Assembly: GCF_000379765.1 (NCBI RefSeq)
Contig: NZ_KB903465.1
Coordinates: forward strand, 310,001-374,000
From: Flexithrix dorotheae DSM 6795
GTDB lineage: Bacteria; Bacteroidota; Bacteroidia; Cytophagales; Flammeovirgaceae
DNA: 64,000 nucleotides
Direction: 5' to 3'
The translations under genes were made by a program, and so were the position numbers. This document shows, in pieces, positions 1 to 64,000 of this stretch; within the stretch, counting starts at the first letter, position 1, and every line of letters starts with the position of its first letter. Below the pieces are notes generated by a model, which worked only from the letters and a program-made list of their open reading frames with translations, ran no database searches and was not told where the DNA came from.

Positions 1-237
1 TTGATTATTATTACTGCCTATGTTGGGCTTATTCTTCATATGGAATTAAGTGAGCAGTTTTCACTTTTGGCATTTGATCAGGTAAACATTTTATTTAAAT
101 TATGTGCTATTCCTCCAGTGCTTTATTTTATCATCCTTTTTAAGCAAATCAGGATGAATGAATTTGGAAAAGGTAATCAAGGAAAAAGCCAGCTTGAAGA
201 AAGAGAAGAAATGGAAAAATCACCTGTGGCTGCCTAG
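1..237 (+). CDS. C-terminal end of an integral membrane protein (partial)
   Basis: The frame is open at the left edge, so the TTG at base 1 is probably not the start. The visible 78 residues hold two hydrophobic stretches (about residues 3-17 and 30-48), then a charged tail rich in Glu, Lys and Gln ending at a TAG. That is the shape of a membrane protein ending with a cytoplasmic tail. Nothing in this fragment identifies a family. A strong terminator follows at 318-356, so it ends its transcription unit. Confidence 0.55.
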   Translation: MIIITAYVGLILHMELSEQFSLLAFDQVNILFKLCAIPPVLYFIILFKQIRMNEFGKGNQGKSQLEEREEMEKSPVAA

Positions 238-266
238 TTCATTGCACCATAAGGTAAGGTATAATC

Positions 267-303
267 AACAAGTTAAAAACTTGTTAGTTAGTTGGTTAGT
301 TAA
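267..303. repeat. Short hairpin followed by GTTA/GTTG tetranucleotide repeats
   Basis: AACAAGTT and AACTTGTT (267-274 and 278-285) form an 8-bp inverted repeat with a 3-base loop. Five tandem GTTA/GTTG units follow directly. It lies between the first gene and its terminator. It could be slippage-prone simple sequence; no function can be assigned. Confidence 0.5.
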
Positions 304-317
304 AAAGCAAAATCAAC

Positions 318-356
318 AAATGATTTACTTCTTTTAGAAGCAAATCATTTTTTTTT
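318..356 (+). terminator. Intrinsic terminator of the first gene
   Basis: AAATGATTT (318-326) pairs with AAATCATTT (342-350), and an inner CTTCT/AGAAG stem closes on a TTT loop. A run of T follows to 356. The long stem plus T-tract is a typical intrinsic terminator on the + strand. Confidence 0.8.
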
Positions 357-452
357 ATCCCTTAAAAAATATAAAACCAAATTATACAATGAGGTTTAAG
401 AATTCTCGTTTCGTATTTGATTTTTAAAAATAATCCAATTTAAATATTAATT

Positions 453-869
453 ATGAGCACATTTAAAACACCTTTCGCAAAATTTGAAATTGACGCTTCG
501 ACTAAAACCTTAAACATGGAGTGGCAGCCTAATACTAAAAATATGGGAGATGAAGGTTTTAAAGAAACTTTAACTGCAGTAATTGAGGCAGTAGAGAAAG
601 AAGGGCTTAACAAAATCTTTGTTGATGCTAGACAATACTTTCATACCTTAATTCCTGAATTACAATCATGGCATGACAATACCATTGTACCAAGATATAT
701 AAAAGCTGATGTAAGAAGAATTGCTTTTGTAATGCCGGAAGATTTCTTTAACCAGGTTGCAATTGAGCAGACTTTTGAGGAAGATACTGCTGTTTCTTCT
801 CTTCAAACCCAATATTTTGGATCAGAAAGTGAGGCCAAAGGATGGCTAAATGTTGCTGTAGCTGCATAA
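453..869 (+). CDS. Small STAS-like protein, one of two relatives in the window
   Basis: This 138-residue soluble protein has no signal peptide or membrane segment. It is clearly related to the protein at 61882-62313: both share an ELQ-W-D---IPR core, the segment AFVM, a VEQT/IEQT motif and a final acidic EA--WL helix, in the same order. The alternating hydrophobic strands and helices resemble the STAS / SpoIIAA-like fold seen in small regulatory proteins; that assignment is by pattern and not certain. It stands alone, preceded by over 200 bases of AT-rich leader and followed by a strong bidirectional terminator. Binding partner unknown. Confidence 0.7.
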   Translation: MSTFKTPFAKFEIDASTKTLNMEWQPNTKNMGDEGFKETLTAVIEAVEKEGLNKIFVDARQYFHTLIPELQSWHDNTIVPRYIKADVRRIAFVMPEDFFNQVAIEQTFEEDTAVSSLQTQYFGSESEAKGWLNVAVAA

Positions 870-888
870 AACACCTAATGCCTAAATT

Positions 889-923
889 AAAAAAAGGACT
901 TTGAGCAATCAAAGTCCTTTTTT
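889..923. terminator. Bidirectional intrinsic terminator between the STAS-like gene and htpG
   Basis: GGACTTTGA (896-904) and TCAAAGTCC (909-917) form a perfect 9-bp stem with a GCAA loop, with A-run before and T-run after. The symmetry lets it stop both the + gene ending at 869 and htpG on the - strand ending at 946. Confidence 0.9.
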
Positions 924-945
924 GTATTCAATAAAAACAAAAGGC

Positions 946-2766
946 TTATTTGCCTGAAATCATTTCAAAGCTTTTACTGATGAATGCAGTTAAATTGGCT
1001 CCAGTTAATAATCCCTGAGACAATAAGCCAAGATCATAAGCCTGCTTCGCCAAAGCTTTTTGATCCTCTTCTCCTTCCGTTTTCAGGATTTTATCAATCA
1101 AAGGATGATTCCCATTAATGGTTACGGTTTGTGAGTTTGGCATTGCTCCGAACATATTCATTCCCTGCATTTCAGACATCTCCTGCATTCTTCTCATAAA
1201 CTCAGGAACCGTAATAGTTACAGGAGCTTCATCTACTCCCATGCCGAGTACCTCTGGTTCCAGTTTCTCATCTCCAATCGCTTTTTTGAAGATTTCTTTC
1301 ACCTTTCCTTCGTCATCTTTACTCAATACTGACTCGAGTTTATCATCCTTCTCTACTAATTTATTCACGACCTCTGAGTCAACTCTTTTCAGAGTTACAT
1401 TTTCCAGCTTTTGCTCTAATACACCAATAAAATGAGTATCAATAATTTCATCAAACTTAAGGATATCATAATCCTTTTTCTTTGCAGCCTGGATATAAGA
1501 ATCCTGCTTTCCAGGTTCAGTGGTGTAAATAATTACTCTTTTCTTATCCTTATCAGTCTGATTTGCTTCTATTTTAGCCAGGTATTCTTCGAAAGTAAAA
1601 AACTCATTACCAAGGTTTTTAAGTAACCCGAATCCTTTTGCTCTATCATAAAATTTCTCATCACTGATCATTCCGTACTTCACAAACAATCCGATGCTTT
1701 CCCATTTTTGCTGATAAGACTCTCTGTCATTTTTGAATAAATCGCCCAGTTTATCCGCTACTTTTCTGGTAATGTAGCTATTAATTTTCTTTACATTACT
1801 GTCAGCCTGAAGGTAGCTTCTGGATACATTCAAAGGAATATCTGGGGAATCTATCACCCCATGCATCAGGGTTAAAAATTCAGGAACAATTTCCTTTACT
1901 TCATCAGTAATGAATACCTGCCGGGAATAAAGCTGGATTTTATCTTTATGTTGGGTAATATCCTGTCTTACTTTTGGAAAGTAAAGAATTCCTGTCAGAT
2001 TAAATGGATAATCCACATTCAGGTGAATCCAGAACAATGGGTCTTCTGACATTGGATAAAGTGTCTTGTAAAATTCAAGATAATCTTCATCCTTCAGGTC
2101 ATTTGGAGATTTTGTCCAAATAGGTTCAGTTTTATTGATTACCTTTTCATCAAATTCTACTTCAATTGGAAGGAATTTACCATATTTTTCGAGAATTTGC
2201 TGAATTTTAAATTTCTCTAAATATTCCTTTGACTCTTCATTAATATACAGGATAATATCAGTACCTCTCTCCTTCTTTTCAGTTTCTGTAATTGAGAAAC
2301 TTGTGGTTCCATCACATTCCCATTTAGCTGCTGCCGCTCCTTCCTGATAGGATTTAGTTACGATTTCAATTTTTTCCGCAACCATAAAACCTGAATAAAA
2401 ACCCAATCCAAATTTTCCAATAATCTGGTTGGCATCATCTATTCCTTTGAACTTTTCTACAAACTCTGTAGCTCCGGAAAAAGCAACCTGGTTGATGTAT
2501 TTCTTTATTTCCTCTCCCGTCATTCCAATACCTTTATCGCTTATGGTAATGGTTTTGGCTTTTTCATCTACTGATACTTTTATTTTTACATCGCCTACTT
2601 CCTCCTTATACTCCCCGATAGAGGCTAATTTTTGGATTTTTTGGGTTGCATCAACAGCATTTGAAACCAGTTCCCTTAAAAAGATGTCATGATCGGAATA
2701 CAAAAACTTTTTAATAATGGGAAAAATATTCTCGGTATTTACCGAAATCGTTCCTTTTTCTTCCAT
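946..2766 (-). CDS. htpG: Molecular chaperone HtpG (Hsp90 family)
   Basis: HtpG is the bacterial Hsp90, a cytosolic ATP-dependent homodimeric chaperone. The 606-residue product begins with the GHKL ATPase domain: the FLRELVSNAVDA helix near residue 29, DKGIGM near 78 and GKFGLGFYSGFMVA near 117 form the ATP-binding site. The middle domain carries the usual FPKVRQDI and YSRQVFI segments and the Arg-containing NVSRS loop near 310. The C-terminal dimerisation domain follows. Length is close to the 624 residues of E. coli HtpG. It is a single-gene unit starting at ATG and ending just before the bidirectional terminator at 889-923. Confidence 0.97.
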   Translation of the reverse strand: MEEKGTISVNTENIFPIIKKFLYSDHDIFLRELVSNAVDATQKIQKLASIGEYKEEVGDVKIKVSVDEKAKTITISDKGIGMTGEEIKKYINQVAFSGATEFVEKFKGIDDANQIIGKFGLGFYSGFMVAEKIEIVTKSYQEGAAAAKWECDGTTSFSITETEKKERGTDIILYINEESKEYLEKFKIQQILEKYGKFLPIEVEFDEKVINKTEPIWTKSPNDLKDEDYLEFYKTLYPMSEDPLFWIHLNVDYPFNLTGILYFPKVRQDITQHKDKIQLYSRQVFITDEVKEIVPEFLTLMHGVIDSPDIPLNVSRSYLQADSNVKKINSYITRKVADKLGDLFKNDRESYQQKWESIGLFVKYGMISDEKFYDRAKGFGLLKNLGNEFFTFEEYLAKIEANQTDKDKKRVIIYTTEPGKQDSYIQAAKKKDYDILKFDEIIDTHFIGVLEQKLENVTLKRVDSEVVNKLVEKDDKLESVLSKDDEGKVKEIFKKAIGDEKLEPEVLGMGVDEAPVTITVPEFMRRMQEMSEMQGMNMFGAMPNSQTVTINGNHPLIDKILKTEGEEDQKALAKQAYDLGLLSQGLLTGANLTAFISKSFEMISGK

Positions 2767-3023
2767 TTCCTTTTTATAAATTTTTATGTTGTAAATTTAA
2801 AAGTGTCTTATACAGAAATTGAGTTGACCAATTACTATTCCAGCACAAATTTCCTGTTATTTTGTCAGTAAATTGTCTGCCTTCGAATAAAAAGCTACCA
2901 AAGGCAGGAAATAATGACCTGAAACTTTATTCACCTTTTTTAAGTAATAAAACCACTAGGATTGAGACTAACTACATATCTTTAGAAGACTAAAGATTGA
3001 CTAATATCTAACTAAACCGGACT

Positions 3024-3464
3024 GTGATGATAAATCAGCAACTAAAATTCAAATTTTTGGATATGAAGTATTGTATCCAATATAAGTACACCTCAGATAG
3101 TGCAATGGATTTTCATTTTATCATTTCCTTTGGCGGTGATGTTGTTTTTACAAGAAAGGAAAGATTGACTATTTGGGGGAAACTAAAAGGTAATGAGCCT
3201 AAAACCTCCGTAATAAAAAGAGAGAATTTTAGCCTGAATTATGGGTTAAAGCAAGTGAAATGGTATGACCTTGAGACACAGAAAAGGGTAAGTATTGAGG
3301 AAGAAATAAAACTGAATCAGATTAAAAATGAACAAATAGACAAACGCTTATTATCAAAGGCGGAATTATTGAGGGTAAACGGTACCAGCCTGGTTGGCAA
3401 AGGTGAAACATTCCCACTCCAGCATTTGGAGATTTGTCTGGATGATTATTCTTTGGAAATTTAA
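3024..3464 (+). CDS. Hypothetical protein, 146 residues
   Basis: No family was recognised. The frame opens with GTG at 3024 followed directly by ATG at 3027; the ATG is the more likely start, and Met at 3063 is a third option. The product is soluble and charged: beta-rich in the first half and helical and basic near residues 85-115, ending with LEICLDDYSLEI. A hairpin (ATCTTTAG/CTAAAGAT, 2978-2997) lies in its leader. It converges on the YdjM-type gene 22 bases downstream. Confidence 0.55.
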   Translation: MMINQQLKFKFLDMKYCIQYKYTSDSAMDFHFIISFGGDVVFTRKERLTIWGKLKGNEPKTSVIKRENFSLNYGLKQVKWYDLETQKRVSIEEEIKLNQIKNEQIDKRLLSKAELLRVNGTSLVGKGETFPLQHLEICLDDYSLEI

Positions 3465-3486
3465 TTTTGCGGAATAAACCTCAAGC

Positions 3487-4503
3487 CTATTTCTTCCCTC
3501 CAATCCTGTTAAAATATGCCATCAAATATTCATTATCAGGCTTAAACATATATTCCTTTTGTTCAATAATTAATTCGTCTTCCTTTTCAACCATATCATA
3601 AACAAAAACAAACTCAGCCTTTTCATCACCCTGCCAACCATTAAACTGACCAAACCTTAAATCATTAATCATCAACCTATCACCAGATTTTTCAACCGTA
3701 TAATAATTCTTGGTGATTTCTATTAATCGCTTCAATTTTGGATTTTCCTTGTAGGGATTTAGCAGGTGATGGTTATTCTCTAAAAAGGTAAATTCAATCT
3801 CCTTTTGATTGTCAAGTAGAGAATAGAACCCAGAATAATACCCCTCTTTGGTTTTGGCTGTTACCGACCATAAAATGGAATTAAATGGAGTTGGTTTAGA
3901 GATATATGATTCGTATTTAATCCCCTGGCTGGCAAAATTTTCCTCAAATACTTTATTAGCAATATTCTTATTAAGAACAGTGACCATCAGGTAAAATGAA
4001 CTCAACCCTATTCCAATATAATTTAATTTTGTCCGGACTTTGCTTTCCTTCTTTTTGAAGGCAGCCCAAATGAGCAATACTGCAAATGGTACGGTATATA
4101 AAGGATCAATTACAAATACGCTGTAGAAGGCTACTCCATAATTACTAAATGGGAAAAATAACTGGGTCCCCCAAGTAGTAAAAGAATCAAGTGCAATATG
4201 CGTGACAAACCCCAAAAAAAACAACAATGTCCAGTCTTTAAAATTGGCTTTTCCATTGGGATAAATTTTAAGTAAAAGCCAGGCAAATAAAGGACTAAAT
4301 AAAAATGCAAAAAGAAAGGAATGGGTAAATCCTCTATGGTTGCTGAGGTATTGTACAGAATCCTGAAAGGGTGCAAGCATAACATCCAAATCGGGAATGG
4401 TTCCTGCAATGGCACCCCAAACCATTGCCTTATTTCCAATTTTTCTTCCACAAACTGCTTCTCCTACGGCAGCTCCAAGCACAATTTGAGTAACAGAATC
4501 CAT
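3487..4503 (-). CDS. YdjM/DUF457-type membrane-bound metal-dependent hydrolase
   Basis: The 338-residue protein has the layout of the YdjM (DUF457) family of inner-membrane proteins predicted to be metal-dependent hydrolases. The N-terminal MDSVTQIVLGAAVGEA, the PDLD acid pair near residues 37-40, the HRGFTHS motif (His56, His61) and a later HIALDSFTTWGTQ segment supply the probable metal ligands. Four or more hydrophobic segments lie between residues 25 and 190. The C-terminal 150 residues are soluble and probably outside the membrane. The J-domain gene lies upstream on the same strand with a 32-base gap, so the two are probably cotranscribed. Substrate unknown. Confidence 0.85.
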   Translation of the reverse strand: MDSVTQIVLGAAVGEAVCGRKIGNKAMVWGAIAGTIPDLDVMLAPFQDSVQYLSNHRGFTHSFLFAFLFSPLFAWLLLKIYPNGKANFKDWTLLFFLGFVTHIALDSFTTWGTQLFFPFSNYGVAFYSVFVIDPLYTVPFAVLLIWAAFKKKESKVRTKLNYIGIGLSSFYLMVTVLNKNIANKVFEENFASQGIKYESYISKPTPFNSILWSVTAKTKEGYYSGFYSLLDNQKEIEFTFLENNHHLLNPYKENPKLKRLIEITKNYYTVEKSGDRLMINDLRFGQFNGWQGDEKAEFVFVYDMVEKEDELIIEQKEYMFKPDNEYLMAYFNRIGGKK

Positions 4504-4535
4504 TCAGATAGTATAATTTTTACGGAAGTTGGAAA

Positions 4536-5753
4536 TTAATGGCAATATCTGGCCATTTTACTTTTTACTAAATCCGGTTCAAAATTATAAACTTCTTCCC
4601 AATTGCTGCAAGCATTTTGAATGTTTCCCAGTTTTTGTTCACAATCAGCTTTTAATAACCATACATCCGCATTTTTGGGTTTAAGGAATGCCGCCCAACT
4701 GCAATCTTTTATAGCATCCTCCAAATTTCCCAATTGTTTATTCAGACTTGCTCTCCCATAAAAAATATCGAAATGAATTTTATTCAAGTTAGTAGGTTCA
4801 ATTATCATTGGATAGGCTTTACCGTACCTCCTTTCATAAAAAGAAATGACAAGATTCTTGGAATGATCGAAAAATGGCATAGCTTCTTCATATTTCTGCT
4901 GTTTGTAAAAGAAAATCTTTCCAATTTCACACCATGCTCTAAAATCTTCCGGCTCTTTATTAATAATGATTTTAAGCTTATCAATTGCTTTTTCAAATTG
5001 ATTTTGTTGCTTATAGCAAAGTGCTACCTTGTATTCAAATTCGGTTTCAAAAACAGTTTCAAAATCCTCTAGAATTAAATAATATTTCAAAGCATTTTGA
5101 TAATCTTCGGTCTGAAAACTTGATTCAGCCCGTTTATTTAATTCTGAAATTACCTTTTCTCTTATTCCCCGGAATTCGTCATCGGAAGGTTGGCCTGCAA
5201 TCAGTGTATCTATTTCTTTAAGTGTCGCTCTAAAATCCTCCTTTTTATAATAATCCTCTACAATTTCCAGCTGGAGCTTCCGCTGAGCAGCCAATTCCTC
5301 CATCAATTTTTCCTTAAGATAAATATTTACTGCCATATAAATACCTACAATGGCTAATAAGGTAATTATTAAAATTGAACCAATAGCAATCCCTTCCTTT
5401 TCAGCCTTTTCCCTGTCATATCCTTTATAATTTTTGGCATATCCCTTTGAATGAGTTCTTTGGTAGTAGGCATTTTTATAACTTTTTGAATACGTGGAGT
5501 TATTAAAGTCAGTATATGTTGTGGTTGCCTGAAACTGGTAATAATTTCTAAGTAAATCGTATTGCGCTCTTTGTTGTGGGTCTGAAAGAATTTGATAAGC
5601 ATTGTTAACCTGCTTAAACTTTTCTTCTGCAGCCTTGTTTCCACCAGTTTTATCAGGATGATACATAACTGCCAGCTTTTTGTAAGCTGATTTTATTTCC
5701 TGCTGAGTAGAATTCTCACTTAAACCTAATATTTTATAATAATTGTCTATCAT
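4536..5753 (-). CDS. Membrane-anchored J-domain protein with TPR repeats
   Basis: Residues 1-70 form a J domain with the HPD motif at 32-34, which stimulates the ATPase of Hsp70 (DnaK). A low-complexity Tyr/Thr/Ser linker follows, then one transmembrane helix at about 124-146. Residues 150-405 are helical with TPR-like repeats (for example [14 protein letters not shown] and [16 protein letters not shown]). There is no Gly/Phe region or Cys-rich zinc domain, so it is a class III J protein, not DnaJ itself. It probably recruits DnaK to the membrane for a TPR-bound client. The YdjM-type gene follows 32 bases downstream. Confidence 0.88.
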
Positions 5754-6251
5754 TAATTATTAACCTAAATTCTTTGCTGAGAAGAATACATGAACCGGTT
5801 GATTCCCAAAGTTCTATTATGAAATTATAATTTCTTTGTGTGACTGCCAATTTTGATGTAAGATTAGCTCAAAAATTAATCCTTTATTGGTCTCTTATTA
5901 AAACAGTTATGACTAATTAAGTGTTTTTTTTAGGATTCTGGCATTTTAATAACCATTTCCACTATTTTTTGCATGTAAGTTTTTTAAATGATCCTTGCAT
6001 TTTAATTCTCTAATTAAAAGATTAATTTCTCAGAATTAGACAATTGATAAATGCCTTCAACCATACAGGAAAACAGAAAAGTCAAAGCAAATGACTTTAA
6101 CATAAAAGCCTGACTATACTTGACAGTCAGGCTTTTTAAATACTATTGCTATTATTTAATTAGAAACAACCCGTCTTTACTTCACTATTTTTCACACCAA
6201 CATACACCTAAAATTAATTTGGATTGAATTCTAAATAATTGGTTAATGTTA
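5754..6251. other. Intergenic region between the J-domain gene and the giant gene
   Basis: About 500 AT-rich bases. It must contain the promoter of the J-domain gene (right to left) and it holds the terminator of the giant gene at 6104-6137. No coding potential or relic was seen in either strand. Confidence 0.5.
6104..6137 (-). terminator. Terminator of the giant T9SS gene
   Basis: AAAAGCCTGACT (6104-6115) and AGTCAGGCTTTT (6125-6136) form a perfect 12-bp stem with a 9-base loop. It lies about 115 bases downstream of the stop of the 12.9-kb gene on the - strand, and its arms give T-runs in both directions. Confidence 0.8.
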
Positions 6252-9200
6252 TCAGTTTATGATTGACATTTTTATGCTCATCACCTTTTTACCATGAATT
6301 AATCTTGCAGTGTAAATACCTGTTTGTAAATTAGAAATATTCATTGGGTATTGATAAGTACCTCCTTCCAAAATTTCATCCACCACCGTAGCTACTTTTC
6401 TTCCGTTCATATCGAAAACTTCTAAAACCGTTCTTTGCTCAGTATCAATTGAGAAACTTAAAGTTGTTTTATTTCTGGCAGGATTTGGATGGTTTTGGTA
6501 AAGTACCACCTCAGATCCAACGTTTACAGCTTTTATTTCAGAATTAGTAGTATTCCCATCCTTATCTACCTGCACCAATTGATAATAATGAACCTCTCCG
6601 GGAGAAATTCCTATTTCATCTAAATAGTAATAATTATTTATTCTGCCAGAGTTGCCCTTGCCAACCAATTCAGGATTTTCATCATAATGGGCAATAACTT
6701 CAAAATTATTACTATTTCCAATTGATCTTTTCAGGATGAATCCAGCATTCCCAGTTTCATTTGCTGTTTTCCATGTCAGGTCAACACCTTCATCCTTAAT
6801 ATACCTGGCATTAAATTCAACCAGGGTTACTGGCAGAGGATTAATTGGATGGTAATCCGCAAAAGTGAATGGACTAAATTCGGAAATTTGGTCTGAAGTC
6901 ACCGCATTTCCTGAAATATTTGAAGCTCCTTTATCCTGCCATATAGCATCTCCACTGTCCCATCTTGATACTAGTAAACTTGCAGGATTTACAACCTCTG
7001 ACTTAGGATTTTGGTAATATAGGGTAACTTTAGCAGAGGCTGTAGTCACTTCCCTATCCAACATCCAATATTCTTTTCTACTCACATGGTGAATAGTCGT
7101 ATCCTTATTTAACCAAGTATAAGACCCCTCAGGACTAATTGGGAAATATTGGCCCACAAAGGCGGTAGTAGCATCCCCACCAGTAATATCACTCACACCA
7201 ACAGGGTTATAATAAGTTCCGGAACCATCGCCAACCGGCATAGTAAAATCAGAGGTTCCTATTTTCCTCACTGGTCCTACTACATGGCTATTGATTCCTG
7301 CCCCTGAATGAGTTGCACCATCTTCAAAAATCACCTCTTCTTCAGTTACTGCATCCGTAGCGACTGTAATCATATTTACATACCCATCGGTAAAAGTAAA
7401 CTCTCCGTTGGTCGATCCTTCAATGGTTAAATCATCCTGTAAAGTAACCCCATTCGAATTATTCAATTCCACATCATGAAATTTGGAGGTACCAGAAGTT
7501 ATATCCTGATTGGCATTTCCATCGAATTCCACTTTCCCTAACCTGGGAGTAAATGTTGAATTATTCGTCCAGTTACCTGCCAGGTTAATATTAAAATTAC
7601 TACCTGAGCCTGCATCTAATATATTGTTATTTTCGATTGTTAAATTACCATTTATATCCATATTTCCAGTCAATGTCTTGGTTGGAGACCCAACGGCACT
7701 GGTTATTATAACATCACCATAAGAAGATGGAGTACCAGAGACATCCTGATCAATTCCGGAATTAAAGTAAACAATACTATTTACATCAATTGATATATTT
7801 CCTGAAGTATAATTGGTTGGGAATAATGTGGCTACGGTATTTGTTCCCAGTCTTAATTCAGAATCTTCCTCCATAGTTAAAGATCCAGTGGCATTCCCCA
7901 CTATTTGAATACCATTATCATCCAATTCATTTCTTCCCCCGATTTGGATATCACCATAAACATTTACGTCAGTTCCGGAATTATAAGATTGAAGATACTT
8001 TCTTATTGTAGAACCTGTCTCATTCAAATCTTCCTCATTTATCGCTAAAACAAGCTTGCCATAAGGGAAATCTGCATTTATTAGTTGACTTGTCCCGGCT
8101 CCGTACCAGATAGCACTCTGAGTTGGATGAATTTCCTGAGTATTTGTTCCAGAATTGAGGACGGTCCATCCTCTGGGCAATTCTGTTGCATCATTGGTAT
8201 CTCCACCAAAGGCTCCAGTTCCTAAAATAATTCTTGCTTCTCCACCTATGGCATAAACACCTCCCTGTTGACCCATTTCTATATATTTCCCCGCATTGGA
8301 TGGACCATTGATCTGAGTACCCAAATCTCTAAATGTAGTCCAGTTATAAACGATCAAATTACCCTGAATTTTCACCTCATCCGTATTAGTAGCATTCAAA
8401 TCTTTATAAACCACACTTGTTGTAGAATTAGATATTTCTAAATTACCATAGCCCTGCCCATAAGGATCAATTCCTGTTCCATCTCCGGGAGCAATAGAAA
8501 TTAATTGATCAGCATCAGCCGAATAATTTACAGTACTATTTTCATTCAAGGCAATATTAGTTGATACAAAATTAGATGGGAATTGAGTAGCATCAGAGCC
8601 ATCTCCAATATTAAGTTGTCCTCCACTAGCCATTGCCATAATTCCAGTTGCATTTCCAGTAATTTGGAACCCTTTATCGAAGACATTATTTAATGTATTA
8701 ATATTCAAGTCTCCATCAATAGATATAACAGCCTCAAGCTCCTTATTTACTATTCCTCCAGCTGTTGGGTTAGTAAAAGTTAAATCACCGTATGAAAATC
8801 CACCTGCAACTATCTGTGGAATAGAGGTATTATCATCACCAGCATTATAAATAACCTCACTGGCATCATCCAGCTGAATAAATGAATTAGTTTTTGTAAA
8901 TAAAAGCGGGAATTCAGTGGCATCAACCACTCCTGAGGTTCCTATTGTCAATTGAGAATTGGCGGCCATAGAAAATATTCCGGTAGCATTTCCGGTAATT
9001 TGGTTGGCATCATCATTCAAATGATTCAGAACATTAACTACCAGATCACCATCAACTGTTATAGGGTTATCTAATATTTTCTCTACCAAACCACCTGCAT
9101 TCGGATTGGTAAGGGTTAAGTGCCCATAATCAAATCCACCACTTATTACTTGTGGTAATGTACCTGCAGCTCCATCTCCAGCATTGTAAATCACTTCACT

Positions 9201-12200
9201 TTCATCATCTAAAAGAATATTGGTATTATTCCTTGGAAATAACGTAGGAAATAATGTCGAAGTCGTACCATTTCCAATTTCCAAATTAGCATATGGGTTC
9301 ATCGTAAAAGTGCCAGTCACGTTTCCAATAATTTGAAAACCGTTATCCTTAAAGGTTAAATCCTGATCACTATCTACCGCTTCAATATCCAGATTACCAT
9401 TTACAGTAATACTTCCCTGCATTACTTTGTTTGTTGAAACTGATGTACTCCAACTATCAATGATTAAATGACCATAACCTAATGCGGCAACTTCCTGGTC
9501 TGCATCTTCCCTGTTGGACGTATATACAACCGTACTTGTTGGTGTAGACAATTCATTCAGGTTAACAGTAGCAAATGAGGTTGGGAAGGTTGTATTGCCA
9601 CTGGAAGTTGATGTACCACCAAGAGTAAGTCTTGCATCTCCGGCAACAGTTAGTATGTTTCCTCCCTCAATTTGATAGCCATCGTCTACTAAGTTATTAT
9701 TTATATTTATCGTTAAATCTCCTCTAACACTGGTCAAACCATCAAGAGTTTTATCTATTAAGGAAGGCGAACCGGCAGAATTAGTTAAAGTTAAATGACC
9801 GTATTCCATTTCTGGGTTTAATCCACCTGCATCATTTAAACTTTTTATTGTTTGAGCTACTCCTGCATTATAAATTACCTCACTATTTGCATCTAAATTA
9901 AAATCATCAAAATTTGCAGGAAAAACTGTAGCAGTAGTGCCATTACCAATCGTAATTTTAGAACTATCTGCCAATTGAATTAATCCTCCAGCGGCATTTC
10001 CATTAATCTGAAAACCATCATCAATCAGGTTATTATACTCACCTATGTAAAGATCACCTCTTACTTTCAGGTTATCACCACCATTTCTCGGTAAGGGAGA
10101 AGCCACCAAAGTTTTTGAGACTATTCCATTAGTATGGGCCAGTGAATCAAAATTCAGAATCATTAAATTTCCATAGCTTTCATTGGAAGCATCACCATTA
10201 TCCAATCGCCTAATATCTTGAGAAGCAGCCCCGGATCCATAAATTACAGTAGAGGCCTCATCAACAAATACTCTATTCCTGTGAAATGTTGGGAAGGTGG
10301 TAGCGGTGCTGGCAGATCCAATGGTAAGAATTGTATTTGCTTCCATTTCCAGTTGATGCTGCCCATCATTACTTCCTTCTGCTGAAATTTGATTTCCGCC
10401 ATCCCAAATGTTGTTATAAGCATTAATGTCTAAATCCCTTCTGATAAAAGTTGCAGCATCAAAGGTTTTTAAGACCATACTCGGTGAAGCAGCAGGGTTA
10501 GTAAATTGCAAATAACCATAACTTCCATTTCCTGCACCTCCATCATCAATTCCCTTTACTGTCTGATCAACTCCAGCATTATAAATCACCCTGGAATCAA
10601 TATTGAAATCATATTCAGGGAATTCAGGCATAATAGTACCTGTAGCTTCTACTCCTATTCTAAACCGTCCGTCTCCTTCAATTATAAATTTAGTCCCGGT
10701 ATTTGCATTTCCAGAAACCTGAAAGCCCTCGTCAAAAAACCTGGTATTATCCTGAATAGTTAATGAACCATTAATAGTAATAGCATCTTCAAGTAATTTC
10801 GCCCTATTATCATTATCACTTCCATTCGACATCACTACATTACCATAAGAAAACGGACCATAAACGTTTTGTTCGCCAGCATCTTTGAAATGAACAACAC
10901 TTGAATTTGAAATAGAATAGGAGGCAAAAGTATTAGGAAATTCAGTAGCCACATCATTTCGGGTATCATCACCAATAACTAATGTTCCTTTATTTCCGAT
11001 AGTCAGTGTACCAGCACCATTTCCATCTATCTGCCAGGGGCCATTGGTACTTTCGTCACTATCCCAAAGTCTTCCTGTTGATATAATTAAATCATTTTCA
11101 ACCACAATAGGATAATTGACACACCTTAAATCATCCAAAGAGTCCCCTTTTTGCACATATAGGTTATAAAAGCTCTCATTATTTGAAACAATATTTTTAT
11201 CGCTAACCCATCCATCAAAAATTACTGTATTGTTATTATGAATATAATATCCTTCGTCCTCCACGATCCAATTTCCTTCAATTGTAATAGTCTGACCATT
11301 GGCGTCAAGGTACCCAATTTCCAGGTTCAAATCAGCATCATATACATCAGTAGTATCACCATCATTCATATCAATTGGATCATTTATTAACCAGTTATAT
11401 GGATTTGAGGATGAAGGATAACTTGAAGTAAAATAAACATTACCATTAAAATGGATTGTATCATTATCCGTATTGGTAATATCGTATTTGGTACTCTCCA
11501 CAGTGATAAATTCAATATTACCAAGGAAATTATTATCCAGATTATTGTTAATCGTAAAATCCTCAAAAATCTGAAGCCTGTTAAGGGCATCACCCTCAAA
11601 GCTTGGAGAATTTGCTCCGGTATTTGTTGTATGACTAAAGGTAAAATCACCGCAAGCCGCATTTGCAGCATCTATTACTACAGACTGACCTGCACCATCA
11701 AATGAATTGTTATCAAATACTACAGCATCAATCGGGTTTGGGATACAGCCAGCAGGAGCTCCTCCTGAAGTATTAGACCAGTTATTTGCATTACTCCAAT
11801 TGGAATTGGCCGCACCTCCACCCGGAGGAACAGTTCCTCCATTTCCGATCCAATAAAAGGTCATAGGAGTTCTTTCTGCATCCAAATAAATAGTAACATC
11901 TTCATCATAACTTCCATGACCGCTTTCGATTACATTTGGGTCAGTTGTAATTAATGAAGGATCATCTCCATTTAAATTATCAAGATTCACACCTTCTCTA
12001 ATGGTTAATGGAAAATTTCCAGCACTAGTTGGCCCTAAAACCGTAAGATCCTGAGCCACAATACCTCTCCACTCTGGAGCAGTATTCCCTCCATTATCTA
12101 CAAATTGGATAATAGCTGTGGTTCCTGGTAAACTTGACCTGACGATTTGCCATTCATCACAATCCACACTTGCTACAAATGACTCATTAATTACAGTATT

Positions 12201-15200
12201 TCCATCTGTAGATAATTCTATGGTATTAAATGAAGTCGTTGTGAAGTTCTCGATAGCATTATCATCATTATCAAAAGTAATAAAGCTTCCTGTTGCCAGT
12301 AAAATATCTTCAAATACTCCATCTCTTCCACTGGCTCCATTATAAAAAGATGTTGAACTACGTTCTCCAAGACTCAACAATAAATTAGGAGTCGCATCTT
12401 CGAAATAAACATCCCTATAGAAAGAATTATCACTGTCTGCTCCTAGTGTAACATCATCATGAAATACAACACTACCATTATTAGTTAGATTAAAATTAGT
12501 GGTTGAAGCAGTTCCTGTAATTAATGTACTTTCAAACTCGGCATATCTATCGAAACTAACAGTGGAACTTGCACCCGTAGTGACTGCACTTCTGAAAAAT
12601 GTAGAATCTGAATAGTTGTTAAATTGAACGCTGGCACCACTTCCAATATCTACCAATCCGTCAAAAATGGCTCTTCTATTTACAATAAATTGATTTGCAT
12701 TAGCCCCTATAGTTACATCTCCTTTAAACCATGAAAGTTCGTGAGAGCCATCAATCCCTATATTTGCCACAGGAGCACTACCAGTAGTAAAGTTCCCTGC
12801 AAAGGTTATGGTTTCTTTACTCCTCAAATCAAGGTTATCCCCAAAGGTAACATTTCCGGCAAAATAAGTAGATGATGTTCCCCTTCCTGCTTCCGAGAAC
12901 TCAATCACAGCATCATCACCCACCATAAACTCTCCCATAAATAAGGTAGAATCCCCATTGAATATGGAGGTTTCACTATCATCATTATCTCTGAATGAAA
13001 CAACTGATCCATCCCCCAAGGTGACATCATCCTCAAATATATATTGGTAGTGGAACTGGACAGCATCAGTTGCGCTTGAAGTTCCATTGATTGTCACTGG
13101 TCCTTTAAAAGTCATTTCAGTATGGAAATCACCTGTACTTCCTGTCCCTGCCGTAAATGAATCTGCAAATTCCAGGGTTGAGGCTCGGAAATTAAAATTA
13201 CAATCATTACCAAATACTACAGTGCCATTGATATAATTGCCAGACCTCGAGCTTTCAAAGTAAAAATTAGTATTATCTGCTATGGAAATATTCTCTATAG
13301 TTTTTGTTGCCCTTCTATATGAAGTACCTGTTTCGTCAATAAATAGTCTCCCCCCTGTAGCTGTCTTCGTAATGTTTCGGAATGTTATTGTTCCAGAATT
13401 GGCCACATCAGGATTTTCACCTGACCTCACCCTAATTGTATTGGCATAAGTTCCTGTAGGAGATTCAAAAAGCAAGTTTGGAATGGTAATATCAAATGTA
13501 TCCACTTCTAAGGTGTAATCACTTGACGACCTGCTGAACGTAAATTGGGAATTAGGATCTGATGTCAAGGAAAAATTATTCCCGGCACTTCTTAAATCTA
13601 ATACAGTAGAACTTCCAGTCATCTCTATCTCAGAATCTCCTAATACCAAAGACCTGGTTAAATCTGTACTACCATTATTATAAGCATCAAACCTCAAGCA
13701 ATTTAGTATTTCCCCATTGGTATTTAATTCGCCTTGGTACAAATCCACTTCATTATCTACTGTTAATTCATCCTGTAAAATCCATTGCCCACCAGCACCA
13801 TTAAAAATAAGATCATCATTTTCAAAACTCACTCCATTTGAAGTAATCGTTTCTCCAGTAGTCGTTGCAGTAAAGAATATATCATCATCTCCAGAGATGG
13901 TCATTGACTGGTCAGAAAGTAAAACAGAACCTGAGATAGTCAAATCATAATCTACATTTAGGGTAGGATTATTGGTCACTCCAGTTCCAGCTCCACTAGT
14001 CCATGTCATGTCATGACAAGACGCATTATCATAATTAACATGGACCGTTAAGTTAGTACCATCACTAAAGGAATTATGATCAAATATCACATTATCTTCA
14101 GGACCTGGAATACAACTTCCAAAAGAACCTCCTGAGGTGGTTGACCAGTTAGCTGGATTATTCCAATTATCTGAAATTCCTGAAGCATTGAGATAAGAAG
14201 GTTTTGAGTTTCCTGAGGTTCCTCCAATCCAGTAAAGGGTTGCTACAGTTCCAGTATTATTAAATGAAGTTCCTGAGTTATTTCCCATATCAGCCCCGTC
14301 ATTTATGGTAACAGTGTTACCCGTAAAATTCATCCCTCTTAAAATTACACCTGACCATACCTGTGCATTGGAAAAATTCACAATGGCATTACTATTATAG
14401 GTGCTCAGGTTTTTAATGTAAAAGAAATCAGCACAATCTGCGGCATTTATAGTAACCGTACCTGTAATATTAGAGGTTGCATCATTCCTAAATTGAACAG
14501 TATTTCCCCCGCTTAAGGTAAAGTCCCGAAGGGTATTAGTTCCAGCATTATTGTCAAAAATAATATCAGTATTATTCCCACCGGTCAATAAAGGCGGATT
14601 TCCAGGGTCTGGAAGATTGAATGTTAATTGCTGTTCAAATTCGATATCATTATCATCTCCAAAGGTTACATCATCATCAAAAACTGTTGTTCCACCGGAT
14701 TCAGCAAATTTCATTCGGACCCCATCTTCTGTGGATAGGGTACCTTCAAAATCTGAACTATACACAAATCTAATATGGGAATTTGCCCTAACAACCACTG
14801 GAGCATCACTTGAAAAATTATTTGTTGATCCTTCAAAGTCTATTGACCAATCTGTAGAGGCCGAACTAAGGAAAACCGTGTCCCCGGAAAAAGTATTAGT
14901 ACCATGAAATTGGACCGCATTATCATTATTTGCTGTTCCTAATATTATTAACCCTCCCTGAAAATCCGTAGAATTTCTAAAATCAATTTCATTACCATTA
15001 TCTCCAATTATAAAGCTCCCTTTAAAAGTAGATGTTGTTCCCCTAAAATCTATATCAATGGCATTATCCCCAAAAACAATATTTCCTTCAGAGGTCACAC
15101 TGCCTGCATTTTCATTCACCATAAAATCAACACCATCCCCAAAGGTAAGATCTCCATTAAAAGTAATATCCCGATTCGATTCGAAATAAACATCGTCTCC

Positions 15201-18200
15201 ACAGACTACATCATCATTGAAAGTCGTACTTGTACCTGAATTATTCCTATCTGTAAATCTTATTCTGGTATTATCCTCTGCCGTAAAAGTCCCATTAAAA
15301 ACATCTGTTTCTCGGAAGGAAACTCTTGAATTGGCTCTTATAATTACAGGAGCAGTCGCATCAAAAGTATCATTACAACCATCTTCAAATGTGATCCCAA
15401 AGTCAGAAGTTCCGGTGGTAAAATCTACAGTTCCTCCAGAGAAAGTGTTGGTACCATAAAACTGAACAGCATCATTATTATCTGCCGTCCCCTGAATTAA
15501 TAATCCCGCCTGAAAATCAGTTGTATTCCTAAAATCTATTTCAGTTCCTCCATCCCCAATAGTAAAAGTTCCTTTAAAAACTGAAGTGGTTCCCTGAAAG
15601 TCTATGTCAATGGCATTGTCCCCAAAAAGGACATCTCCTTCCACAACAACTCCTCCTCCCCCATCATTGACCATAAAATCCGCTCCTTCCCCAAAAGTAA
15701 GATTTCCATTAAAGGTGATATCTCGATTGGATTCAAAATGAACATCATTTCCACAAATTACATTATCATTGAAAGTTGTGCTAGATCCACCATTATTTCT
15801 TTCAGTAAACCTAACCCTGGCATTATCTTCAGCGGTAAATGTTCCATTAAAAACATCTGTTTCTCTAAATGAAACTCGAGCTCCTGATCTTAAAATTACC
15901 GGAGATGTCGCATCAAAAATATTTGATGAATTATTTTCAAATACAACTCCAAAATCAGTAGTACCTGTGGTAAAATCAATAGTTCCTCCCGAAAAAGTAT
16001 TGTTACCATACAATTGGATTGCTCCATAGTTATTTGCTGTCCCCTGAATTAATAACCCCGCCTGAAAATCTGTATCATCATGAAAATCAATTCCAGTTCC
16101 TCCATCTGCAATGGTCACTAATTGTTCGAATACAGCATCTCTGTCAAAAACAAATCTTGTAGCATTTTCTCCGATATTCACCAATCCCTGAAAAAGAGCA
16201 CTTCCACTTCCGTTATTATTGATGATCACGTCAGCTCCTGTGCCGGTTGTAAAATCCGCTTCAAATGTGGTGTTTCCATCACTCTCATTTGCCCTAAAAA
16301 GTGCATTATCACCAAAAGTAACATCACCTCCAAAAATTATTTCCCTATAGGCATATACACTGGTATTATCCGCAAAATTGATTGGTGAAGCACCATTAAA
16401 AGTAGTAACAAGACCAGAAGAATTACTTTGGGTAAATGTGACAAATGATCCAAAATTGGCTCCGGCATTAAATACATCATTACCATAAAACCTTGAAGAA
16501 GCATCGCTTACTAAATCTACTAACCCATTAAAAGTACAGTCATCATAAAACCTTCCCCTCGGATCTGTGCCAACAAAATTCACTATTCCATTAAAAGTAC
16601 TATTATAAAATCGAACTCTATCTGTGTCCTGTGTTGGCCCTGTAACCGTAACATTTCCATTAAAAATATTACTATTGTAAAAATGGGCATTTACACTAGA
16701 TGAAGTTATTGAACCAATATTTACATTTGAATGAAATACATTATTTGCTCCATTAAAAAATATTTCAGAATCAGTCCCTGTATTAACTTCTCCATTTATC
16801 ACCACATTATTGACAAAACGCAGGCTTTTCCCATCTAACAGGGTTATATTATTAAAGGTGTAAACTGCTGAATTATCCCCATTTCTAAATTCAAGCCTAT
16901 TTCCTCCAAGTGTTCCTGCATTACCAATTATATTGTAAAATGTCCTGTCATTGGTACCTAATTCTACATAAGAACTTCCTGTATTTGTAAACTCGATGGT
17001 AGATGTACCTGCATCAAAAGTTAATAAATTTCCCGTACTTCTTATATCCAGTACTTCATTTCCTGAATTGGTTAGGGTAACATAGGAAGAGCCCAGGATT
17101 AAGGCTCTAGTTTCATCTGATGCATAGTTAGCATCCAATTCCAGAGCGGTAAAATTTTGATCATTGGTATTTAAAGTTCCCCCTCGTAGATAAACATGTG
17201 AGCTTGATGAAAACTCATCTAATAATTTCCAAGATCCTGCAGTATTATAAAACAATAAATATTGTAAAAAGCCCTGTCCTGCCGAAGTAATTGTAAAATC
17301 ACCAGAACCTAGAAAAAATACCTGATCATTATAGTTCCAAGTCATTCCAGCCTCTAATGTCAATGAACCATAAATACTCAAATAATTTCCTCCGGTTCTC
17401 TGAAATGTTGGGCTGTTTGTCACTCCTGTCCAGGTCATGGATTTACATACAGGATTGTTAGCATCAATAGTTACAGTGTTATTCGATCCATCAAAAGAAT
17501 TGAGGTCAAAAACTACATCCTGTGTGGCTGTAGGTTGCCCAGCACCACCTGCTCCTCCTGAAGTATTAGACCAGCAATCACCATCATTCCAGGTGCCATC
17601 ACATCCTCCACCTGTTCCTACCCAATACAAAATATTTCCGGTACAACTACTTGATGCAGTAATATTGGTTACATTAGAGATATCTCCTCTGTCAATTGTA
17701 ATCGTACCAGCCCCATTTTCATTAATATCCTGAACAGTCACCCCATCCCAGGTTGGACTTCCTGCAAGGGTAAGATAAGCCTGAGATCCCCCATTTACTG
17801 AATTGACAGTAACAGGGGTAGAACAGGTTGATGAAATGCTAAAAGTGCCACTAATAGAAGTTGCATTTCCAACCCCATCAGGAAAGCTTAAACTTGACCC
17901 ACTCCCTGAAACGCTATTTACTATTAAATTGGAAATCGAGTTTGAAACGGCATTATCAAAAGAAACCACACTGCTGTGGTTTACTGTAATGTCTTGAAAA
18001 GTGTGAGAAGATGCCCCCCCAAAACTAATGGTGCTATTTGCCCCTAAATCCAAATCCGCTCCTGCACCAAAAGTAACCTGGCCATCAAAATCATACGTTC
18101 CAGAATTACCATTCGAATTTAAATTAACTTCATCATTGAAATTTACTGGGCCAAGGAAAGTATTTGTATTCCCTCCTGACACACCGATATTTACACTACC

Positions 18201-19124
18201 ATTAAAGGTGGAAGTACTTGAACCTGAAAATTCAAAATCACTTACATCAGTTGCTGTTAATTGGTTAAAAGTATGTGTGTCAGAATTTAAATTATTAATG
18301 GTAATGGCTGCTCCAGCACCACTAAAAGTTAAATTATTTAAGACTCTGGAGACCGGCCCCAATTCCACCGCTATGTTTCCAGTATTAGTCAAGTCGATTG
18401 TGGAAGTCCCTGCATCAAAGGTGAAATTACTCCCACTTAAATCTAAATCAGTTCCCGCTCCACTTCCAGTGATGGTAATGTTGGAAGCTCCAAGTACCAT
18501 TGCCCTGGTTTGAGTATTGTCCTCATCTGCATTTATTTTAAATGCCTGAACAGTTTGGTCATTGGTATCAAAAGTACCAGACAAAACATTAATCCATCTA
18601 GAATTTAAATTATCAGTTAAAGTAAATACTGCTGTACTAGCAAAGGTTTCATCACCAATTCTAACATTATGCAAATATGTGCCCTCGGTAGAAATAGTTG
18701 GAGTTCCTGATGTGGCAGAAAAAATAAACTCAACTGCAGCATCAGCTGGTGAAGGACTTACTGTAATGCCATCCAGAATTGCCAGTGAGCCATGAATTGA
18801 TAAATCCAAGCCTGTGCTTATGGCAAACACCGGATCATCCGCGTCATCCGTCCAGCTCATATTTAAACATGCTCCAATAGCATTTAGAGTCACCGTTTTA
18901 TCTGCATTGCTTGGAAATGAATGTTCATTAAACACAACACTCCTGGTAGCATCGGGGATTAAAGCTGAAGGATTATTAAAAGAACCATCACTGTTTAAAC
19001 TCCAATGAGTATCATCAGTCCAATTTCCACTTCCTCCAACCCAATAAAGGGTTTGACCAAATAAAGATTGTGAAAACAATAATAGTACAAAACCAATAAG
19101 TTTAATTCTTGTAGAATTACTCAT
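6252..19124 (-). CDS. Giant repetitive surface/secreted protein, T9SS cargo (4290 residues)
   Basis: A signal peptide (residues 1-23, ending SQSLFG) leads into a beta-strand-rich protein very rich in Asn, Asp, Thr, Gly and Ser, as in right-handed beta-helix adhesins. Four header modules start with YW(V/I)G followed by a GNW or NNW motif and a D-V-F motif, near residues 27, 495, 1626 and 2421. Residues about 1010-1500 are 184-residue repeats, and about 2708-3811 are ten units of roughly 112 residues. A fibronectin-III-like domain (LPVTLVEFNARY, near 4095) precedes a type A T9SS sorting domain over the last 85 residues (NHPNPARNKT, then TGIYTARL). Such proteins are exported and attached or released by the gliding/T9SS machinery. 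Role is probably adhesion or matrix; the binding target cannot be read from sequence. Confidence 0.93.
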   Translation of the reverse strand: MSNSTRIKLIGFVLLLFSQSLFGQTLYWVGGSGNWTDDTHWSLNSDGSFNNPSALIPDATRSVVFNEHSFPSNADKTVTLNAIGACLNMSWTDDADDPVFAISTGLDLSIHGSLAILDGITVSPSPADAAVEFIFSATSGTPTISTEGTYLHNVRIGDETFASTAVFTLTDNLNSRWINVLSGTFDTNDQTVQAFKINADEDNTQTRAMVLGASNITITGSGAGTDLDLSGSNFTFDAGTSTIDLTNTGNIAVELGPVSRVLNNLTFSGAGAAITINNLNSDTHTFNQLTATDVSDFEFSGSSTSTFNGSVNIGVSGGNTNTFLGPVNFNDEVNLNSNGNSGTYDFDGQVTFGAGADLDLGANSTISFGGASSHTFQDITVNHSSVVSFDNAVSNSISNLIVNSVSGSGSSLSFPDGVGNATSISGTFSISSTCSTPVTVNSVNGGSQAYLTLAGSPTWDGVTVQDINENGAGTITIDRGDISNVTNITASSSCTGNILYWVGTGGGCDGTWNDGDCWSNTSGGAGGAGQPTATQDVVFDLNSFDGSNNTVTIDANNPVCKSMTWTGVTNSPTFQRTGGNYLSIYGSLTLEAGMTWNYNDQVFFLGSGDFTITSAGQGFLQYLLFYNTAGSWKLLDEFSSSSHVYLRGGTLNTNDQNFTALELDANYASDETRALILGSSYVTLTNSGNEVLDIRSTGNLLTFDAGTSTIEFTNTGSSYVELGTNDRTFYNIIGNAGTLGGNRLEFRNGDNSAVYTFNNITLLDGKSLRFVNNVVINGEVNTGTDSEIFFNGANNVFHSNVNIGSITSSSVNAHFYNSNIFNGNVTVTGPTQDTDRVRFYNSTFNGIVNFVGTDPRGRFYDDCTFNGLVDLVSDASSRFYGNDVFNAGANFGSFVTFTQSNSSGLVTTFNGASPINFADNTSVYAYREIIFGGDVTFGDNALFRANESDGNTTFEADFTTGTGADVIINNNGSGSALFQGLVNIGENATRFVFDRDAVFEQLVTIADGGTGIDFHDDTDFQAGLLIQGTANNYGAIQLYGNNTFSGGTIDFTTGTTDFGVVFENNSSNIFDATSPVILRSGARVSFRETDVFNGTFTAEDNARVRFTERNNGGSSTTFNDNVICGNDVHFESNRDITFNGNLTFGEGADFMVNDGGGGVVVEGDVLFGDNAIDIDFQGTTSVFKGTFTIGDGGTEIDFRNTTDFQAGLLIQGTADNNDAVQFYGTNTFSGGTVDFTTGTSDFGITFEDGCNDTFDATAPVIIRANSRVSFRETDVFNGTFTAEDNTRIRFTDRNNSGTSTTFNDDVVCGDDVYFESNRDITFNGDLTFGDGVDFMVNENAGSVTSEGNIVFGDNAIDIDFRGTTSTFKGSFIIGDNGNEIDFRNSTDFQGGLIILGTANNDNAVQFHGTNTFSGDTVFLSSASTDWSIDFEGSTNNFSSDAPVVVRANSHIRFVYSSDFEGTLSTEDGVRMKFAESGGTTVFDDDVTFGDDNDIEFEQQLTFNLPDPGNPPLLTGGNNTDIIFDNNAGTNTLRDFTLSGGNTVQFRNDATSNITGTVTINAADCADFFYIKNLSTYNSNAIVNFSNAQVWSGVILRGMNFTGNTVTINDGADMGNNSGTSFNNTGTVATLYWIGGTSGNSKPSYLNASGISDNWNNPANWSTTSGGSFGSCIPGPEDNVIFDHNSFSDGTNLTVHVNYDNASCHDMTWTSGAGTGVTNNPTLNVDYDLTISGSVLLSDQSMTISGDDDIFFTATTTGETITSNGVSFENDDLIFNGAGGQWILQDELTVDNEVDLYQGELNTNGEILNCLRFDAYNNGSTDLTRSLVLGDSEIEMTGSSTVLDLRSAGNNFSLTSDPNSQFTFSRSSSDYTLEVDTFDITIPNLLFESPTGTYANTIRVRSGENPDVANSGTITFRNITKTATGGRLFIDETGTSYRRATKTIENISIADNTNFYFESSRSGNYINGTVVFGNDCNFNFRASTLEFADSFTAGTGSTGDFHTEMTFKGPVTINGTSSATDAVQFHYQYIFEDDVTLGDGSVVSFRDNDDSETSIFNGDSTLFMGEFMVGDDAVIEFSEAGRGTSSTYFAGNVTFGDNLDLRSKETITFAGNFTTGSAPVANIGIDGSHELSWFKGDVTIGANANQFIVNRRAIFDGLVDIGSGASVQFNNYSDSTFFRSAVTTGASSTVSFDRYAEFESTLITGTASTTNFNLTNNGSVVFHDDVTLGADSDNSFYRDVYFEDATPNLLLSLGERSSTSFYNGASGRDGVFEDILLATGSFITFDNDDNAIENFTTTSFNTIELSTDGNTVINESFVASVDCDEWQIVRSSLPGTTAIIQFVDNGGNTAPEWRGIVAQDLTVLGPTSAGNFPLTIREGVNLDNLNGDDPSLITTDPNVIESGHGSYDEDVTIYLDAERTPMTFYWIGNGGTVPPGGGAANSNWSNANNWSNTSGGAPAGCIPNPIDAVVFDNNSFDGAGQSVVIDAANAACGDFTFSHTTNTGANSPSFEGDALNRLQIFEDFTINNNLDNNFLGNIEFITVESTKYDITNTDNDTIHFNGNVYFTSSYPSSSNPYNWLINDPIDMNDGDTTDVYDADLNLEIGYLDANGQTITIEGNWIVEDEGYYIHNNNTVIFDGWVSDKNIVSNNESFYNLYVQKGDSLDDLRCVNYPIVVENDLIISTGRLWDSDESTNGPWQIDGNGAGTLTIGNKGTLVIGDDTRNDVATEFPNTFASYSISNSSVVHFKDAGEQNVYGPFSYGNVVMSNGSDNDNRAKLLEDAITINGSLTIQDNTRFFDEGFQVSGNANTGTKFIIEGDGRFRIGVEATGTIMPEFPEYDFNIDSRVIYNAGVDQTVKGIDDGGAGNGSYGYLQFTNPAASPSMVLKTFDAATFIRRDLDINAYNNIWDGGNQISAEGSNDGQHQLEMEANTILTIGSASTATTFPTFHRNRVFVDEASTVIYGSGAASQDIRRLDNGDASNESYGNLMILNFDSLAHTNGIVSKTLVASPLPRNGGDNLKVRGDLYIGEYNNLIDDGFQINGNAAGGLIQLADSSKITIGNGTTATVFPANFDDFNLDANSEVIYNAGVAQTIKSLNDAGGLNPEMEYGHLTLTNSAGSPSLIDKTLDGLTSVRGDLTININNNLVDDGYQIEGGNILTVAGDARLTLGGTSTSSGNTTFPTSFATVNLNELSTPTSTVVYTSNREDADQEVAALGYGHLIIDSWSTSVSTNKVMQGSITVNGNLDIEAVDSDQDLTFKDNGFQIIGNVTGTFTMNPYANLEIGNGTTSTLFPTLFPRNNTNILLDDESEVIYNAGDGAAGTLPQVISGGFDYGHLTLTNPNAGGLVEKILDNPITVDGDLVVNVLNHLNDDANQITGNATGIFSMAANSQLTIGTSGVVDATEFPLLFTKTNSFIQLDDASEVIYNAGDDNTSIPQIVAGGFSYGDLTFTNPTAGGIVNKELEAVISIDGDLNINTLNNVFDKGFQITGNATGIMAMASGGQLNIGDGSDATQFPSNFVSTNIALNENSTVNYSADADQLISIAPGDGTGIDPYGQGYGNLEISNSTTSVVYKDLNATNTDEVKIQGNLIVYNWTTFRDLGTQINGPSNAGKYIEMGQQGGVYAIGGEARIILGTGAFGGDTNDATELPRGWTVLNSGTNTQEIHPTQSAIWYGAGTSQLINADFPYGKLVLAINEEDLNETGSTIRKYLQSYNSGTDVNVYGDIQIGGRNELDDNGIQIVGNATGSLTMEEDSELRLGTNTVATLFPTNYTSGNISIDVNSIVYFNSGIDQDVSGTPSSYGDVIITSAVGSPTKTLTGNMDINGNLTIENNNILDAGSGSNFNINLAGNWTNNSTFTPRLGKVEFDGNANQDITSGTSKFHDVELNNSNGVTLQDDLTIEGSTNGEFTFTDGYVNMITVATDAVTEEEVIFEDGATHSGAGINSHVVGPVRKIGTSDFTMPVGDGSGTYYNPVGVSDITGGDATTAFVGQYFPISPEGSYTWLNKDTTIHHVSRKEYWMLDREVTTASAKVTLYYQNPKSEVVNPASLLVSRWDSGDAIWQDKGASNISGNAVTSDQISEFSPFTFADYHPINPLPVTLVEFNARYIKDEGVDLTWKTANETGNAGFILKRSIGNSNNFEVIAHYDENPELVGKGNSGRINNYYYLDEIGISPGEVHYYQLVQVDKDGNTTNSEIKAVNVGSEVVLYQNHPNPARNKTTLSFSIDTEQRTVLEVFDMNGRKVATVVDEILEGGTYQYPMNISNLQTGIYTARLIHGKKVMSIKMSIIN
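7690..11000 (-). repeat. Ten tandem units of about 112 residues in the giant protein
   Basis: Each unit contains an IG-----T-FP motif, then D--S-VIYNAG, then YG-L--TN. On DNA the IG motif recurs near 7846, 8222, 8609, 8941, 9276, 9620, 9948, 10318, 10653 and 10976, spacing 323-387 bases. Units are diverged, unlike the block at 14.6-16.1 kb, so this array is older. Confidence 0.85.
14620..16095 (-). repeat. 552-bp near-identical repeats in the giant gene
   Basis: Two full copies and one diverged copy of a 184-residue unit, marked by TDFQAGLLIQGTA, NTFSGGT, RETDVFNGTFTAED and NRDITFNG. Matching sites are exactly 552 bases apart (15049 and 15601; 15301 and 15853), a whole number of codons. Similarity at DNA level shows recent duplication. 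Confidence 0.88.
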
Positions 19125-19655
19125 ATTTTACTTAAAAATTAATTTTTTAATATCAAATAAGATGGTAGATCTGAGCCTGATCTTAAAAAGGTGAAATTCA
19201 ATAGTAATTTTATCCTATTAAATACGATTTAGATTTTCAGGAATTGTCTTATTAATATCCGGATAGGAAAGCATAAGCGATTATGCGTTCTATTTACCTT
19301 CTATCTTAAGTAAGGTTATGGACAGAATTAAAAAAAGTATCTTAAAATAATAAAATTAAACATAATAATAGTCCAATTTACAAACATTCTCCACTTTGTT
19401 ATTTAAGAATCGGAGATATTCTTATGATTTACCTTAAGTAACTTTATGGACAAATTTTCCATTCTAACAATCCTTAATAATTGACAATAAGGATTGATGA
19501 CTTTCCTTTTGATTAAATTCCATAAAATTTCTAAAAGACTGATAATTTTTCTTAAAAATCTCTATATTTATTTATACTTAGTCTAAATAGTTTTTATATA
19601 TTTGCCTCGAATTTGTTAATCTATTCATAATGATATTCAAAATTTTGCCTAAAAA
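19125..19655. other. Upstream region of the giant gene
   Basis: About 530 bases between the start of the giant gene and the Lys/Cys-rich small gene, transcribed divergently. It holds a small hairpin (GCATAA/TTATGC, 19271-19286), a direct repeat sharing ATTTACCTT, TTAAGTAA/TAAGTAA and TTATGGACA (19292-19327 and 19427-19455), and a -7 element at 19597. No coding sequence was seen. Confidence 0.55.
19597..19604 (+). promoter_or_regulatory. Bacteroidota -7 promoter element
   Basis: TATATTTG matches the Bacteroidota consensus TAnnTTTG exactly. It lies 52 bases before the ATG of the small Lys/Cys-rich gene. No clear -33 TTG is present at the usual spacing. Confidence 0.5.
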
Positions 19656-19814
19656 ATGACGAATCAAAACCATACCCCTTCTGCCGTCAGCCTACAATTA
19701 TTAGAGTCCTTAAATATGGACAACAGCGATTTTTCAGATTACGAATGCAAGAAAAAAAACTGCTGTAAGAAGTTTAAGAGGGGGAAGAGATGTAAAAAAT
19801 GTCCCCAGCGTTAA
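19656..19814 (+). CDS. Small Lys/Cys-rich protein, 52 residues
   Basis: An ATG at 19656 opens a 52-residue frame. The first 30 residues are neutral to acidic (LQLLESLNM, then DFSDYE). The last 22 are extraordinarily basic and cysteine-rich: six Cys and twelve Lys/Arg, in the order C-KKK-CC-KKFKRGKRC-KKCP. Short proteins with this CCKK-KKGKRCKKCP tail occur in many Bacteroidota by my recollection, usually unnamed. The tail could bind zinc or nucleic acid; this is inference. A TAnnTTTG element lies 52 bases upstream, which supports expression. The gene is tail to tail with a pseudogene 23 bases away. Confidence 0.72.
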   Translation: MTNQNHTPSAVSLQLLESLNMDNSDFSDYECKKKNCCKKFKRGKRCKKCPQR

Positions 19815-19837
19815 TATCCAGCCAAAATTAAAATTTC

Positions 19838-20118
19838 CTAAAAATTACGATAGGTCATTGCTTGTATCAACAATACAGTATATTGATTAAATTCCTTTTG
19901 GTAAGTTTCTATTATTGAGGTTAACGCCTCCTTCTTGCTCCCTGGTAGGCCAATCCTATTTATCTCATTAGGCCATTTCCCATAACCAATGGTAACTTAT
20001 TATTCATTTTCTTCTGAAATTTTTTACTAATTACCTCATTGGTAAATTTTTGCCATTCCTCCTCTTTAATTTGGTTTCTACTCTTACCAAAACAGAATTT
20101 TCTGTAGAAGCATAACAT
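19838..20118 (-). pseudogene. Frameshifted relic resembling DUF3574
   Basis: Read on the - strand from the ATG at 20118, one frame gives FCFGKSRNQIKEEEWQKF and on to NNK near 19997, then hits a stop at 19960-19962. Shifting frame near 19996 gives VTIGYGKWPNEINR and continues to a stop at 19838. Joined, the two pieces match the DUF3574 pattern: a (L)YFG motif, an acidic E-W--F helix, a GYG-W turn, and a helix YQKEFNQYTVLL equal to the family's Y---F-Q-SVL. One frameshift is needed, and the usual signal peptide is absent upstream. Family assignment is from memory of the conserved motifs. Confidence 0.5.
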
Positions 20119-20248
20119 CTGGATTTAGTAGTAAAAACGATAAAATATCATGTGGGAATTTCGAAAAATGAAATAAAAAAAGAGTTCTTTTTTTTCAGGA
20201 GTCACCAATATTAATTTCTTTAGCCAAAAATATCTCAGTGTCTTAAAT

Positions 20249-21115
20249 ATGCGAATAATTGGATATTATCTTTCTTTACCCTTTATCTACCTCACCTCAA
20301 TTCTACCTTTTCGGATTCTGTATTTACTATCGGATATACTCAACTTTTTCATTTTCAATCTAATCGGATACAGGAAAAAGGTAATTCTGGAAAATTTGAC
20401 TAAATCCTTTCCAGAAAAATCCCCGAAAGAAATTCACATGATTTATAAAGACTTTTGTCGTTTTTTCTGTGACCTGACATTAGAGTCAGTTAAATTATTA
20501 ACCATTTCAGAAAAAAAACTCCGGGAAATTGTCTTTTTTGAAGACCCTTCACTTTTTGAAAAATATTTTAAAGAACACCAAAGTGTCATCCTTGTTTTAG
20601 GACATTTTGGAAATTGGGAACTTGCCGGGGCAAGACTCAGTCTGGAGGCTATTCACCAGCTAGTGGTGATCTATCACCCTCTGGGTAATAAACATTTCGA
20701 TAAACTGGTACATAAACTAAGATCCAGAACGGGAACAGAATTACTTTCTATGAATGAGACATTGAGAGGCATGATAAAAAACAAAAACAGGGTAACCGCT
20801 ACAGGATTTGTTGGAGATCAAAGACCATCCCCTACTGCTGATATTCATATGACCTTTTTAAATCAGGAAACAACAGTTTTTAATGGGACCGAAAAAATCG
20901 CAAAAAAATTTAAATATCCGGTGATTTATTTATCCGTAAAGCCCAGGAAAAGAGGACTATATGAAATAAAAACCGATCTGCTTTGTGAAAATCCTGAACT
21001 AACAAAAGAAGAGGAAATTTCCAAAATGCACATGAAACGACTTGAGGAGGATATAAAGGAAAATCCAGCCTATTGGCTTTGGTCACATGATCGATGGAAA
21101 TACAACAGACAATAA
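20249..21115 (+). CDS. Lysophospholipid / lipid A acyltransferase (LpxL/HtrB family)
   Basis: The 288-residue protein belongs to the LpxL/HtrB lipid acyltransferase family, which adds a secondary acyl chain to lipid A or a related lipid at the inner membrane. An N-terminal hydrophobic segment (about residues 5-45) anchors it. The catalytic motif VLGHFGNWELAG holds the HxxxxE pair near residue 118. A second conserved segment, GDQRPS, follows near 195, and the C-terminus ends with the family's P--Y-W-HDRWK motif. It is a single gene, converging within 3 bases of the lipoprotein gene. In Bacteroidota some members make aminolipids, so the exact acceptor is open. Confidence 0.9.
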   Translation: MRIIGYYLSLPFIYLTSILPFRILYLLSDILNFFIFNLIGYRKKVILENLTKSFPEKSPKEIHMIYKDFCRFFCDLTLESVKLLTISEKKLREIVFFEDPSLFEKYFKEHQSVILVLGHFGNWELAGARLSLEAIHQLVVIYHPLGNKHFDKLVHKLRSRTGTELLSMNETLRGMIKNKNRVTATGFVGDQRPSPTADIHMTFLNQETTVFNGTEKIAKKFKYPVIYLSVKPRKRGLYEIKTDLLCENPELTKEEEISKMHMKRLEEDIKENPAYWLWSHDRWKYNRQ

Positions 21116-21118
21116 TTT

Positions 21119-21427
21119 TCATTCCATACAACAATCCGGAACAACAGTTACAAATAAGGAATCATCCTCTGGAAAAATAAAACCTTTCCGAATCAAAAAT
21201 TCATTGATCAGTAAGCTATCCAATTCCCCTTCATCAAACTTTACTGTCAAATTTCCAATTTCATGCTCATAATTCACATAATAAATCCCCTTAACCATAA
21301 GTAAAGAATCTTCCATAAGACTCCCACAGTTTTCACATTTAATTTCCAGCTGGATATCTTTTTTTTCCAATCTCTTGCAAGAAATAATCCCCACCAACAG
21401 AAGCATTAAAATATATAAAAATCTCAT
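21119..21427 (-). CDS. Lipoprotein with a heavy-metal-associated (HMA)-like domain
   Basis: Residues 1-17 are a lipoprotein signal with lipobox ending at Cys17 (GIISC). The 85-residue mature part looks like one HMA ferredoxin-like fold: IKCENC with Cys31 and Cys34, then GI-YV near 48-52, a basic/acidic strand LTVKFDEG and a helix ending with LIRKGF. The classic GMTC is replaced by KCENCG, and the spacing is C-x-x-C. A second Cys pair sits at the end (PDCCME). It may bind copper or another metal at the cell surface. It is divergent from the FAH gene and converges with the acyltransferase. Confidence 0.6.
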   Translation of the reverse strand: MRFLYILMLLLVGIISCKRLEKKDIQLEIKCENCGSLMEDSLLMVKGIYYVNYEHEIGNLTVKFDEGELDSLLINEFLIRKGFIFPEDDSLFVTVVPDCCME

Positions 21428-21538
21428 TGTTATAAATAAAAATTTTTGTCCCTCATGATGAAAAAACTATGATCCGATTACCATGAAAGCAAAATTTGTC
21501 CTAATTTTCCCAAAAAGTACCACAAGATAAAAAGAGAA

Positions 21539-22150
21539 ATGAAGATTTTAGCTATTGGAAGAAATTATACTGAACACATTGCCGAATTAAATAATGAAAG
21601 ACCCGATGAACCGGTAATTTTCACCAAGCCTGACAATGCATTATTAATCAAGAACAAACCATTTTACTATCCCGATTATACCAAAGACATTCATCACGAA
21701 GTAGAAATTGTTATTAAAATTTGCGAAGCCGGGAAATGTATAGATAAAAGATTTGCCCATAAATATTATAATGAAGTAGGTCTGGGTATTGATTTTACAG
21801 CCAGAGATCTTCAGGCTAAAGCCAAATCAAAAGGCCTTCCATGGGCACTAGCCAAAGGATTCGACCACTCCGCACCAGTTTCAGATTTCGTCCCTAAAAC
21901 AAATTATGAGGATTTACAAAACCTGAACTTTAGTCTTAAAGTTAACGGGGAAGAAAGGCAAAAAGGGAATACCAGCCATATGCTCTATCCTATCGATGAA
22001 ATTGTTTCTTACATCTCCCAATTCATCACCTTAAAAAAAGGTGATATTATTTTCACAGGAACACCCAAAGGAGTAGGCCCAATCCAGATTGGGGACCGGC
22101 TTGAAGGATTTATTGAAGATAAAAAGTTTATGGATTTTGAGGTGAAATAG
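21539..22150 (+). CDS. Fumarylacetoacetate hydrolase (FAH) family protein
   Basis: The 203-residue protein is a single FAH domain of the acylpyruvase/YcgM type. Such enzymes cleave or isomerise 2-oxo acids with a divalent metal. Visible motifs are IGRNYTEH near residue 6, FTKPDNAL near 30, the metal ligands HHEVEIVI (Glu near 56), GIDFTARDLQ near 88 and GTPKGVGP near 180. It lacks the extra N-terminal domain of the larger HpcE/FAH enzymes. Substrate not determinable. The stop is 16 bases from the convergent stop of the next gene, inside the hairpin at 22159-22191. Confidence 0.9.
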   Translation: MKILAIGRNYTEHIAELNNERPDEPVIFTKPDNALLIKNKPFYYPDYTKDIHHEVEIVIKICEAGKCIDKRFAHKYYNEVGLGIDFTARDLQAKAKSKGLPWALAKGFDHSAPVSDFVPKTNYEDLQNLNFSLKVNGEERQKGNTSHMLYPIDEIVSYISQFITLKKGDIIFTGTPKGVGPIQIGDRLEGFIEDKKFMDFEVK

Positions 22151-22158
22151 TCAATTTT

Positions 22159-22191
22159 CCAGGATGCTAAGAAGCCATCTTAACATCCTGG
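22159..22191. terminator. Long hairpin overlapping the stop codon of the Cys-motif gene
   Basis: CCAGGATG (22159-22166) pairs with CATCCTGG (22184-22191), and TAAGA (22168-22172) with TCTTA (22178-22182), around an AGCCA loop. It spans the convergent 3' ends and covers the last codons and stop of the - strand gene. T-tracts are weak, so termination is probable rather than certain. Confidence 0.55.
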
Positions 22192-23123
22192 GTAATTTGC
22201 TCCAATTCCATTTGAAGTTCCTTGGTTATTGAAACACTATCATGCAAAGAAATTTCCTGAACCAGTCTTTCTATTTCACCAATCAATTCGGTATTCAAAT
22301 TCAATCCAACTCTTTTAGTCTCAATATCAACATAAGTAGCTTCATTCTTCTCTTCTATATCTTCAAATTCCTTTGTTTTTTCAAGTACATACTCTGCCAG
22401 ATGATGGTTGAATAAAACAATCATCAATTTTGATGCAGCTAAATCATAAAAGTTATGAGCCGCCAGCTGATAATCCATTTGGCTGGCAATTTTTTCTGTT
22501 AACTGTAATAAATGAGATTTAACGTGCTCATTAATTTTGACATCTGATTCCAATTTTGTCAACAGTTTATCCTTTTCTTTTTTTAGCTTTTTTGACTTAT
22601 TCAGTTTTTCTTCTGAAAATAAAAGATTGTCTGTCAGTAATTCGTGAATTTTTCCCTTTTCACTTGTCTTCCTTATGTTTCCTGTTCCATTACAACAGAA
22701 ACATTTTTCTTCATTGAATTCTGTTTCAAGTAAATCGTGATACCCATCCATAATACCATCTCCACCACAAACTACACAGTGTGATATTTGAGTAGACCGA
22801 TAAAATAAATAGGCAAATACCAACAAAGGGAGGCTATAAATTGTAATAATATACCAATCATAAATATCAATTCCCTTTCCTTCCGGACTGTTGTACAAGC
22901 CAAATATTAAACTACTTAAAAGGATAAAAACATATTCAAGAATAAGGAAACAATTTGACACTATAAAGCCAAGCGGAATAGCTGCAAATTTGAATTTGAA
23001 CAGATGAGTATAAAGCGCTGGTTCTTTAATTAAATCCTTGGCTTTTAAACTTTCTACACTTCCCCACAGCATTACCATATACATAAATACCAGCCCATTT
23101 AATATTACTAAAGTGAGAATCAT
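22167..23123 (-). CDS. Membrane protein with two DnaJ-type CxxCxGxG motifs
   Basis: Four hydrophobic segments lie in residues 1-108 (about 3-22, 45-59, 60-76 and 90-108). Then come two zinc-finger-type motifs typical of the DnaJ Cys-rich domain: CVVCGGDG at 116-123 and CFCCNGTG at 141-148, enough for one zinc site. Residues 150-318 are helical, charged and probably coiled coil (for example KLNKSKKLKKEKDKLLTK). No J domain is present. The family is not one I recognise. It is separated by 130 bases from the OmpA-like gene on the same strand, which may be cotranscribed. Confidence 0.68.
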   Translation of the reverse strand: MILTLVILNGLVFMYMVMLWGSVESLKAKDLIKEPALYTHLFKFKFAAIPLGFIVSNCFLILEYVFILLSSLIFGLYNSPEGKGIDIYDWYIITIYSLPLLVFAYLFYRSTQISHCVVCGGDGIMDGYHDLLETEFNEEKCFCCNGTGNIRKTSEKGKIHELLTDNLLFSEEKLNKSKKLKKEKDKLLTKLESDVKINEHVKSHLLQLTEKIASQMDYQLAAHNFYDLAASKLMIVLFNHHLAEYVLEKTKEFEDIEEKNEATYVDIETKRVGLNLNTELIGEIERLVQEISLHDSVSITKELQMELEQITQDVKMAS

Positions 23124-23253
23124 ATATTTTTTATTTATCTAGAAATCAGGTAGAAGAACAAAAGGAATTCATTCTGAAAAAGAAATTTCTTTAAATTCTA
23201 ACACTTGAAATAGAACTCTATTTCATGCTGAAGGTATTTGTATACAAAAGGAA

Positions 23254-25116
23254 TTAATTATTACAGTTCTCACAATAAATCATGTCCAGAAAATTTCTAT
23301 CTGAGAGTTGGAAACTCATTCCTCCTTTCGGTATTGCTAAAAACAGATTACATACACGTTCAGAGTCCAATTCTAGAGCTTTCATCCAAACATTTTGTAT
23401 ATGCTTCCTATTAAGCTGGTTGATATTAAGATTCAGATAATAAAATATAAGCTCAGAATCAACATCACTTTCAAATATACGGTTTTCCAAAACAGAATTT
23501 GCTAATTCATAATTACTATAAGAAGCAAAATATTTTGCAATAATGAATATCTGAGTATCATTTAATTCCAGCTTTTTGTAGCTGCGAAACACCTCATTTA
23601 TTACCCTATCCTTTTTTGTAAACTCCTGCCGTTTAAAAAGGTAATATGAAAGAAGGTTATAATAATTTATCTGTAACCTAGTGATAAGACTTTGTTCAAA
23701 ACCTAGTTTTTTCAATTCTCTAATTGAGTGTTGCAGGTCAGCTTCATTTGTTTCACTTTCACCATATTTCCATAACTTAAGCTTCAATGCAGTTAGGTTA
23801 TACTTGATTTTTGCATTTCCAGGAAATTGATCAGAAAGGGCTTTAAAAACAGAAATTTGTTCCTTCAATTCTTCCTTTGATTCATCAGCGGAGAAACCAA
23901 ATATGGCGAAATTATTATAAAGAGAGCCAAAAATTGATATTTTCGGTACTTCAAGAGAATCTATAAATTGCTCTGGCAGTTGATTCTTTTCAATTTTATC
24001 CAGAATGATTTGCTGAAGAAAAAGAACCTCTTCCAGGTTTCTGTCCTTTACCTTTTGATTAAAGAGTATTTTTAAACTCTCCTGATTTTCCTCCTCATAC
24101 TCAAAGCGTTTTTGTAAACTCAGCTCAATTTCAGCTCTTCTGTGTTTTTTAAAATATGATTCTAAATCTTTGCTAATATACTTTTTCCCAACTTCAATTT
24201 TAACCTGATCTTTTGAAAGTTTCATCAGGTACTCATATTTAGTCCCTTTTATATCCCTTCTAAATGCATTCCAGGCTTCGCTAATACTAATTTCAGATTG
24301 AATCTCCGGTGTTTGATATTCTTGTAAAGCCTCGATAATACTACTTGCTCTTCCATTTTGCAGTTCCTTATTTCTCTGTTCGTCACCCTCAATTGAGGAA
24401 TAGGCTCTGATTCTGATTTTTTGAATATTAAAATCCGTAAGCTTTAGTGAATCATAAATAGGTTTTATATCTTCCTGGTTAAACTCAATCTTATTTTTCT
24501 CAAAAGGGATCGTAAACCTAATCTTTTTTACGACCTCCTCATATTTCTTAAGAATGGTGGACCTTTCGATGGTATCTTTAAAAAGTCCCATTGGAAGCAA
24601 TTCCCAAAGGTTATCTTCTAGGTTTATAAAATGATGATAATTACACCAATATTTATTTTGAATAGTAAGGAGATTAAACTCCGTATCAAGTGATTTAAAA
24701 TTTTTAGGCAACTCTCCATACCTGATAGAAACAAACCCATTTTCACGATCAATTTTGTTTTCTAACATTTGTTTTCTAAATACAGGAGGCATTAAAAAAC
24801 CTTTTAGATCAGCATCATGATTCTTCTCATCGCATCCAAATTGATCGGAAGTCACAATTTCTATCACTACTCCATCCCATTTTTTATCAAAAATCAAATC
24901 CAAATATTCCTTGTGGGTAAAATCTATAAAAATAGTTTCATCCACTACAGAAATCCCAATTTTATACTCTTTGGGAATGGTAGTGTAAACCCTTAGGTAT
25001 TTTTTACATTTTTTAGTTTTATTCTCACTAGGATTCTTTAGTCCATATTTTTCCAATTTTTGCTGCCCATACAAAATGAAAGGAAAAAACAAGCATATGA
25101 ATAAGATATTTCTCAT
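23254..25116 (-). CDS. Exported protein with an OmpA-C-like segment
   Basis: Residues 1-17 are a signal peptide (ICLFFPFILYGQ). Residues about 230-340 resemble an OmpA/MotB peptidoglycan-binding region: IRIRAYSSIEGDEQRNKEL, then GRASSIIEAL, and LESYFKKHRRAEIELS. The usual D-x(10)-NxxLSxxRA pattern is altered, and the match is partial. Residues 360-620 are helical and look like degenerate TPR-type repeats. It is probably periplasmic and may tether to the wall. It is the upstream neighbour of the Cys-motif membrane protein. Function unknown. Confidence 0.62.
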   Translation of the reverse strand: MRNILFICLFFPFILYGQQKLEKYGLKNPSENKTKKCKKYLRVYTTIPKEYKIGISVVDETIFIDFTHKEYLDLIFDKKWDGVVIEIVTSDQFGCDEKNHDADLKGFLMPPVFRKQMLENKIDRENGFVSIRYGELPKNFKSLDTEFNLLTIQNKYWCNYHHFINLEDNLWELLPMGLFKDTIERSTILKKYEEVVKKIRFTIPFEKNKIEFNQEDIKPIYDSLKLTDFNIQKIRIRAYSSIEGDEQRNKELQNGRASSIIEALQEYQTPEIQSEISISEAWNAFRRDIKGTKYEYLMKLSKDQVKIEVGKKYISKDLESYFKKHRRAEIELSLQKRFEYEEENQESLKILFNQKVKDRNLEEVLFLQQIILDKIEKNQLPEQFIDSLEVPKISIFGSLYNNFAIFGFSADESKEELKEQISVFKALSDQFPGNAKIKYNLTALKLKLWKYGESETNEADLQHSIRELKKLGFEQSLITRLQINYYNLLSYYLFKRQEFTKKDRVINEVFRSYKKLELNDTQIFIIAKYFASYSNYELANSVLENRIFESDVDSELIFYYLNLNINQLNRKHIQNVWMKALELDSERVCNLFLAIPKGGMSFQLSDRNFLDMIYCENCNN

Positions 25117-25569
25117 TGGTGGAAAAAAGCAATTAAATTAAAAGTATTCATACATTTAGTTGATTTCAAATCCTCAGGAGAAAAGAAAGTATCTGGATAT
25201 TTTATATTTTGGTAATTAAATTACGCCATTCAAACAATATTAATAGATTTCCTTTAATAATGAAGGATACTATGCAAAATCATCCAGAACAATCCTACTA
25301 AAAAAACAGGTATTTTTACTTAATTTACCTAAGTTTAATTACTTAATTCATTATCATTAACTGAATACTTTTCAACTAAAACGGTGGGCTGCAAGACCAA
25401 AAAAAATCATCGGAAACGTTTGAATAAGCGATACTCACAGCTTTCCCCAAACCCTTCTATTTAGAATATATCAAAATAACATTCGCTTATTTCAATAGTT
25501 TGTTTTGTAAGCAGTTGAGGACTAAATTTGGTTCGAAAATATTAACAATCAATCCTAAAAATAAAATCG
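25117..25569. other. Upstream region of the sdh operon
   Basis: About 450 AT-rich bases between the divergent OmpA-like gene and sdhC, so it must contain promoters for both. No TAnnTTTG match was found. No coding region or relic was seen. Confidence 0.4.
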
Positions 25570-26250
25570 ATGAGTTGGTTTACAAAGACCTTAACGAGTT
25601 CAATTGGTCGAAAGCTGATGATGGCCCTGACAGGCCTGTTCCTTATCACTTTTCTAATTATTCACGCTTCAGGAAATTTACAATTATTGGCTAATGATGG
25701 AGGAAAGGCCTTTAATCTGTACACAAAATTTATGACGACAAGTCCAATCATTAAAACAGTTTCTTATATTCTTTACACCTCCATAATTGTCCATGTGATT
25801 TGGGCAATTTTACTTACGCGACTTAATGTTTCGGCAAGACCACAGAAATATGAGTATGACAAACTAGGGCAAAGTAGCACCTGGGCATCCAGGAGTATGA
25901 TGCTATTAGGTACAATCATCCTTATTTTCCTTGTAATTCATATGAAAACCTTCTGGTTTGTTTACAAGTTTGGCGAGATAGGAATGGTTACTTATGATGG
26001 AGTTGAATACAAAGACTTATATACTGTGGTAGTTAATGCCTTCAAAAATCCATTGTATACTGGTTTTTATGTGGTTTCGATGGTATTTTTAGCTTTCCAC
26101 CTGGCACATGGGTTTTGGAGTGGTTTCCAGACTTTGGGTTTAAATCATAAAAAATATACCCCATTGATAAAAACTGTTGGGTTAATTATCGCCATTGTGA
26201 TTCCAGTGGTATTCGCCATTCAGCCGGTCTATGTTTTGCTATTTGCTTAA
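25570..26250 (+). CDS. sdhC: Succinate dehydrogenase cytochrome b subunit
   Basis: The membrane anchor of respiratory complex II (succinate:quinone oxidoreductase). The 226-residue protein has five hydrophobic helices and the conserved His residues that ligate heme b (LIIHASGN near 30, SIIVHVIW near 75, LVIHMKTF near 118, AFHLAHGF near 177). The single anchor subunit is the B-type arrangement of Bacteroidota and Epsilonproteobacteria. It is the first gene of the sdhC-sdhA-sdhB operon. Confidence 0.95.
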   Translation: MSWFTKTLTSSIGRKLMMALTGLFLITFLIIHASGNLQLLANDGGKAFNLYTKFMTTSPIIKTVSYILYTSIIVHVIWAILLTRLNVSARPQKYEYDKLGQSSTWASRSMMLLGTIILIFLVIHMKTFWFVYKFGEIGMVTYDGVEYKDLYTVVVNAFKNPLYTGFYVVSMVFLAFHLAHGFWSGFQTLGLNHKKYTPLIKTVGLIIAIVIPVVFAIQPVYVLLFA

Positions 26251-26394
26251 CCAAACAATTGACCCTGAAAATCAATTATAATGTTAAGAAACAATTTTAT
26301 ACTTATTTGCCTAAAGTGTTTCCTTTCAAAGCCTGATATTTCAGCCATGAATCTCACTTTTGATGGCAATGCATAACAATAGAAAATTGAAAAT

Positions 26395-28308
26395 ATGAAC
26401 TTAGATTCTAAAATACCTGAAGGCCCATTAGCAGAAAAGTGGACCAAACATAAATTTAACGTAAAGCTTGTCAACCCTGCCAATAAAAGAAAATACGAAA
26501 TTATTGTGGTAGGAACCGGACTGGCAGGTGCATCTGCTGCAGCTTCTCTTGCAGAATTAGGCTACAATGTAAAAGCATTTTGTTTCCAGGATAGTCCAAG
26601 AAGAGCACATAGTATTGCTGCTCAGGGTGGAATAAATGCTGCAAAAAACTATCAGAATGATGGCGACAGCGTTTTCCGATTATTCTACGATACAATTAAA
26701 GGTGGTGATTACCGATCAAGAGAGGGAAATGTTCACCGTCTTGCAGAAGTTAGTGTTAACATCATCGACCAGTGTGTGGCCCAGGGTGTGCCATTTGCCA
26801 GAGATTATGGAGGGTTACTGGCCAACCGGTCTTTCGGTGGCGCACAAGTATCCAGAACCTTCTATGCCCGAGGCCAAACGGGACAACAGTTACTCTTAGG
26901 AGCTTATAGCGCACTTTCAAGGCAGGTTGCAGCTGGCAAAGTAAAACTATACAATAGAACAGAACTACTGGATGTAGTGGTGATTGACGGGAAAGCCCAG
27001 GGAATTGTAACCAGAAATCTGATTACAGGTAAAATTGAATCGCATTCCGCGCATGCGGTTTTATTGTGTAGTGGAGGTTACGGAAACGTATTCTTCTTAT
27101 CTACCAATGCAATGGGTAGTAATGCCACAGCCGCCTGGAGAGCACATAAAAAAGGAGCTTTATTTGCTAACCCTTGCTACACTCAGATTCACCCAACTTG
27201 TATTCCGGTGCATGGGACTTACCAGTCAAAGCTGACTTTAATGTCTGAGTCCTTGAGAAATGATGGTAGAGTTTGGGTACCCAAAGAGAAAGGAGATAAA
27301 AGAAAGCCAAGTGAAATTCCTGAAAACGAAAGGGATTATTATTTAGAAAGAAAATACCCTTCTTTTGGTAACCTTGTACCAAGAGATGTGGCTTCAAGAA
27401 ATGCCAAGTATGTTTGTGATGAGGGAAGAGGTGTTGGCTCAACCGGACTGGCAGTTTACCTTGATTTTGCTGATGCCATCAAAAGAGACGGCAGGGACGT
27501 GATTGAAGCCAAATACGGTAACCTTTTTGAAATGTACGAAAGGATTACCGATAGTGATCCATACAAGGAACCAATGATGATTTACCCCGCAGTTCACTAC
27601 ACCATGGGAGGACTTTGGGTTGACTATAATTTGATGACTTCCGTTCCTGGACTTTATGCACTTGGAGAATGTAATTTCTCAGATCATGGAGCCAACAGGC
27701 TGGGTGCAAGCGCCCTGATGCAAGGATTAGCAGACGGTTACTTCGTAATCCCGTATACCCTTGGAGATTACGTGTCACAAATGCCTTACGAAAAAGTATC
27801 CACAGATCATCCTGAATTCAAAAAATCGGAAGCCGAGGTAAAAGCACAAATTGATAAATTACTTTCCATAAATGGCTCTAAAACAGTGGATCAGTTCCAT
27901 AAAGAATTGGGACAGATTATGTGGGATTATTGCGGAATGAGCCGAACTGCTGAAGGTTTAACAAAAGCCAAAAAAATGGTGCAGGAACTTAGAGCTGAAT
28001 ATTGGAAAAACCTCAAAACCATTGGATCAAATGAAGAGTTGAACATCACCCTTGAAAAAGCTTACAGAGTGGCCGATTTTATGGAACTAGGGGAATTGAT
28101 GATTGATGATGCACTAATGAGAAACGAATCTTGTGGGGGCCACTTCAGAGAGGAATATCAGACTCCTGAAGGTGAAGCAAAGAGGGATGATGAAAACTTC
28201 TCGTTTGTTGGTGCATGGGAATATAAAGGAGAAAATGAGCAGGCTGTTTTACATAAAGAAGAATTGAAATTCGAAAATGTAAAACTTACTCAAAGAAGTT
28301 ATAAGTAA
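26395..28308 (+). CDS. sdhA: Succinate dehydrogenase/fumarate reductase flavoprotein subunit
   Basis: The catalytic subunit of complex II oxidises succinate to fumarate and holds covalent FAD. Visible are the FAD Rossmann motif [12 protein letters not shown] near residue 38, the flavin-attachment region [14 protein letters not shown], the [10 protein letters not shown] segment, the substrate-site segment [10 protein letters not shown] near 264 and the catalytic DVASRN near 330. At 637 residues it matches the longer Bacteroidota/Wolinella type rather than the 588-residue E. coli SdhA. It lies between sdhC and sdhB on the same strand, with 144 and 34 bases on either side. Confidence 0.98.
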
Positions 28309-28342
28309 AAAGATATTTAGTGAATTAAAAAAATATTAAACT

Positions 28343-29095
28343 ATGAATTTAACACTTAAAGTGTGGAGGCAAAAAGATGCCAATTCAAAGGGGAAAATAG
28401 AAACTTATCCGGTAACTGATATCAGTTCGGATATGTCATTCCTGGAAATGCTTGATGTACTTAATGAGCAGTTACTTGAAAAAGGGGAAGATCCTGTAGC
28501 TTTTGACCATGACTGCCGGGAAGGAATTTGTGGAATGTGTAGTTTATTCATTAATGGAAGGCCGCATGGTCCGCAGAATGCTACCACTACCTGCCAGCTA
28601 CATATGAGGAAATTTAAAGATGGAGATACCATTTTTATTGAGCCCTGGAGAGCAAAAGCATTTCCTGTAGTGAAAGATTTGGTAGTTGACAGGACTGCCT
28701 TTGATAATATCATTCAGGCTGGAGGGTATATATCTGTAAGTACTGGTAATGCCAGAGATGCCAACGAAACTCCAATCCCTAAGGAAATAGCAGATCAGGC
28801 TATGGATGCTGCTTCCTGTATCGGTTGTGGCGCATGTGTAGCGGCTTGTAAGAATGCATCGGCCATGTTATTTGTAAGTGCAAAAGTATCGCAATTGGCT
28901 TTGCTTCCACAAGGAAAACCCGAAAAGCAAAAAAGAGTGGAAGCTATGGTAGCTCAAATGGACAAGGAAGGTTTTGGAGCATGTACCAATACAGGTGCTT
29001 GTGAGGCGGAATGCCCAAAAGAAATTTCCATTACCAATATTGCCAGAATGAACAGGGAATATTTCTCTGCCAAACTAAGCTCAAATAATACCTGA
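28343..29095 (+). CDS. sdhB: Succinate dehydrogenase/fumarate reductase iron-sulfur subunit
   Basis: The subunit passes electrons from SdhA flavin to the membrane anchor. It shows the [2Fe-2S] cysteines in [11 protein letters not shown] (Cys58, Cys63, Cys66) with a later Cys84, the [4Fe-4S] motif [13 protein letters not shown] and the third cluster motif [14 protein letters not shown]. The 250-residue length is normal. It is the last gene of the operon, followed by an intrinsic terminator 27 bases after the stop. Confidence 0.97.
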
Positions 29096-29122
29096 GATTA
29101 AAATAGAGTATCAATATATAAC

Positions 29123-29151
29123 AAAGCCTTCCCATTTTGGAAGGCTTTTTT
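29123..29151 (+). terminator. Terminator of the sdh operon
   Basis: AAAGCCTTCC (29123-29132) and GGAAGGCTTT (29139-29148) form a perfect 10-bp stem with a T-run to 29151. Confidence 0.92.
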
Positions 29152-29277
29152 GTTTTTATTTATTTACCCAATTTTTTATGGCATTCCTTATTTTTCTCTA
29201 AATAATTATGTCTTTGCTTGACTTTTTCCTATATCATTTAGTAATATAGTAGAGAATAAAAATCTAACCCTTACATC

Positions 29278-29892
29278 TTGGAAAATTTAACCAAAAACTC
29301 ACCAAAACTATTAAAAGACTTTAAATATCAATTTCAACACCGGCATTTCAAATCTTTAATTGAAATGTACCAAAATATGGAAAGCCCGGAAGAAGAAAAC
29401 TCCGAGATTCTTAATATTTTAGCAAATGCCTATTTTGAAGTTGGAGATATTCCCAATGCTGTAACTGAAATTGATCATGCCCTGGCGCTTTCTCCCGACA
29501 AAGGAAGCCTACAACAAAACAAAAAAAACTTCATGCAATTCCAGGCCGTACTCAACACGGCAATTGAAGAAGTGAGAGCAGGCAAACATTCTACAGATAA
29601 TATCAATTATTTCAAATCAAATATCTCCCAGTTAATTTCCCAGGAATGTTTTGAAACCGCCATCAATCAATTGAAATTAATGGCAGAAGCCAGACAGGCC
29701 AAAACAACCAATATCCTCTGGATTGGATCATCCCTCAAGGATATTTATTTTAATGATAAAGCAATCATGTTCAAAGACAAATATGACAGAACTCTTCTTG
29801 AAGAAATGATATTTTATTATCTGAAATCCTGTAAACTATTTGATCCCGGCTACCAGCAGGTCCAGGGTGCATTAAAAAAATTAAAGGAATAA
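29278..29892 (+). CDS. TPR-like helical protein, 204 residues
   Basis: The frame opens with TTG at 29278; an in-frame TAA lies about 24 bases upstream and no earlier start exists, so TTG is the likely start. It has no signal peptide. Residues 20-70 contain one clear TPR (ILNILANAYFEVGDIPNAVT, then DHALALSPDKGSLQ) and the rest is helical. It probably mediates protein-protein contacts. Monocistronic, after the sdh terminator, and convergent with the NfeD-like gene. Function unknown. Confidence 0.68.
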   Translation: MENLTKNSPKLLKDFKYQFQHRHFKSLIEMYQNMESPEEENSEILNILANAYFEVGDIPNAVTEIDHALALSPDKGSLQQNKKNFMQFQAVLNTAIEEVRAGKHSTDNINYFKSNISQLISQECFETAINQLKLMAEARQAKTTNILWIGSSLKDIYFNDKAIMFKDKYDRTLLEEMIFYYLKSCKLFDPGYQQVQGALKKLKE

Positions 29893-29948
29893 TACCCAAA
29901 AGACCGGATGGAAATGTGAAAGCTGATTAAACCTTTAAAAAATCTAAA

Positions 29949-30296
29949 TTACTCTCCTTCAAATAAAGGACGGACCTTTAATACGGTGGTCATGGTTTTC
30001 CCAATCACTTTCACCTTTTCTCCTTTTCCAATAAAATCTCCATTAGTAGTGGCTTCATAGTGTTCATCATCAATCACGATTTTTCCTGCAGGCTTTAAAA
30101 CAGTATAAACTATGCCTATTTTTCCTATTAAATGATCAGGTTCCTCCAACATACTTGTCTGATTGTCACCAGTTAGCAGGGTTTGAATACCCTTTTTCCC
30201 CTGCAAAAATGGATTATCACCGAACAACAGTTTTCTGATTCCAAAAAAAGTGATCATGATAATCACCAGAAAAAAAATTATAATTCCTTCAAACAT
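29949..30296 (-). CDS. Short NfeD-like protein
   Basis: One transmembrane helix (about residues 4-22) precedes a charged linker and a C-terminal OB-fold domain (about 55-115). The motif IGKIGIVYTVLKPAGKI and the strand pair ending GKGEKVKVIG and TTVLKVRPL match the soluble NfeD domain. These short NfeD proteins act with flotillin- or stomatin-like partners at the membrane; no partner gene is adjacent here. Confidence 0.75.
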   Translation of the reverse strand: MFEGIIIFFLVIIMITFFGIRKLLFGDNPFLQGKKGIQTLLTGDNQTSMLEEPDHLIGKIGIVYTVLKPAGKIVIDDEHYEATTNGDFIGKGEKVKVIGKTMTTVLKVRPLFEGE

Positions 30297-31053
30297 CTAT
30301 TAAAGTGTAATTGTAAACGAGATAATAATTGAATTTAAAAAAATAATTGGGAAAGTAAGCAAAAGGAATTGGCTTTTAAAATTTAAATGTTTGGAAATTC
30401 GATTCATTAAGCACAAGTGCTCCACACCGGGTACTATTATTTCAGGGAAAAAGTAATCTCTCTATCAGTCTTTTATGCAAAATAATACACGGTTAATTTT
30501 GAATTACTACTTTAAAAAGAAGTTGTCAAAGGCAAGGGATTGCCAGACGAGAATGAATAGATATTGGTTTAGGTAATACAATTTGACTCGGATTAGTCGC
30601 ACCAACTAATTATGAAGATTATTGAAGGAAAAATGGCCGGGAAGTCGCTACTGGAAGCATGGAGCAAAACCGACCATTCATAGCCGAAAGGTTTAACTTT
30701 AGACAACTTCAAAAAGGATAAAATCAGACCCTCTTTTTAAAAACAAGAATGCCCTAAATTATAATCTCAAATCGCGAAAGCAACCATTTTTATTCATTCT
30801 TCATTTTAAAAGCAAAAGACACTCATATCAGCTTTAATACGTCAAAAACCATTAGGACAAATAATACTTCTCAAGGACAAAAGAAAAGAATATAGTATAA
30901 ATCATAACAGTGTATAACAGGCCGTTAGAATAAAACTTTACCTAAATCATCTAAATGAGACTTTCCCGGTTTTCTTAGCCGGGATAGTCTTCTATTGCCC
31001 TTAGGCAAATGAAATTTTAAAGTACATCATATATTTTCTGAAACCCTGATAAT
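30297..31053. other. 757-bp gap upstream of bamA
   Basis: No supported gene. Several short open frames (for example near 30613 and 30656) are under 30 residues and unlike anything I recognise. The + strand leader of bamA holds an inverted repeat with GACT-TT-CCCGG (30959-30969) and CCGGG-AT-AGTC (30979-30989), which could form a mismatched hairpin about 65 bases before the start. Its presence in the mRNA is untested. Confidence 0.45.
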
Positions 31054-33549
31054 ATGTTCAAAATTTATCTAATGGGTATTGCCTTCCTGGCATTACCATG
31101 GGCGATTTTTGCCCAAACGGAAAAACCTGATTTCACAAGCATAGACTATGGCAACCCGAAAGAATATGCCATTGGAGGAATTAAGGTGATTGGCGCAAAA
31201 TATCTTGACAAAAATGCGATTATTTCCATTGCAGGTTTAGCTCCTGGAAGTACAATTAAAATACCCGGTGATCAGATTTCCCTGGCCGTTAAAAAGTTAT
31301 GGAAACAGGGCATATTAGGAGATGTGAAGATTTCGATCACAGAAATTTCCGGCCACAAAGCATTCCTGCAAATTGAGATAAAAGAAAGAGCCAGGTTATC
31401 AAAAGTGAGCATTGAAGGGGTAAGTAAAAGTCAGCAGGAAACCCTGATGGACAACATGAAACTGATTCGGGGAAAAATGGTGACCGATGCCATTGTAAAA
31501 AATGCCAGTAATATTGCCAGAAAATATTTTCAGGAAAAAGGTTTCGCAAATACCACAGTACAAACCGAATTGGAAGTAGATAAAAGCTTTAAAAACGGGC
31601 TTATCCTGAAGATGAAAATCGATAAAAATCCGAAAACCCGCATTGAAAAAATCGAATTTGAAGGGATTACGGCCTTTGAAGAAAAGAAAATCCGAAAACA
31701 ATTAAAAAAAACAAAGGAAAAGAGTTTGCTCAATATCCTTACCCCATCCAAATTTATAGAAAGCCAATGGGAAGCAGACAAGGCAAACCTTATGACATTT
31801 TACAAACAAAATGGTTATCAGGACATTAAAATTACTGATGAGGAAAAAACGGTACTGCCAAATGGAAATATTGCTTTAAAAGTGAAGGTAGAAGAAGGCC
31901 AGCCATACTATGTGAGAAATATATCCTGGGTGGGAAATTACAAATACGCTGATAAAGCCCTCAATCAATTGCTTGGGATCAAAAAAGGAAGTATTTACAA
32001 TCCTCAGGAGTTGTCTCAAAGGTTAAATTTTGATCCAAATGGAACAGATATTTACTCCCTTTATATGGATGACGGTTACTTGTTTTTTCAGGTAGATCCT
32101 ATAGAAATTGCAGTAGACGGAGATTCTATTGATCTGGAAATGAGAATGTTTGAAGGAGAACAAGCCGTAATTAATAAGGTAATTGTAAACGGCAATACCT
32201 TAACTAATGACCATGTGATTTACCGGGAACTTCGCACAATCCCTGGCCAAAAATTTAGTAGGAATAACCTCATCAGAACTCAAAGGGAATTAGCTACTTT
32301 AGGTTATTTTAATCCGGAAACCATTACCCCAAAACCAATTCCAAATTACAATGATGGTACCGTGGATATCATTTTCGATGTGGAAGAAAGCCCCGGAAAT
32401 AATTTCGAACTTTCAGGAGGCTGGGGTGGAGATTTTGGGTTTATTGGTTCTGCAGGAATTAAAATAGATAATTTTTCTGCAAGAAAGTTTTTTTCCTTCA
32501 AAAACTGGAAGGGTATTCCTCAGGGAGATGGACAAAAACTTCAATTAAAAGTTCAGGCTAACGGATATCAATATCAAAATTATGGTTTGAGTTTTACGGA
32601 ACCCTGGCTTGGAGGGAAGAAACCCAACTCCCTCACTTTCAGCTTCAACCATTCTGTAAACCGCTTGACTCAAGAACTCAATGGGTATGATGGAAGCCTT
32701 CAAATGGACGGAGTTACAGTTTCCCTTGGAAGAAGGTTAACAATCCCTGATGATTATTTCAGTCTTTCCAACTCCATCAATTTCTACCGGTACGATTTGA
32801 ACAACTATCCTATCAATGGATTTGAAAATTACAGCAGTGGTCATTCCTATAATATCACTTTTAACACTACCATCGCCAGAAATAATATAGACAACTACCT
32901 TTTCCCTAGAAGAGGTTCCTCAATTTCCCTTTCGTTGAGTCTCACTCCCCCCTACTCAGCTATGGGAAATCAATCATTTTCAGAAGTAAATACCCAGAAT
33001 TCCTTCAAATGGATTGAGTATCACAAATGGTCATTCGAAAATTCATGGTATTTTCCATTGTCCCAAAAACTAGTGATGGCCACTCAGTTAAAAATGGGAG
33101 TTATCGGTCAGTACAACCAACAAAAAGCTCTTGGACCATTCGAAAGGTACATTATGGGAGGAGATGGCCTGGGCACTCAAAATGTATTGTTAGGAACTGA
33201 TGTCATTGGTTTGAGAGGTTATGAAAATCGCGCTATAATTCCTCCAGATTCTGATGGCATGGGTGGGACATCATTTAGTAAGGTAAGTTTCGAATTGAGA
33301 TATCTTCTCACCCAGCCATCGTCCACCATGATTTATCTGTTAGGTTTTGTTGAAGGCGGAAACAATTGGAATAATATTCAGGAATTCAATCCTTTTAAAG
33401 TTTACAGATCAGCCGGATTTGGAGTCCGTATTAACCTTCCTGGAATGGGGCTTCTGGGAGTAGATTGGGGTTATGGTTTTGATGAAGTACCTGGAAATCC
33501 TGGAGCTAATAAAGGCCAGTTTCATTTTGTGTTGGGACAAAGGTTTTAA
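31054..33549 (+). CDS. bamA: Outer membrane protein assembly factor BamA
   Basis: BamA inserts beta-barrel proteins into the outer membrane. A signal peptide (residues 1-20, ending AIFAQ) is followed by POTRA domains; the first begins IGGIKVIGAKYLDKNAI near 41 and later ones include RIEKIEFEGITAFEEKKIRK near 193 and INKVIVNGNTLTNDHVIYRE near 372. Residues from about 440 form the 16-strand barrel, with the VRGF-equivalent segment GLRGYENR near 725. The chain ends in an aromatic residue (GQRF). At 831 residues it is close to E. coli BamA (810). No neighbour belongs to the Bam complex. Confidence 0.95.
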   Translation: MFKIYLMGIAFLALPWAIFAQTEKPDFTSIDYGNPKEYAIGGIKVIGAKYLDKNAIISIAGLAPGSTIKIPGDQISLAVKKLWKQGILGDVKISITEISGHKAFLQIEIKERARLSKVSIEGVSKSQQETLMDNMKLIRGKMVTDAIVKNASNIARKYFQEKGFANTTVQTELEVDKSFKNGLILKMKIDKNPKTRIEKIEFEGITAFEEKKIRKQLKKTKEKSLLNILTPSKFIESQWEADKANLMTFYKQNGYQDIKITDEEKTVLPNGNIALKVKVEEGQPYYVRNISWVGNYKYADKALNQLLGIKKGSIYNPQELSQRLNFDPNGTDIYSLYMDDGYLFFQVDPIEIAVDGDSIDLEMRMFEGEQAVINKVIVNGNTLTNDHVIYRELRTIPGQKFSRNNLIRTQRELATLGYFNPETITPKPIPNYNDGTVDIIFDVEESPGNNFELSGGWGGDFGFIGSAGIKIDNFSARKFFSFKNWKGIPQGDGQKLQLKVQANGYQYQNYGLSFTEPWLGGKKPNSLTFSFNHSVNRLTQELNGYDGSLQMDGVTVSLGRRLTIPDDYFSLSNSINFYRYDLNNYPINGFENYSSGHSYNITFNTTIARNNIDNYLFPRRGSSISLSLSLTPPYSAMGNQSFSEVNTQNSFKWIEYHKWSFENSWYFPLSQKLVMATQLKMGVIGQYNQQKALGPFERYIMGGDGLGTQNVLLGTDVIGLRGYENRAIIPPDSDGMGGTSFSKVSFELRYLLTQPSSTMIYLLGFVEGGNNWNNIQEFNPFKVYRSAGFGVRINLPGMGLLGVDWGYGFDEVPGNPGANKGQFHFVLGQRF

Positions 33550-33706
33550 ACAGCTGTGCCTTATAGTAAGCTCAGGCTCTAAGTTAAGTTTTAAAATCAG
33601 TAGATTTAAGTTTTTAGATTTAAAAACAGATGAGCACTATTTTAGGTAGGTTAAACAAAATCAAAAAAACATTCCCTATAACCTTCAATTTTTCCACTTA
33701 GATTGA

Positions 33707-33714
33707 TATTTTTG
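33707..33714 (+). promoter_or_regulatory. -7 element of the 35-residue membrane protein gene
   Basis: TATTTTTG fits TAnnTTTG. Transcription would begin near 33720, inside an inverted repeat GTTCGA (33716-33721) / TCGAAC (33725-33730) that could be an operator or a 5' stem. The ATG is about 50 bases downstream. Confidence 0.6.
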
Positions 33715-33769
33715 CGTTCGAATATCGAACTAAAAAGAAATACATTTTTCACAAAATATAAATAAAATT

Positions 33770-33877
33770 ATGGGTACTATAGCTGTTATTTTCTTTGTTG
33801 CACTTTTAGCAGGAGCTGCTGTAATCGGAATGGCTTTGGCAAAACATGAAAATGGAAGGAAATACGAAGGGAAATAA
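33770..33877 (+). CDS. Short hydrophobic membrane protein, 35 residues
   Basis: The frame begins ATG at 33770 and ends TAA at 33877. One transmembrane helix fills residues 3-23 (IAVIFFVALLAGAAVIGMAL), followed by a hydrophilic tail KHENGRKYEGK. A -7 element and a following terminator-like stem (33899-33939) bracket it, making a self-contained unit. No family recognised. Small single-helix proteins like this often regulate a membrane complex, but none is indicated here. Confidence 0.7.
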   Translation: MGTIAVIFFVALLAGAAVIGMALAKHENGRKYEGK

Positions 33878-33898
33878 TCAGAAGCCCAAAAGCTTCCT

Positions 33899-33941
33899 AA
33901 AAGGCAATTGTTAGAAATTAATTCTGGCGGTTGCCTTTTTT
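33899..33941 (+). terminator. Probable terminator of the 35-residue membrane protein gene
   Basis: AAAAGGCAA (33899-33907) pairs with TTGCCTTTT (33931-33939) and a T-run follows. The loop is 23 bases and could hold a secondary stem. Confidence 0.65.
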
Positions 33942-34065
33942 TGTATTTTTTTAATTCTCCGCTGAATCCAATTCCTTCCTTTTCTTTCCTGCATTACTTG
34001 GCTTTAGTATATGATTTCCCCCACACATCAAGTAAATTGCGGTTTGAATATTAATTACTGATCGC

Positions 34066-36120
34066 ATGACTATTCAACCACCTAAAGCAAAAAAAATAAA
34101 CAGGGAGTTAACCATTCATGGCCATACCAGAATTGATCCTTATTTCTGGCTTAACCAGCGGGAAGATCCCGAAGTCTTGGCCTATATTGATGCAGAAAAT
34201 GATTATACCAACCAGGTTACGGCTCATTTCAAAGAATTCCAGGACAGTCTTTTTGAAGAAATAAAAGGAAGAATAAAAGAAAAAACAGAATCTCTACCTT
34301 ACAAATTAGGTAATTATTTCTATTACCACAGATTTGATGAAGGACTGGAATACCCTATTCATTGCCGGAAAAAAGAAAATCTTGAAGCAGAAGAAGAAAT
34401 TTTGCTGGATGTCAATAAACTGGCTGAAGGAGAGCCTTATTTTAGTGCAACAGGACTAAGAATAAGTGAGAATGATAACATTCTGGCCTTCTCTACCGAT
34501 AACGTTGGCCGAAGGATTTATACCTTAAGATTCAAAGATTTAACTACTGGGGAATTTTTACCAGATGTTATTGAAAATGTAACTGGTAATGCGACATGGG
34601 CAGATGATAATAAAACCATTTTTTATACGGTACAGGATCAGGAAACACTGAGATCATACAGAGTATACAAGCACATCCTGGGAACAGACTCCAAACAAGA
34701 TCAATTGATTTATGAGGAAGAGGATGAAACTTTTAATCTTTCGGTTGGAAAGACCAAATCCAAGAAAATTATTACCATAAATTCCCATGCCTCTCTCACC
34801 AGTGAGATCCGTTTTTTACCTGCAGATAATCCAAATGGTGAATTCAAAATTGTGCATCCAAGAGAAAGGGAAATTGAATACCATGTAGATCATTTTGAAG
34901 ATAAATTTTATATCCTTACCAACTATGAAGCACAGAATTTCCGGCTGATGTCCTGTGAAATGAACAAATCGACAAAGGAAAACTGGCAGGAGGTCATTCC
35001 ACATAGAAAGGATGTGCTATTGGAGGATATTGATATTTTTAAAGAATTTCTGGCCCTTGAGGAAAGGTTTGAAGGTCTTACCAGAATCAGGATAATCAAT
35101 TGGAAAACTCAGGAAGATCATTACCTGGACTTTGGTGAACCTACCTATACAGCAGGAATAGATTACAATCCCGATTTTGATACCAAAACTTTAAGATACG
35201 GCTATAATTCCCTCACTACTCCCTCATCAGTCTTTGACTATGACATGGAGAAAAGGACCAAAGAATTAAAAAAGCAACAGGAAGTAATTGGTGATTTTAA
35301 TCCTGATAATTACCAGTCAGAAAGAATCACGGCAACTGCAGCTGATGGCGTCAAAGTACCAATTTCTTTGGTATACAGAAAAGGTGTCACCAGAAATGGA
35401 AATAATCCATTCTACATGACTGCTTATGGCTCATATGGTCACTCCTATGACCCATATTTCAGTTCGGTCAGGCTAAGCCTGCTCGACAGAGGTTTTGTGT
35501 TTGCCATTGCCCACATTCGAGGTGGGCAGGAAATGGGCCGCTGGTGGTATGATGATGGAAAAATGTTGAAAAAGAAAAATACTTTTACGGACTTCATTGC
35601 CTGTGCCGAACATATTATCAAAGAGAATTTCACAACCTCTGAGAAATTAGTGGTAAGCGGAGGTAGCGCAGGTGGACTATTAATGGGTGCAGTGGTGAAT
35701 ATGCGTCCGGATTTATTTAAAATAGTTGTTGCAGATGTGCCTTTTGTAGATGTAGTGAGTACCATGCTGGATGATACCATTCCCCTCACTACCGGAGAAT
35801 ATGATGAATGGGGAAATCCCAATGAAAAAAAATATTACGATTACATGCTTTCCTACTCCCCTTACGACCAGGTAGAAGCAAAGCAATATCCTAATATGCT
35901 GATTACCTCAGGTTTGCACGATTCTCAGGTTCAATATTGGGAGCCCACCAAATGGACAGCCAAACTCAGAGATTTAAAAACCGATCAAAATCTTTTGCTC
36001 CTCAAAACCAATACCGATGCCGGACATGGAGGAGCTTCAGGCCGATTCGAAAGATTGAAAGAGGTAGCATTTGAATATGCATTCATTATTGATTTGTTAG
36101 GCATAAAAAAAGCGCTTTAG
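34066..36120 (+). CDS. ptrB: Oligopeptidase B (S9A prolyl oligopeptidase family)
   Basis: This serine peptidase cleaves short peptides after basic residues. The 684-residue protein has the N-terminal seven-blade propeller domain (residues ~75-400) and the C-terminal alpha/beta-hydrolase domain. Catalytic Ser534 lies in GGSAGG, Asp619 in GLHDSQVQYWEP and His654 in GHGGASG. These match Ser532, Asp617 and His652 of E. coli OpdB, offset by two. No signal peptide is seen, so it is cytosolic. Its stop codon lies inside the stem of the terminator at 36105-36143. Confidence 0.95.
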   Translation: MTIQPPKAKKINRELTIHGHTRIDPYFWLNQREDPEVLAYIDAENDYTNQVTAHFKEFQDSLFEEIKGRIKEKTESLPYKLGNYFYYHRFDEGLEYPIHCRKKENLEAEEEILLDVNKLAEGEPYFSATGLRISENDNILAFSTDNVGRRIYTLRFKDLTTGEFLPDVIENVTGNATWADDNKTIFYTVQDQETLRSYRVYKHILGTDSKQDQLIYEEEDETFNLSVGKTKSKKIITINSHASLTSEIRFLPADNPNGEFKIVHPREREIEYHVDHFEDKFYILTNYEAQNFRLMSCEMNKSTKENWQEVIPHRKDVLLEDIDIFKEFLALEERFEGLTRIRIINWKTQEDHYLDFGEPTYTAGIDYNPDFDTKTLRYGYNSLTTPSSVFDYDMEKRTKELKKQQEVIGDFNPDNYQSERITATAADGVKVPISLVYRKGVTRNGNNPFYMTAYGSYGHSYDPYFSSVRLSLLDRGFVFAIAHIRGGQEMGRWWYDDGKMLKKKNTFTDFIACAEHIIKENFTTSEKLVVSGGSAGGLLMGAVVNMRPDLFKIVVADVPFVDVVSTMLDDTIPLTTGEYDEWGNPNEKKYYDYMLSYSPYDQVEAKQYPNMLITSGLHDSQVQYWEPTKWTAKLRDLKTDQNLLLLKTNTDAGHGGASGRFERLKEVAFEYAFIIDLLGIKKAL

Positions 36121-36143
36121 GAATAGTCCTAAAGCGCTTTTTT
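36105..36143. terminator. Terminator whose 5' arm is the end of the oligopeptidase gene
   Basis: AAAAAAAGCGCTTTAGGA (36105-36122) pairs with TCCTAAAGCGCTTTTTT (36127-36143) around ATAG. The last codons and the TAG stop are part of the stem. It has T-runs both ways and lies between two convergent genes. Confidence 0.9.
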
Positions 36144-36156
36144 AGTCCACAAAGGC

Positions 36157-36181
36157 AATTCGACTTTTGCAAAGTCGAATT
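36157..36181. repeat. Palindromic element, AATTCGACTTT...AAAGTCGAATT
   Basis: Perfect 11-bp arms (36157-36167 and 36171-36181) around a TGC spacer. It belongs to a family with elements at 52194-52227 and 53698-53720, which share the TTCGACTT/AAGTCGAA core. It lies directly after the terminator. Confidence 0.75.
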
Positions 36182-36214
36182 GGATATCGCAGGAATTAAA
36201 ATCCATCTTTAACC

Positions 36215-37612
36215 TTAATCCTTCGCCTTAAAAGCAATAATCTCTTTAATATCGGAAATGATTTTATTGGCAAAATTATCTGCTTTAGACGGAGAATCTG
36301 CTTCAGCATAAATTCTGATAATAGGTTCCGTATTTGATTTCCTCAAATGCACCCATTCGTTATCAAAATTAATTTTCACCCCATCCAAAGTACTTATAGG
36401 CTGCTTTTTATACTTGTCCTGAATTTTTACCAAAATATCATCTACATTAATATCCCGGGTTAATTCAATTTTATTTTTAGAAATAGTATAACTTGGATAC
36501 TTCATCTTCAGCATTTTGGCAGTGCCTTTAAACTTTGCTAAATGCGATAAAAATAAAGCAATTCCCACCAGAGCATCTCTACCATAATGTAAATCCGGGT
36601 AAATAATACCACCATTTCCTTCTCCCCCAATCACAGCATTTTGCTCCTTCATCACCTTCACCACATTTACCTCACCCACTGCAGATTCAAAGTACGCTCC
36701 ACCTGCCTTTATGGTAATATCTTTTAGTGCCTTGGTGGAAGACATGTTGGAAACGGTGTTACCAACCTTATTCTCCAGCACATAATCAGAAACAGCTACA
36801 AGGGTATATTCCTCCCCAAAAGGAGAACCATCTTCACAAACAAAAACCAATCGATCCACATCAGGATCTACAACTATGCCCAAATCAAAACTGCCAGTTT
36901 CAATTTTGTTACAGATTTCGGTAATATTTTCGGTAAGTGGTTCAGGATTATGAGGGAACTTCCCATTAGGTTCGCAGTATAATTCTAAAACTTCGGCAAC
37001 ACCTAAAGCTTTTAGCAATCTGGGCACTGCAATACCTCCAGTAGAGTTTACACAATCAATGGCGATTTTAAAGTTTTTTGCTTTAATAGCCTCTACATCA
37101 ACCAGCGGTAAATCAAGAATCATTTTGATATGCTTATCAATGTAAGAATGATCCTCAGAAATTTTTCCCAAATGATTTACAGTTTCGAATTCGAATTCCT
37201 GATCCTCAGCATATTTCAGAATTAATTCAGAATCTGCCGCAGAAACAAACTCCCCAGCTTCATTAAGCAATTTTAAAGCATTCCAATGGCCGGGATTATG
37301 GCTTGCAGTAAAAATGATTCCACCACTGGCCGATTCTTCAGTAACTGCTACCTCCACAGTGGGAGTAGTAGAAAGCCCTAAATCAAGTACATCAACACCC
37401 ATACCCACTAGCGTATAAGAAACAATATTGGATACCATTTCTCCAGATACCCTGGCATCTCTTCCAATCACCACTTTCGGTTGATCGTACTTTGTTTTAA
37501 TCCATTTGCCATACGCAGCAGCAAATTTCACAATGTCTATCGGAGTAAGGCCATCGCCTTCTTTTCCTCCAATTGTTCCTCTAATTCCAGAAATCGATTT
37601 TATCAGTGTCAA
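36215..37612 (-). CDS. glmM: Phosphoglucosamine mutase
   Basis: GlmM converts glucosamine-6-phosphate to glucosamine-1-phosphate for UDP-GlcNAc, peptidoglycan and LPS synthesis. The 465-residue protein has the four-domain phosphohexomutase layout: phosphoserine loop TASHNPGHWN with Ser104, metal loop DPDVDRL near 252, sugar loop GEGNGGI near 331 and phosphate loop SNTEPIIRIYAE near 428. A phosphomannomutase or phosphoglucomutase is possible, but this length and layout are those of Bacteroidota GlmM. A TAnnTTTG element lies at 37636-37643. Confidence 0.88.
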   Translation of the reverse strand: MTLIKSISGIRGTIGGKEGDGLTPIDIVKFAAAYGKWIKTKYDQPKVVIGRDARVSGEMVSNIVSYTLVGMGVDVLDLGLSTTPTVEVAVTEESASGGIIFTASHNPGHWNALKLLNEAGEFVSAADSELILKYAEDQEFEFETVNHLGKISEDHSYIDKHIKMILDLPLVDVEAIKAKNFKIAIDCVNSTGGIAVPRLLKALGVAEVLELYCEPNGKFPHNPEPLTENITEICNKIETGSFDLGIVVDPDVDRLVFVCEDGSPFGEEYTLVAVSDYVLENKVGNTVSNMSSTKALKDITIKAGGAYFESAVGEVNVVKVMKEQNAVIGGEGNGGIIYPDLHYGRDALVGIALFLSHLAKFKGTAKMLKMKYPSYTISKNKIELTRDINVDDILVKIQDKYKKQPISTLDGVKINFDNEWVHLRKSNTEPIIRIYAEADSPSKADNFANKIISDIKEIIAFKAKD

Positions 37613-37635
37613 AGCCGGTAATATTTTTTGGGTGG

Positions 37636-37643
37636 CAAAACTA
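37636..37643 (-). promoter_or_regulatory. -7 element of glmM
   Basis: On the - strand the bases read TAGTTTTG, matching TAnnTTTG. It lies 24 bases upstream of the ATG at 37612, giving a leader of under 20 bases. Confidence 0.6.
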
Positions 37644-37845
37644 TAAAAAAAACAATCTTAAAAAATACCTTTTGTAATTTCCTTAAATAAAAAACTCTAC
37701 ATTTTAATTCATGTTCACATATTACAAAAAACCATGAAATTGCAGGCCATTACTGATGACTGTGTGAATGTAAAAGTAAATATAAAATCAACATCTGTAC
37801 AGGTAATTGAGAAAAATTATTCAGCAAATTGGAGAATTGATACTT

Positions 37846-39948
37846 TCAAGGAATTTTTTTGGTAAAAGCACCATTATCGGATATTATGAAATAAGGCATT
37901 TTTTTCTCCTTCATTTCACCAATCAATCGCTTCATTTTATAAACTTTATTAGAAGAATCAATAATTATTTTCCGACAATTAATCTGTTGGATTTCGCGAA
38001 AATCAGTAACACTTTGTTTACTGATGATTAAAAAATCCACCTCTGTTTGGAGAGGTTGGGCAGGCTTTTTTCTTAGGTTTAAAAAGGTGAAACCATTCCA
38101 GACAAACAACAAATTGCCATCAACTTTCTTCACCGGGAAGTATTGGTCAGATTCATCCAGATTTTGAAAAGCAATTTCTTCTCTACCCGACACACCTTTA
38201 TTCCAAAAATGATGATCAATATGAAACCTAACCTTTTCCCTGTCATTCAATAGACTGCTATCAGCCAAAAGAAAGGCTTTTTCTCCTTCAAAAAAGGCAA
38301 ATGCTGATTGGCCATTTACTTTATAGATGGTAAAAAACTGCTGATTATTTTGTGCGATATTTTCCAAAACCTGAAAACCGGAAAAACTCATAAAAATTAA
38401 AAAAGCAAAAATGAGGTAATTGAATTTCCGCATACTGAACAGCAAAATTAGGCTGACGATTACCCCATAAATCATCCAGGTTTCTGTAATGGAAATATCA
38501 ATTCCCTGTAAAAGGGAATAAGGCAAGTCTTCAATATAAAAAACAAATTCGTTCAATATCCAGATAATCCATTTGAGACAAATCCCTACTAGTCCGGCAA
38601 GAAAAGAAGAAAAAGACAGGACCAAAAGTAAAAGTCCACCATAAACGATAATGAGTGCTGCCGGAATAACAACCAGATTTGAAATGAGGAAGTAGTTGGG
38701 GAACTGATGAAAATAAAGCAATCCAACCGGAAAAGTGGCAATTTGGGCAGCAATAGAAACACAGGTAATTCCCCACACTTTATCCAGTAAATCATGATGA
38801 ATCTCGAATAAACGATAAAGCTTGGGTTGTAAATAAACAATACCAAACACGGCCAGATAGGAAAGCTGAAACCCCACTTCCAACAACAAATAAGGATTCC
38901 AGCACAACAATACAAAAGCCGACAAAGCCAGGGTATTATAAATATTGGACTGCCTGTTGATCACCCTGGCCAGGACTACAAATGAAAACATAGTGACAGC
39001 CCTAAGCACCGATGGAGAAAGACCGGTAATAAACGCATAGGCCCATAGAAACCAAAGAGCTAAAATTCCGAATAACCATCTGCCATTTTTCCGTTTCAGT
39101 AAACGTCCAAAAAACATAACCAAAACCTGATAAATAATCCCCACATGCAAGCCGGAAACAGCTAAAACATGCATGGCTCCGGCACTGGAATAAGCATTTT
39201 TGATTTCATTGTCTAAACCATCCTTTACACCAAGCACCAAAGCCGAAGCAATATGGTATTCTTTTTCCCCTTCAATATATTGCTTGAAAATGCCAGCACA
39301 AGCTTTCCTTGCCTTATAGGAATATTCCAATAAAAAGTTGGGAGAAGAATCACCAGTTTTCACAAATCTCCCGGCTTTTAAAAAATGTTGGTGGTAAATG
39401 TGGTGAAAACTTAAATACCTTTTGTAGTTAAATTCATTGGGATTGGCTGGTGGTGAAACTTCCTGAGGATTGCCCGAAACCAAAATTTCTTCCCCATAAT
39501 TCAGGTTTGTACTATCCGATTTGGAAACATAAACCAGTACCTTACCCAAAGCCTCCTGCCAGCCATTTGCCGTTTTCACTGCTTTCACCTGGAGTGCAAA
39601 CTTTTGGGAATTGGGCTTTTCCTGAATATCTGAGGTAATAATTCCCTGATAATGTGTAATCTTTTCCTTCAAATTTGCAAGATGATTTGGTGTGTAAACC
39701 GGGCTATTGTGAAGGGTAATCAGGTAACCAAACAGAAATAGAATAACCGAACCATTAAGTCCAAAGAGTAAATTCAACTTTCCTTTCAGCTTATTTCTGA
39801 AAAAATAGGACAATATGTAAATCAATACAAATCCCGAAAAAATCAGATATGGCCGGGGAATTTCAACATCTGTATGGATAAAAAACAGAATGCCGGTAAT
39901 CAGGAAAAAAGTAAACCTGATGAAAACAAAAGGAATCCAGCGAAACAT
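37846..39948 (-). CDS. comEC: ComEC/Rec2-family competence protein
   Basis: ComEC forms the inner-membrane channel for single-stranded DNA in natural transformation. The 700-residue protein has about ten hydrophobic segments. Residues ~25-190 hold the DUF4131-type extracellular domain; residues ~225-500 hold the Competence domain, with AGAMHVLAVSGLHVGI near 232 and TGLSPSVLRA near 315. The C-terminal 170 residues keep the place of the metallo-beta-lactamase domain but lack the HxHxDH metal motif. Many Bacteroidota ComEC proteins are short this way. The gene stands alone. Confidence 0.9.
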   Translation of the reverse strand: MFRWIPFVFIRFTFFLITGILFFIHTDVEIPRPYLIFSGFVLIYILSYFFRNKLKGKLNLLFGLNGSVILFLFGYLITLHNSPVYTPNHLANLKEKITHYQGIITSDIQEKPNSQKFALQVKAVKTANGWQEALGKVLVYVSKSDSTNLNYGEEILVSGNPQEVSPPANPNEFNYKRYLSFHHIYHQHFLKAGRFVKTGDSSPNFLLEYSYKARKACAGIFKQYIEGEKEYHIASALVLGVKDGLDNEIKNAYSSAGAMHVLAVSGLHVGIIYQVLVMFFGRLLKRKNGRWLFGILALWFLWAYAFITGLSPSVLRAVTMFSFVVLARVINRQSNIYNTLALSAFVLLCWNPYLLLEVGFQLSYLAVFGIVYLQPKLYRLFEIHHDLLDKVWGITCVSIAAQIATFPVGLLYFHQFPNYFLISNLVVIPAALIIVYGGLLLLVLSFSSFLAGLVGICLKWIIWILNEFVFYIEDLPYSLLQGIDISITETWMIYGVIVSLILLFSMRKFNYLIFAFLIFMSFSGFQVLENIAQNNQQFFTIYKVNGQSAFAFFEGEKAFLLADSSLLNDREKVRFHIDHHFWNKGVSGREEIAFQNLDESDQYFPVKKVDGNLLFVWNGFTFLNLRKKPAQPLQTEVDFLIISKQSVTDFREIQQINCRKIIIDSSNKVYKMKRLIGEMKEKKMPYFIISDNGAFTKKIP

Positions 39949-40127
39949 ATAGTATCAAAAAAATGGTGATTTATTAGCAGCATTACTCAAAAACTGCTAT
40001 TTTATTTCGCATTCAACGGAATGATTGCATAATCATTATCAAATTCCTGAAATTTAGGGATACAATAGTAGAAAAACACAACTAGTTTTAGGCAAAATTA
40101 TATTATTTGAATTACACTACTCTATTT

Positions 40128-40808
40128 ATGAAATACCTCCTGACTATAACTATTATTTACTTAATCACACTCAACCTAAAGGCTCAATCAATTTTTGGGA
40201 CATATCAATACTACCCTTCTGAGATACAATTATCAGACGATTCCACTTACAGCTATACACTTTGGGAGAGAGATGAAAGTCAATTTTACGATAATGGAAA
40301 ATTTACCGTAAAAGAACAAACCATCATATTTGAAAGTGAGCATTTTAAAGATGAAAGTCGGTATGTAAGCTTTGGACATTTAATGGTTTCCACCCAAAAC
40401 CCGGAAGATAAAGGAGTTTGTTTAAAAATCAGGAATCACACCAAAAAAACACTTCATAAAGTGATAGTGAAAATTGGGGAGACCATTACCTTCTTTTATG
40501 AAGATGAAATCCCCATAAAAGAATCCATTATTTTAAATTTCCCAATTTCTGATCAACAAAAATTCACTGATATCACCATTGTATTAGATGATTTTCAAAC
40601 AATACAGAAATACAAAGCCAATTTAGAAGCATTTAAAAATAAAACAACAGATGGATTAATCACTGTAATCACAGTTTCTAATACAAACAAAAGCGGACTA
40701 AATATTCCTTCCAACCTAAATGGTATGGAAATGCTGATAGATGGAAAAAAACTCAAAACCCAGGATACTTATATTAATCCACCATTTTTTACTAAGGTTT
40801 CTGAATAG
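40128..40808 (+). CDS. Exported hypothetical protein
   Basis: A TTG at 40107 opens the frame, but the ATG at 40128 places a signal peptide (MKYLLTITIIYLITLNLKAQ) at the N-terminus and is preferred. The mature 206 residues are beta-rich with the segment IFGTYQYYPS at the start, which resembles the start of lipocalin-like exported proteins. A second half has strands with VKIGETITFFYEDE. No enzymatic motif was seen. It is in the opposite orientation to both flanking genes. Confidence 0.65.
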   Translation: MKYLLTITIIYLITLNLKAQSIFGTYQYYPSEIQLSDDSTYSYTLWERDESQFYDNGKFTVKEQTIIFESEHFKDESRYVSFGHLMVSTQNPEDKGVCLKIRNHTKKTLHKVIVKIGETITFFYEDEIPIKESIILNFPISDQQKFTDITIVLDDFQTIQKYKANLEAFKNKTTDGLITVITVSNTNKSGLNIPSNLNGMEMLIDGKKLKTQDTYINPPFFTKVSE

Positions 40809-40960
40809 TAGTACTTTTGGTTAAAAAAATTCACAGCTAATGAATTGACTGGTTCAAGCATCCTTCCCTGTTTTCGGTACTCCCAAAATTCATCAATACA
40901 CTGAAATCACTTTAAAACACAACCGAATACCTGCCTTATATTTTAGGGAGAAACAACTTT

Positions 40961-42223
40961 TTAATTCCTCCCTTTATTAGCATTTGATTTAAACCTGTTT
41001 GGCCTTTTCTTAAACTTTCTATTTCCTGATTTTGGCTGATGTGATCGCTGTTGAGGCCGCCCGTTATTTTCCCTGGGTGGTGGTGGAGTTGCACTCATTT
41101 CAAATCCTTCCACCATATCAGTGGGTAATTTTAATCCCAATAAGCGTTCAATTCCCCGCACATAATCCTGTTCGTCATGGCAAACCAGAGAGATGGCCTC
41201 ACCGCTGGCTCCAGCCCTACCCGTTCGGCCTATTCTATGGACATAATCTTCCGGCACGTTGGGCAATTCATAATTCACCACATGAGGAAGCAGGGGAATA
41301 TCCAGTCCTCTGGCCGCTATATCCGTGGCAACCAAAACCCGTACTTTTCCCCGTTTAAATCCATCGAGCGCTTTGGTTCTGGCATTTTGCGTTTTGTTTC
41401 CATGAATAGCGGCTGAAGTAATCCCTTTTTTGCTTAATTTTTCGCTCAGTCGATTAGCCCCATGCTTAGTTCTGGTAAAAATCAACACCTGTTGCCAGTC
41501 CCCTTCCGAAATTAATTTAATAATCAGAGGCGTTTTCCGGTTTTTATCCACCTTATAAATTTTCTGGATCACCATCTCGGCAGTGGAATTTTCGGGTGTA
41601 GCCTCTACAGTTGCAGGATGATTCAAAATACCATTTGCCAGCTTTTTGATCTCTTTGGAAAAAGTGGCCGAAAAAAGCAGATTTTGCCTTTTTTCAGGCA
41701 TCAGACTCAGGATTTTTTTAATATCCCGAAGAAATCCCATATCCAGCATTCTATCGGCTTCATCTAATACCAGCATCTCTATATTTGCCAGTGAAAATAT
41801 CTTTTGGCTGTGTAAATCTAGTAATCTTCCCGGAGTGGCAATTAAAATATCCACTCCTTTTCTCAGTGCCGTAATTTGAGGATTAGGATTAACTCCTCCA
41901 AAAATTACCGTAGATCGAATATCCAGGAACAAACTATAATCTCTTACATTTTCCTGAACCTGGGCGGCTAATTCCCGTGTGGGGGTTAGCACAAGTGCCC
42001 TGATAGGTCTTTTCCGAAGACGGGGTCCCTGATCTAAAATCTGGAGCATGGGCAAGGTAAAACCTGCAGTTTTCCCAGTTCCTGTTTGGGCTGAAGCTAA
42101 AACATCTTTTCCTTCTAAAATCAGTGGAATCGCTTTTTCCTGAATTGGAGACGGGGTTTTATATCCTTTTTTGCTTACTGCTTTCAGTAAGGATTCTGAT
42201 AATCCAAGTGTGTTAAATGACAT
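40961..42223 (-). CDS. rhlE: DEAD-box RNA helicase, RhlE-like
   Basis: An ATP-dependent RNA helicase, probably for ribosome assembly or cold-sensitive RNA remodelling. The motifs appear in order: Q motif with [11 protein letters not shown] near 3, Walker [11 protein letters not shown] near 43, PTRELA near 83, ATPGRL near 128, DEAD near 153, SAT near 184, and [10 protein letters not shown] near 330. The C-terminal 45 residues are a basic, Arg/Lys/Asn-rich tail ending [16 protein letters not shown], typical of RhlE proteins. The 420-residue length is typical. It is a single-gene unit. Confidence 0.92.
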
Positions 42224-42514
42224 ATAAGTTATTTATAGGCCAGTGTCTATTATTTCCGTTATGTTTTACTCGGACACCGGCACTTAAAAGAAATTCAAAG
42301 TCTATCATTTCCTGATAGTTCCCTTAAATGGCGTTAGTAGATGTCTTTCCTGGTTTTAAAGCAGGAAAACCATCCAATTATGTTTTTTTTGTAGTAATAA
42401 AAGTTTTGAAAGTTCCACTACTCAACCATCCTTTGCCATTTTGGAATGAAAGGCAAAGATACATTGAATTTTTGCTATTCCCGCCATCCATTTAAAGAAT
42501 CGCTCCAAGCTGCT

Positions 42515-43723
42515 TTATTCGCCATTCACTGCAAAGTGGACAATCCGGCAAGCATATCCCTTACTTTTTGGATTTTTAATCCGGGCTGTTTTGATCACCA
42601 GTTTGTGCTTTTTCTTTTCATCCAGATCGCCATCCAATAAATATAACCAGGGCAAATGCAAAGATTCACTCCATTGGGTAAACTGATCCAGCGGGCCATA
42701 TTTTTTACCATCAATTTTATAATCTATCATGCCCACATCCATTCCGGCAATTACAAAAATCCCAACTGCCTTGCCTCTAAATTTAAATTTCAACTTCGCT
42801 CCCTTTTTTTTGGCTACCAGCATGGGCACTTCTACAAACCCGGGTCTGGTTTGTTCCCCTTCAGGCGCCTTCCAGCTTTTCACTTTCCTAAACTTAAATC
42901 CGGTACGGGCTTTTTTTATGGGAACAAGCCTTCCATTTACATAGGAGTTGGGATCAAGAAGTTCTTCAGGAACAGTTTTAGGGTGAATTTGATAGGCACT
43001 CCTGTCATTTTTAAACTCATGTTCGAATAATACTTTTATGGAATTGGTATAAATCTGATGGCCAAAAGGCGCAGGATGTGTGCCTCCAAATTTTTCCCAG
43101 TTAAACTCCTTATTATCTATCCTTTCCGTAACTTCCCTTGCCAGGTTAATGGAAGTCACCTGATAATGCTCTGCCACTTTTTCATGATTGATAATTTCCT
43201 CAGGCGTCTTCCCGCTTCTGATGTCCTCCATCAAAGGTTCAAAAACAAAATAGAGCATTACAATATCCATAGCGGGGTTCGCCAGTCTTGCCTGTCGGAT
43301 AATGCCCTCCATTCCCCTAATTTCCTCCTGGGAAGTTCTTCCATTTGTCCGGTCATTTACCGTGGCCTCCTCAAAAAGTAAATCTACTGTTCCATGGGCA
43401 AGCACATCTCTGGAAAACCGGAAAGCTCCCGGGGTTGATCCGGTGGAAGGGATACCGGCATCAATAAAATCGAACTCGGTTTCCGGAAATCTTTCCTGAA
43501 GATATTTACAGACCATTTCCCGCCATCCATTCATATGGGTAATGGAACCACCAAGAAAAACTACCCTGCCTTTTTTTTCTTTTTCAAATTTGGTAAAGCA
43601 ATTCTGTAGGCTTCCTCTTAAGTTTATATAAGTATTTTCAGGAAAATCCGGAAGTGTTTGTAATTGGGAAAAGGAAAGTTGGGAGGTTAAAATAAACAGA
43701 CTAATCAATAGGTATTTTGTCAT
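42515..43723 (-). CDS. Exported SGNH hydrolase (GDSL-type esterase)
   Basis: Residues 1-19 are a signal peptide (SLFILTSQLSFSQ). The SGNH hydrolase fold is shown by the catalytic Ser in FLGGSITHMNGW near residue 56, the EATVND motif near 117 and the Asp-free or shifted catalytic His in THPAPFGHQIY near 215. A C-terminal beta-rich region (about 250-402) may bind carbohydrate, with a conserved KFKFRGKAVGIF segment. Such enzymes often remove acetyl groups from plant polysaccharides, but the substrate is unknown. It stands just outside the sugar-operon region. Confidence 0.8.
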   Translation of the reverse strand: MTKYLLISLFILTSQLSFSQLQTLPDFPENTYINLRGSLQNCFTKFEKEKKGRVVFLGGSITHMNGWREMVCKYLQERFPETEFDFIDAGIPSTGSTPGAFRFSRDVLAHGTVDLLFEEATVNDRTNGRTSQEEIRGMEGIIRQARLANPAMDIVMLYFVFEPLMEDIRSGKTPEEIINHEKVAEHYQVTSINLAREVTERIDNKEFNWEKFGGTHPAPFGHQIYTNSIKVLFEHEFKNDRSAYQIHPKTVPEELLDPNSYVNGRLVPIKKARTGFKFRKVKSWKAPEGEQTRPGFVEVPMLVAKKKGAKLKFKFRGKAVGIFVIAGMDVGMIDYKIDGKKYGPLDQFTQWSESLHLPWLYLLDGDLDEKKKHKLVIKTARIKNPKSKGYACRIVHFAVNGE

Positions 43724-43968
43724 TAAAGAATATTTAATTTTTCAGAAAATGTAAAAGATATTTTTATAATTTATCCTGCTTTCCTCAATTAAAATTGGTT
43801 TGAATGCTGCCACATATCGATTGGCCTTATACTTCAAAACCAAACAAGTGGTAAAAGAGGAGGCACAAACAGGAAAACCACAAATGTACTTCACCATCCC
43901 TGGGATTTTAGGTTTAGGTCGTTTTCTAATAGCTTTGCAGCACACTGTTTTAAAGAAAAAAATAAAAC

Positions 43969-44910
43969 ATGAATTTCCTGTATTATACAAAAAGTTTTGG
44001 TTTTAATGCGCTTCCGGTCTTTTTTTTTAAGTGGAATTATCATCGGCTTATAAATTATGGGAGGGAATGCGATCAACAAGAACTTCAATACAGATTGAAT
44101 TACTATTTTAAGCAAAACAAAAATTTTGAAATCCCGGAAGCTGCTCAGGCTATAAAAAATTTCAAAAAGACAAATAGTACCACCTATTTCCTCGACTTAA
44201 AAGAATTTTTGCATTACTTTACCGCTGATACTAGGTTTGCCTACCAGTTTGGAGATGAAACACATATTAATCCATATCCTACACTTTTTAAAGCCAGGCC
44301 CATTACTGGCGACAATGCAAATTCGGTTTTGTTTAAACTGAACAAAAGAAGGCATTTCAAATGGGTAAATGATCCTTATTCCTATGGTGAAAAGAAAGAT
44401 ATTTTGGTATGGCGTGGAGGCGCTTACCACGAATTGCGTAGATCTTTTGTTGAAAAATTCTGGAACCACCCACTCTGCAACGTAGGACAAACCAATAAAC
44501 CAAAAGAAAATGTCCCCTGGCAAAAAGACTTTTTATCAATTAAGGCACAACTCCAATACAAGTTTATTTTTTGCCCGGAAGGTAACGATGTAGCAACAAA
44601 CCTGAAGTGGGTCATGTCATCCAATTCCCTATGTTTAATGCCTAAACCAAAATTTGAAACCTGGTTTATGGAAGGTACTTTAAAACCTAATGAACATTAT
44701 GTAGAGATAAAAAATGACTATTCAGATTTGGAGGATAAAATTATTTATTATTCCCGTCATCATGAAGAAGCCAATAGGATTATTAAAAATGCCAATAATT
44801 ACACAAATCGCTTTAAAAATAAAAATATGGAAGATTTACTTTGCCTCAAAGTTTTAGAAAAATATGCCTTTCAAAGTGGGCAAATAAATGCCTTGAAATT
44901 TTCAAACTAA
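43969..44910 (+). CDS. Glycosyltransferase family 90 (CAP10-like)
   Basis: The 313-residue protein has the GT90 (CAP10/LpsA) C-terminal core. Conserved are WRGGAYHELRRSF near 145, the SIKAQLQYKF segment near 185, and the signature CPEGNDVATNLKW near 203, which binds the nucleotide sugar. GT90 enzymes transfer xylose, glucose or galactose in LPS and capsule synthesis. It lacks a signal peptide and is short for the family, so it is probably cytosolic or peripheral. The neighbours are not glycan genes, so it may act alone on an LPS core. Confidence 0.82.
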   Translation: MNFLYYTKSFGFNALPVFFFKWNYHRLINYGRECDQQELQYRLNYYFKQNKNFEIPEAAQAIKNFKKTNSTTYFLDLKEFLHYFTADTRFAYQFGDETHINPYPTLFKARPITGDNANSVLFKLNKRRHFKWVNDPYSYGEKKDILVWRGGAYHELRRSFVEKFWNHPLCNVGQTNKPKENVPWQKDFLSIKAQLQYKFIFCPEGNDVATNLKWVMSSNSLCLMPKPKFETWFMEGTLKPNEHYVEIKNDYSDLEDKIIYYSRHHEEANRIIKNANNYTNRFKNKNMEDLLCLKVLEKYAFQSGQINALKFSN

Positions 44911-45003
44911 AAGCCAAAAAGATGATCAGGGTTCATTCCCATAATTACGGCACAAAAAACTTAATCAAATGACATGTGATATTTGAAAAAATAAGGAAAT
45001 GAT

Positions 45004-45705
45004 TTACCCCCCAATATCTATCCAAGTAGCTTTCGATTTGCCACAAAGTTCATGATTACTATTGTAAATCGCAGTGCCACAAAAATGTTTTTTACCCTCA
45101 CTTTCTAATTTCCAGCTAATCACCACACAAGTTTCGCCTATTGGTACCTCTCTCTCTATTTCAGCAGTCATTCTTCCCAACACCAGTGTTTTAGGCTGCT
45201 TACCCATAATAGCAAAAGCTCCGGGACAATCCATGGCTGCCCATAAAAATTCATTTTTAACCGTGCCTTCATCATTTGAAAGAGATTTATCCGGAATCCA
45301 GGGGGAAGCATATACACTTCTACCTTCCACCTTTCCGGCAAATACATTTAAACCATCTCCGGAGGCTCTTTGTGGTCCACATACAAAACAGGATGGAAAA
45401 GGGTGTTTTTCCTGAAACCCAATATAGTTTTTACTGGAAGCCTTTGCTTCTTCCCATTCAACTGAGTCGGGAATATCTACATCTACCACTCCGGGTTTTG
45501 CCACCGCTACAAGGATTTCTTCATTCATTAAATTGGATTCACCAGGCTTTCCATAAAGCTGCAGCGCAACTTCCAATGGAGGAGGTTTCCTTAAAGTTAC
45601 CTCCGAAACAAAATCGGTGTGATTATCAATAAGACCACAGACATAGCCTCCATTACCAGAATTGGGGGGACCGCAAAAACGTTTTGAGATTTCTAGGATT
45701 TCCAT
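45004..45705 (-). CDS. Hotdog-fold thioesterase-like protein
   Basis: The 233-residue protein resembles acyl-CoA thioesterase-like hotdog proteins. The signature FPSCFVCGPQR near residue 102 and GDGL near 116 mark the central Cys motif. A conserved WAAMDCPGAFAIMG segment lies near 155. The catalytic acidic residue and substrate are not visible. It is not linked to a pathway by its neighbours; it lies 33 bases upstream of an exported-protein gene on the same strand, so a shared transcript is possible. Confidence 0.65.
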   Translation of the reverse strand: MEILEISKRFCGPPNSGNGGYVCGLIDNHTDFVSEVTLRKPPPLEVALQLYGKPGESNLMNEEILVAVAKPGVVDVDIPDSVEWEEAKASSKNYIGFQEKHPFPSCFVCGPQRASGDGLNVFAGKVEGRSVYASPWIPDKSLSNDEGTVKNEFLWAAMDCPGAFAIMGKQPKTLVLGRMTAEIEREVPIGETCVVISWKLESEGKKHFCGTAIYNSNHELCGKSKATWIDIGG

Positions 45706-45738
45706 TGCATAGAATTGACTGCATTTCTAAAATTCAGC

Positions 45739-46692
45739 TCAATAAAATAAAGTGGGATTCAGGGATAAATCAAATAAAAACCGATCTGATTTCACTCCCT
45801 GATTTTCCTTATAAAGATACGGTTTCCCTTCAGTATCTACCATGGGGATATGATAATTTTTTGCAGGATTCCATTTTTCCGGCCAAAAATACAAATCATG
45901 CATCACCTTGTTTTGCAAAAAATTCCTGACATGCTCCGAATCAATACCAATATTCATCCTGCCTTGTTGTGCATAAGGAAAAACATGCTCTACCTGGAGA
46001 CTAAGCAAACCATTGGAATATTCCCCATATTCAGCATGTGTTAAATCAGTATACCCAAATCGGGCAAAAGTATTGTCCTCCACTTTTATCGCCTTGCCAG
46101 AATCCGAATTACCCGTCCAAAAAGTAGCATTAATTCCAATTCTGGTATGGTCATTCCTATAGGCAATCAAAATTCCGGAAGTTCGGTACCGGTCTGAACC
46201 CGGAGTACCCAAAATATCATTTTCATGGTAAACCTCTACCTGATCGAGCTGGATACCCACTGTTCCAGTCCTTTGATTGGTGCTTAATTGATCGAGATAA
46301 ACATTAAAACTGTAGCCTATGCTGTATTTTTTACCAGTCTGATTACTTACTGAATTGAGAAAAGGATTCTGAATTTGATCGTAATTTCCAAATGCATATA
46401 CTGCACCTATATTAAATTGACCTTCATGCCCTTTTCCCGATGGCCCTAACTGTCTGAAAGTAAAAAACCAACGGGTTTGGGCATTCACCTGGAAAAAATC
46501 GTGATAATAATATCCGGTAAGGAACAGGCCTGCTCTTTGGAAATGCGTACCCAAATTGAAGGAAATTCCGGCTGCTCCACCAAATCCCTCCTTACTATAA
46601 CCCAAACTTTCCTGGCCAAAAACGGGGTAACAGGCCCCAAACCATAGTGAGACCAAAATTCCAAGTATGGAAATTTGAGAAAATTTAAACAT
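45739..46692 (-). CDS. Exported beta-rich protein of uncertain family
   Basis: A signal peptide lies at residues 1-26 (SLWFGACYPVFGQ). The mature region alternates aromatic/Gly strands as in outer-membrane barrels or beta-rich surface proteins, with segments GGAAGISFNLGTHF near 38, YSFNVYLDQLST near 147 and INATFWTGNSD near 213. From memory it resembles exported Bacteroidota proteins labelled polymorphic toxin type 23 domain, but I could not verify that. Nothing here looks like a toxin-immunity pair. Treat the family as open. Confidence 0.5.
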   Translation of the reverse strand: MFKFSQISILGILVSLWFGACYPVFGQESLGYSKEGFGGAAGISFNLGTHFQRAGLFLTGYYYHDFFQVNAQTRWFFTFRQLGPSGKGHEGQFNIGAVYAFGNYDQIQNPFLNSVSNQTGKKYSIGYSFNVYLDQLSTNQRTGTVGIQLDQVEVYHENDILGTPGSDRYRTSGILIAYRNDHTRIGINATFWTGNSDSGKAIKVEDNTFARFGYTDLTHAEYGEYSNGLLSLQVEHVFPYAQQGRMNIGIDSEHVRNFLQNKVMHDLYFWPEKWNPAKNYHIPMVDTEGKPYLYKENQGVKSDRFLFDLSLNPTLFY

Positions 46693-46800
46693 AAAAAACC
46701 GGAATCCTTTTCAAAAAGACTTTTGATACCAAATCTATGGAAATTCAATTAAGTCTGCAGGAAAAAAATTCCGGTTTAAGCTGTGGAGAAAAAGTTGACT

Positions 46801-47208
46801 TTATAAGTACGAACATGGAGGATTTACCGCCTTCATATGGATTTGAGTATCCAGCTTCCAGTCCTCCTCCATTTTTAAAACCAACTCTTCTTTATTCGCT
46901 TTTTTCACAAATAAAAACTTCACTTTATCAACTCCACTATAGTTTAATATAATTTTTTGTTCTCCTTCATTATACATCCAGGTTCCTTTGTAAACCTTTC
47001 CTTCTTCTACCCGCTCAAAGGTCATGTTAAACCTTAAGACCAACTGGTCATTTTCCTCCACCGCGGTAGCAGGAACTACCTGACCTAAAACCTTGGAGCT
47101 TTCATACTTCCAGTTCTTACTAAGCATGCAAACACTTACCTGAGCAAACAATGTTTGGGAGGAAAGAAATAGGAATAAAGCGGGTAATAAAAATTTTCGA
47201 GTTTTCAT
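46801..47208 (-). CDS. Small exported lipocalin-like protein
   Basis: A signal peptide (residues 1-22, ending TLFAQ) precedes a 113-residue beta-rich domain. The strand pattern, including NKWKYES-like NWKYESSKV near 32, KVYKGTWMYNEGEQKI near 72 and a final Cys near the end, recalls the exported lipocalin-like (DUF4488-type) proteins of Bacteroidota. Two Cys (one in VCMLSK, one in PPCSYL) could form a disulfide. Monocistronic. Ligand unknown. Confidence 0.6.
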   Translation of the reverse strand: MKTRKFLLPALFLFLSSQTLFAQVSVCMLSKNWKYESSKVLGQVVPATAVEENDQLVLRFNMTFERVEEGKVYKGTWMYNEGEQKIILNYSGVDKVKFLFVKKANKEELVLKMEEDWKLDTQIHMKAVNPPCSYL

Positions 47209-47687
47209 GGAGTAACTGTTTCTCTAAATATCAAAATGCTAGTCGTATAGTAACAGTTATTGTAACCGATTATTATGGAATATTGCCTTAGTTGGAGTGC
47301 CTGATTCTGGGTGGCAAAGCTAATACAAATTCCTCTTAATTAATTATATTGGTTTCGGTTTTTTGCTGGTGAAAACCTGGTTAAAAGCCTGTGTAAATTT
47401 GTTGCTTTTTAAAATCTTCTATGGTAAGGATGTATGAAGTTAATCAATAGTTGCATCAACTGATAAAAAAAATTAAATTTTAACACTGAATTAACTTATT
47501 CAGGATGGTACAGGATGCAATTCTGATAAATTTCCAACTTTTTTGAAGGTAAGATTGAAAATCTAAAAGCTCCATTTCCAGACGAATGAAGAATAAGGAA
47601 AGGGGTAAATTTCAGAAAAAAATTCATTCAAAATCGGGGCAGATTTTAAGTGCCAGATAGTCGCTCCCTTATCAAAAACATAAAAAA
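47209..47687. other. Upstream region of the rhamnose-type sugar operon
   Basis: About 480 AT-rich bases. It holds a -7 element at 47394-47401 and, close to the left edge, an inverted pair GTAACTGTT / AACAGTTA that could bind a regulator. No coding sequence was seen. Confidence 0.45.
47394..47401 (+). promoter_or_regulatory. -7 element upstream of the sugar operon
   Basis: TAAATTTG matches TAnnTTTG. It lies about 290 bases upstream of the isomerase start, which would give a long leader. No -33 element at the usual spacing was seen. Confidence 0.45.
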
Positions 47688-48971
47688 ATGAGAGTAGAAA
47701 AATCAGTTATTCAGGAATATAATAACCCACTTCAAAATCAACAGCAAAAAAAGTTTGATTTCCTTGCAGAGGAGTTGGAAAGTGCTGGTAAAAATGTTAA
47801 CCAGATTGTACAAAAACTGGCTGACTTTCAGGTGGCTATTCCAAGCTGGGCTTTGGGTACAGGAGGCACAAGATTTGGCCGATTCCCTGGAGGTGGAGAG
47901 CCCGGTAGTCTTGAAGAGAAAATAGCTGATGTGGGATTATTGCATGCGCTTAACAGGTCGAGTGGAGCGATTTCCCTACATATTCCATGGGATATTCCCG
48001 AAGATGCCAATGCCATAAAAGCACTTGCCGATTCATATGACCTTAAATTTGATGCGGTTAATTCAAATACTTTTCAGGACCAAAAGGATCAAAAAAACTC
48101 TTATAAATTTGGTTCCCTTTGCCATGTAGATAAGGCCGTAAGGCAGGAAGCTATTGACCATAATATTGAGGTAATAAAATATGGAAAGGCATTGGGCTCT
48201 GAAGCTTTAACCGTTTGGCTTGCAGATGGTTCCAGTTTCCCCGGACAAAATAATTTTAAACAGGTTTTCCAAAACACCCTTCATTCCCTACAAGAAGTTT
48301 ATCAGGAATTACCTGATGAATGGAAAATGTTTGTGGAATACAAGCCTTTCGAGCCTAATTTTTATTCCATGGTGATTCCCGATTGGGGAACATCCCATTT
48401 GCTGGCCAGCAAATTAGGGGAAAAAGCCCTGTGTCTGGTAGATTTAGGCCATCATTTACCGAATACAAACATAGAACAAATTGTAGCCATTCTGATGATG
48501 GAAGGCAAACTTGGAGGTTTCCACTTCAACGATTCCAAATTTGCTGATGATGATTTAACTGTGGGTTGTATTAAACCATACCAGCTTTTCCTCATATTCA
48601 AAGAATTAGTAGAAGGTATGGAAGATCCAAATTCCATTAACCCTCCTCTGGCCTGGATGATTGACGCAAGTCATAATTTAAAAGATCCTTTGGAAGATTT
48701 ACTACAATCAGTAGAAGCCATTAAAATTGCTTATGCGCAGGCTCTTTTGGTGGATAAACAAGAACTGGCTGTTGCCCAACAGGAGAATGATGTGGTAAAA
48801 GCCCAGGAAATTTTACAAAATGCCTACAGGACGGATGTAAGGCCGCTATTGGCGGCTTCAAGAATTCAGGCTGGAGCAGCCATTGATCCTGTAGGAGTTT
48901 ACAGAAAATTAAAAGTAAGAGAAGAATTGGTAAAAGAAAGAGGCAGTTTTTCTATGGCTACTGGTCTGTAA
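47688..48971 (+). CDS. rhaI: L-rhamnose isomerase-type sugar isomerase (RhaI family)
   Basis: The 427-residue protein resembles RhaI-type isomerases (Pseudomonas stutzeri L-rhamnose isomerase), which convert L-rhamnose to L-rhamnulose and are xylose-isomerase-like barrels. Metal-ligand segments are visible: MFVEYKPFEPNFYS near 207, LVDLGHHLP near 250 and FHFNDSKFADDDL near 278. It shares the early WALGTGGTRFGRFPG and the later TDVRPLLAASRI. It is the first gene of a four-gene set with a sugar kinase. The cluster lacks an aldolase, which may lie elsewhere. Confidence 0.82.
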   Translation: MRVEKSVIQEYNNPLQNQQQKKFDFLAEELESAGKNVNQIVQKLADFQVAIPSWALGTGGTRFGRFPGGGEPGSLEEKIADVGLLHALNRSSGAISLHIPWDIPEDANAIKALADSYDLKFDAVNSNTFQDQKDQKNSYKFGSLCHVDKAVRQEAIDHNIEVIKYGKALGSEALTVWLADGSSFPGQNNFKQVFQNTLHSLQEVYQELPDEWKMFVEYKPFEPNFYSMVIPDWGTSHLLASKLGEKALCLVDLGHHLPNTNIEQIVAILMMEGKLGGFHFNDSKFADDDLTVGCIKPYQLFLIFKELVEGMEDPNSINPPLAWMIDASHNLKDPLEDLLQSVEAIKIAYAQALLVDKQELAVAQQENDVVKAQEILQNAYRTDVRPLLAASRIQAGAAIDPVGVYRKLKVREELVKERGSFSMATGL

Positions 48972-49047
48972 GTACCTGTATTCCATACCGGGTACTATTT
49001 TAAATTACAGCATTTTATCCATAGGTAAATTACATTGAAATTTGAAA

Positions 49048-50460
49048 ATGAAAGAAAAGGTAACAGCCATTTTTGATATTGGGAAAACCAATAAAAAATT
49101 AATGATTTTCAACCAGGAATTGGAAGTGCTCCACAGTGAGGAGGTCCAGTTTGAGGAAATTACCGATGAAGACGGTGATGATTGTGAAGATGTAGAAAAA
49201 TTGGAAAAATGGTTGCTTTCCTCCTTTCAGCAGGCCCTGGAAAATGGGAAATGGGATATTACTGCGGTAAATGTGGCTACTTATGGGGCTAGTTTTGTAA
49301 ATGTGGATGAAAATGGCAAAGCAGTAACCCCACTTTACAATTACCTAAAACCTTTTCCAGAAGAGCTCAAGGCAGAATTTTATAAAAAATACGGACCTCA
49401 GCAAAGCTTTTGCACGACCACAGCTTCTCCGGATTTGGGGATGTTAAATTCAGGTCTGCAGCTTTATTGGTTGAAGCATAGAAAGCCCAAGCTTTTCGAA
49501 AAAATTAAATATTCGCTTCACCTACCTCAGTATTGTGCATTTTTACTTTCGGGTAAAAAAATAGCAGAAATGACTTCCATCGGCTGTCATACTTATTTGT
49601 GGGATTTTGAAAAAGGTGATTACCATAAATGGGTAAGCGAAGAAGGAATTGCGGCTAAATTCCCTGACATTCAACCTTCAGATTCATTTATTGAAATTGA
49701 GGGGAAAGACCATCCTATAAAATGCGGAATTGGTGTGCATGATAGTTCGGCCGCCTTAATTCCCTATTTAATGAACTGCCCCGATCCTTTTGTACTTTTA
49801 TCCACAGGCACCTGGAGTATTGCTTTCAATCCATTTAGCGAAGAAAACCTGACTGAGGACCATTTGGCAAAAGACTGCCTGAACTATATCAATTATAAGG
49901 GAGGGACGGTAAAGGCAGCCAGGTTATTTTTAGGAAATGAACATGAATTCCAAACAGATCGATTGGCCAGACATTTCCAAAAACCCGATGATTATTTTAA
50001 AACCGTGGAATACGACCGGGATATTTTCAACAAACTGGCAGAAGAAAATAATCATTACAAAAAATTCTTTCCGGAAACCATGAAAGGCACAGGCCCTTTT
50101 CCGCAGGAAATCAGGGGGACTGTCAATCTTGATCTTTTCGATAATTATGAAGAAGCTTACCATCAGTTGATGCTGGATTTGGCTTATCTTCAGAGTATTT
50201 CAATTGATTTGGCTATTGGAAAAACCGATATTAAAAAAATGTTTTTTAGCGGTGGTTTTCATAGTAATAAGTTATTCGTGAAACTGCTATGTGCCAAGTA
50301 CCCTGATATAGAATTTTATAGTGCTTCAGTAAGTAAGGCCACCGCCTTGGGGGCAGCACTTTTAATTAATAAAAATCACAAAGAAAATTTAAGCTTCAAG
50401 TTCGATTTACACTTAACTGACAAAAGTTTGAATATTGGAGCCTATCGTCTTTTTGAGTAA
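49048..50460 (+). CDS. FGGY-family sugar kinase, probably rhamnulokinase
   Basis: A TTG at 49042 is in frame, but the ATG at 49048 sits at the usual FGGY start and is preferred. The 470-residue protein has the N-terminal ATP-type motif IFDIGKTNKK near 7, the catalytic region GIGVHDSSAALIPY near 228, an ATP phosphate site STGTWSIAFN near 252 and FSGGFHSN near 409. It follows the isomerase by about 75 bases and is the expected next step, phosphorylating the ketose. Xylulose or fuculose kinases are related alternatives. Confidence 0.78.
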   Translation: MKEKVTAIFDIGKTNKKLMIFNQELEVLHSEEVQFEEITDEDGDDCEDVEKLEKWLLSSFQQALENGKWDITAVNVATYGASFVNVDENGKAVTPLYNYLKPFPEELKAEFYKKYGPQQSFCTTTASPDLGMLNSGLQLYWLKHRKPKLFEKIKYSLHLPQYCAFLLSGKKIAEMTSIGCHTYLWDFEKGDYHKWVSEEGIAAKFPDIQPSDSFIEIEGKDHPIKCGIGVHDSSAALIPYLMNCPDPFVLLSTGTWSIAFNPFSEENLTEDHLAKDCLNYINYKGGTVKAARLFLGNEHEFQTDRLARHFQKPDDYFKTVEYDRDIFNKLAEENNHYKKFFPETMKGTGPFPQEIRGTVNLDLFDNYEEAYHQLMLDLAYLQSISIDLAIGKTDIKKMFFSGGFHSNKLFVKLLCAKYPDIEFYSASVSKATALGAALLINKNHKENLSFKFDLHLTDKSLNIGAYRLFE

Positions 50461-50507
50461 TCAGCATAGATTACCCGAAAAGTTAAAACAACAAACAAAG
50501 TCTAAAT

Positions 50508-51920
50508 ATGGAATTGAAGAAACAATCAATTGCTGAGAAACTTGAGGCAATAAATGAATATGAAAGGGAGCCAATCCCACAGGGCAAATTAAAAGGCCTG
50601 AAAGGCTTTATCGGGATGTATGCCGGTGAACATACCGCAGGAACCGAATTTGTGATTGGTCCATTATTCGTAGCCCACGGAGTGACCGCTCCTGACCTTA
50701 TTTGGGGGCTTTTAATCGGAAATTTGCTGGCAGTTTTAAGCTGGGCATTTTTATGCGCCCCAATTGCCGTAAAAACCAGGGTAACCATGTATTACCAACT
50801 GGAAAAAATTTGCGGCAGGTCGCTGGTAATTATTTACAATGCCGTGAATGGCTTAATGTTTTGCTTCCTTGCGGGTTCCATGATAGCCGTTTCAGCCACA
50901 GCTGTAGGAATTCCATTTGACATTACCATGCCCTCACTCACCGATATGTTTCCTACCGGAATTGGTTGGGTATTGAGTGTGATGGCTGTGGGAGCGGTGA
51001 TCACGGTGATTGCTATTTTAGGGTACGAACAGGTTTCAAAATTTGCGAACAGAGCCGCACCCTGGATGATTCTGGTTTTTATTGCTGCCGCCTTTGCAGT
51101 GTTGCCCGAGATAGGTGTGACTTCATTGGGCGATTTCTGGACGGTAGCCAATGAAAAAATATGGACTGGAGAACCAATGGTAGATCAAAGCCGGTTTACT
51201 TTTTGGCATGTGATGTTTTTTGCCTGGTTTGCCAATATGGCCATGCACATTGGAATGGCGGATATGTCCATTTTCAGGTATGCTAAAAAATGGGAATATG
51301 GATTTTCTTCGGCTACCGGCATGTACGTAGGTCACTTTTTAGCCTGGATTGCTTCTGGTATATTATATTCTTATTTCTTATTAAAATTTGATAATTCAGC
51401 TGAATTTGCACCGGGAAAAATTGCGTTTGAAGCAGCAGGAATTGCAGGAGCCATTTGTGTAATTATTGCCGGATGGACTACCGCAAACCCCACTATTTAT
51501 CGAGCGGGATTAGCGTTTCAGGCGATTTTCCGAAAATCCAGCAGATGGAAAGTAACACTGGCCACAGGTGCTTTTACCACCCTGGCCGCCTGCTTCCCGG
51601 CACTTGTAATGAGACTTTTAGACTTTGTAGCCCTATACGGTTTAGTACTTATGCCAATGGGAGCCATAATTTTTATAGATTTTTATCTATTGAAAAAAAT
51701 GGGATTAAAACCCAACTATGCAGAAGTGGCTGGCATAAAATTCAGTTTGCAGGCCGCTATCACCTGGATAGCCACGCTTGTTTTATGTCTGGCGCTTAAT
51801 TTTGCTGCTGGAATTGAAGTATTCTTCTTGGGATTACCTGGTTGGTTTATTGCTGCCTTCTTGTATATCCTATGCAGTAAAATGATGCAAAAGAAAACAG
51901 TTTCTCCACAAGTTGCTTAA
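50508..51920 (+). CDS. NCS1-like permease (cytosine/purine/allantoin transporter family)
   Basis: The 470-residue protein has about twelve hydrophobic segments and begins YEREPIPQGKLKGL, the N-terminal approach of NCS1 carriers. It lies between a sugar kinase (47-base gap) and a small membrane protein, at the place where a rhamnose carrier is expected. NCS1 carriers usually import nucleobases, hydantoins or allantoin with sodium or protons. The context points to a sugar or deoxysugar instead. It could also be a misplaced nucleobase carrier, since nothing in the sequence settles the substrate. Confidence 0.78.
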   Translation: MELKKQSIAEKLEAINEYEREPIPQGKLKGLKGFIGMYAGEHTAGTEFVIGPLFVAHGVTAPDLIWGLLIGNLLAVLSWAFLCAPIAVKTRVTMYYQLEKICGRSLVIIYNAVNGLMFCFLAGSMIAVSATAVGIPFDITMPSLTDMFPTGIGWVLSVMAVGAVITVIAILGYEQVSKFANRAAPWMILVFIAAAFAVLPEIGVTSLGDFWTVANEKIWTGEPMVDQSRFTFWHVMFFAWFANMAMHIGMADMSIFRYAKKWEYGFSSATGMYVGHFLAWIASGILYSYFLLKFDNSAEFAPGKIAFEAAGIAGAICVIIAGWTTANPTIYRAGLAFQAIFRKSSRWKVTLATGAFTTLAACFPALVMRLLDFVALYGLVLMPMGAIIFIDFYLLKKMGLKPNYAEVAGIKFSLQAAITWIATLVLCLALNFAAGIEVFFLGLPGWFIAAFLYILCSKMMQKKTVSPQVA

Positions 51921-51979
51921 ATATTTCAAAGTCTTTCACAGGGATGGATAAAATAGACTACCCCTAAACATAATTGAAA

Positions 51980-52162
51980 ATGAAAACAATTCTAAAGCTA
52001 ATTTCCCTTATTGGATTAATATTAACCATAGTTCCAGCCCTAATGGTATTTAATGGAGCCATGGAAAAGGAAATGCACAAAACGCTTATGTTTGTGGGCA
52101 CAGTGCTCTGGTTTGGCACCGTTCCCTTCTGGATGGGAAAAAGCGACCCTCAGGAATCCTAA
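51980..52162 (+). CDS. Small two-helix membrane protein of the sugar operon
   Basis: The frame opens at TTG 51974, but ATG 51980 gives MKTILKLISL and is preferred. Two transmembrane helices (about residues 6-24 and 37-53) are joined by a short amphipathic loop with a conserved-looking HKTLMFVGT. Similar proteins often follow sugar transporter genes in Bacteroidota, from memory. It may be an accessory to the NCS1-like permease. It ends the operon, which is followed by the hairpin at 52194-52227. Confidence 0.6.
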   Translation: MKTILKLISLIGLILTIVPALMVFNGAMEKEMHKTLMFVGTVLWFGTVPFWMGKSDPQES

Positions 52163-52193
52163 AAACCCGGGATTTTATCCGTGGAAAAATTAA

Positions 52194-52227
52194 AGGCTGT
52201 TTAACTTTTGTCAAAGTCGAACAGCCT
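52194..52227. terminator. Hairpin of the shared palindrome family, between two convergent genes
   Basis: AGGCTGTT (52194-52201) pairs with AACAGCCT (52220-52227). The inner ACTTT/AAAGT arms (52204-52208 and 52213-52217) pair around TGTC, with one mismatch. Its right half, AAGTCGAACAGCC, recurs at 53698-53724. It separates the sugar operon from manD. Confidence 0.75.
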
Positions 52228-52253
52228 GATTTATTTTTAAAAATTGCATCAAA

Positions 52254-53468
52254 CTACCAACTGAACATGGTTCCGTCTGTCAATCTGTTTACAGGTAAAA
52301 AAGCTTTTTTATAAGGGTACTTTTCCACTAAATCCATATTAATATCCACTCCTAGACCAGGAGTCTCATCAAGATACAGGTACCCCTTTTCCCACTTAAA
52401 GGCATGGGGGAACGCTTCAAGCGTCAGTTCATCATATCCCATATATTCATGCACACCCAGATTATTGATAGCAGTGACCAAATGAAGTGCTGCCGCAATA
52501 CCCACAGGAGAAATATCAGAAGGCCCGTGAGGACTGATTTTAACATGATGCAACTCTGCCAATGCGGCAATTTTCTTCATTGGAGTAATCCCTCCCCCAT
52601 GAGTAACCGCCATTCTCAGGTGATCAATTAACTCTTCTTCAATCAAAGTTTTACAATCGAAAACTGTATTAAAAACCTCTCCCAAGGCTAGTGGAGTGGT
52701 AGTATGCTGTCGGATTAACCGAAAACTTTCCTGTAGCTCGCCAGGCACCAAATCCTCCAGCCAATAAAGATGGAACGGTTCTAATTCCTTCCCCAATCTC
52801 GCAGCCTCAACAGGAGTAAGCCGGTGGTGACCATCATGTAAAAGGTGAACCTCATCCCCTACTGCCTCCCTAACTTTTTCAAATAACCGTGGAACATGCG
52901 TTAAATATTTATGAGTATCCCATTCTTCTTCAAAAGGAGTTTCAGCAGCAATGGCAGGTTCATACTTCCCTCCTTTTTTAGTATTCATGCCATAGATTTT
53001 ATCCAATCCGGGAATACCAGACTGCACACGGATGGCCTCATATCCTGCTTCTTTTTTCTCCAGTACTTTTTCGATAGTGTCTTCAAATGTAGTTCCGTGT
53101 CCATGGCAATAAGTCAGAATTTTATGTCGGCATCTCCCTCCCAAAAGTTGATACAGCGGCACATTCAATAATTTCGCTTTCAGGTCCCACAAGGCAATAT
53201 CTATGGCGCCAATGGCAGTCATATTCACGGCACCTCTCCTCCAGTAAACACCCTTATAAAAAAATTGCCAGATGTCTTCCGTATCGAAAGGAGATCTTCC
53301 AATGAGTGAAGGAGTCAGGTATTCTTCAATATATTTGGAAACAGCCAGTTCCCGCCCGTTTAATGTGGCGTCTCCCAAACCATACACACCCTGGTCGGAA
53401 TGAATTTTTACGGTAACAAAATTCCTGGCGGGGCAATGAACAATTACTTCAACCTTGGTTATTTTCAT
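52254..53468 (-). CDS. manD: D-mannonate dehydratase (enolase superfamily, ManD)
   Basis: ManD dehydrates D-mannonate to 2-keto-3-deoxy-D-gluconate, a step of uronate use. The 404-residue protein has the RspA/ManD sequence, including VYWRRGAVNMTAIGAIDIA near 75. The metal ligands are Asp212 (HDGHHR), Glu238 (WLEDL) and Glu264 (LGEVFN), with His214 and His314 (SPHGPSD). Arg147 and Tyr159 occupy the catalytic dyad known from Novosphingobium ManD. A palindromic operator candidate covers its promoter. It faces the sugar operon, so shared metabolism is possible but not shown. Confidence 0.9.
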   Translation of the reverse strand: MKITKVEVIVHCPARNFVTVKIHSDQGVYGLGDATLNGRELAVSKYIEEYLTPSLIGRSPFDTEDIWQFFYKGVYWRRGAVNMTAIGAIDIALWDLKAKLLNVPLYQLLGGRCRHKILTYCHGHGTTFEDTIEKVLEKKEAGYEAIRVQSGIPGLDKIYGMNTKKGGKYEPAIAAETPFEEEWDTHKYLTHVPRLFEKVREAVGDEVHLLHDGHHRLTPVEAARLGKELEPFHLYWLEDLVPGELQESFRLIRQHTTTPLALGEVFNTVFDCKTLIEEELIDHLRMAVTHGGGITPMKKIAALAELHHVKISPHGPSDISPVGIAAALHLVTAINNLGVHEYMGYDELTLEAFPHAFKWEKGYLYLDETPGLGVDINMDLVEKYPYKKAFLPVNRLTDGTMFSW

Positions 53469-53495
53469 TTTGATATTTAGTTATAATTTACATGG

Positions 53496-53521
53496 ACTTT
53501 ACCATTTGTAAAGTAAATATA
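53496..53521 (-). promoter_or_regulatory. Promoter and operator candidate of manD
   Basis: On the - strand TATATTTA (53521 down to 53514) is one base off TAnnTTTG. Directly overlapping the expected start is an inverted repeat ACTTTAC (53496-53502) / GTAAAGT (53508-53514) with a CATTT spacer. The layout suits a repressor that blocks the start of transcription, 28 bases before the ATG. Confidence 0.55.
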
Positions 53522-53617
53522 GCAATTGATTTTTTAGGGTATTCAGGTAATTGCTCTAGTTCCGAATTTAGGTAGCTTTTTTAGGATAATGTCAGGTGGA
53601 TACTCAATACGTTTGCT

Positions 53618-53720
53618 CTTCGGAATTTGAAATTCCGAAGGCCTATCTCAGGATTTTTAATCCAATTCACGTTTGGATTAAAAATCCTACGATAATGGTT
53701 CGACTTCATAAAAGTCGAAC
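53618..53720. repeat. Array of three palindromes upstream of the hybrid kinase
   Basis: Three inverted repeats lie one after another: CTTCGGAATT/AATTCCGAAG (53618-53627, 53631-53640), AGGATTTTTAATCCAA/TTGGATTAAAAATCCT (53650-53665, 53673-53688) and GTTCGACTT/AAGTCGAAC (53698-53706, 53712-53720). All arms are perfect, of 10, 16 and 9 bp. The 350-base gap between manD and the kinase holds nothing else that I recognise. Confidence 0.85.
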
Positions 53721-53818
53721 AGCCCAACCTTATGCTATGGCAGCTATTTATGGCAAATTCTTTCCCATTTTGCCTTTGTTGTGGTAATTTTCGGTTTGAA
53801 ATTCTTCTTTTTTGATTC

Positions 53819-56584
53819 ATGCAAAAAATCACCTCTAGTATTTCTGCTAAAGTAACATTGGTTTTTTCCGTGTTGGTAATGGTTTCTACCAGCCTGGTGG
53901 GCTATTTGGTTTATTCCGGAAATAGAAATCTGTTAATTCAATCTTCTCAGGAAAGGCTTTCATTTACTTCAGAAATTATTGGCACTTCTCTCTCAGCCAA
54001 ATTTAAAAGTATAAATGAGGATATTCATTTCATGTCCGATAATGTGGCTGTTAAGGGTTTTGCCAATGCAATCGCTAAAAAAGAAAATGGTAATTTCCAA
54101 AACGGGGATATTAACTATTGGTCCGGGCTGGTAAGGCAAAACTTCAGGTCATTTTTAAAAAGCCGACCTGATTATTTCCAGATCAGGTTTATTAGTATAG
54201 AAAATAATGGACAGGAAATCATTAAACTGGAGCAATTAAATAATCAGGTAAAAAATATCCCTGACAGCCTTTTACAGCAAAAAGGGGATCGGGATTATTT
54301 TATGGAAGCCAGTGTACTTTCTGAAAATGCCATCTACATTTCCGCCATAGATTTAAATAAGGAATTTAACCGAATCACCGAGCCGCTTATCCCAACGGTA
54401 AGGGCTGCTGTACCCATTTTTTCCAATGAAAATCAGAAAATTGGCATTGTGGTCATAAATGTGGATTTAAGGCCTACTTTCAAAGAAATTCGAAAATTGG
54501 CCGGAGAAGATAATTCTCTTTACCTCACCAATACCCGTGGGGATTTTCTGATTCATCCGGACAGCACCAAAACATTTGGGTTTGATTTGGGAAATGATTA
54601 CAGCATTCAGGCTGAATTTGAAGTGGCCAACAACATTTTTTATTCTGATTCTACCCACTACCAATTCAATGAAATCCCTGTGGGTCAGGATGATGCCCTC
54701 GTGTTGGACTTCCAATGGCTGGAAATAAGTGAAGGCAAACGTGTCTTGCTGGCCCTTTCTTCTCCCCATTCCATATTGCTATCCGGGATAAAAAAGGTGC
54801 ACAACAAAAGCCTTTTACTGACCATGATAATTTGTTTTTTAGCCATTCTGGCTACCTTTCTGTTTTCTCTTTTTCTCATCCAGCCTCTCCATAAAATTAC
54901 CCGGGATGTTTCCCGATTTACGCCAGGAATGAAAAAAACTGCTCTTCCAGTGAATCGTAAAGATGAAATTGGAATTCTGGCCAGAACTTTTCAGAAACTC
55001 TGGAAGGAAATAGAGGAAAAAATCAATGCGCTTACCAAAGCGAAAAAAGAAGCAGAAGCTGCCAATAAAGCAAAAGACGAGTTCCTGTCTACGATCAGCC
55101 ATGAAATCAGGACACCTCTAAATGCGGTAATTGGAATGACTGCATTATTGGAAAAAGAACAGGCTCCCAGTAAAAAGGAGGAAATACTTTCAGCCTTAAA
55201 CTTTTCGGCCCAAAGTCTGCTCATCCTGATTAATGAAATGCTGGATTTTTCAAAAATTGAGTCCGGTAAAATTACCCTGGAAAAGAAAAATTTTGAATTA
55301 GTGGGCTTGTTAAAAAACATCCTGATGGGATATCTTCCACAAGCTGAAAAGAAAGGCATCAACTTAAATTTTCGTGATCTTCCAGAAGAAAAATTAATGG
55401 TTATTAGTGATCCCCTGAAAATTTCCCAGGTGGTTCAGAATATTTTAAGCAACGCACTCAAATTCACAGAGAAAGGCAGTATTCAGGTAAACTTTCACCA
55501 CAAATTGAGTGGTGGCCAGGTGGATATTCAACTTTCTGTAAAAGATACAGGAATTGGCATCCCGAAGGATTTGCAAAAACAGGTATTTGAACCTTTTATT
55601 CAGGCCAATCCGGGAACGGCCAGAAAGTATGGAGGAACGGGTTTGGGTTTATCCATTACCAGACAAATTGTAGAGCTCATGGGAGGAACCATTCAACTGG
55701 ATTCGGATCCGAAATGGGGTACAGAATTTAAGCTTTCGTTATGCTTTCCAATTGGAGAAACTAGGTCGGAACCAAAGGAAAAAACGACTTTATCCATTCC
55801 CTCAGAATTGAAAAAGTACCATATTCTTTATGTAGAGGATGTGGCTTATAACCAATTCCTGATGGAAAATTACTTTGAAGACTGGGGCATTCCCCTGAAA
55901 ATTGCCTCTTCGGGAAAGGAAGCTGTTCAATTAGCCAAAGAGCAAAATTTCGACCTGATTTTTATGGACATTCAAATGCCGGAAATGGATGGTTTTGAAA
56001 CCACCAAAGCGATAAAATCATTGGGGGGAAAATATGAAAAAGTCCCCATTATCGCCCTTACCGCACTGGCCACAAATGCAGCCATTGAAAAGTTTTTTGC
56101 CAGTGGTATGGAAGATTATTTAATTAAACCGGTAAAACAGGAGGAAATACTCAAAAAACTAAGTATTTACCTATCGGCTTCGGAGATAGCTCCTGCTGAA
56201 AAAATGGCTGATCCTACACAGGAAAAAAACCCATTTTCCCCAGATTTCTCCCAATTGGAAAGTAATTATAATTTCAACCAGAAACGAATTCTAAAGGCCT
56301 TGAATTTACTGCATTCGGAATTCAAAAAATACCATGAGGCTTTTTCAACAGCCCTGGAAACTTACGATCAGGAATTATTTCGGGCAACTTTGCATAAAAT
56401 CAGGCCGCATCTGCTTACCCTTTCGCTCGAAGTGGTATTAGAAAAACTGGAAGCAGGAAAAGCGGGATTGGATATGGGCCAGGATGGACTGCAAACACTA
56501 AATTTCATTAATGACTATTTCCCAAAGCTTGCTCAACAAATAAAGCAAAAGCAGGCTGCTACCACTGAGGAGGAAGCTGGGTAG
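53819..56584 (+). CDS. Hybrid sensor histidine kinase with receiver and HPt-like domain
   Basis: Order: N-terminal transmembrane helix (about 10-30), an extracellular Cache-like sensor domain (about 40-320), a second helix (about 330-352), HAMP (to about 404), coiled linker, HisKA with phospho-His428 in STISHEIRTPLN, the HATPase with ATP lid GTGLGLSI near 607, a receiver domain with Asp717 in MDIQMPEMDG and a final helical HPt-like domain with His859 in LHKIRPHL. The whole phosphorelay is therefore in one 921-residue chain, and a separate response regulator should be its target. No ligand can be assigned. The LytTR gene nearby is on the other strand. Confidence 0.93.
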   Translation: MQKITSSISAKVTLVFSVLVMVSTSLVGYLVYSGNRNLLIQSSQERLSFTSEIIGTSLSAKFKSINEDIHFMSDNVAVKGFANAIAKKENGNFQNGDINYWSGLVRQNFRSFLKSRPDYFQIRFISIENNGQEIIKLEQLNNQVKNIPDSLLQQKGDRDYFMEASVLSENAIYISAIDLNKEFNRITEPLIPTVRAAVPIFSNENQKIGIVVINVDLRPTFKEIRKLAGEDNSLYLTNTRGDFLIHPDSTKTFGFDLGNDYSIQAEFEVANNIFYSDSTHYQFNEIPVGQDDALVLDFQWLEISEGKRVLLALSSPHSILLSGIKKVHNKSLLLTMIICFLAILATFLFSLFLIQPLHKITRDVSRFTPGMKKTALPVNRKDEIGILARTFQKLWKEIEEKINALTKAKKEAEAANKAKDEFLSTISHEIRTPLNAVIGMTALLEKEQAPSKKEEILSALNFSAQSLLILINEMLDFSKIESGKITLEKKNFELVGLLKNILMGYLPQAEKKGINLNFRDLPEEKLMVISDPLKISQVVQNILSNALKFTEKGSIQVNFHHKLSGGQVDIQLSVKDTGIGIPKDLQKQVFEPFIQANPGTARKYGGTGLGLSITRQIVELMGGTIQLDSDPKWGTEFKLSLCFPIGETRSEPKEKTTLSIPSELKKYHILYVEDVAYNQFLMENYFEDWGIPLKIASSGKEAVQLAKEQNFDLIFMDIQMPEMDGFETTKAIKSLGGKYEKVPIIALTALATNAAIEKFFASGMEDYLIKPVKQEEILKKLSIYLSASEIAPAEKMADPTQEKNPFSPDFSQLESNYNFNQKRILKALNLLHSEFKKYHEAFSTALETYDQELFRATLHKIRPHLLTLSLEVVLEKLEAGKAGLDMGQDGLQTLNFINDYFPKLAQQIKQKQAATTEEEAG

Positions 56585-56623
56585 TTTGTTTAGCCTGCAC
56601 CAGCCTTGAATATTTCATGAATA

Positions 56624-57079
56624 TTAATAGAAAAGAAATGCCAATGCAACTCCACAAAAAAGTCCAATGAGATTGACTGATAACTGATGCTTTATATCAT
56701 AAATTTTATAGCCCTTTATTAATGGAGGAATGTTCAGGATAATCAAAAGTATATCGGCAAAAATCAAATGAGATAACTGGTAGTTCATATGGATTTGATT
56801 AAATCCAAAAAGAAATATAATACCTACTCCAACCACCAAATAGGCATACAAACTAAGCAAAATCCAACTGAAATGGGAGTAACCCAAAAATCCTAAGGCT
56901 CCAAAAAGCATTACCATGATTTCTATTAATCCATAATTTACATGCTTTTGGAAATTCTCAGTAAATCCAGACAGGTTTAAAGATTCCCAAAAATATCCAT
57001 CAAGGTATCCATAAACAAGAGAAGTACACCTTAGCAGGTAAAATAGGAATAAAATACCTAATAAAACCTTTCTGGTCAT
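56624..57079 (-). CDS. Hypothetical four-helix membrane protein
   Basis: The 151-residue protein has four or five hydrophobic helices (residues 3-22, 47-65, 70-92, 104-118 and 133-150) and few charged residues. No recognisable motif. It sits between the hybrid kinase and the LytTR regulator, on the same strand as the regulator, 97 bases downstream of it, so it may be cotranscribed. Confidence 0.6.
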   Translation of the reverse strand: MTRKVLLGILFLFYLLRCTSLVYGYLDGYFWESLNLSGFTENFQKHVNYGLIEIMVMLFGALGFLGYSHFSWILLSLYAYLVVGVGIIFLFGFNQIHMNYQLSHLIFADILLIILNIPPLIKGYKIYDIKHQLSVNLIGLFCGVALAFLFY

Positions 57080-57112
57080 ATAATATTAGTGTTTAAATCC
57101 AGCATTTCCCCG

Positions 57113-57132
57113 TTGGCGCACGCGTGTGCCAA
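57113..57132. repeat. GC-rich palindrome
   Basis: TTGGCGCACGCGTGTGCCAA, 20 bases, is self-complementary except for one pair. Its GC content is far above the local sequence. It lies in the short gap between the LytTR gene and the membrane protein gene. Confidence 0.6.
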
Positions 57133-57175
57133 TTCCCTCGTGCACCAGCATTATTGTACCATTCCATATACCAAC

Positions 57176-57871
57176 CTAATTCAACAAATTAAGCTTATTA
57201 ATCAACCCATCTCTATAAGAGGCACTTATGGGGATACTTCTTTCCCCTATGAGCACTGCAGTGGTTTCAATTTTATCTATCCAGTGGGTGTTGATCATGA
57301 ATGACCGGTGAATTCTTACAAAACTATCGGGCATGGCATCTTCCAGCTTTTTCATGCTGAGTAGTGACATGATTTTCCGTCCACTTTCCAGATGGAACTT
57401 CACGTAGTTAGACTCCGATTCTATAAACTTGATTTCTCCTGTGTTAATCTTTACAATATCGTGCCCGTCCTTAATAAAAATTTCCTCTTGCTGAGACTTT
57501 TCCTGATTGCCCTCTCTGACACTTTTCTCATCTACTACTTTTTTTACCGCCTGATAAAACCTGGCAAATTTCACAGGCTTCAATAAATAGTCTTTCACAT
57601 GGTAATTATAAGAATCCAAAGCAAAATCCTTTCTGGAGGTAATCATGATTACAGGAAGGTCTTTAGGCAATTGCTCCAAAACTTCCTGGCCGGTCATTTT
57701 GGGTAATTCAAGATCGAGAAAAACCAAATCAAAAGGTTTTTCATTTACCATTTTTATGGCCTGAATCCCATCATTTACTATTACAGCACTGGATATATAG
57801 CTTGTTTCCTCAGCAAAATGTTCCAGTAAGTCGCAAATCAATGGATCGTCATCTACAATTAAGCAGTGCAT
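57176..57871 (-). CDS. LytTR-family response regulator
   Basis: A two-domain transcription regulator of 231 residues. Residues 1-120 are a receiver domain with the acidic pocket IVDDD at 5-9, phospho-Asp53 in LDLELPKMTG and the Lys of YLLKPVK near 98. Residues ~125-228 are a LytTR DNA-binding domain with IKFIESESNYVKFHLESGR, MKKLED and FVRIHRSFMIN. LytTR regulators in Bacteroidota usually sit next to a membrane kinase; here none is adjacent on the same strand. The hybrid kinase is a neighbour but its own receiver and HPt make pairing uncertain. Confidence 0.92.
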   Translation of the reverse strand: MHCLIVDDDPLICDLLEHFAEETSYISSAVIVNDGIQAIKMVNEKPFDLVFLDLELPKMTGQEVLEQLPKDLPVIMITSRKDFALDSYNYHVKDYLLKPVKFARFYQAVKKVVDEKSVREGNQEKSQQEEIFIKDGHDIVKINTGEIKFIESESNYVKFHLESGRKIMSLLSMKKLEDAMPDSFVRIHRSFMINTHWIDKIETTAVLIGERSIPISASYRDGLINKLNLLN

Positions 57872-58087
57872 TTTTAAATATTTAGCATGGAAATCTCTGT
57901 TACCCGATTTTAAAGTTCGTCAATAAAAACCACATCAACCGGATCATTTCCTTCATTTTCACTTTTTATTCAGAAAGCAAATTAAAGTATTTACAAGATA
58001 AATCCTGCAATTCGAATAATTTGAAATTTAGATTTCAGAAGATTACCTAAATTCAGAAAGTTTTAAAGCGTGTTGAATACCTAATTT

Positions 58088-59683
58088 ATGAAAATGAAGA
58101 AACTTTTTACCAAAATTTTATTATTTATTGGTGTTTCAGGTTGGGTGGTTGTATGCTACCTGCAGGTTTCCCCATTGGTTGGAAAAGAAGGAGAACCTGA
58201 AACAAATGATGGTACCGCTGAGGTTCAAAAAGCAGGTTTTATACCTGAAAGCCCCTCTGATCAGCCTGCAAATTCTGAAAAAAAATCCAGCCTTGACGAA
58301 TATCAGTGGGATGGAGTCGCTCGGTTTCAATATTACAAATATGATATTGAGGATGATTTAAAACCTTATCCTCCAGGCAAGGCCGGGGATAGAACACCTT
58401 TTGATATTTGGAGGTATCAGGGCAGGGGAAAAAGCTCTTTTGGCTCTCCTGTTTTGCCCATGTCATGGGAAGAGTGGGTAAAAAAACATCAGGAACAAAA
58501 GCCAGAACTAATGGCTGATATCAAAGCCTATATGGCTGAGCGATACAATTTTACAGGAGAAGACATTCCAGGAGTGATGATGTCTGGCAAGCGGAAAGGG
58601 ATAAAGAGAGGTCCCGTAGCCAGATTACCGAAAAACTTTAATTCTTTCGAAAAAATACAAAAACTGAGCCCAGAAGAAATCAGGAGTAAAGATTTATTCC
58701 CCTACAAACCACTGGCACACCCATTGGCCACAACAGCCCACATGGTATTTCCAAAAAGCTGGACTGATGCACATCCTGAGCACGAACGAATAGATATTGA
58801 CATGGATTTTCCAGAAGAATATTTACCAGAATTTCCACCTCCAATGTTTTTAACTACACATAAGGAACTTGGGGATGTCACTCAGGGCAAAGAAGTCACT
58901 TTCGAAAATTACTACGAAATTTTCAACGGTTTACTTTCTCCGGAACAGATGGAAGGACTTAAAGAGTTGCTTCGCCCAACTCCCTCTACCTGGTTCAATC
59001 ATACCACCAACCGGGTAACCTTATTACCTTCTGAAGGGGTTTCCTGTTTTTCCTGCCATGTAAATGGCCATACCAATGGCGCAATTGAACTGGCTCCGGA
59101 TTCCAGACCAAATCAGGGACGGCTCAGAACAGATACCCCAACCATGAGGGGGAATTACAACCTGATGCAACTTTCCTCCAAAAGGTCAATTAGAAGCATG
59201 GACCACTTCTCAGAGGTGGAAGAATATTTTGATGGAGATCCCGGAATGATGCAGGCTATTGGGCCAAGAGGGGTAAACAGAACCGTTACCAACAGAATGG
59301 GGGATTTCAATTCAATTCTGGACTTTCCGCCCGCTCCAAAATTAAATCCATTAGGTAAATTAATAAAAAGTAAAGCCACTGAGCAGGAATTGAGAGGAGA
59401 AGCACTTTTTAATGGCAAAGCACAATGTTCTTCCTGCCATTATGGCCCGGCTTTTACCGATGATTATATGCATGATTTGCAGGTAGAAAGGTTTTATGTG
59501 GGAAGACCGGAAGGACCAATTAAAACTTTCCCACTAAGGGGAATAAAGGATTCTCCGCCTTATTTGCATGATGGCAGATGTCCAACTCTTCACGATGCCG
59601 TTGAGTTTTTCAACCTGGTGTTGGAACTGGATTTATCCAAACAGGAGAAAGAAGATTTAACAGCTTATTTGCTATGCCTTTAA
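58088..59683 (+). CDS. Di-heme cytochrome c (cytochrome c peroxidase/MauG-like)
   Basis: A signal-type N-terminal helix (residues 5-25, ISGWVVVCY-like) exports the 531-residue protein. Two CxxCH heme sites are present, CFSCH (Cys320 to His324) and CSSCH (Cys447 to His451). The C-terminal FPLRGIKDSPPYLHDGR and LHDAVEFFN segments match the MauG/CcpA-like peroxidase end. The long N-terminal 300 residues are unlike the usual 300-residue peroxidase and hold no further heme motif. Function may be peroxide removal or a specific oxidation outside the cytoplasm. Confidence 0.82.
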   Translation: MKMKKLFTKILLFIGVSGWVVVCYLQVSPLVGKEGEPETNDGTAEVQKAGFIPESPSDQPANSEKKSSLDEYQWDGVARFQYYKYDIEDDLKPYPPGKAGDRTPFDIWRYQGRGKSSFGSPVLPMSWEEWVKKHQEQKPELMADIKAYMAERYNFTGEDIPGVMMSGKRKGIKRGPVARLPKNFNSFEKIQKLSPEEIRSKDLFPYKPLAHPLATTAHMVFPKSWTDAHPEHERIDIDMDFPEEYLPEFPPPMFLTTHKELGDVTQGKEVTFENYYEIFNGLLSPEQMEGLKELLRPTPSTWFNHTTNRVTLLPSEGVSCFSCHVNGHTNGAIELAPDSRPNQGRLRTDTPTMRGNYNLMQLSSKRSIRSMDHFSEVEEYFDGDPGMMQAIGPRGVNRTVTNRMGDFNSILDFPPAPKLNPLGKLIKSKATEQELRGEALFNGKAQCSSCHYGPAFTDDYMHDLQVERFYVGRPEGPIKTFPLRGIKDSPPYLHDGRCPTLHDAVEFFNLVLELDLSKQEKEDLTAYLLCL

Positions 59684-59732
59684 AGCTGAAAGTCAAAAAA
59701 GAAATACATAAATGTAGGAGTTTATTGTAGCA

Positions 59733-59768
59733 AAAAGTCCCGGTACAGGTATTGTATCGGGACTTTTA
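59733..59768. terminator. Bidirectional terminator between the cytochrome and SDR genes
   Basis: AAAAGTCCCGGTAC (59733-59746) pairs with GTATCGGGACTTTT (59754-59767), with one G-T pair, and A/T-runs on both sides. It lies between convergent genes. Confidence 0.85.
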
Positions 59769-59792
59769 ATTTGTAGTTAAATACAGGAAATA

Positions 59793-60653
59793 TTATTTCC
59801 CATCCAACTTCGCCAGCTCTTCTTCTGTGAAATCGGTTGGTTTCCCTATATATTCAAACTTTTCAATTTCTTCTTTAAGAGCATTTATTTTAGTGTGAAA
59901 CCGCTGATATGCCACTGCTCCTAAAGGCAAATGAATTGGAGGATTTTCCAGTTCAACTACCTCATACATCGCCTTCACCGCCTTCACCGGATCACCTACC
60001 TGCTTGCCACTTACGTTGGCAATATTATTCATATTTTGTGCAGCAGATTCCTTATAATCCTCTATTTTGGAGGGAGTAAAATTTGCTGACCTTCCTGCCC
60101 AGTCTGTTCTGAAAGGACCTGGTTCAATATTAATCACTTTTATTCCCAAATGCTTCACATCAGCTGCAAGTGCTTCTCCGATTCCCTCAAGTGCGAACTT
60201 CGAACCATTATAAATGCCCACACCAGGAAAACCCTGAATTCCGGCAATAGAAGTGATGTTCAGTATATGTCCTGATCGCTGCTTTCTCATTGAAGGTAAA
60301 ACAGCTTTTACCATTTTCACTGCCCCAAATACATTCACATCAAACTGCCTCACCATTTCATCATCATCAGTTTCTTCTACGGAGCCTAAAGAACCATACC
60401 CGGCATTATTCACCAACACATCAATTTTCCCAAATTTTTCTAAAGCGAAATCAACTCCTTTTTTAATTTGATCATTGTTTGTCACATCGAGCAATACCCC
60501 GAAAGTTTTTCCAGGCTCGAGTTTATTAAATTCCTCAATTTGCTCACTTTTTCTTAAGGTACCTACAACAGTATCTCCCTTTTGGGCAGCATATTTGGCT
60601 AGTTCCTTCCCAAAACCAGTTGAACAACCGGTAACAAACCAGATTTTTCCCAT
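59793..60653 (-). CDS. Short-chain dehydrogenase/reductase (classical SDR)
   Basis: The 286-residue enzyme has the cofactor motif TGCSTGFG (8-15), NNAG (82-85) and the catalytic Ser135, Tyr148 and Lys152 (YNGSK). The classical Rossmann layout implies an NAD(P)-dependent oxidoreductase. The G-motif variation and the acidic end of the second strand do not decide NAD or NADP. Substrate unknown; such proteins in Bacteroidota are often labelled oxidoreductase. A single gene. Confidence 0.9.
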   Translation of the reverse strand: MGKIWFVTGCSTGFGKELAKYAAQKGDTVVGTLRKSEQIEEFNKLEPGKTFGVLLDVTNNDQIKKGVDFALEKFGKIDVLVNNAGYGSLGSVEETDDDEMVRQFDVNVFGAVKMVKAVLPSMRKQRSGHILNITSIAGIQGFPGVGIYNGSKFALEGIGEALAADVKHLGIKVINIEPGPFRTDWAGRSANFTPSKIEDYKESAAQNMNNIANVSGKQVGDPVKAVKAMYEVVELENPPIHLPLGAVAYQRFHTKINALKEEIEKFEYIGKPTDFTEEELAKLDGK

Positions 60654-60786
60654 TTCTTTTGTTTTTAGTTTACGATATAAATTATTATTCCCAATAAAGT
60701 GACCAAAGCTTTAATCAATTAAAGGAGACCTTAGCTTTGGCCCCTTCAATAACAAATCTGCAAATAATAAGTTTACTTTCCCAATT

Positions 60787-61575
60787 TCAATGAGATAGCA
60801 ATACTTCCAATTCATCCATCGCCTTTTCTATATGATCAAGCTTTTTCAGCGAATTTCTTTCAATATTATAGAGTGCGAATTTTAATCTTTTGTATTCTTC
60901 CCTTTCATCCGATCTTTCTTTGTAGGAAATAAAAACTTCTGAGTTTCTGTTTTGGAAGTAAAAATTTTCAATCTCTATATTATTTGTGATCTTTTTCAGG
61001 TTTTCACCATCAAAATCAGAAATAAATAAATCGTGGTCATCATAACTATCCAATAATCCATCTTTGTTGGAATCTTCAAAAGCGATAAGATATAAAATAT
61101 TTTGGATAGTGGAATCTATTTCATTTTGTGGACCAGGTAGGGAAGGTTTAGCAAACTGAATTCGGTAAATTGAAGCTTTTTTGCTCAAAAGCCTTCTTAC
61201 AAAATGATATTCCTTATCAAAAAACATCAGGTTAAGCGTGAGGTGATCTGAATGATATTCCCAAGCAGATGAACCCTCAGCCATTTTTCTGTTATACCTG
61301 GATTTTTGGTATGTCTTCACAAAAACCTCCATATAATTCCCCGAAGAATCTGGAAGCATTTTCGGGTCACCATATTCTATTCCCTGAAGGATCAGATTAT
61401 TATTTTTAGCACTATCCAATTCTTCTCCTACTATTATTCCGGTTGGTTCAGGATTTTGATTAAATGAACCAATCCATTCATTTACCATAATTCCCAGAAA
61501 GATTAACACAAAAACCGGAATAATCAGTCCGTTGATGATAAAAAGTACTCTGATAAATTTGTTTTGACTTAGCAT
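60787..61575 (-). CDS. Membrane-anchored exported hypothetical protein
   Basis: A hydrophobic helix at residues 10-32 anchors the 262-residue protein; the rest is outside. A calcium-binding-like segment DSNKDGLLDSYDDHD lies near 170, followed by LFISDFDGENLKKIT, similar to the TolB/WD-type repeats of exported proteins. No enzymatic motif. The gene is a single unit between the SDR gene and the STAS-like gene. Confidence 0.6.
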   Translation of the reverse strand: MLSQNKFIRVLFIINGLIIPVFVLIFLGIMVNEWIGSFNQNPEPTGIIVGEELDSAKNNNLILQGIEYGDPKMLPDSSGNYMEVFVKTYQKSRYNRKMAEGSSAWEYHSDHLTLNLMFFDKEYHFVRRLLSKKASIYRIQFAKPSLPGPQNEIDSTIQNILYLIAFEDSNKDGLLDSYDDHDLFISDFDGENLKKITNNIEIENFYFQNRNSEVFISYKERSDEREEYKRLKFALYNIERNSLKKLDHIEKAMDELEVLLSH

Positions 61576-61881
61576 TTTTGATTTGATTTAAAATCAGTAT
61601 TTTTTGGTTTGTGATTTCATCGGTTCAAAGTTTCCATTCCAGGGTTTTATCTTATCCTTCAATTTTATCATTGAATTATACAAGTTGGGAATTTATTATC
61701 TACTCTTTGGAAGAATCAAACCCTTATGCATTTGATTTTACTATCCTAAACTTATAATTTCATCTACAAACAACAACAATAACAAGTATTTTAACAAACT
61801 AAACTAAATAATTCAAAATAGTATACTTTAGCTTATATACAACCAGAGGTAAGCTTATTTCCAAACATTACTATTATAGAT
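61576..61881. other. Upstream region of the second STAS-like gene
   Basis: About 306 AT-rich bases between divergent genes; both promoters must lie here. No clear TAnnTTTG was found. No coding signal was seen. Confidence 0.4.
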
Positions 61882-62313
61882 ATGCAAAAAGTTTACGAAA
61901 GCAATTTTCAATATTCCTACTTTGATAAAGAAAAGTCATTACTTATCCATAGATGGAAACCCGCTTCAAAAAAGCTTTCTGAAGAAGAATGTAAAACAGA
62001 ACTTCTACAACAAATTGTGTTGGTTGAAACTTTTCAACCAAGAATAACCCTTGCCGATGCCACCAATTTTTTCTTTACCATTTCCATTGAATTACAGGAA
62101 TGGGTAGATGATGAACTAATTCCCCGTGCCATAAACGCAGGGTTGCAAAAAATGGCTTTTGTTATGAGCAAAGAATTTGTAGCTCAATTATCCGTAGAGC
62201 AAACACTGAATGAGAAAAATGCAAAAGAATTTATGTCGGCCTTCTTTGCCACCGAAGAGGAGGCCCTGGAATGGCTTTGTGATTTCCCCTCCCCTTCTGA
62301 TGCTAAATCCTAA
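61882..62313 (+). CDS. Small STAS-like protein, second relative
   Basis: The 143-residue soluble protein is a paralogue of the protein at 453-869, with the shared ELQ-W-D---IPR, AFVM, VEQT and EA-EWL elements at equivalent positions. The N-terminal half begins YFDKEKSLLIHRWKP, matching the IDASTKTLNMEWQP of the other. Identity is roughly 30 percent by eye. The two are far apart in the window, so neither is part of a local operon with the other. A signalling role is inferred only from the STAS-like pattern. Confidence 0.68.
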   Translation: MQKVYESNFQYSYFDKEKSLLIHRWKPASKKLSEEECKTELLQQIVLVETFQPRITLADATNFFFTISIELQEWVDDELIPRAINAGLQKMAFVMSKEFVAQLSVEQTLNEKNAKEFMSAFFATEEEALEWLCDFPSPSDAKS

Positions 62314-62337
62314 TCTTCTTAAGTAACCTAATTGACT

Positions 62338-64000
62338 TTAATAAGAACTCATTAATATTTTCCAGGTCCCGGAGGATACAGATTTTTTGGATATCAATTG
62401 CACTCTTTTTAAACTTTCACCCCAAACAGATTTGATCCGTCCGTCTTCTGGCTGATCCAGTACAATTTCCTGAACTTCAGGCTGGAAACTTGCCGGATCG
62501 TAATTGATATACAAGGTGAAAGACTCTTTGGCATTTTCCCCCTTATATCTCAGCCTGATTTCTCCAGACTCTGCTAAAATCACTTCACATGGGGTTAAAA
62601 AATTCATGGAAATATCCTTTGTTGCCTGAGTGAGTTTAAACTTATCCACCAGTGCGATGTTCTTTCCTCTGGTTAACCGAATCGTCCTTTTCCAGGAAGT
62701 AATTCCGGCTTCTTCAGGATAGGCATCCTCAATATTTAGTGAAAACTGCGCATAGGAATTGGTTCCTTTATATTTCACATTTTCGGCTTTAAATTCCCGA
62801 CCGGCCTGCTGCATTACACCATTTACAGTAGGCAGATTATGATACCCGGACTGATTATTCCACAATTCGTATCTTTGGCTACTGAAAGTCTTTCTGGTGT
62901 AAGTACCTGACCCAGCATCAATTATAGCGGGATTTCCCTTCACATAAACAATAAAATTCCCAATATCATTATGGTTATGGCTTTCTGCATTGTGTCCCCC
63001 TTTTGCTGCCAGATAAAGACTTTTTGAAGAACCACTTACCGATCTGGCAGTCATTACCTGAAGGTCTTCAAAATAACTATCACGAACATTTGGTAGGGAG
63101 GCTTCAGCAGCCTCAATTTCTTCGGCATTAAAGAGTGCAAACAATTTTCTATCTATTCCCCTTTCGCTTTTTTCCTTTTGTTGATTTTTGGCCATGTAAG
63201 CCCCAAAGGCTTTCAGGTTGTCATCATTTATGCGTTTTCCATATCGGTACACCAAATCGGAAGAAATAGTAACTTTCGCTGCGGCATCGGCAAAATTCAC
63301 AAAGTAGTCCTTATCAATATAAACTTTGTACAGGTAAGTCCCTATGTTCTTTACGAGCTGATTTTCATAAACATCAAACTTTCCATCGGTGGCGCTGTAA
63401 AGTAACTCCAGGCAATCGAAAAGAGACCCTCCGGCATGCCCCCAGTAGCTTGGTCCTTCATCACAACCACCATCAGCTGGATATGGATTCAAAAATTTAT
63501 CCAGTGATAAAATAATTTTATTTACAGCCTTTTTTCGTCTCTCTTCATCCCTTTCCAATAATAATGCAGCCGAAAGCCAATTGGAATTGATCCATGGATT
63601 CCAGTTGTTTACTATTCTATCGGAAAAACCCATCCACCAGAAATCATCACGTTCCAGATTGGGGGTTAAAATTCTTTCATCTGTTTCTTTGAAAATTCTG
63701 GGCCTGATTAAGGGGGAAACTTCATCCAGTTTTTCATTAAGTAAATAATCGGTCCAGGCCAGCAGATTGGCAGTCTGGGCAGCAAATAAATCCACTGTTG
63801 GTTCTTCTACATTGGGCAATCCGGGTCCGTCTTTTTGTAAATACAAATGAGCGGGTACTCCCCAGTATGATTCCTCACAAATCAGCCAAATTCCATTCAC
63901 CAGCTGATCCGTAAACCTTCCCTTATTTTCCACAAGCTCAGCCAGTAATAAATCAGCCACCATGTTCCTTCTTTCTGACCTTACATTTTGGAAATTACTT
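62338..64000 (-). CDS. Heparinase II/III-like polysaccharide lyase (5' end beyond the window)
   Basis: The frame is still open to base 64000, with SNFQNVRSERRN upstream of the first Met at 63963, so the true start lies to the right. The 541 residues in view contain the helical toroid (for example WNPWINSNWLSAALLLERDE near 120 and CDEGPSYWGHAGG near 167) and the C-terminal beta region with the catalytic-type HNHNDIGNFIVY near 330. This layout is that of heparinase II/III and alginate/ulvan-type lyases, which cleave uronate polymers by elimination. Fits with manD, which would consume the product. Substrate unknown. Confidence 0.85.
   Translation of the reverse strand, partial: SNFQNVRSERRNMVADLLLAELVENKGRFTDQLVNGIWLICEESYWGVPAHLYLQKDGPGLPNVEEPTVDLFAAQTANLLAWTDYLLNEKLDEVSPLIRPRIFKETDERILTPNLERDDFWWMGFSDRIVNNWNPWINSNWLSAALLLERDEERRKKAVNKIILSLDKFLNPYPADGGCDEGPSYWGHAGGSLFDCLELLYSATDGKFDVYENQLVKNIGTYLYKVYIDKDYFVNFADAAAKVTISSDLVYRYGKRINDDNLKAFGAYMAKNQQKEKSERGIDRKLFALFNAEEIEAAEASLPNVRDSYFEDLQVMTARSVSGSSKSLYLAAKGGHNAESHNHNDIGNFIVYVKGNPAIIDAGSGTYTRKTFSSQRYELWNNQSGYHNLPTVNGVMQQAGREFKAENVKYKGTNSYAQFSLNIEDAYPEEAGITSWKRTIRLTRGKNIALVDKFKLTQATKDISMNFLTPCEVILAESGEIRLRYKGENAKESFTLYINYDPASFQPEVQEIVLDQPEDGRIKSVWGESLKRVQLISKKSVSSGTWKILMSSY

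What the first reader, a model, noticed from the sequence alone, without database searches (positions are those of the whole stretch)
50508..51920. NCS1-type permease where the sugar carrier should be
The isomerase, kinase, permease and small membrane protein are in one tight set, yet the transporter family is that of nucleobase/allantoin carriers. Either the NCS1 family carries a deoxysugar here, which would be a new substrate class for it, or the operon has a hidden purine connection. The following 60-residue two-helix protein may be its accessory.
Basis: partly seen in the sequence, partly recalled or inferred. Interest (0 to 1): 0.62.

Follow-up and report, generated by a model that had tools for sequence, protein, structure and literature searches.

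The report
NCS1-like rhamnose carrier with mini-subunit
A membrane carrier built like the bacterial cytosine carriers, but lacking the parts that grip a flat base, sits in rhamnose operons of many bacteria with a tiny two-helix partner, and most likely imports the sugar L-rhamnose (a sister branch probably imports mannitol).

Summary
The 470-aa permease (50508-51920) lies between rhaI/rhaK and a 60-aa two-helix protein. It matches no Pfam or NCBIfam model, including PF02133 and SSF. Its AlphaFold2 model (pLDDT 91) is closest to the NCS1 carriers CodB (Z 37.9) and Mhp1 (30.9); the next fold scores 24.3. It keeps the Na2-site threonines and the TM6 arginine. It lacks both aromatic residues that sandwich the base in NCS1: Trp to Leu121 and Phe/Trp to Ala245.

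In 395 Bacteroidota genomes, 33 of 35 with the permease have RhaI; the two exceptions carry only a fused branch beside mannitol dehydrogenase. RhaI genomes without the permease have RhaT (32/34); those with it almost never do (2/33).

The small protein accompanies the permease in 77 of 77 assessable loci, usually with a 4-bp gene overlap. It is fused to it in Planctomycetota and absent from 23 of 23 tested genomes lacking the permease.

Best reading: a Na+-coupled L-rhamnose importer with a two-helix subunit, from an NCS1-like sister family carrying sugars and polyols. Transport is inferred, not shown. From memory, unchecked, a database may already list an Echinicola L-rhamnose carrier that could belong here.

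The parts
47688..48971 (+). rhaI, L-rhamnose isomerase (RhaI type)
   Evidence: TIGR02629 505.9 bits, TIGR02635 423 bits
49048..50460 (+). rhaK-like FGGY sugar kinase (rhamnulokinase step)
   Evidence: FGGY_N, FGGY_C_2; TIGR02627 best named model; recurs beside the permease in 46 of 100 loci
50508..51920 (+). NCS1-like permease, inferred L-rhamnose importer
   Evidence: AlphaFold2 pLDDT 90.9; CodB Z 37.9, Mhp1 Z 30.9; co-occurrence with RhaI and exclusion of RhaT
51980..52162 (+). 60-aa two-helix protein, inferred small subunit of the permease
   Evidence: Linked to the permease in 77 of 77 assessable loci; natural fusions; single-copy in 14/14 split-type genomes, none in 31 others

Best explanation
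The permease is the inner-membrane L-rhamnose importer of this operon: a LeuT-fold, NCS1-like symporter, probably Na+-driven, whose pocket has lost the aromatic sandwich for flat bases and instead lines the TM1 and TM6 breaks with invariant polar residues (E41, H42, T46, E47; N243, H247). The imported L-rhamnose passes to RhaI and RhaK here and to RhaEW encoded elsewhere in the genome. The downstream two-helix protein is a small subunit of the permease, needed for its assembly, stability or activity in most branches. Shown by computation: the fold, lineage, gene linkage, gene replacement, residue changes and fusions. Inferred: the substrate, the Na+ coupling and the physical complex.
For: Fold closest to CodB and Mhp1, well above any other LeuT-fold family. 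Na2-site residues T324/T325 and G40, and R257, align with CodB Thr278/Thr279, Gly29 and Arg216. In 395 genomes 33/35 permease carriers have RhaI; RhaI genomes carry either RhaT or this permease in 65 of 67. Operons with rhaI, rhaK, rhaEW, lactate-oxidation genes, rhaM and alpha-L-rhamnosidases GH78/GH106, also on Alteromonadales plasmids. Complete pathway in the window genome and no other carrier beside its rha genes; its two weak RhaT-like paralogues sit in other sugar-acid operons. Small protein: linkage, 4-bp overlaps, fusions, co-presence.
Against: No transport data. Two RhaI+permease genomes also have strong RhaT. Some homologues lie in loci without rha genes, though many contigs are short. 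The Flavobacteriaceae rhamnose branch lacks the small protein. The residue equivalences rest on sequence alignments at about 16% identity, not on superposed coordinates. Counts are not corrected for relatedness.
Confidence: 0.8

Rival explanations
1. The permease moves a product of rhamnose breakdown, such as L-lactate or lactaldehyde, or a related short acid, rather than rhamnose itself.
For: Lactate-oxidation genes (lutABC-like) lie in many of the same operons (31 and 30 of 100 loci for the two largest), and RhaEW yields lactate.
Against: It replaces RhaT, the known rhamnose carrier, genome by genome. A sister branch sits beside mannitol dehydrogenase and a PfkB kinase, where no lactate arises. 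Many operons have no lactate genes.
Confidence: 0.08
2. It is an ordinary nucleobase or nucleoside carrier that happens to lie in rhamnose operons (the reader's hidden purine link; also the current database name 'nucleoside transporter').
For: Closest folds are nucleobase and hydantoin carriers; NCBI names some homologues 'nucleoside transporter'.
Against: Both aromatic clamp residues, Trp in 22/22 and Trp/Phe in 21/22 sampled NCS1 proteins, are Leu (46/46) and Ala (45/46) here. Presence follows RhaI, and no purine gene recurs nearby.
Confidence: 0.04
3. The small protein is not a permease subunit but an independent rhamnose-operon membrane protein, for example a regulator or a partner of RhaI.
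For: In 13 Balneolota loci it lies next to rhaI, about 2.3-2.6 kb from the permease with rhaEW between. A Flavobacteriaceae permease branch does without it.
Against: It is fused to the permease in Planctomycetota and a related tail is fused in the mannitol branch, which has no rha genes. It is absent from RhaT-type rhamnose users. A 4-bp overlap with the permease gene is the usual arrangement.
Confidence: 0.12

Closest known systems
NCS1 family carriers CodB (cytosine) and Mhp1 (hydantoin), PF02133
   Same: LeuT fold over the full length (Z 37.9 and 30.9), Na2-site threonines, TM6 arginine, WTT motif in TM8.
   Different: No PF02133 match, about 16% identity, aromatic sandwich lost, polar TM1/TM6 breaks, sugar operon context, two-helix partner.
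MetT, NCS1-family metformin carrier (PMC13390362)
   Same: An NCS1 scaffold moved to a substrate without a heterocyclic ring.
   Different: Metformin is a nitrogen-rich guanidine; here the inferred substrate is a neutral deoxysugar and the branch is far more divergent. That paper states that characterised bacterial NCS1 carriers otherwise share N-heterocyclic substrates.
RhaT, L-rhamnose:H+ symporter (PF06379)
   Same: Same inferred job; the two replace each other across Bacteroidota.
   Different: Unrelated family: no PF06379 match to the permease, different length.
SSS sugar carriers (vSGLT, SGLT2 with its single-helix partner MAP17; SiaT)
   Same: LeuT fold, Na+ site, sugars as substrates, and in SGLT2 a small helical partner (structures listed).
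   Different: Lower fold score (vSGLT 20.2, SiaT 24.1), weak profile match (57%), no PF00474 match; the partner here has two helices and no detected relation to MAP17.

Membership tests
NCS1 (Transp_cyt_pur) | Match to PF02133 | tested here: not met
   No hit for the protein or for 46 homologues; none in the genome
NCS1 (Transp_cyt_pur) | LeuT fold nearest to CodB and Mhp1 | tested here: met
   Z 37.9 and 30.9; next family 24.3; same for the fused homologue
NCS1 (Transp_cyt_pur) | Profile homology above other LeuT-fold families | tested here: met
   hhalign NCS1 98.1% (E 1.4e-13), SSS 57%, AA_permease_2 2%; lenient test, NCS1 vs SSS itself 97%
NCS1 (Transp_cyt_pur) | Aromatic pair sandwiching the base (Trp108, Phe204 of CodB) | tested here: not met
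   Leu121 in 46/46 and Ala245 in 45/46; feature described as conserved in PMC9379551
NCS1 (Transp_cyt_pur) | Na2-site threonines on TM8 and glycine on TM1 | tested here: met
   T324/T325 46/46, G40 45/46
NCS1 (Transp_cyt_pur) | Arginine on TM6b (Arg216) | tested here: met
   R257 46/46; Arg in 22/22 NCS1 sampled
NCS1 (Transp_cyt_pur) | Placement inside a known nucleobase clade | tested here: not met
   Own clade, support 100, with very long branches to 6 sampled NCS1 rows; coarse test
NCS1 (Transp_cyt_pur) | Transport of an N-heterocyclic substrate | not testable with these tools
   Needs an uptake assay
SSS / SSF | Match to PF00474 | tested here: not met
   No hit; the 25 SSF matches in the genome are elsewhere
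RhaT | Match to PF06379 | tested here: not met
   No hit; RhaT is a separate, mostly mutually exclusive gene
L-rhamnose importer (function) | Present with rhamnose catabolism and replacing the known carrier | tested here: met
   33/35 with RhaI; RhaT in 2/33 versus 32/34
L-rhamnose importer (function) | Uptake of L-rhamnose | not testable with these tools
   Needs an uptake or growth assay

The most novel reading that the evidence does not exclude
An undescribed sister family of NCS1, spread over a dozen or so bacterial phyla and without a Pfam model, has turned the nucleobase-carrier scaffold into a sugar and polyol carrier (L-rhamnose, mannitol and at least one unknown substrate). It works as a two-part transporter with a 60-residue two-helix subunit that has been fused to the permease at least twice.
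Probability: 0.65. Interest if true: 0.7.

Novelty: new variant of a known kind. Interest (0 to 1): 0.62.

Why it matters
It would add neutral sugars and polyols to a carrier family known for nitrogen compounds, and would show which few residues turn a base pocket into a sugar pocket. It supplies the missing rhamnose importer in many bacteria that degrade algal and plant polysaccharides: the 2013 survey of rhamnose genes named only RhaT, an ABC system and an MFS carrier, and found no candidate in some genomes (PMC3870299). It would correct the database names 'nucleoside transporter' and 'hypothetical protein'. It also offers a simple two-gene system, with natural fusions as controls, for asking what small helical subunits do for LeuT-fold carriers.

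Tried and rejected
Sequence search of PDB chains with the protein (E<=1) or a 46-row profile (E<=10) found nothing. Pfam on 37 small-protein homologues gave only scattered sub-threshold hits. The idea that every homologue needs the small protein was rejected: a Flavobacteriaceae branch lacks it. The idea that the family is always rhamnose-linked was rejected: a mannitol-linked branch and a sulfatase-PUL branch exist. The two weak RhaT paralogues of the window genome were followed up and lie in other sugar-acid operons. Papers on rhamnose transport, mannitol in marine Bacteroidota, NCS1 substrates and Echinicola fitness data gave no description of this family. The structure tool gives no coordinates, so the docking of the two extra helices could not be measured. 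Fusion of a related tail in the Alteromonadales rhamnose proteins is plausible but weak in sequence (hhalign 76%).

Full report
OBSERVATION. The set is rhaI (47688-48971), an FGGY kinase (49048-50460), the permease and a 60-aa protein (51980-52162), all on one strand with gaps of 76, 47 and 59 bp. The isomerase matches the RhaI models strongly but below their equivalog cut-offs; the kinase is FGGY_N + FGGY_C_2 with rhamnulokinase as best named model. The next pathway enzyme, bifunctional RhaEW, is in the same genome on another contig (942 bits), so the genome can in principle take rhamnose to lactate. The convergent gene at 52254-53468 is D-mannonate dehydratase ManD on the other strand.

WHAT THE PERMEASE IS. 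It has no Pfam or NCBIfam hit, nor do 46 homologues beyond stray sub-threshold Pfam ones, and a profile of the family finds no PDB sequence. PF02133 finds nothing in the genome. Yet its AlphaFold2 model is very good (mean pLDDT 90.9) and its closest solved folds are the two NCS1 structures, CodB (Foldseek E 2.9e-11; Z 37.9 over 394 residues at 2.8 A) and Mhp1 (Z 30.9); the best non-NCS1 fold is the choline carrier CHT1 at 24.3, then SiaT 24.1, vSGLT 20.2. Profile comparison agrees: NCS1 98.1%, SSS 57%, AA_permease_2 2%; the test is lenient, since NCS1 against SSS also gives 97%.

THE POCKET. [quoted passage not shown] In two alignment modes, T324/T325, G40, R257 and Y331 fall on Thr278/Thr279, Gly29, Arg216 and Tyr285. 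T324, T325, R257 and Y331 are invariant in 46 homologues and G40 is conserved in 45. Trp108 (Trp in 22 of 22 NCS1 proteins sampled) is Leu121 in 46 of 46, and the Phe204 position is Ala in 45 of 46. No Trp lies near that place on TM3 in any homologue; the six that occur are at positions 105, 109 and 136. Instead E41, H42, T46, E47, N243 and H247 are invariant at the TM1 and TM6 breaks. Inference: sodium coupling is kept, the nucleobase clamp is lost, and a polar pocket suited to sugar hydroxyls has replaced it. Phe118, one turn from Leu121, could still stack on a sugar face.

WHICH SUBSTRATE. In the same 395 Bacteroidota genomes the permease was found in 35, RhaI in 67 and RhaT in 49, of which 43 strongly. 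Of the 35, 33 have RhaI; the other two carry only the fused mannitol-type. Of 34 RhaI genomes without the permease, 32 have strong RhaT; of 33 with it, only 2 do. The Fisher values (4.9e-27 and 2.2e-14) ignore relatedness, but the swap occurs within one order as well as between classes. Among 100 loci with flanks, many truncated, 65 hold rhaI, rhaA, rhaK or rhaEW, and lactate-oxidation genes, rhaM, GH78 and GH106 rhamnosidases recur. In Alteromonadales plasmids the homologue, named 'nucleoside transporter' by NCBI, sits directly after rhaEW and rhaI. The published survey of rhamnose regulons names RhaT, an ABC system and an MFS carrier, and no candidate in other genomes (PMC3870299).

SISTER BRANCHES. 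A branch about 40% identical, 570 aa long, lies directly before mannitol dehydrogenase (PF01232/PF08125), sometimes followed by a PfkB kinase, in all examined Flavobacteriaceae and Alteromonadales loci of that branch. A third small branch (L279-L281) is in sulfatase-rich loci, two of them with susC/susD, with an unknown sugar. So the family is best seen as sugar and polyol carriers. The tree puts all of them in one clade apart from sampled NCS1 proteins, with very long branches between.

THE SMALL PROTEIN. It has homologues in 77 of 77 assessable loci among the 80 nearest relatives: 61 directly downstream (median gap -4 bp, i.e. overlapping start and stop), 13 in Balneolota in the same gene set next to rhaI, 2 fused to the permease, and 1 found only by profile search; 3 loci are truncated. 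It is single-copy in 14 of 14 split-type genomes tested and absent in 31 of 31 others: 23 without the permease, and 8 with the fused mannitol or the Flavobacteriaceae type. Two Planctomycetota permeases carry it as a C-terminal extension (profile E 7.8e-12 and 1.6e-8; hhalign 97.8%), and the mannitol branch has a related tail (89.7%) where control windows score 2% or less. AlphaFold2 of the natural fusion gives two further confident helices, 474-498 and 504-530. The Planctomycetota fusions are nested among split forms in the tree, so fusion probably arose at least twice. This is strong evidence for a functional unit and reasonable evidence for a physical complex. The Flavobacteriaceae rhamnose branch without it shows that the need can be lost.

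STATUS. I do not file the protein as an NCS1 member, since features tested were not met (PF02133 match, aromatic sandwich, placement in a nucleobase clade). It works like an NCS1 carrier and is best called an NCS1-like sister family. Its likely function is L-rhamnose import. The MetT paper (2026) shows that the NCS1 scaffold can move away from heterocycles and states that it was unknown whether NCS1 proteins take other compounds (PMC13390362). A memory-only lead says that a fitness-based database may already list an Echinicola vietnamensis protein as an L-rhamnose transporter; I could not find this in the held papers and could not check whether it belongs here. If it does, the substrate is less new, while the NCS1 link and the two-helix subunit would remain.

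Noticed in passing
52254-53468 (-): Convergent gene is D-mannonate dehydratase ManD (NF043051, 639 bits over cut-off 550), a sugar-acid enzyme beside but not in the rhamnose set.
   Followed up: no
L279-L281 (three Flavobacteriaceae loci): A third permease branch in sulfatase-rich loci without rha or mannitol genes; its sugar is unknown.
   Followed up: partly
L222 (Alteromonas sp. 76-1 plasmid pAlt76): A fused homologue lies between parA/parB and a sulfatase, sugar kinase, TRAP carrier and kduD/kduI cluster.
   Followed up: no
L296:4607-5611 and L297:4693-5694 (own genome): Two weak RhaT-like paralogues (75-90 bits) sit in sugar-acid operons (enolase-type dehydratase, aldehyde dehydrogenase, kinase, aldolase-like genes), suggesting RhaT-family members for other sugars.
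   Followed up: partly
47688-48971: This RhaI, like nearly all RhaI found in 395 Bacteroidota genomes (66 of 67), scores below the TIGR02629 cut-off although clearly orthologous in context, so automatic naming may miss it.
   Followed up: no
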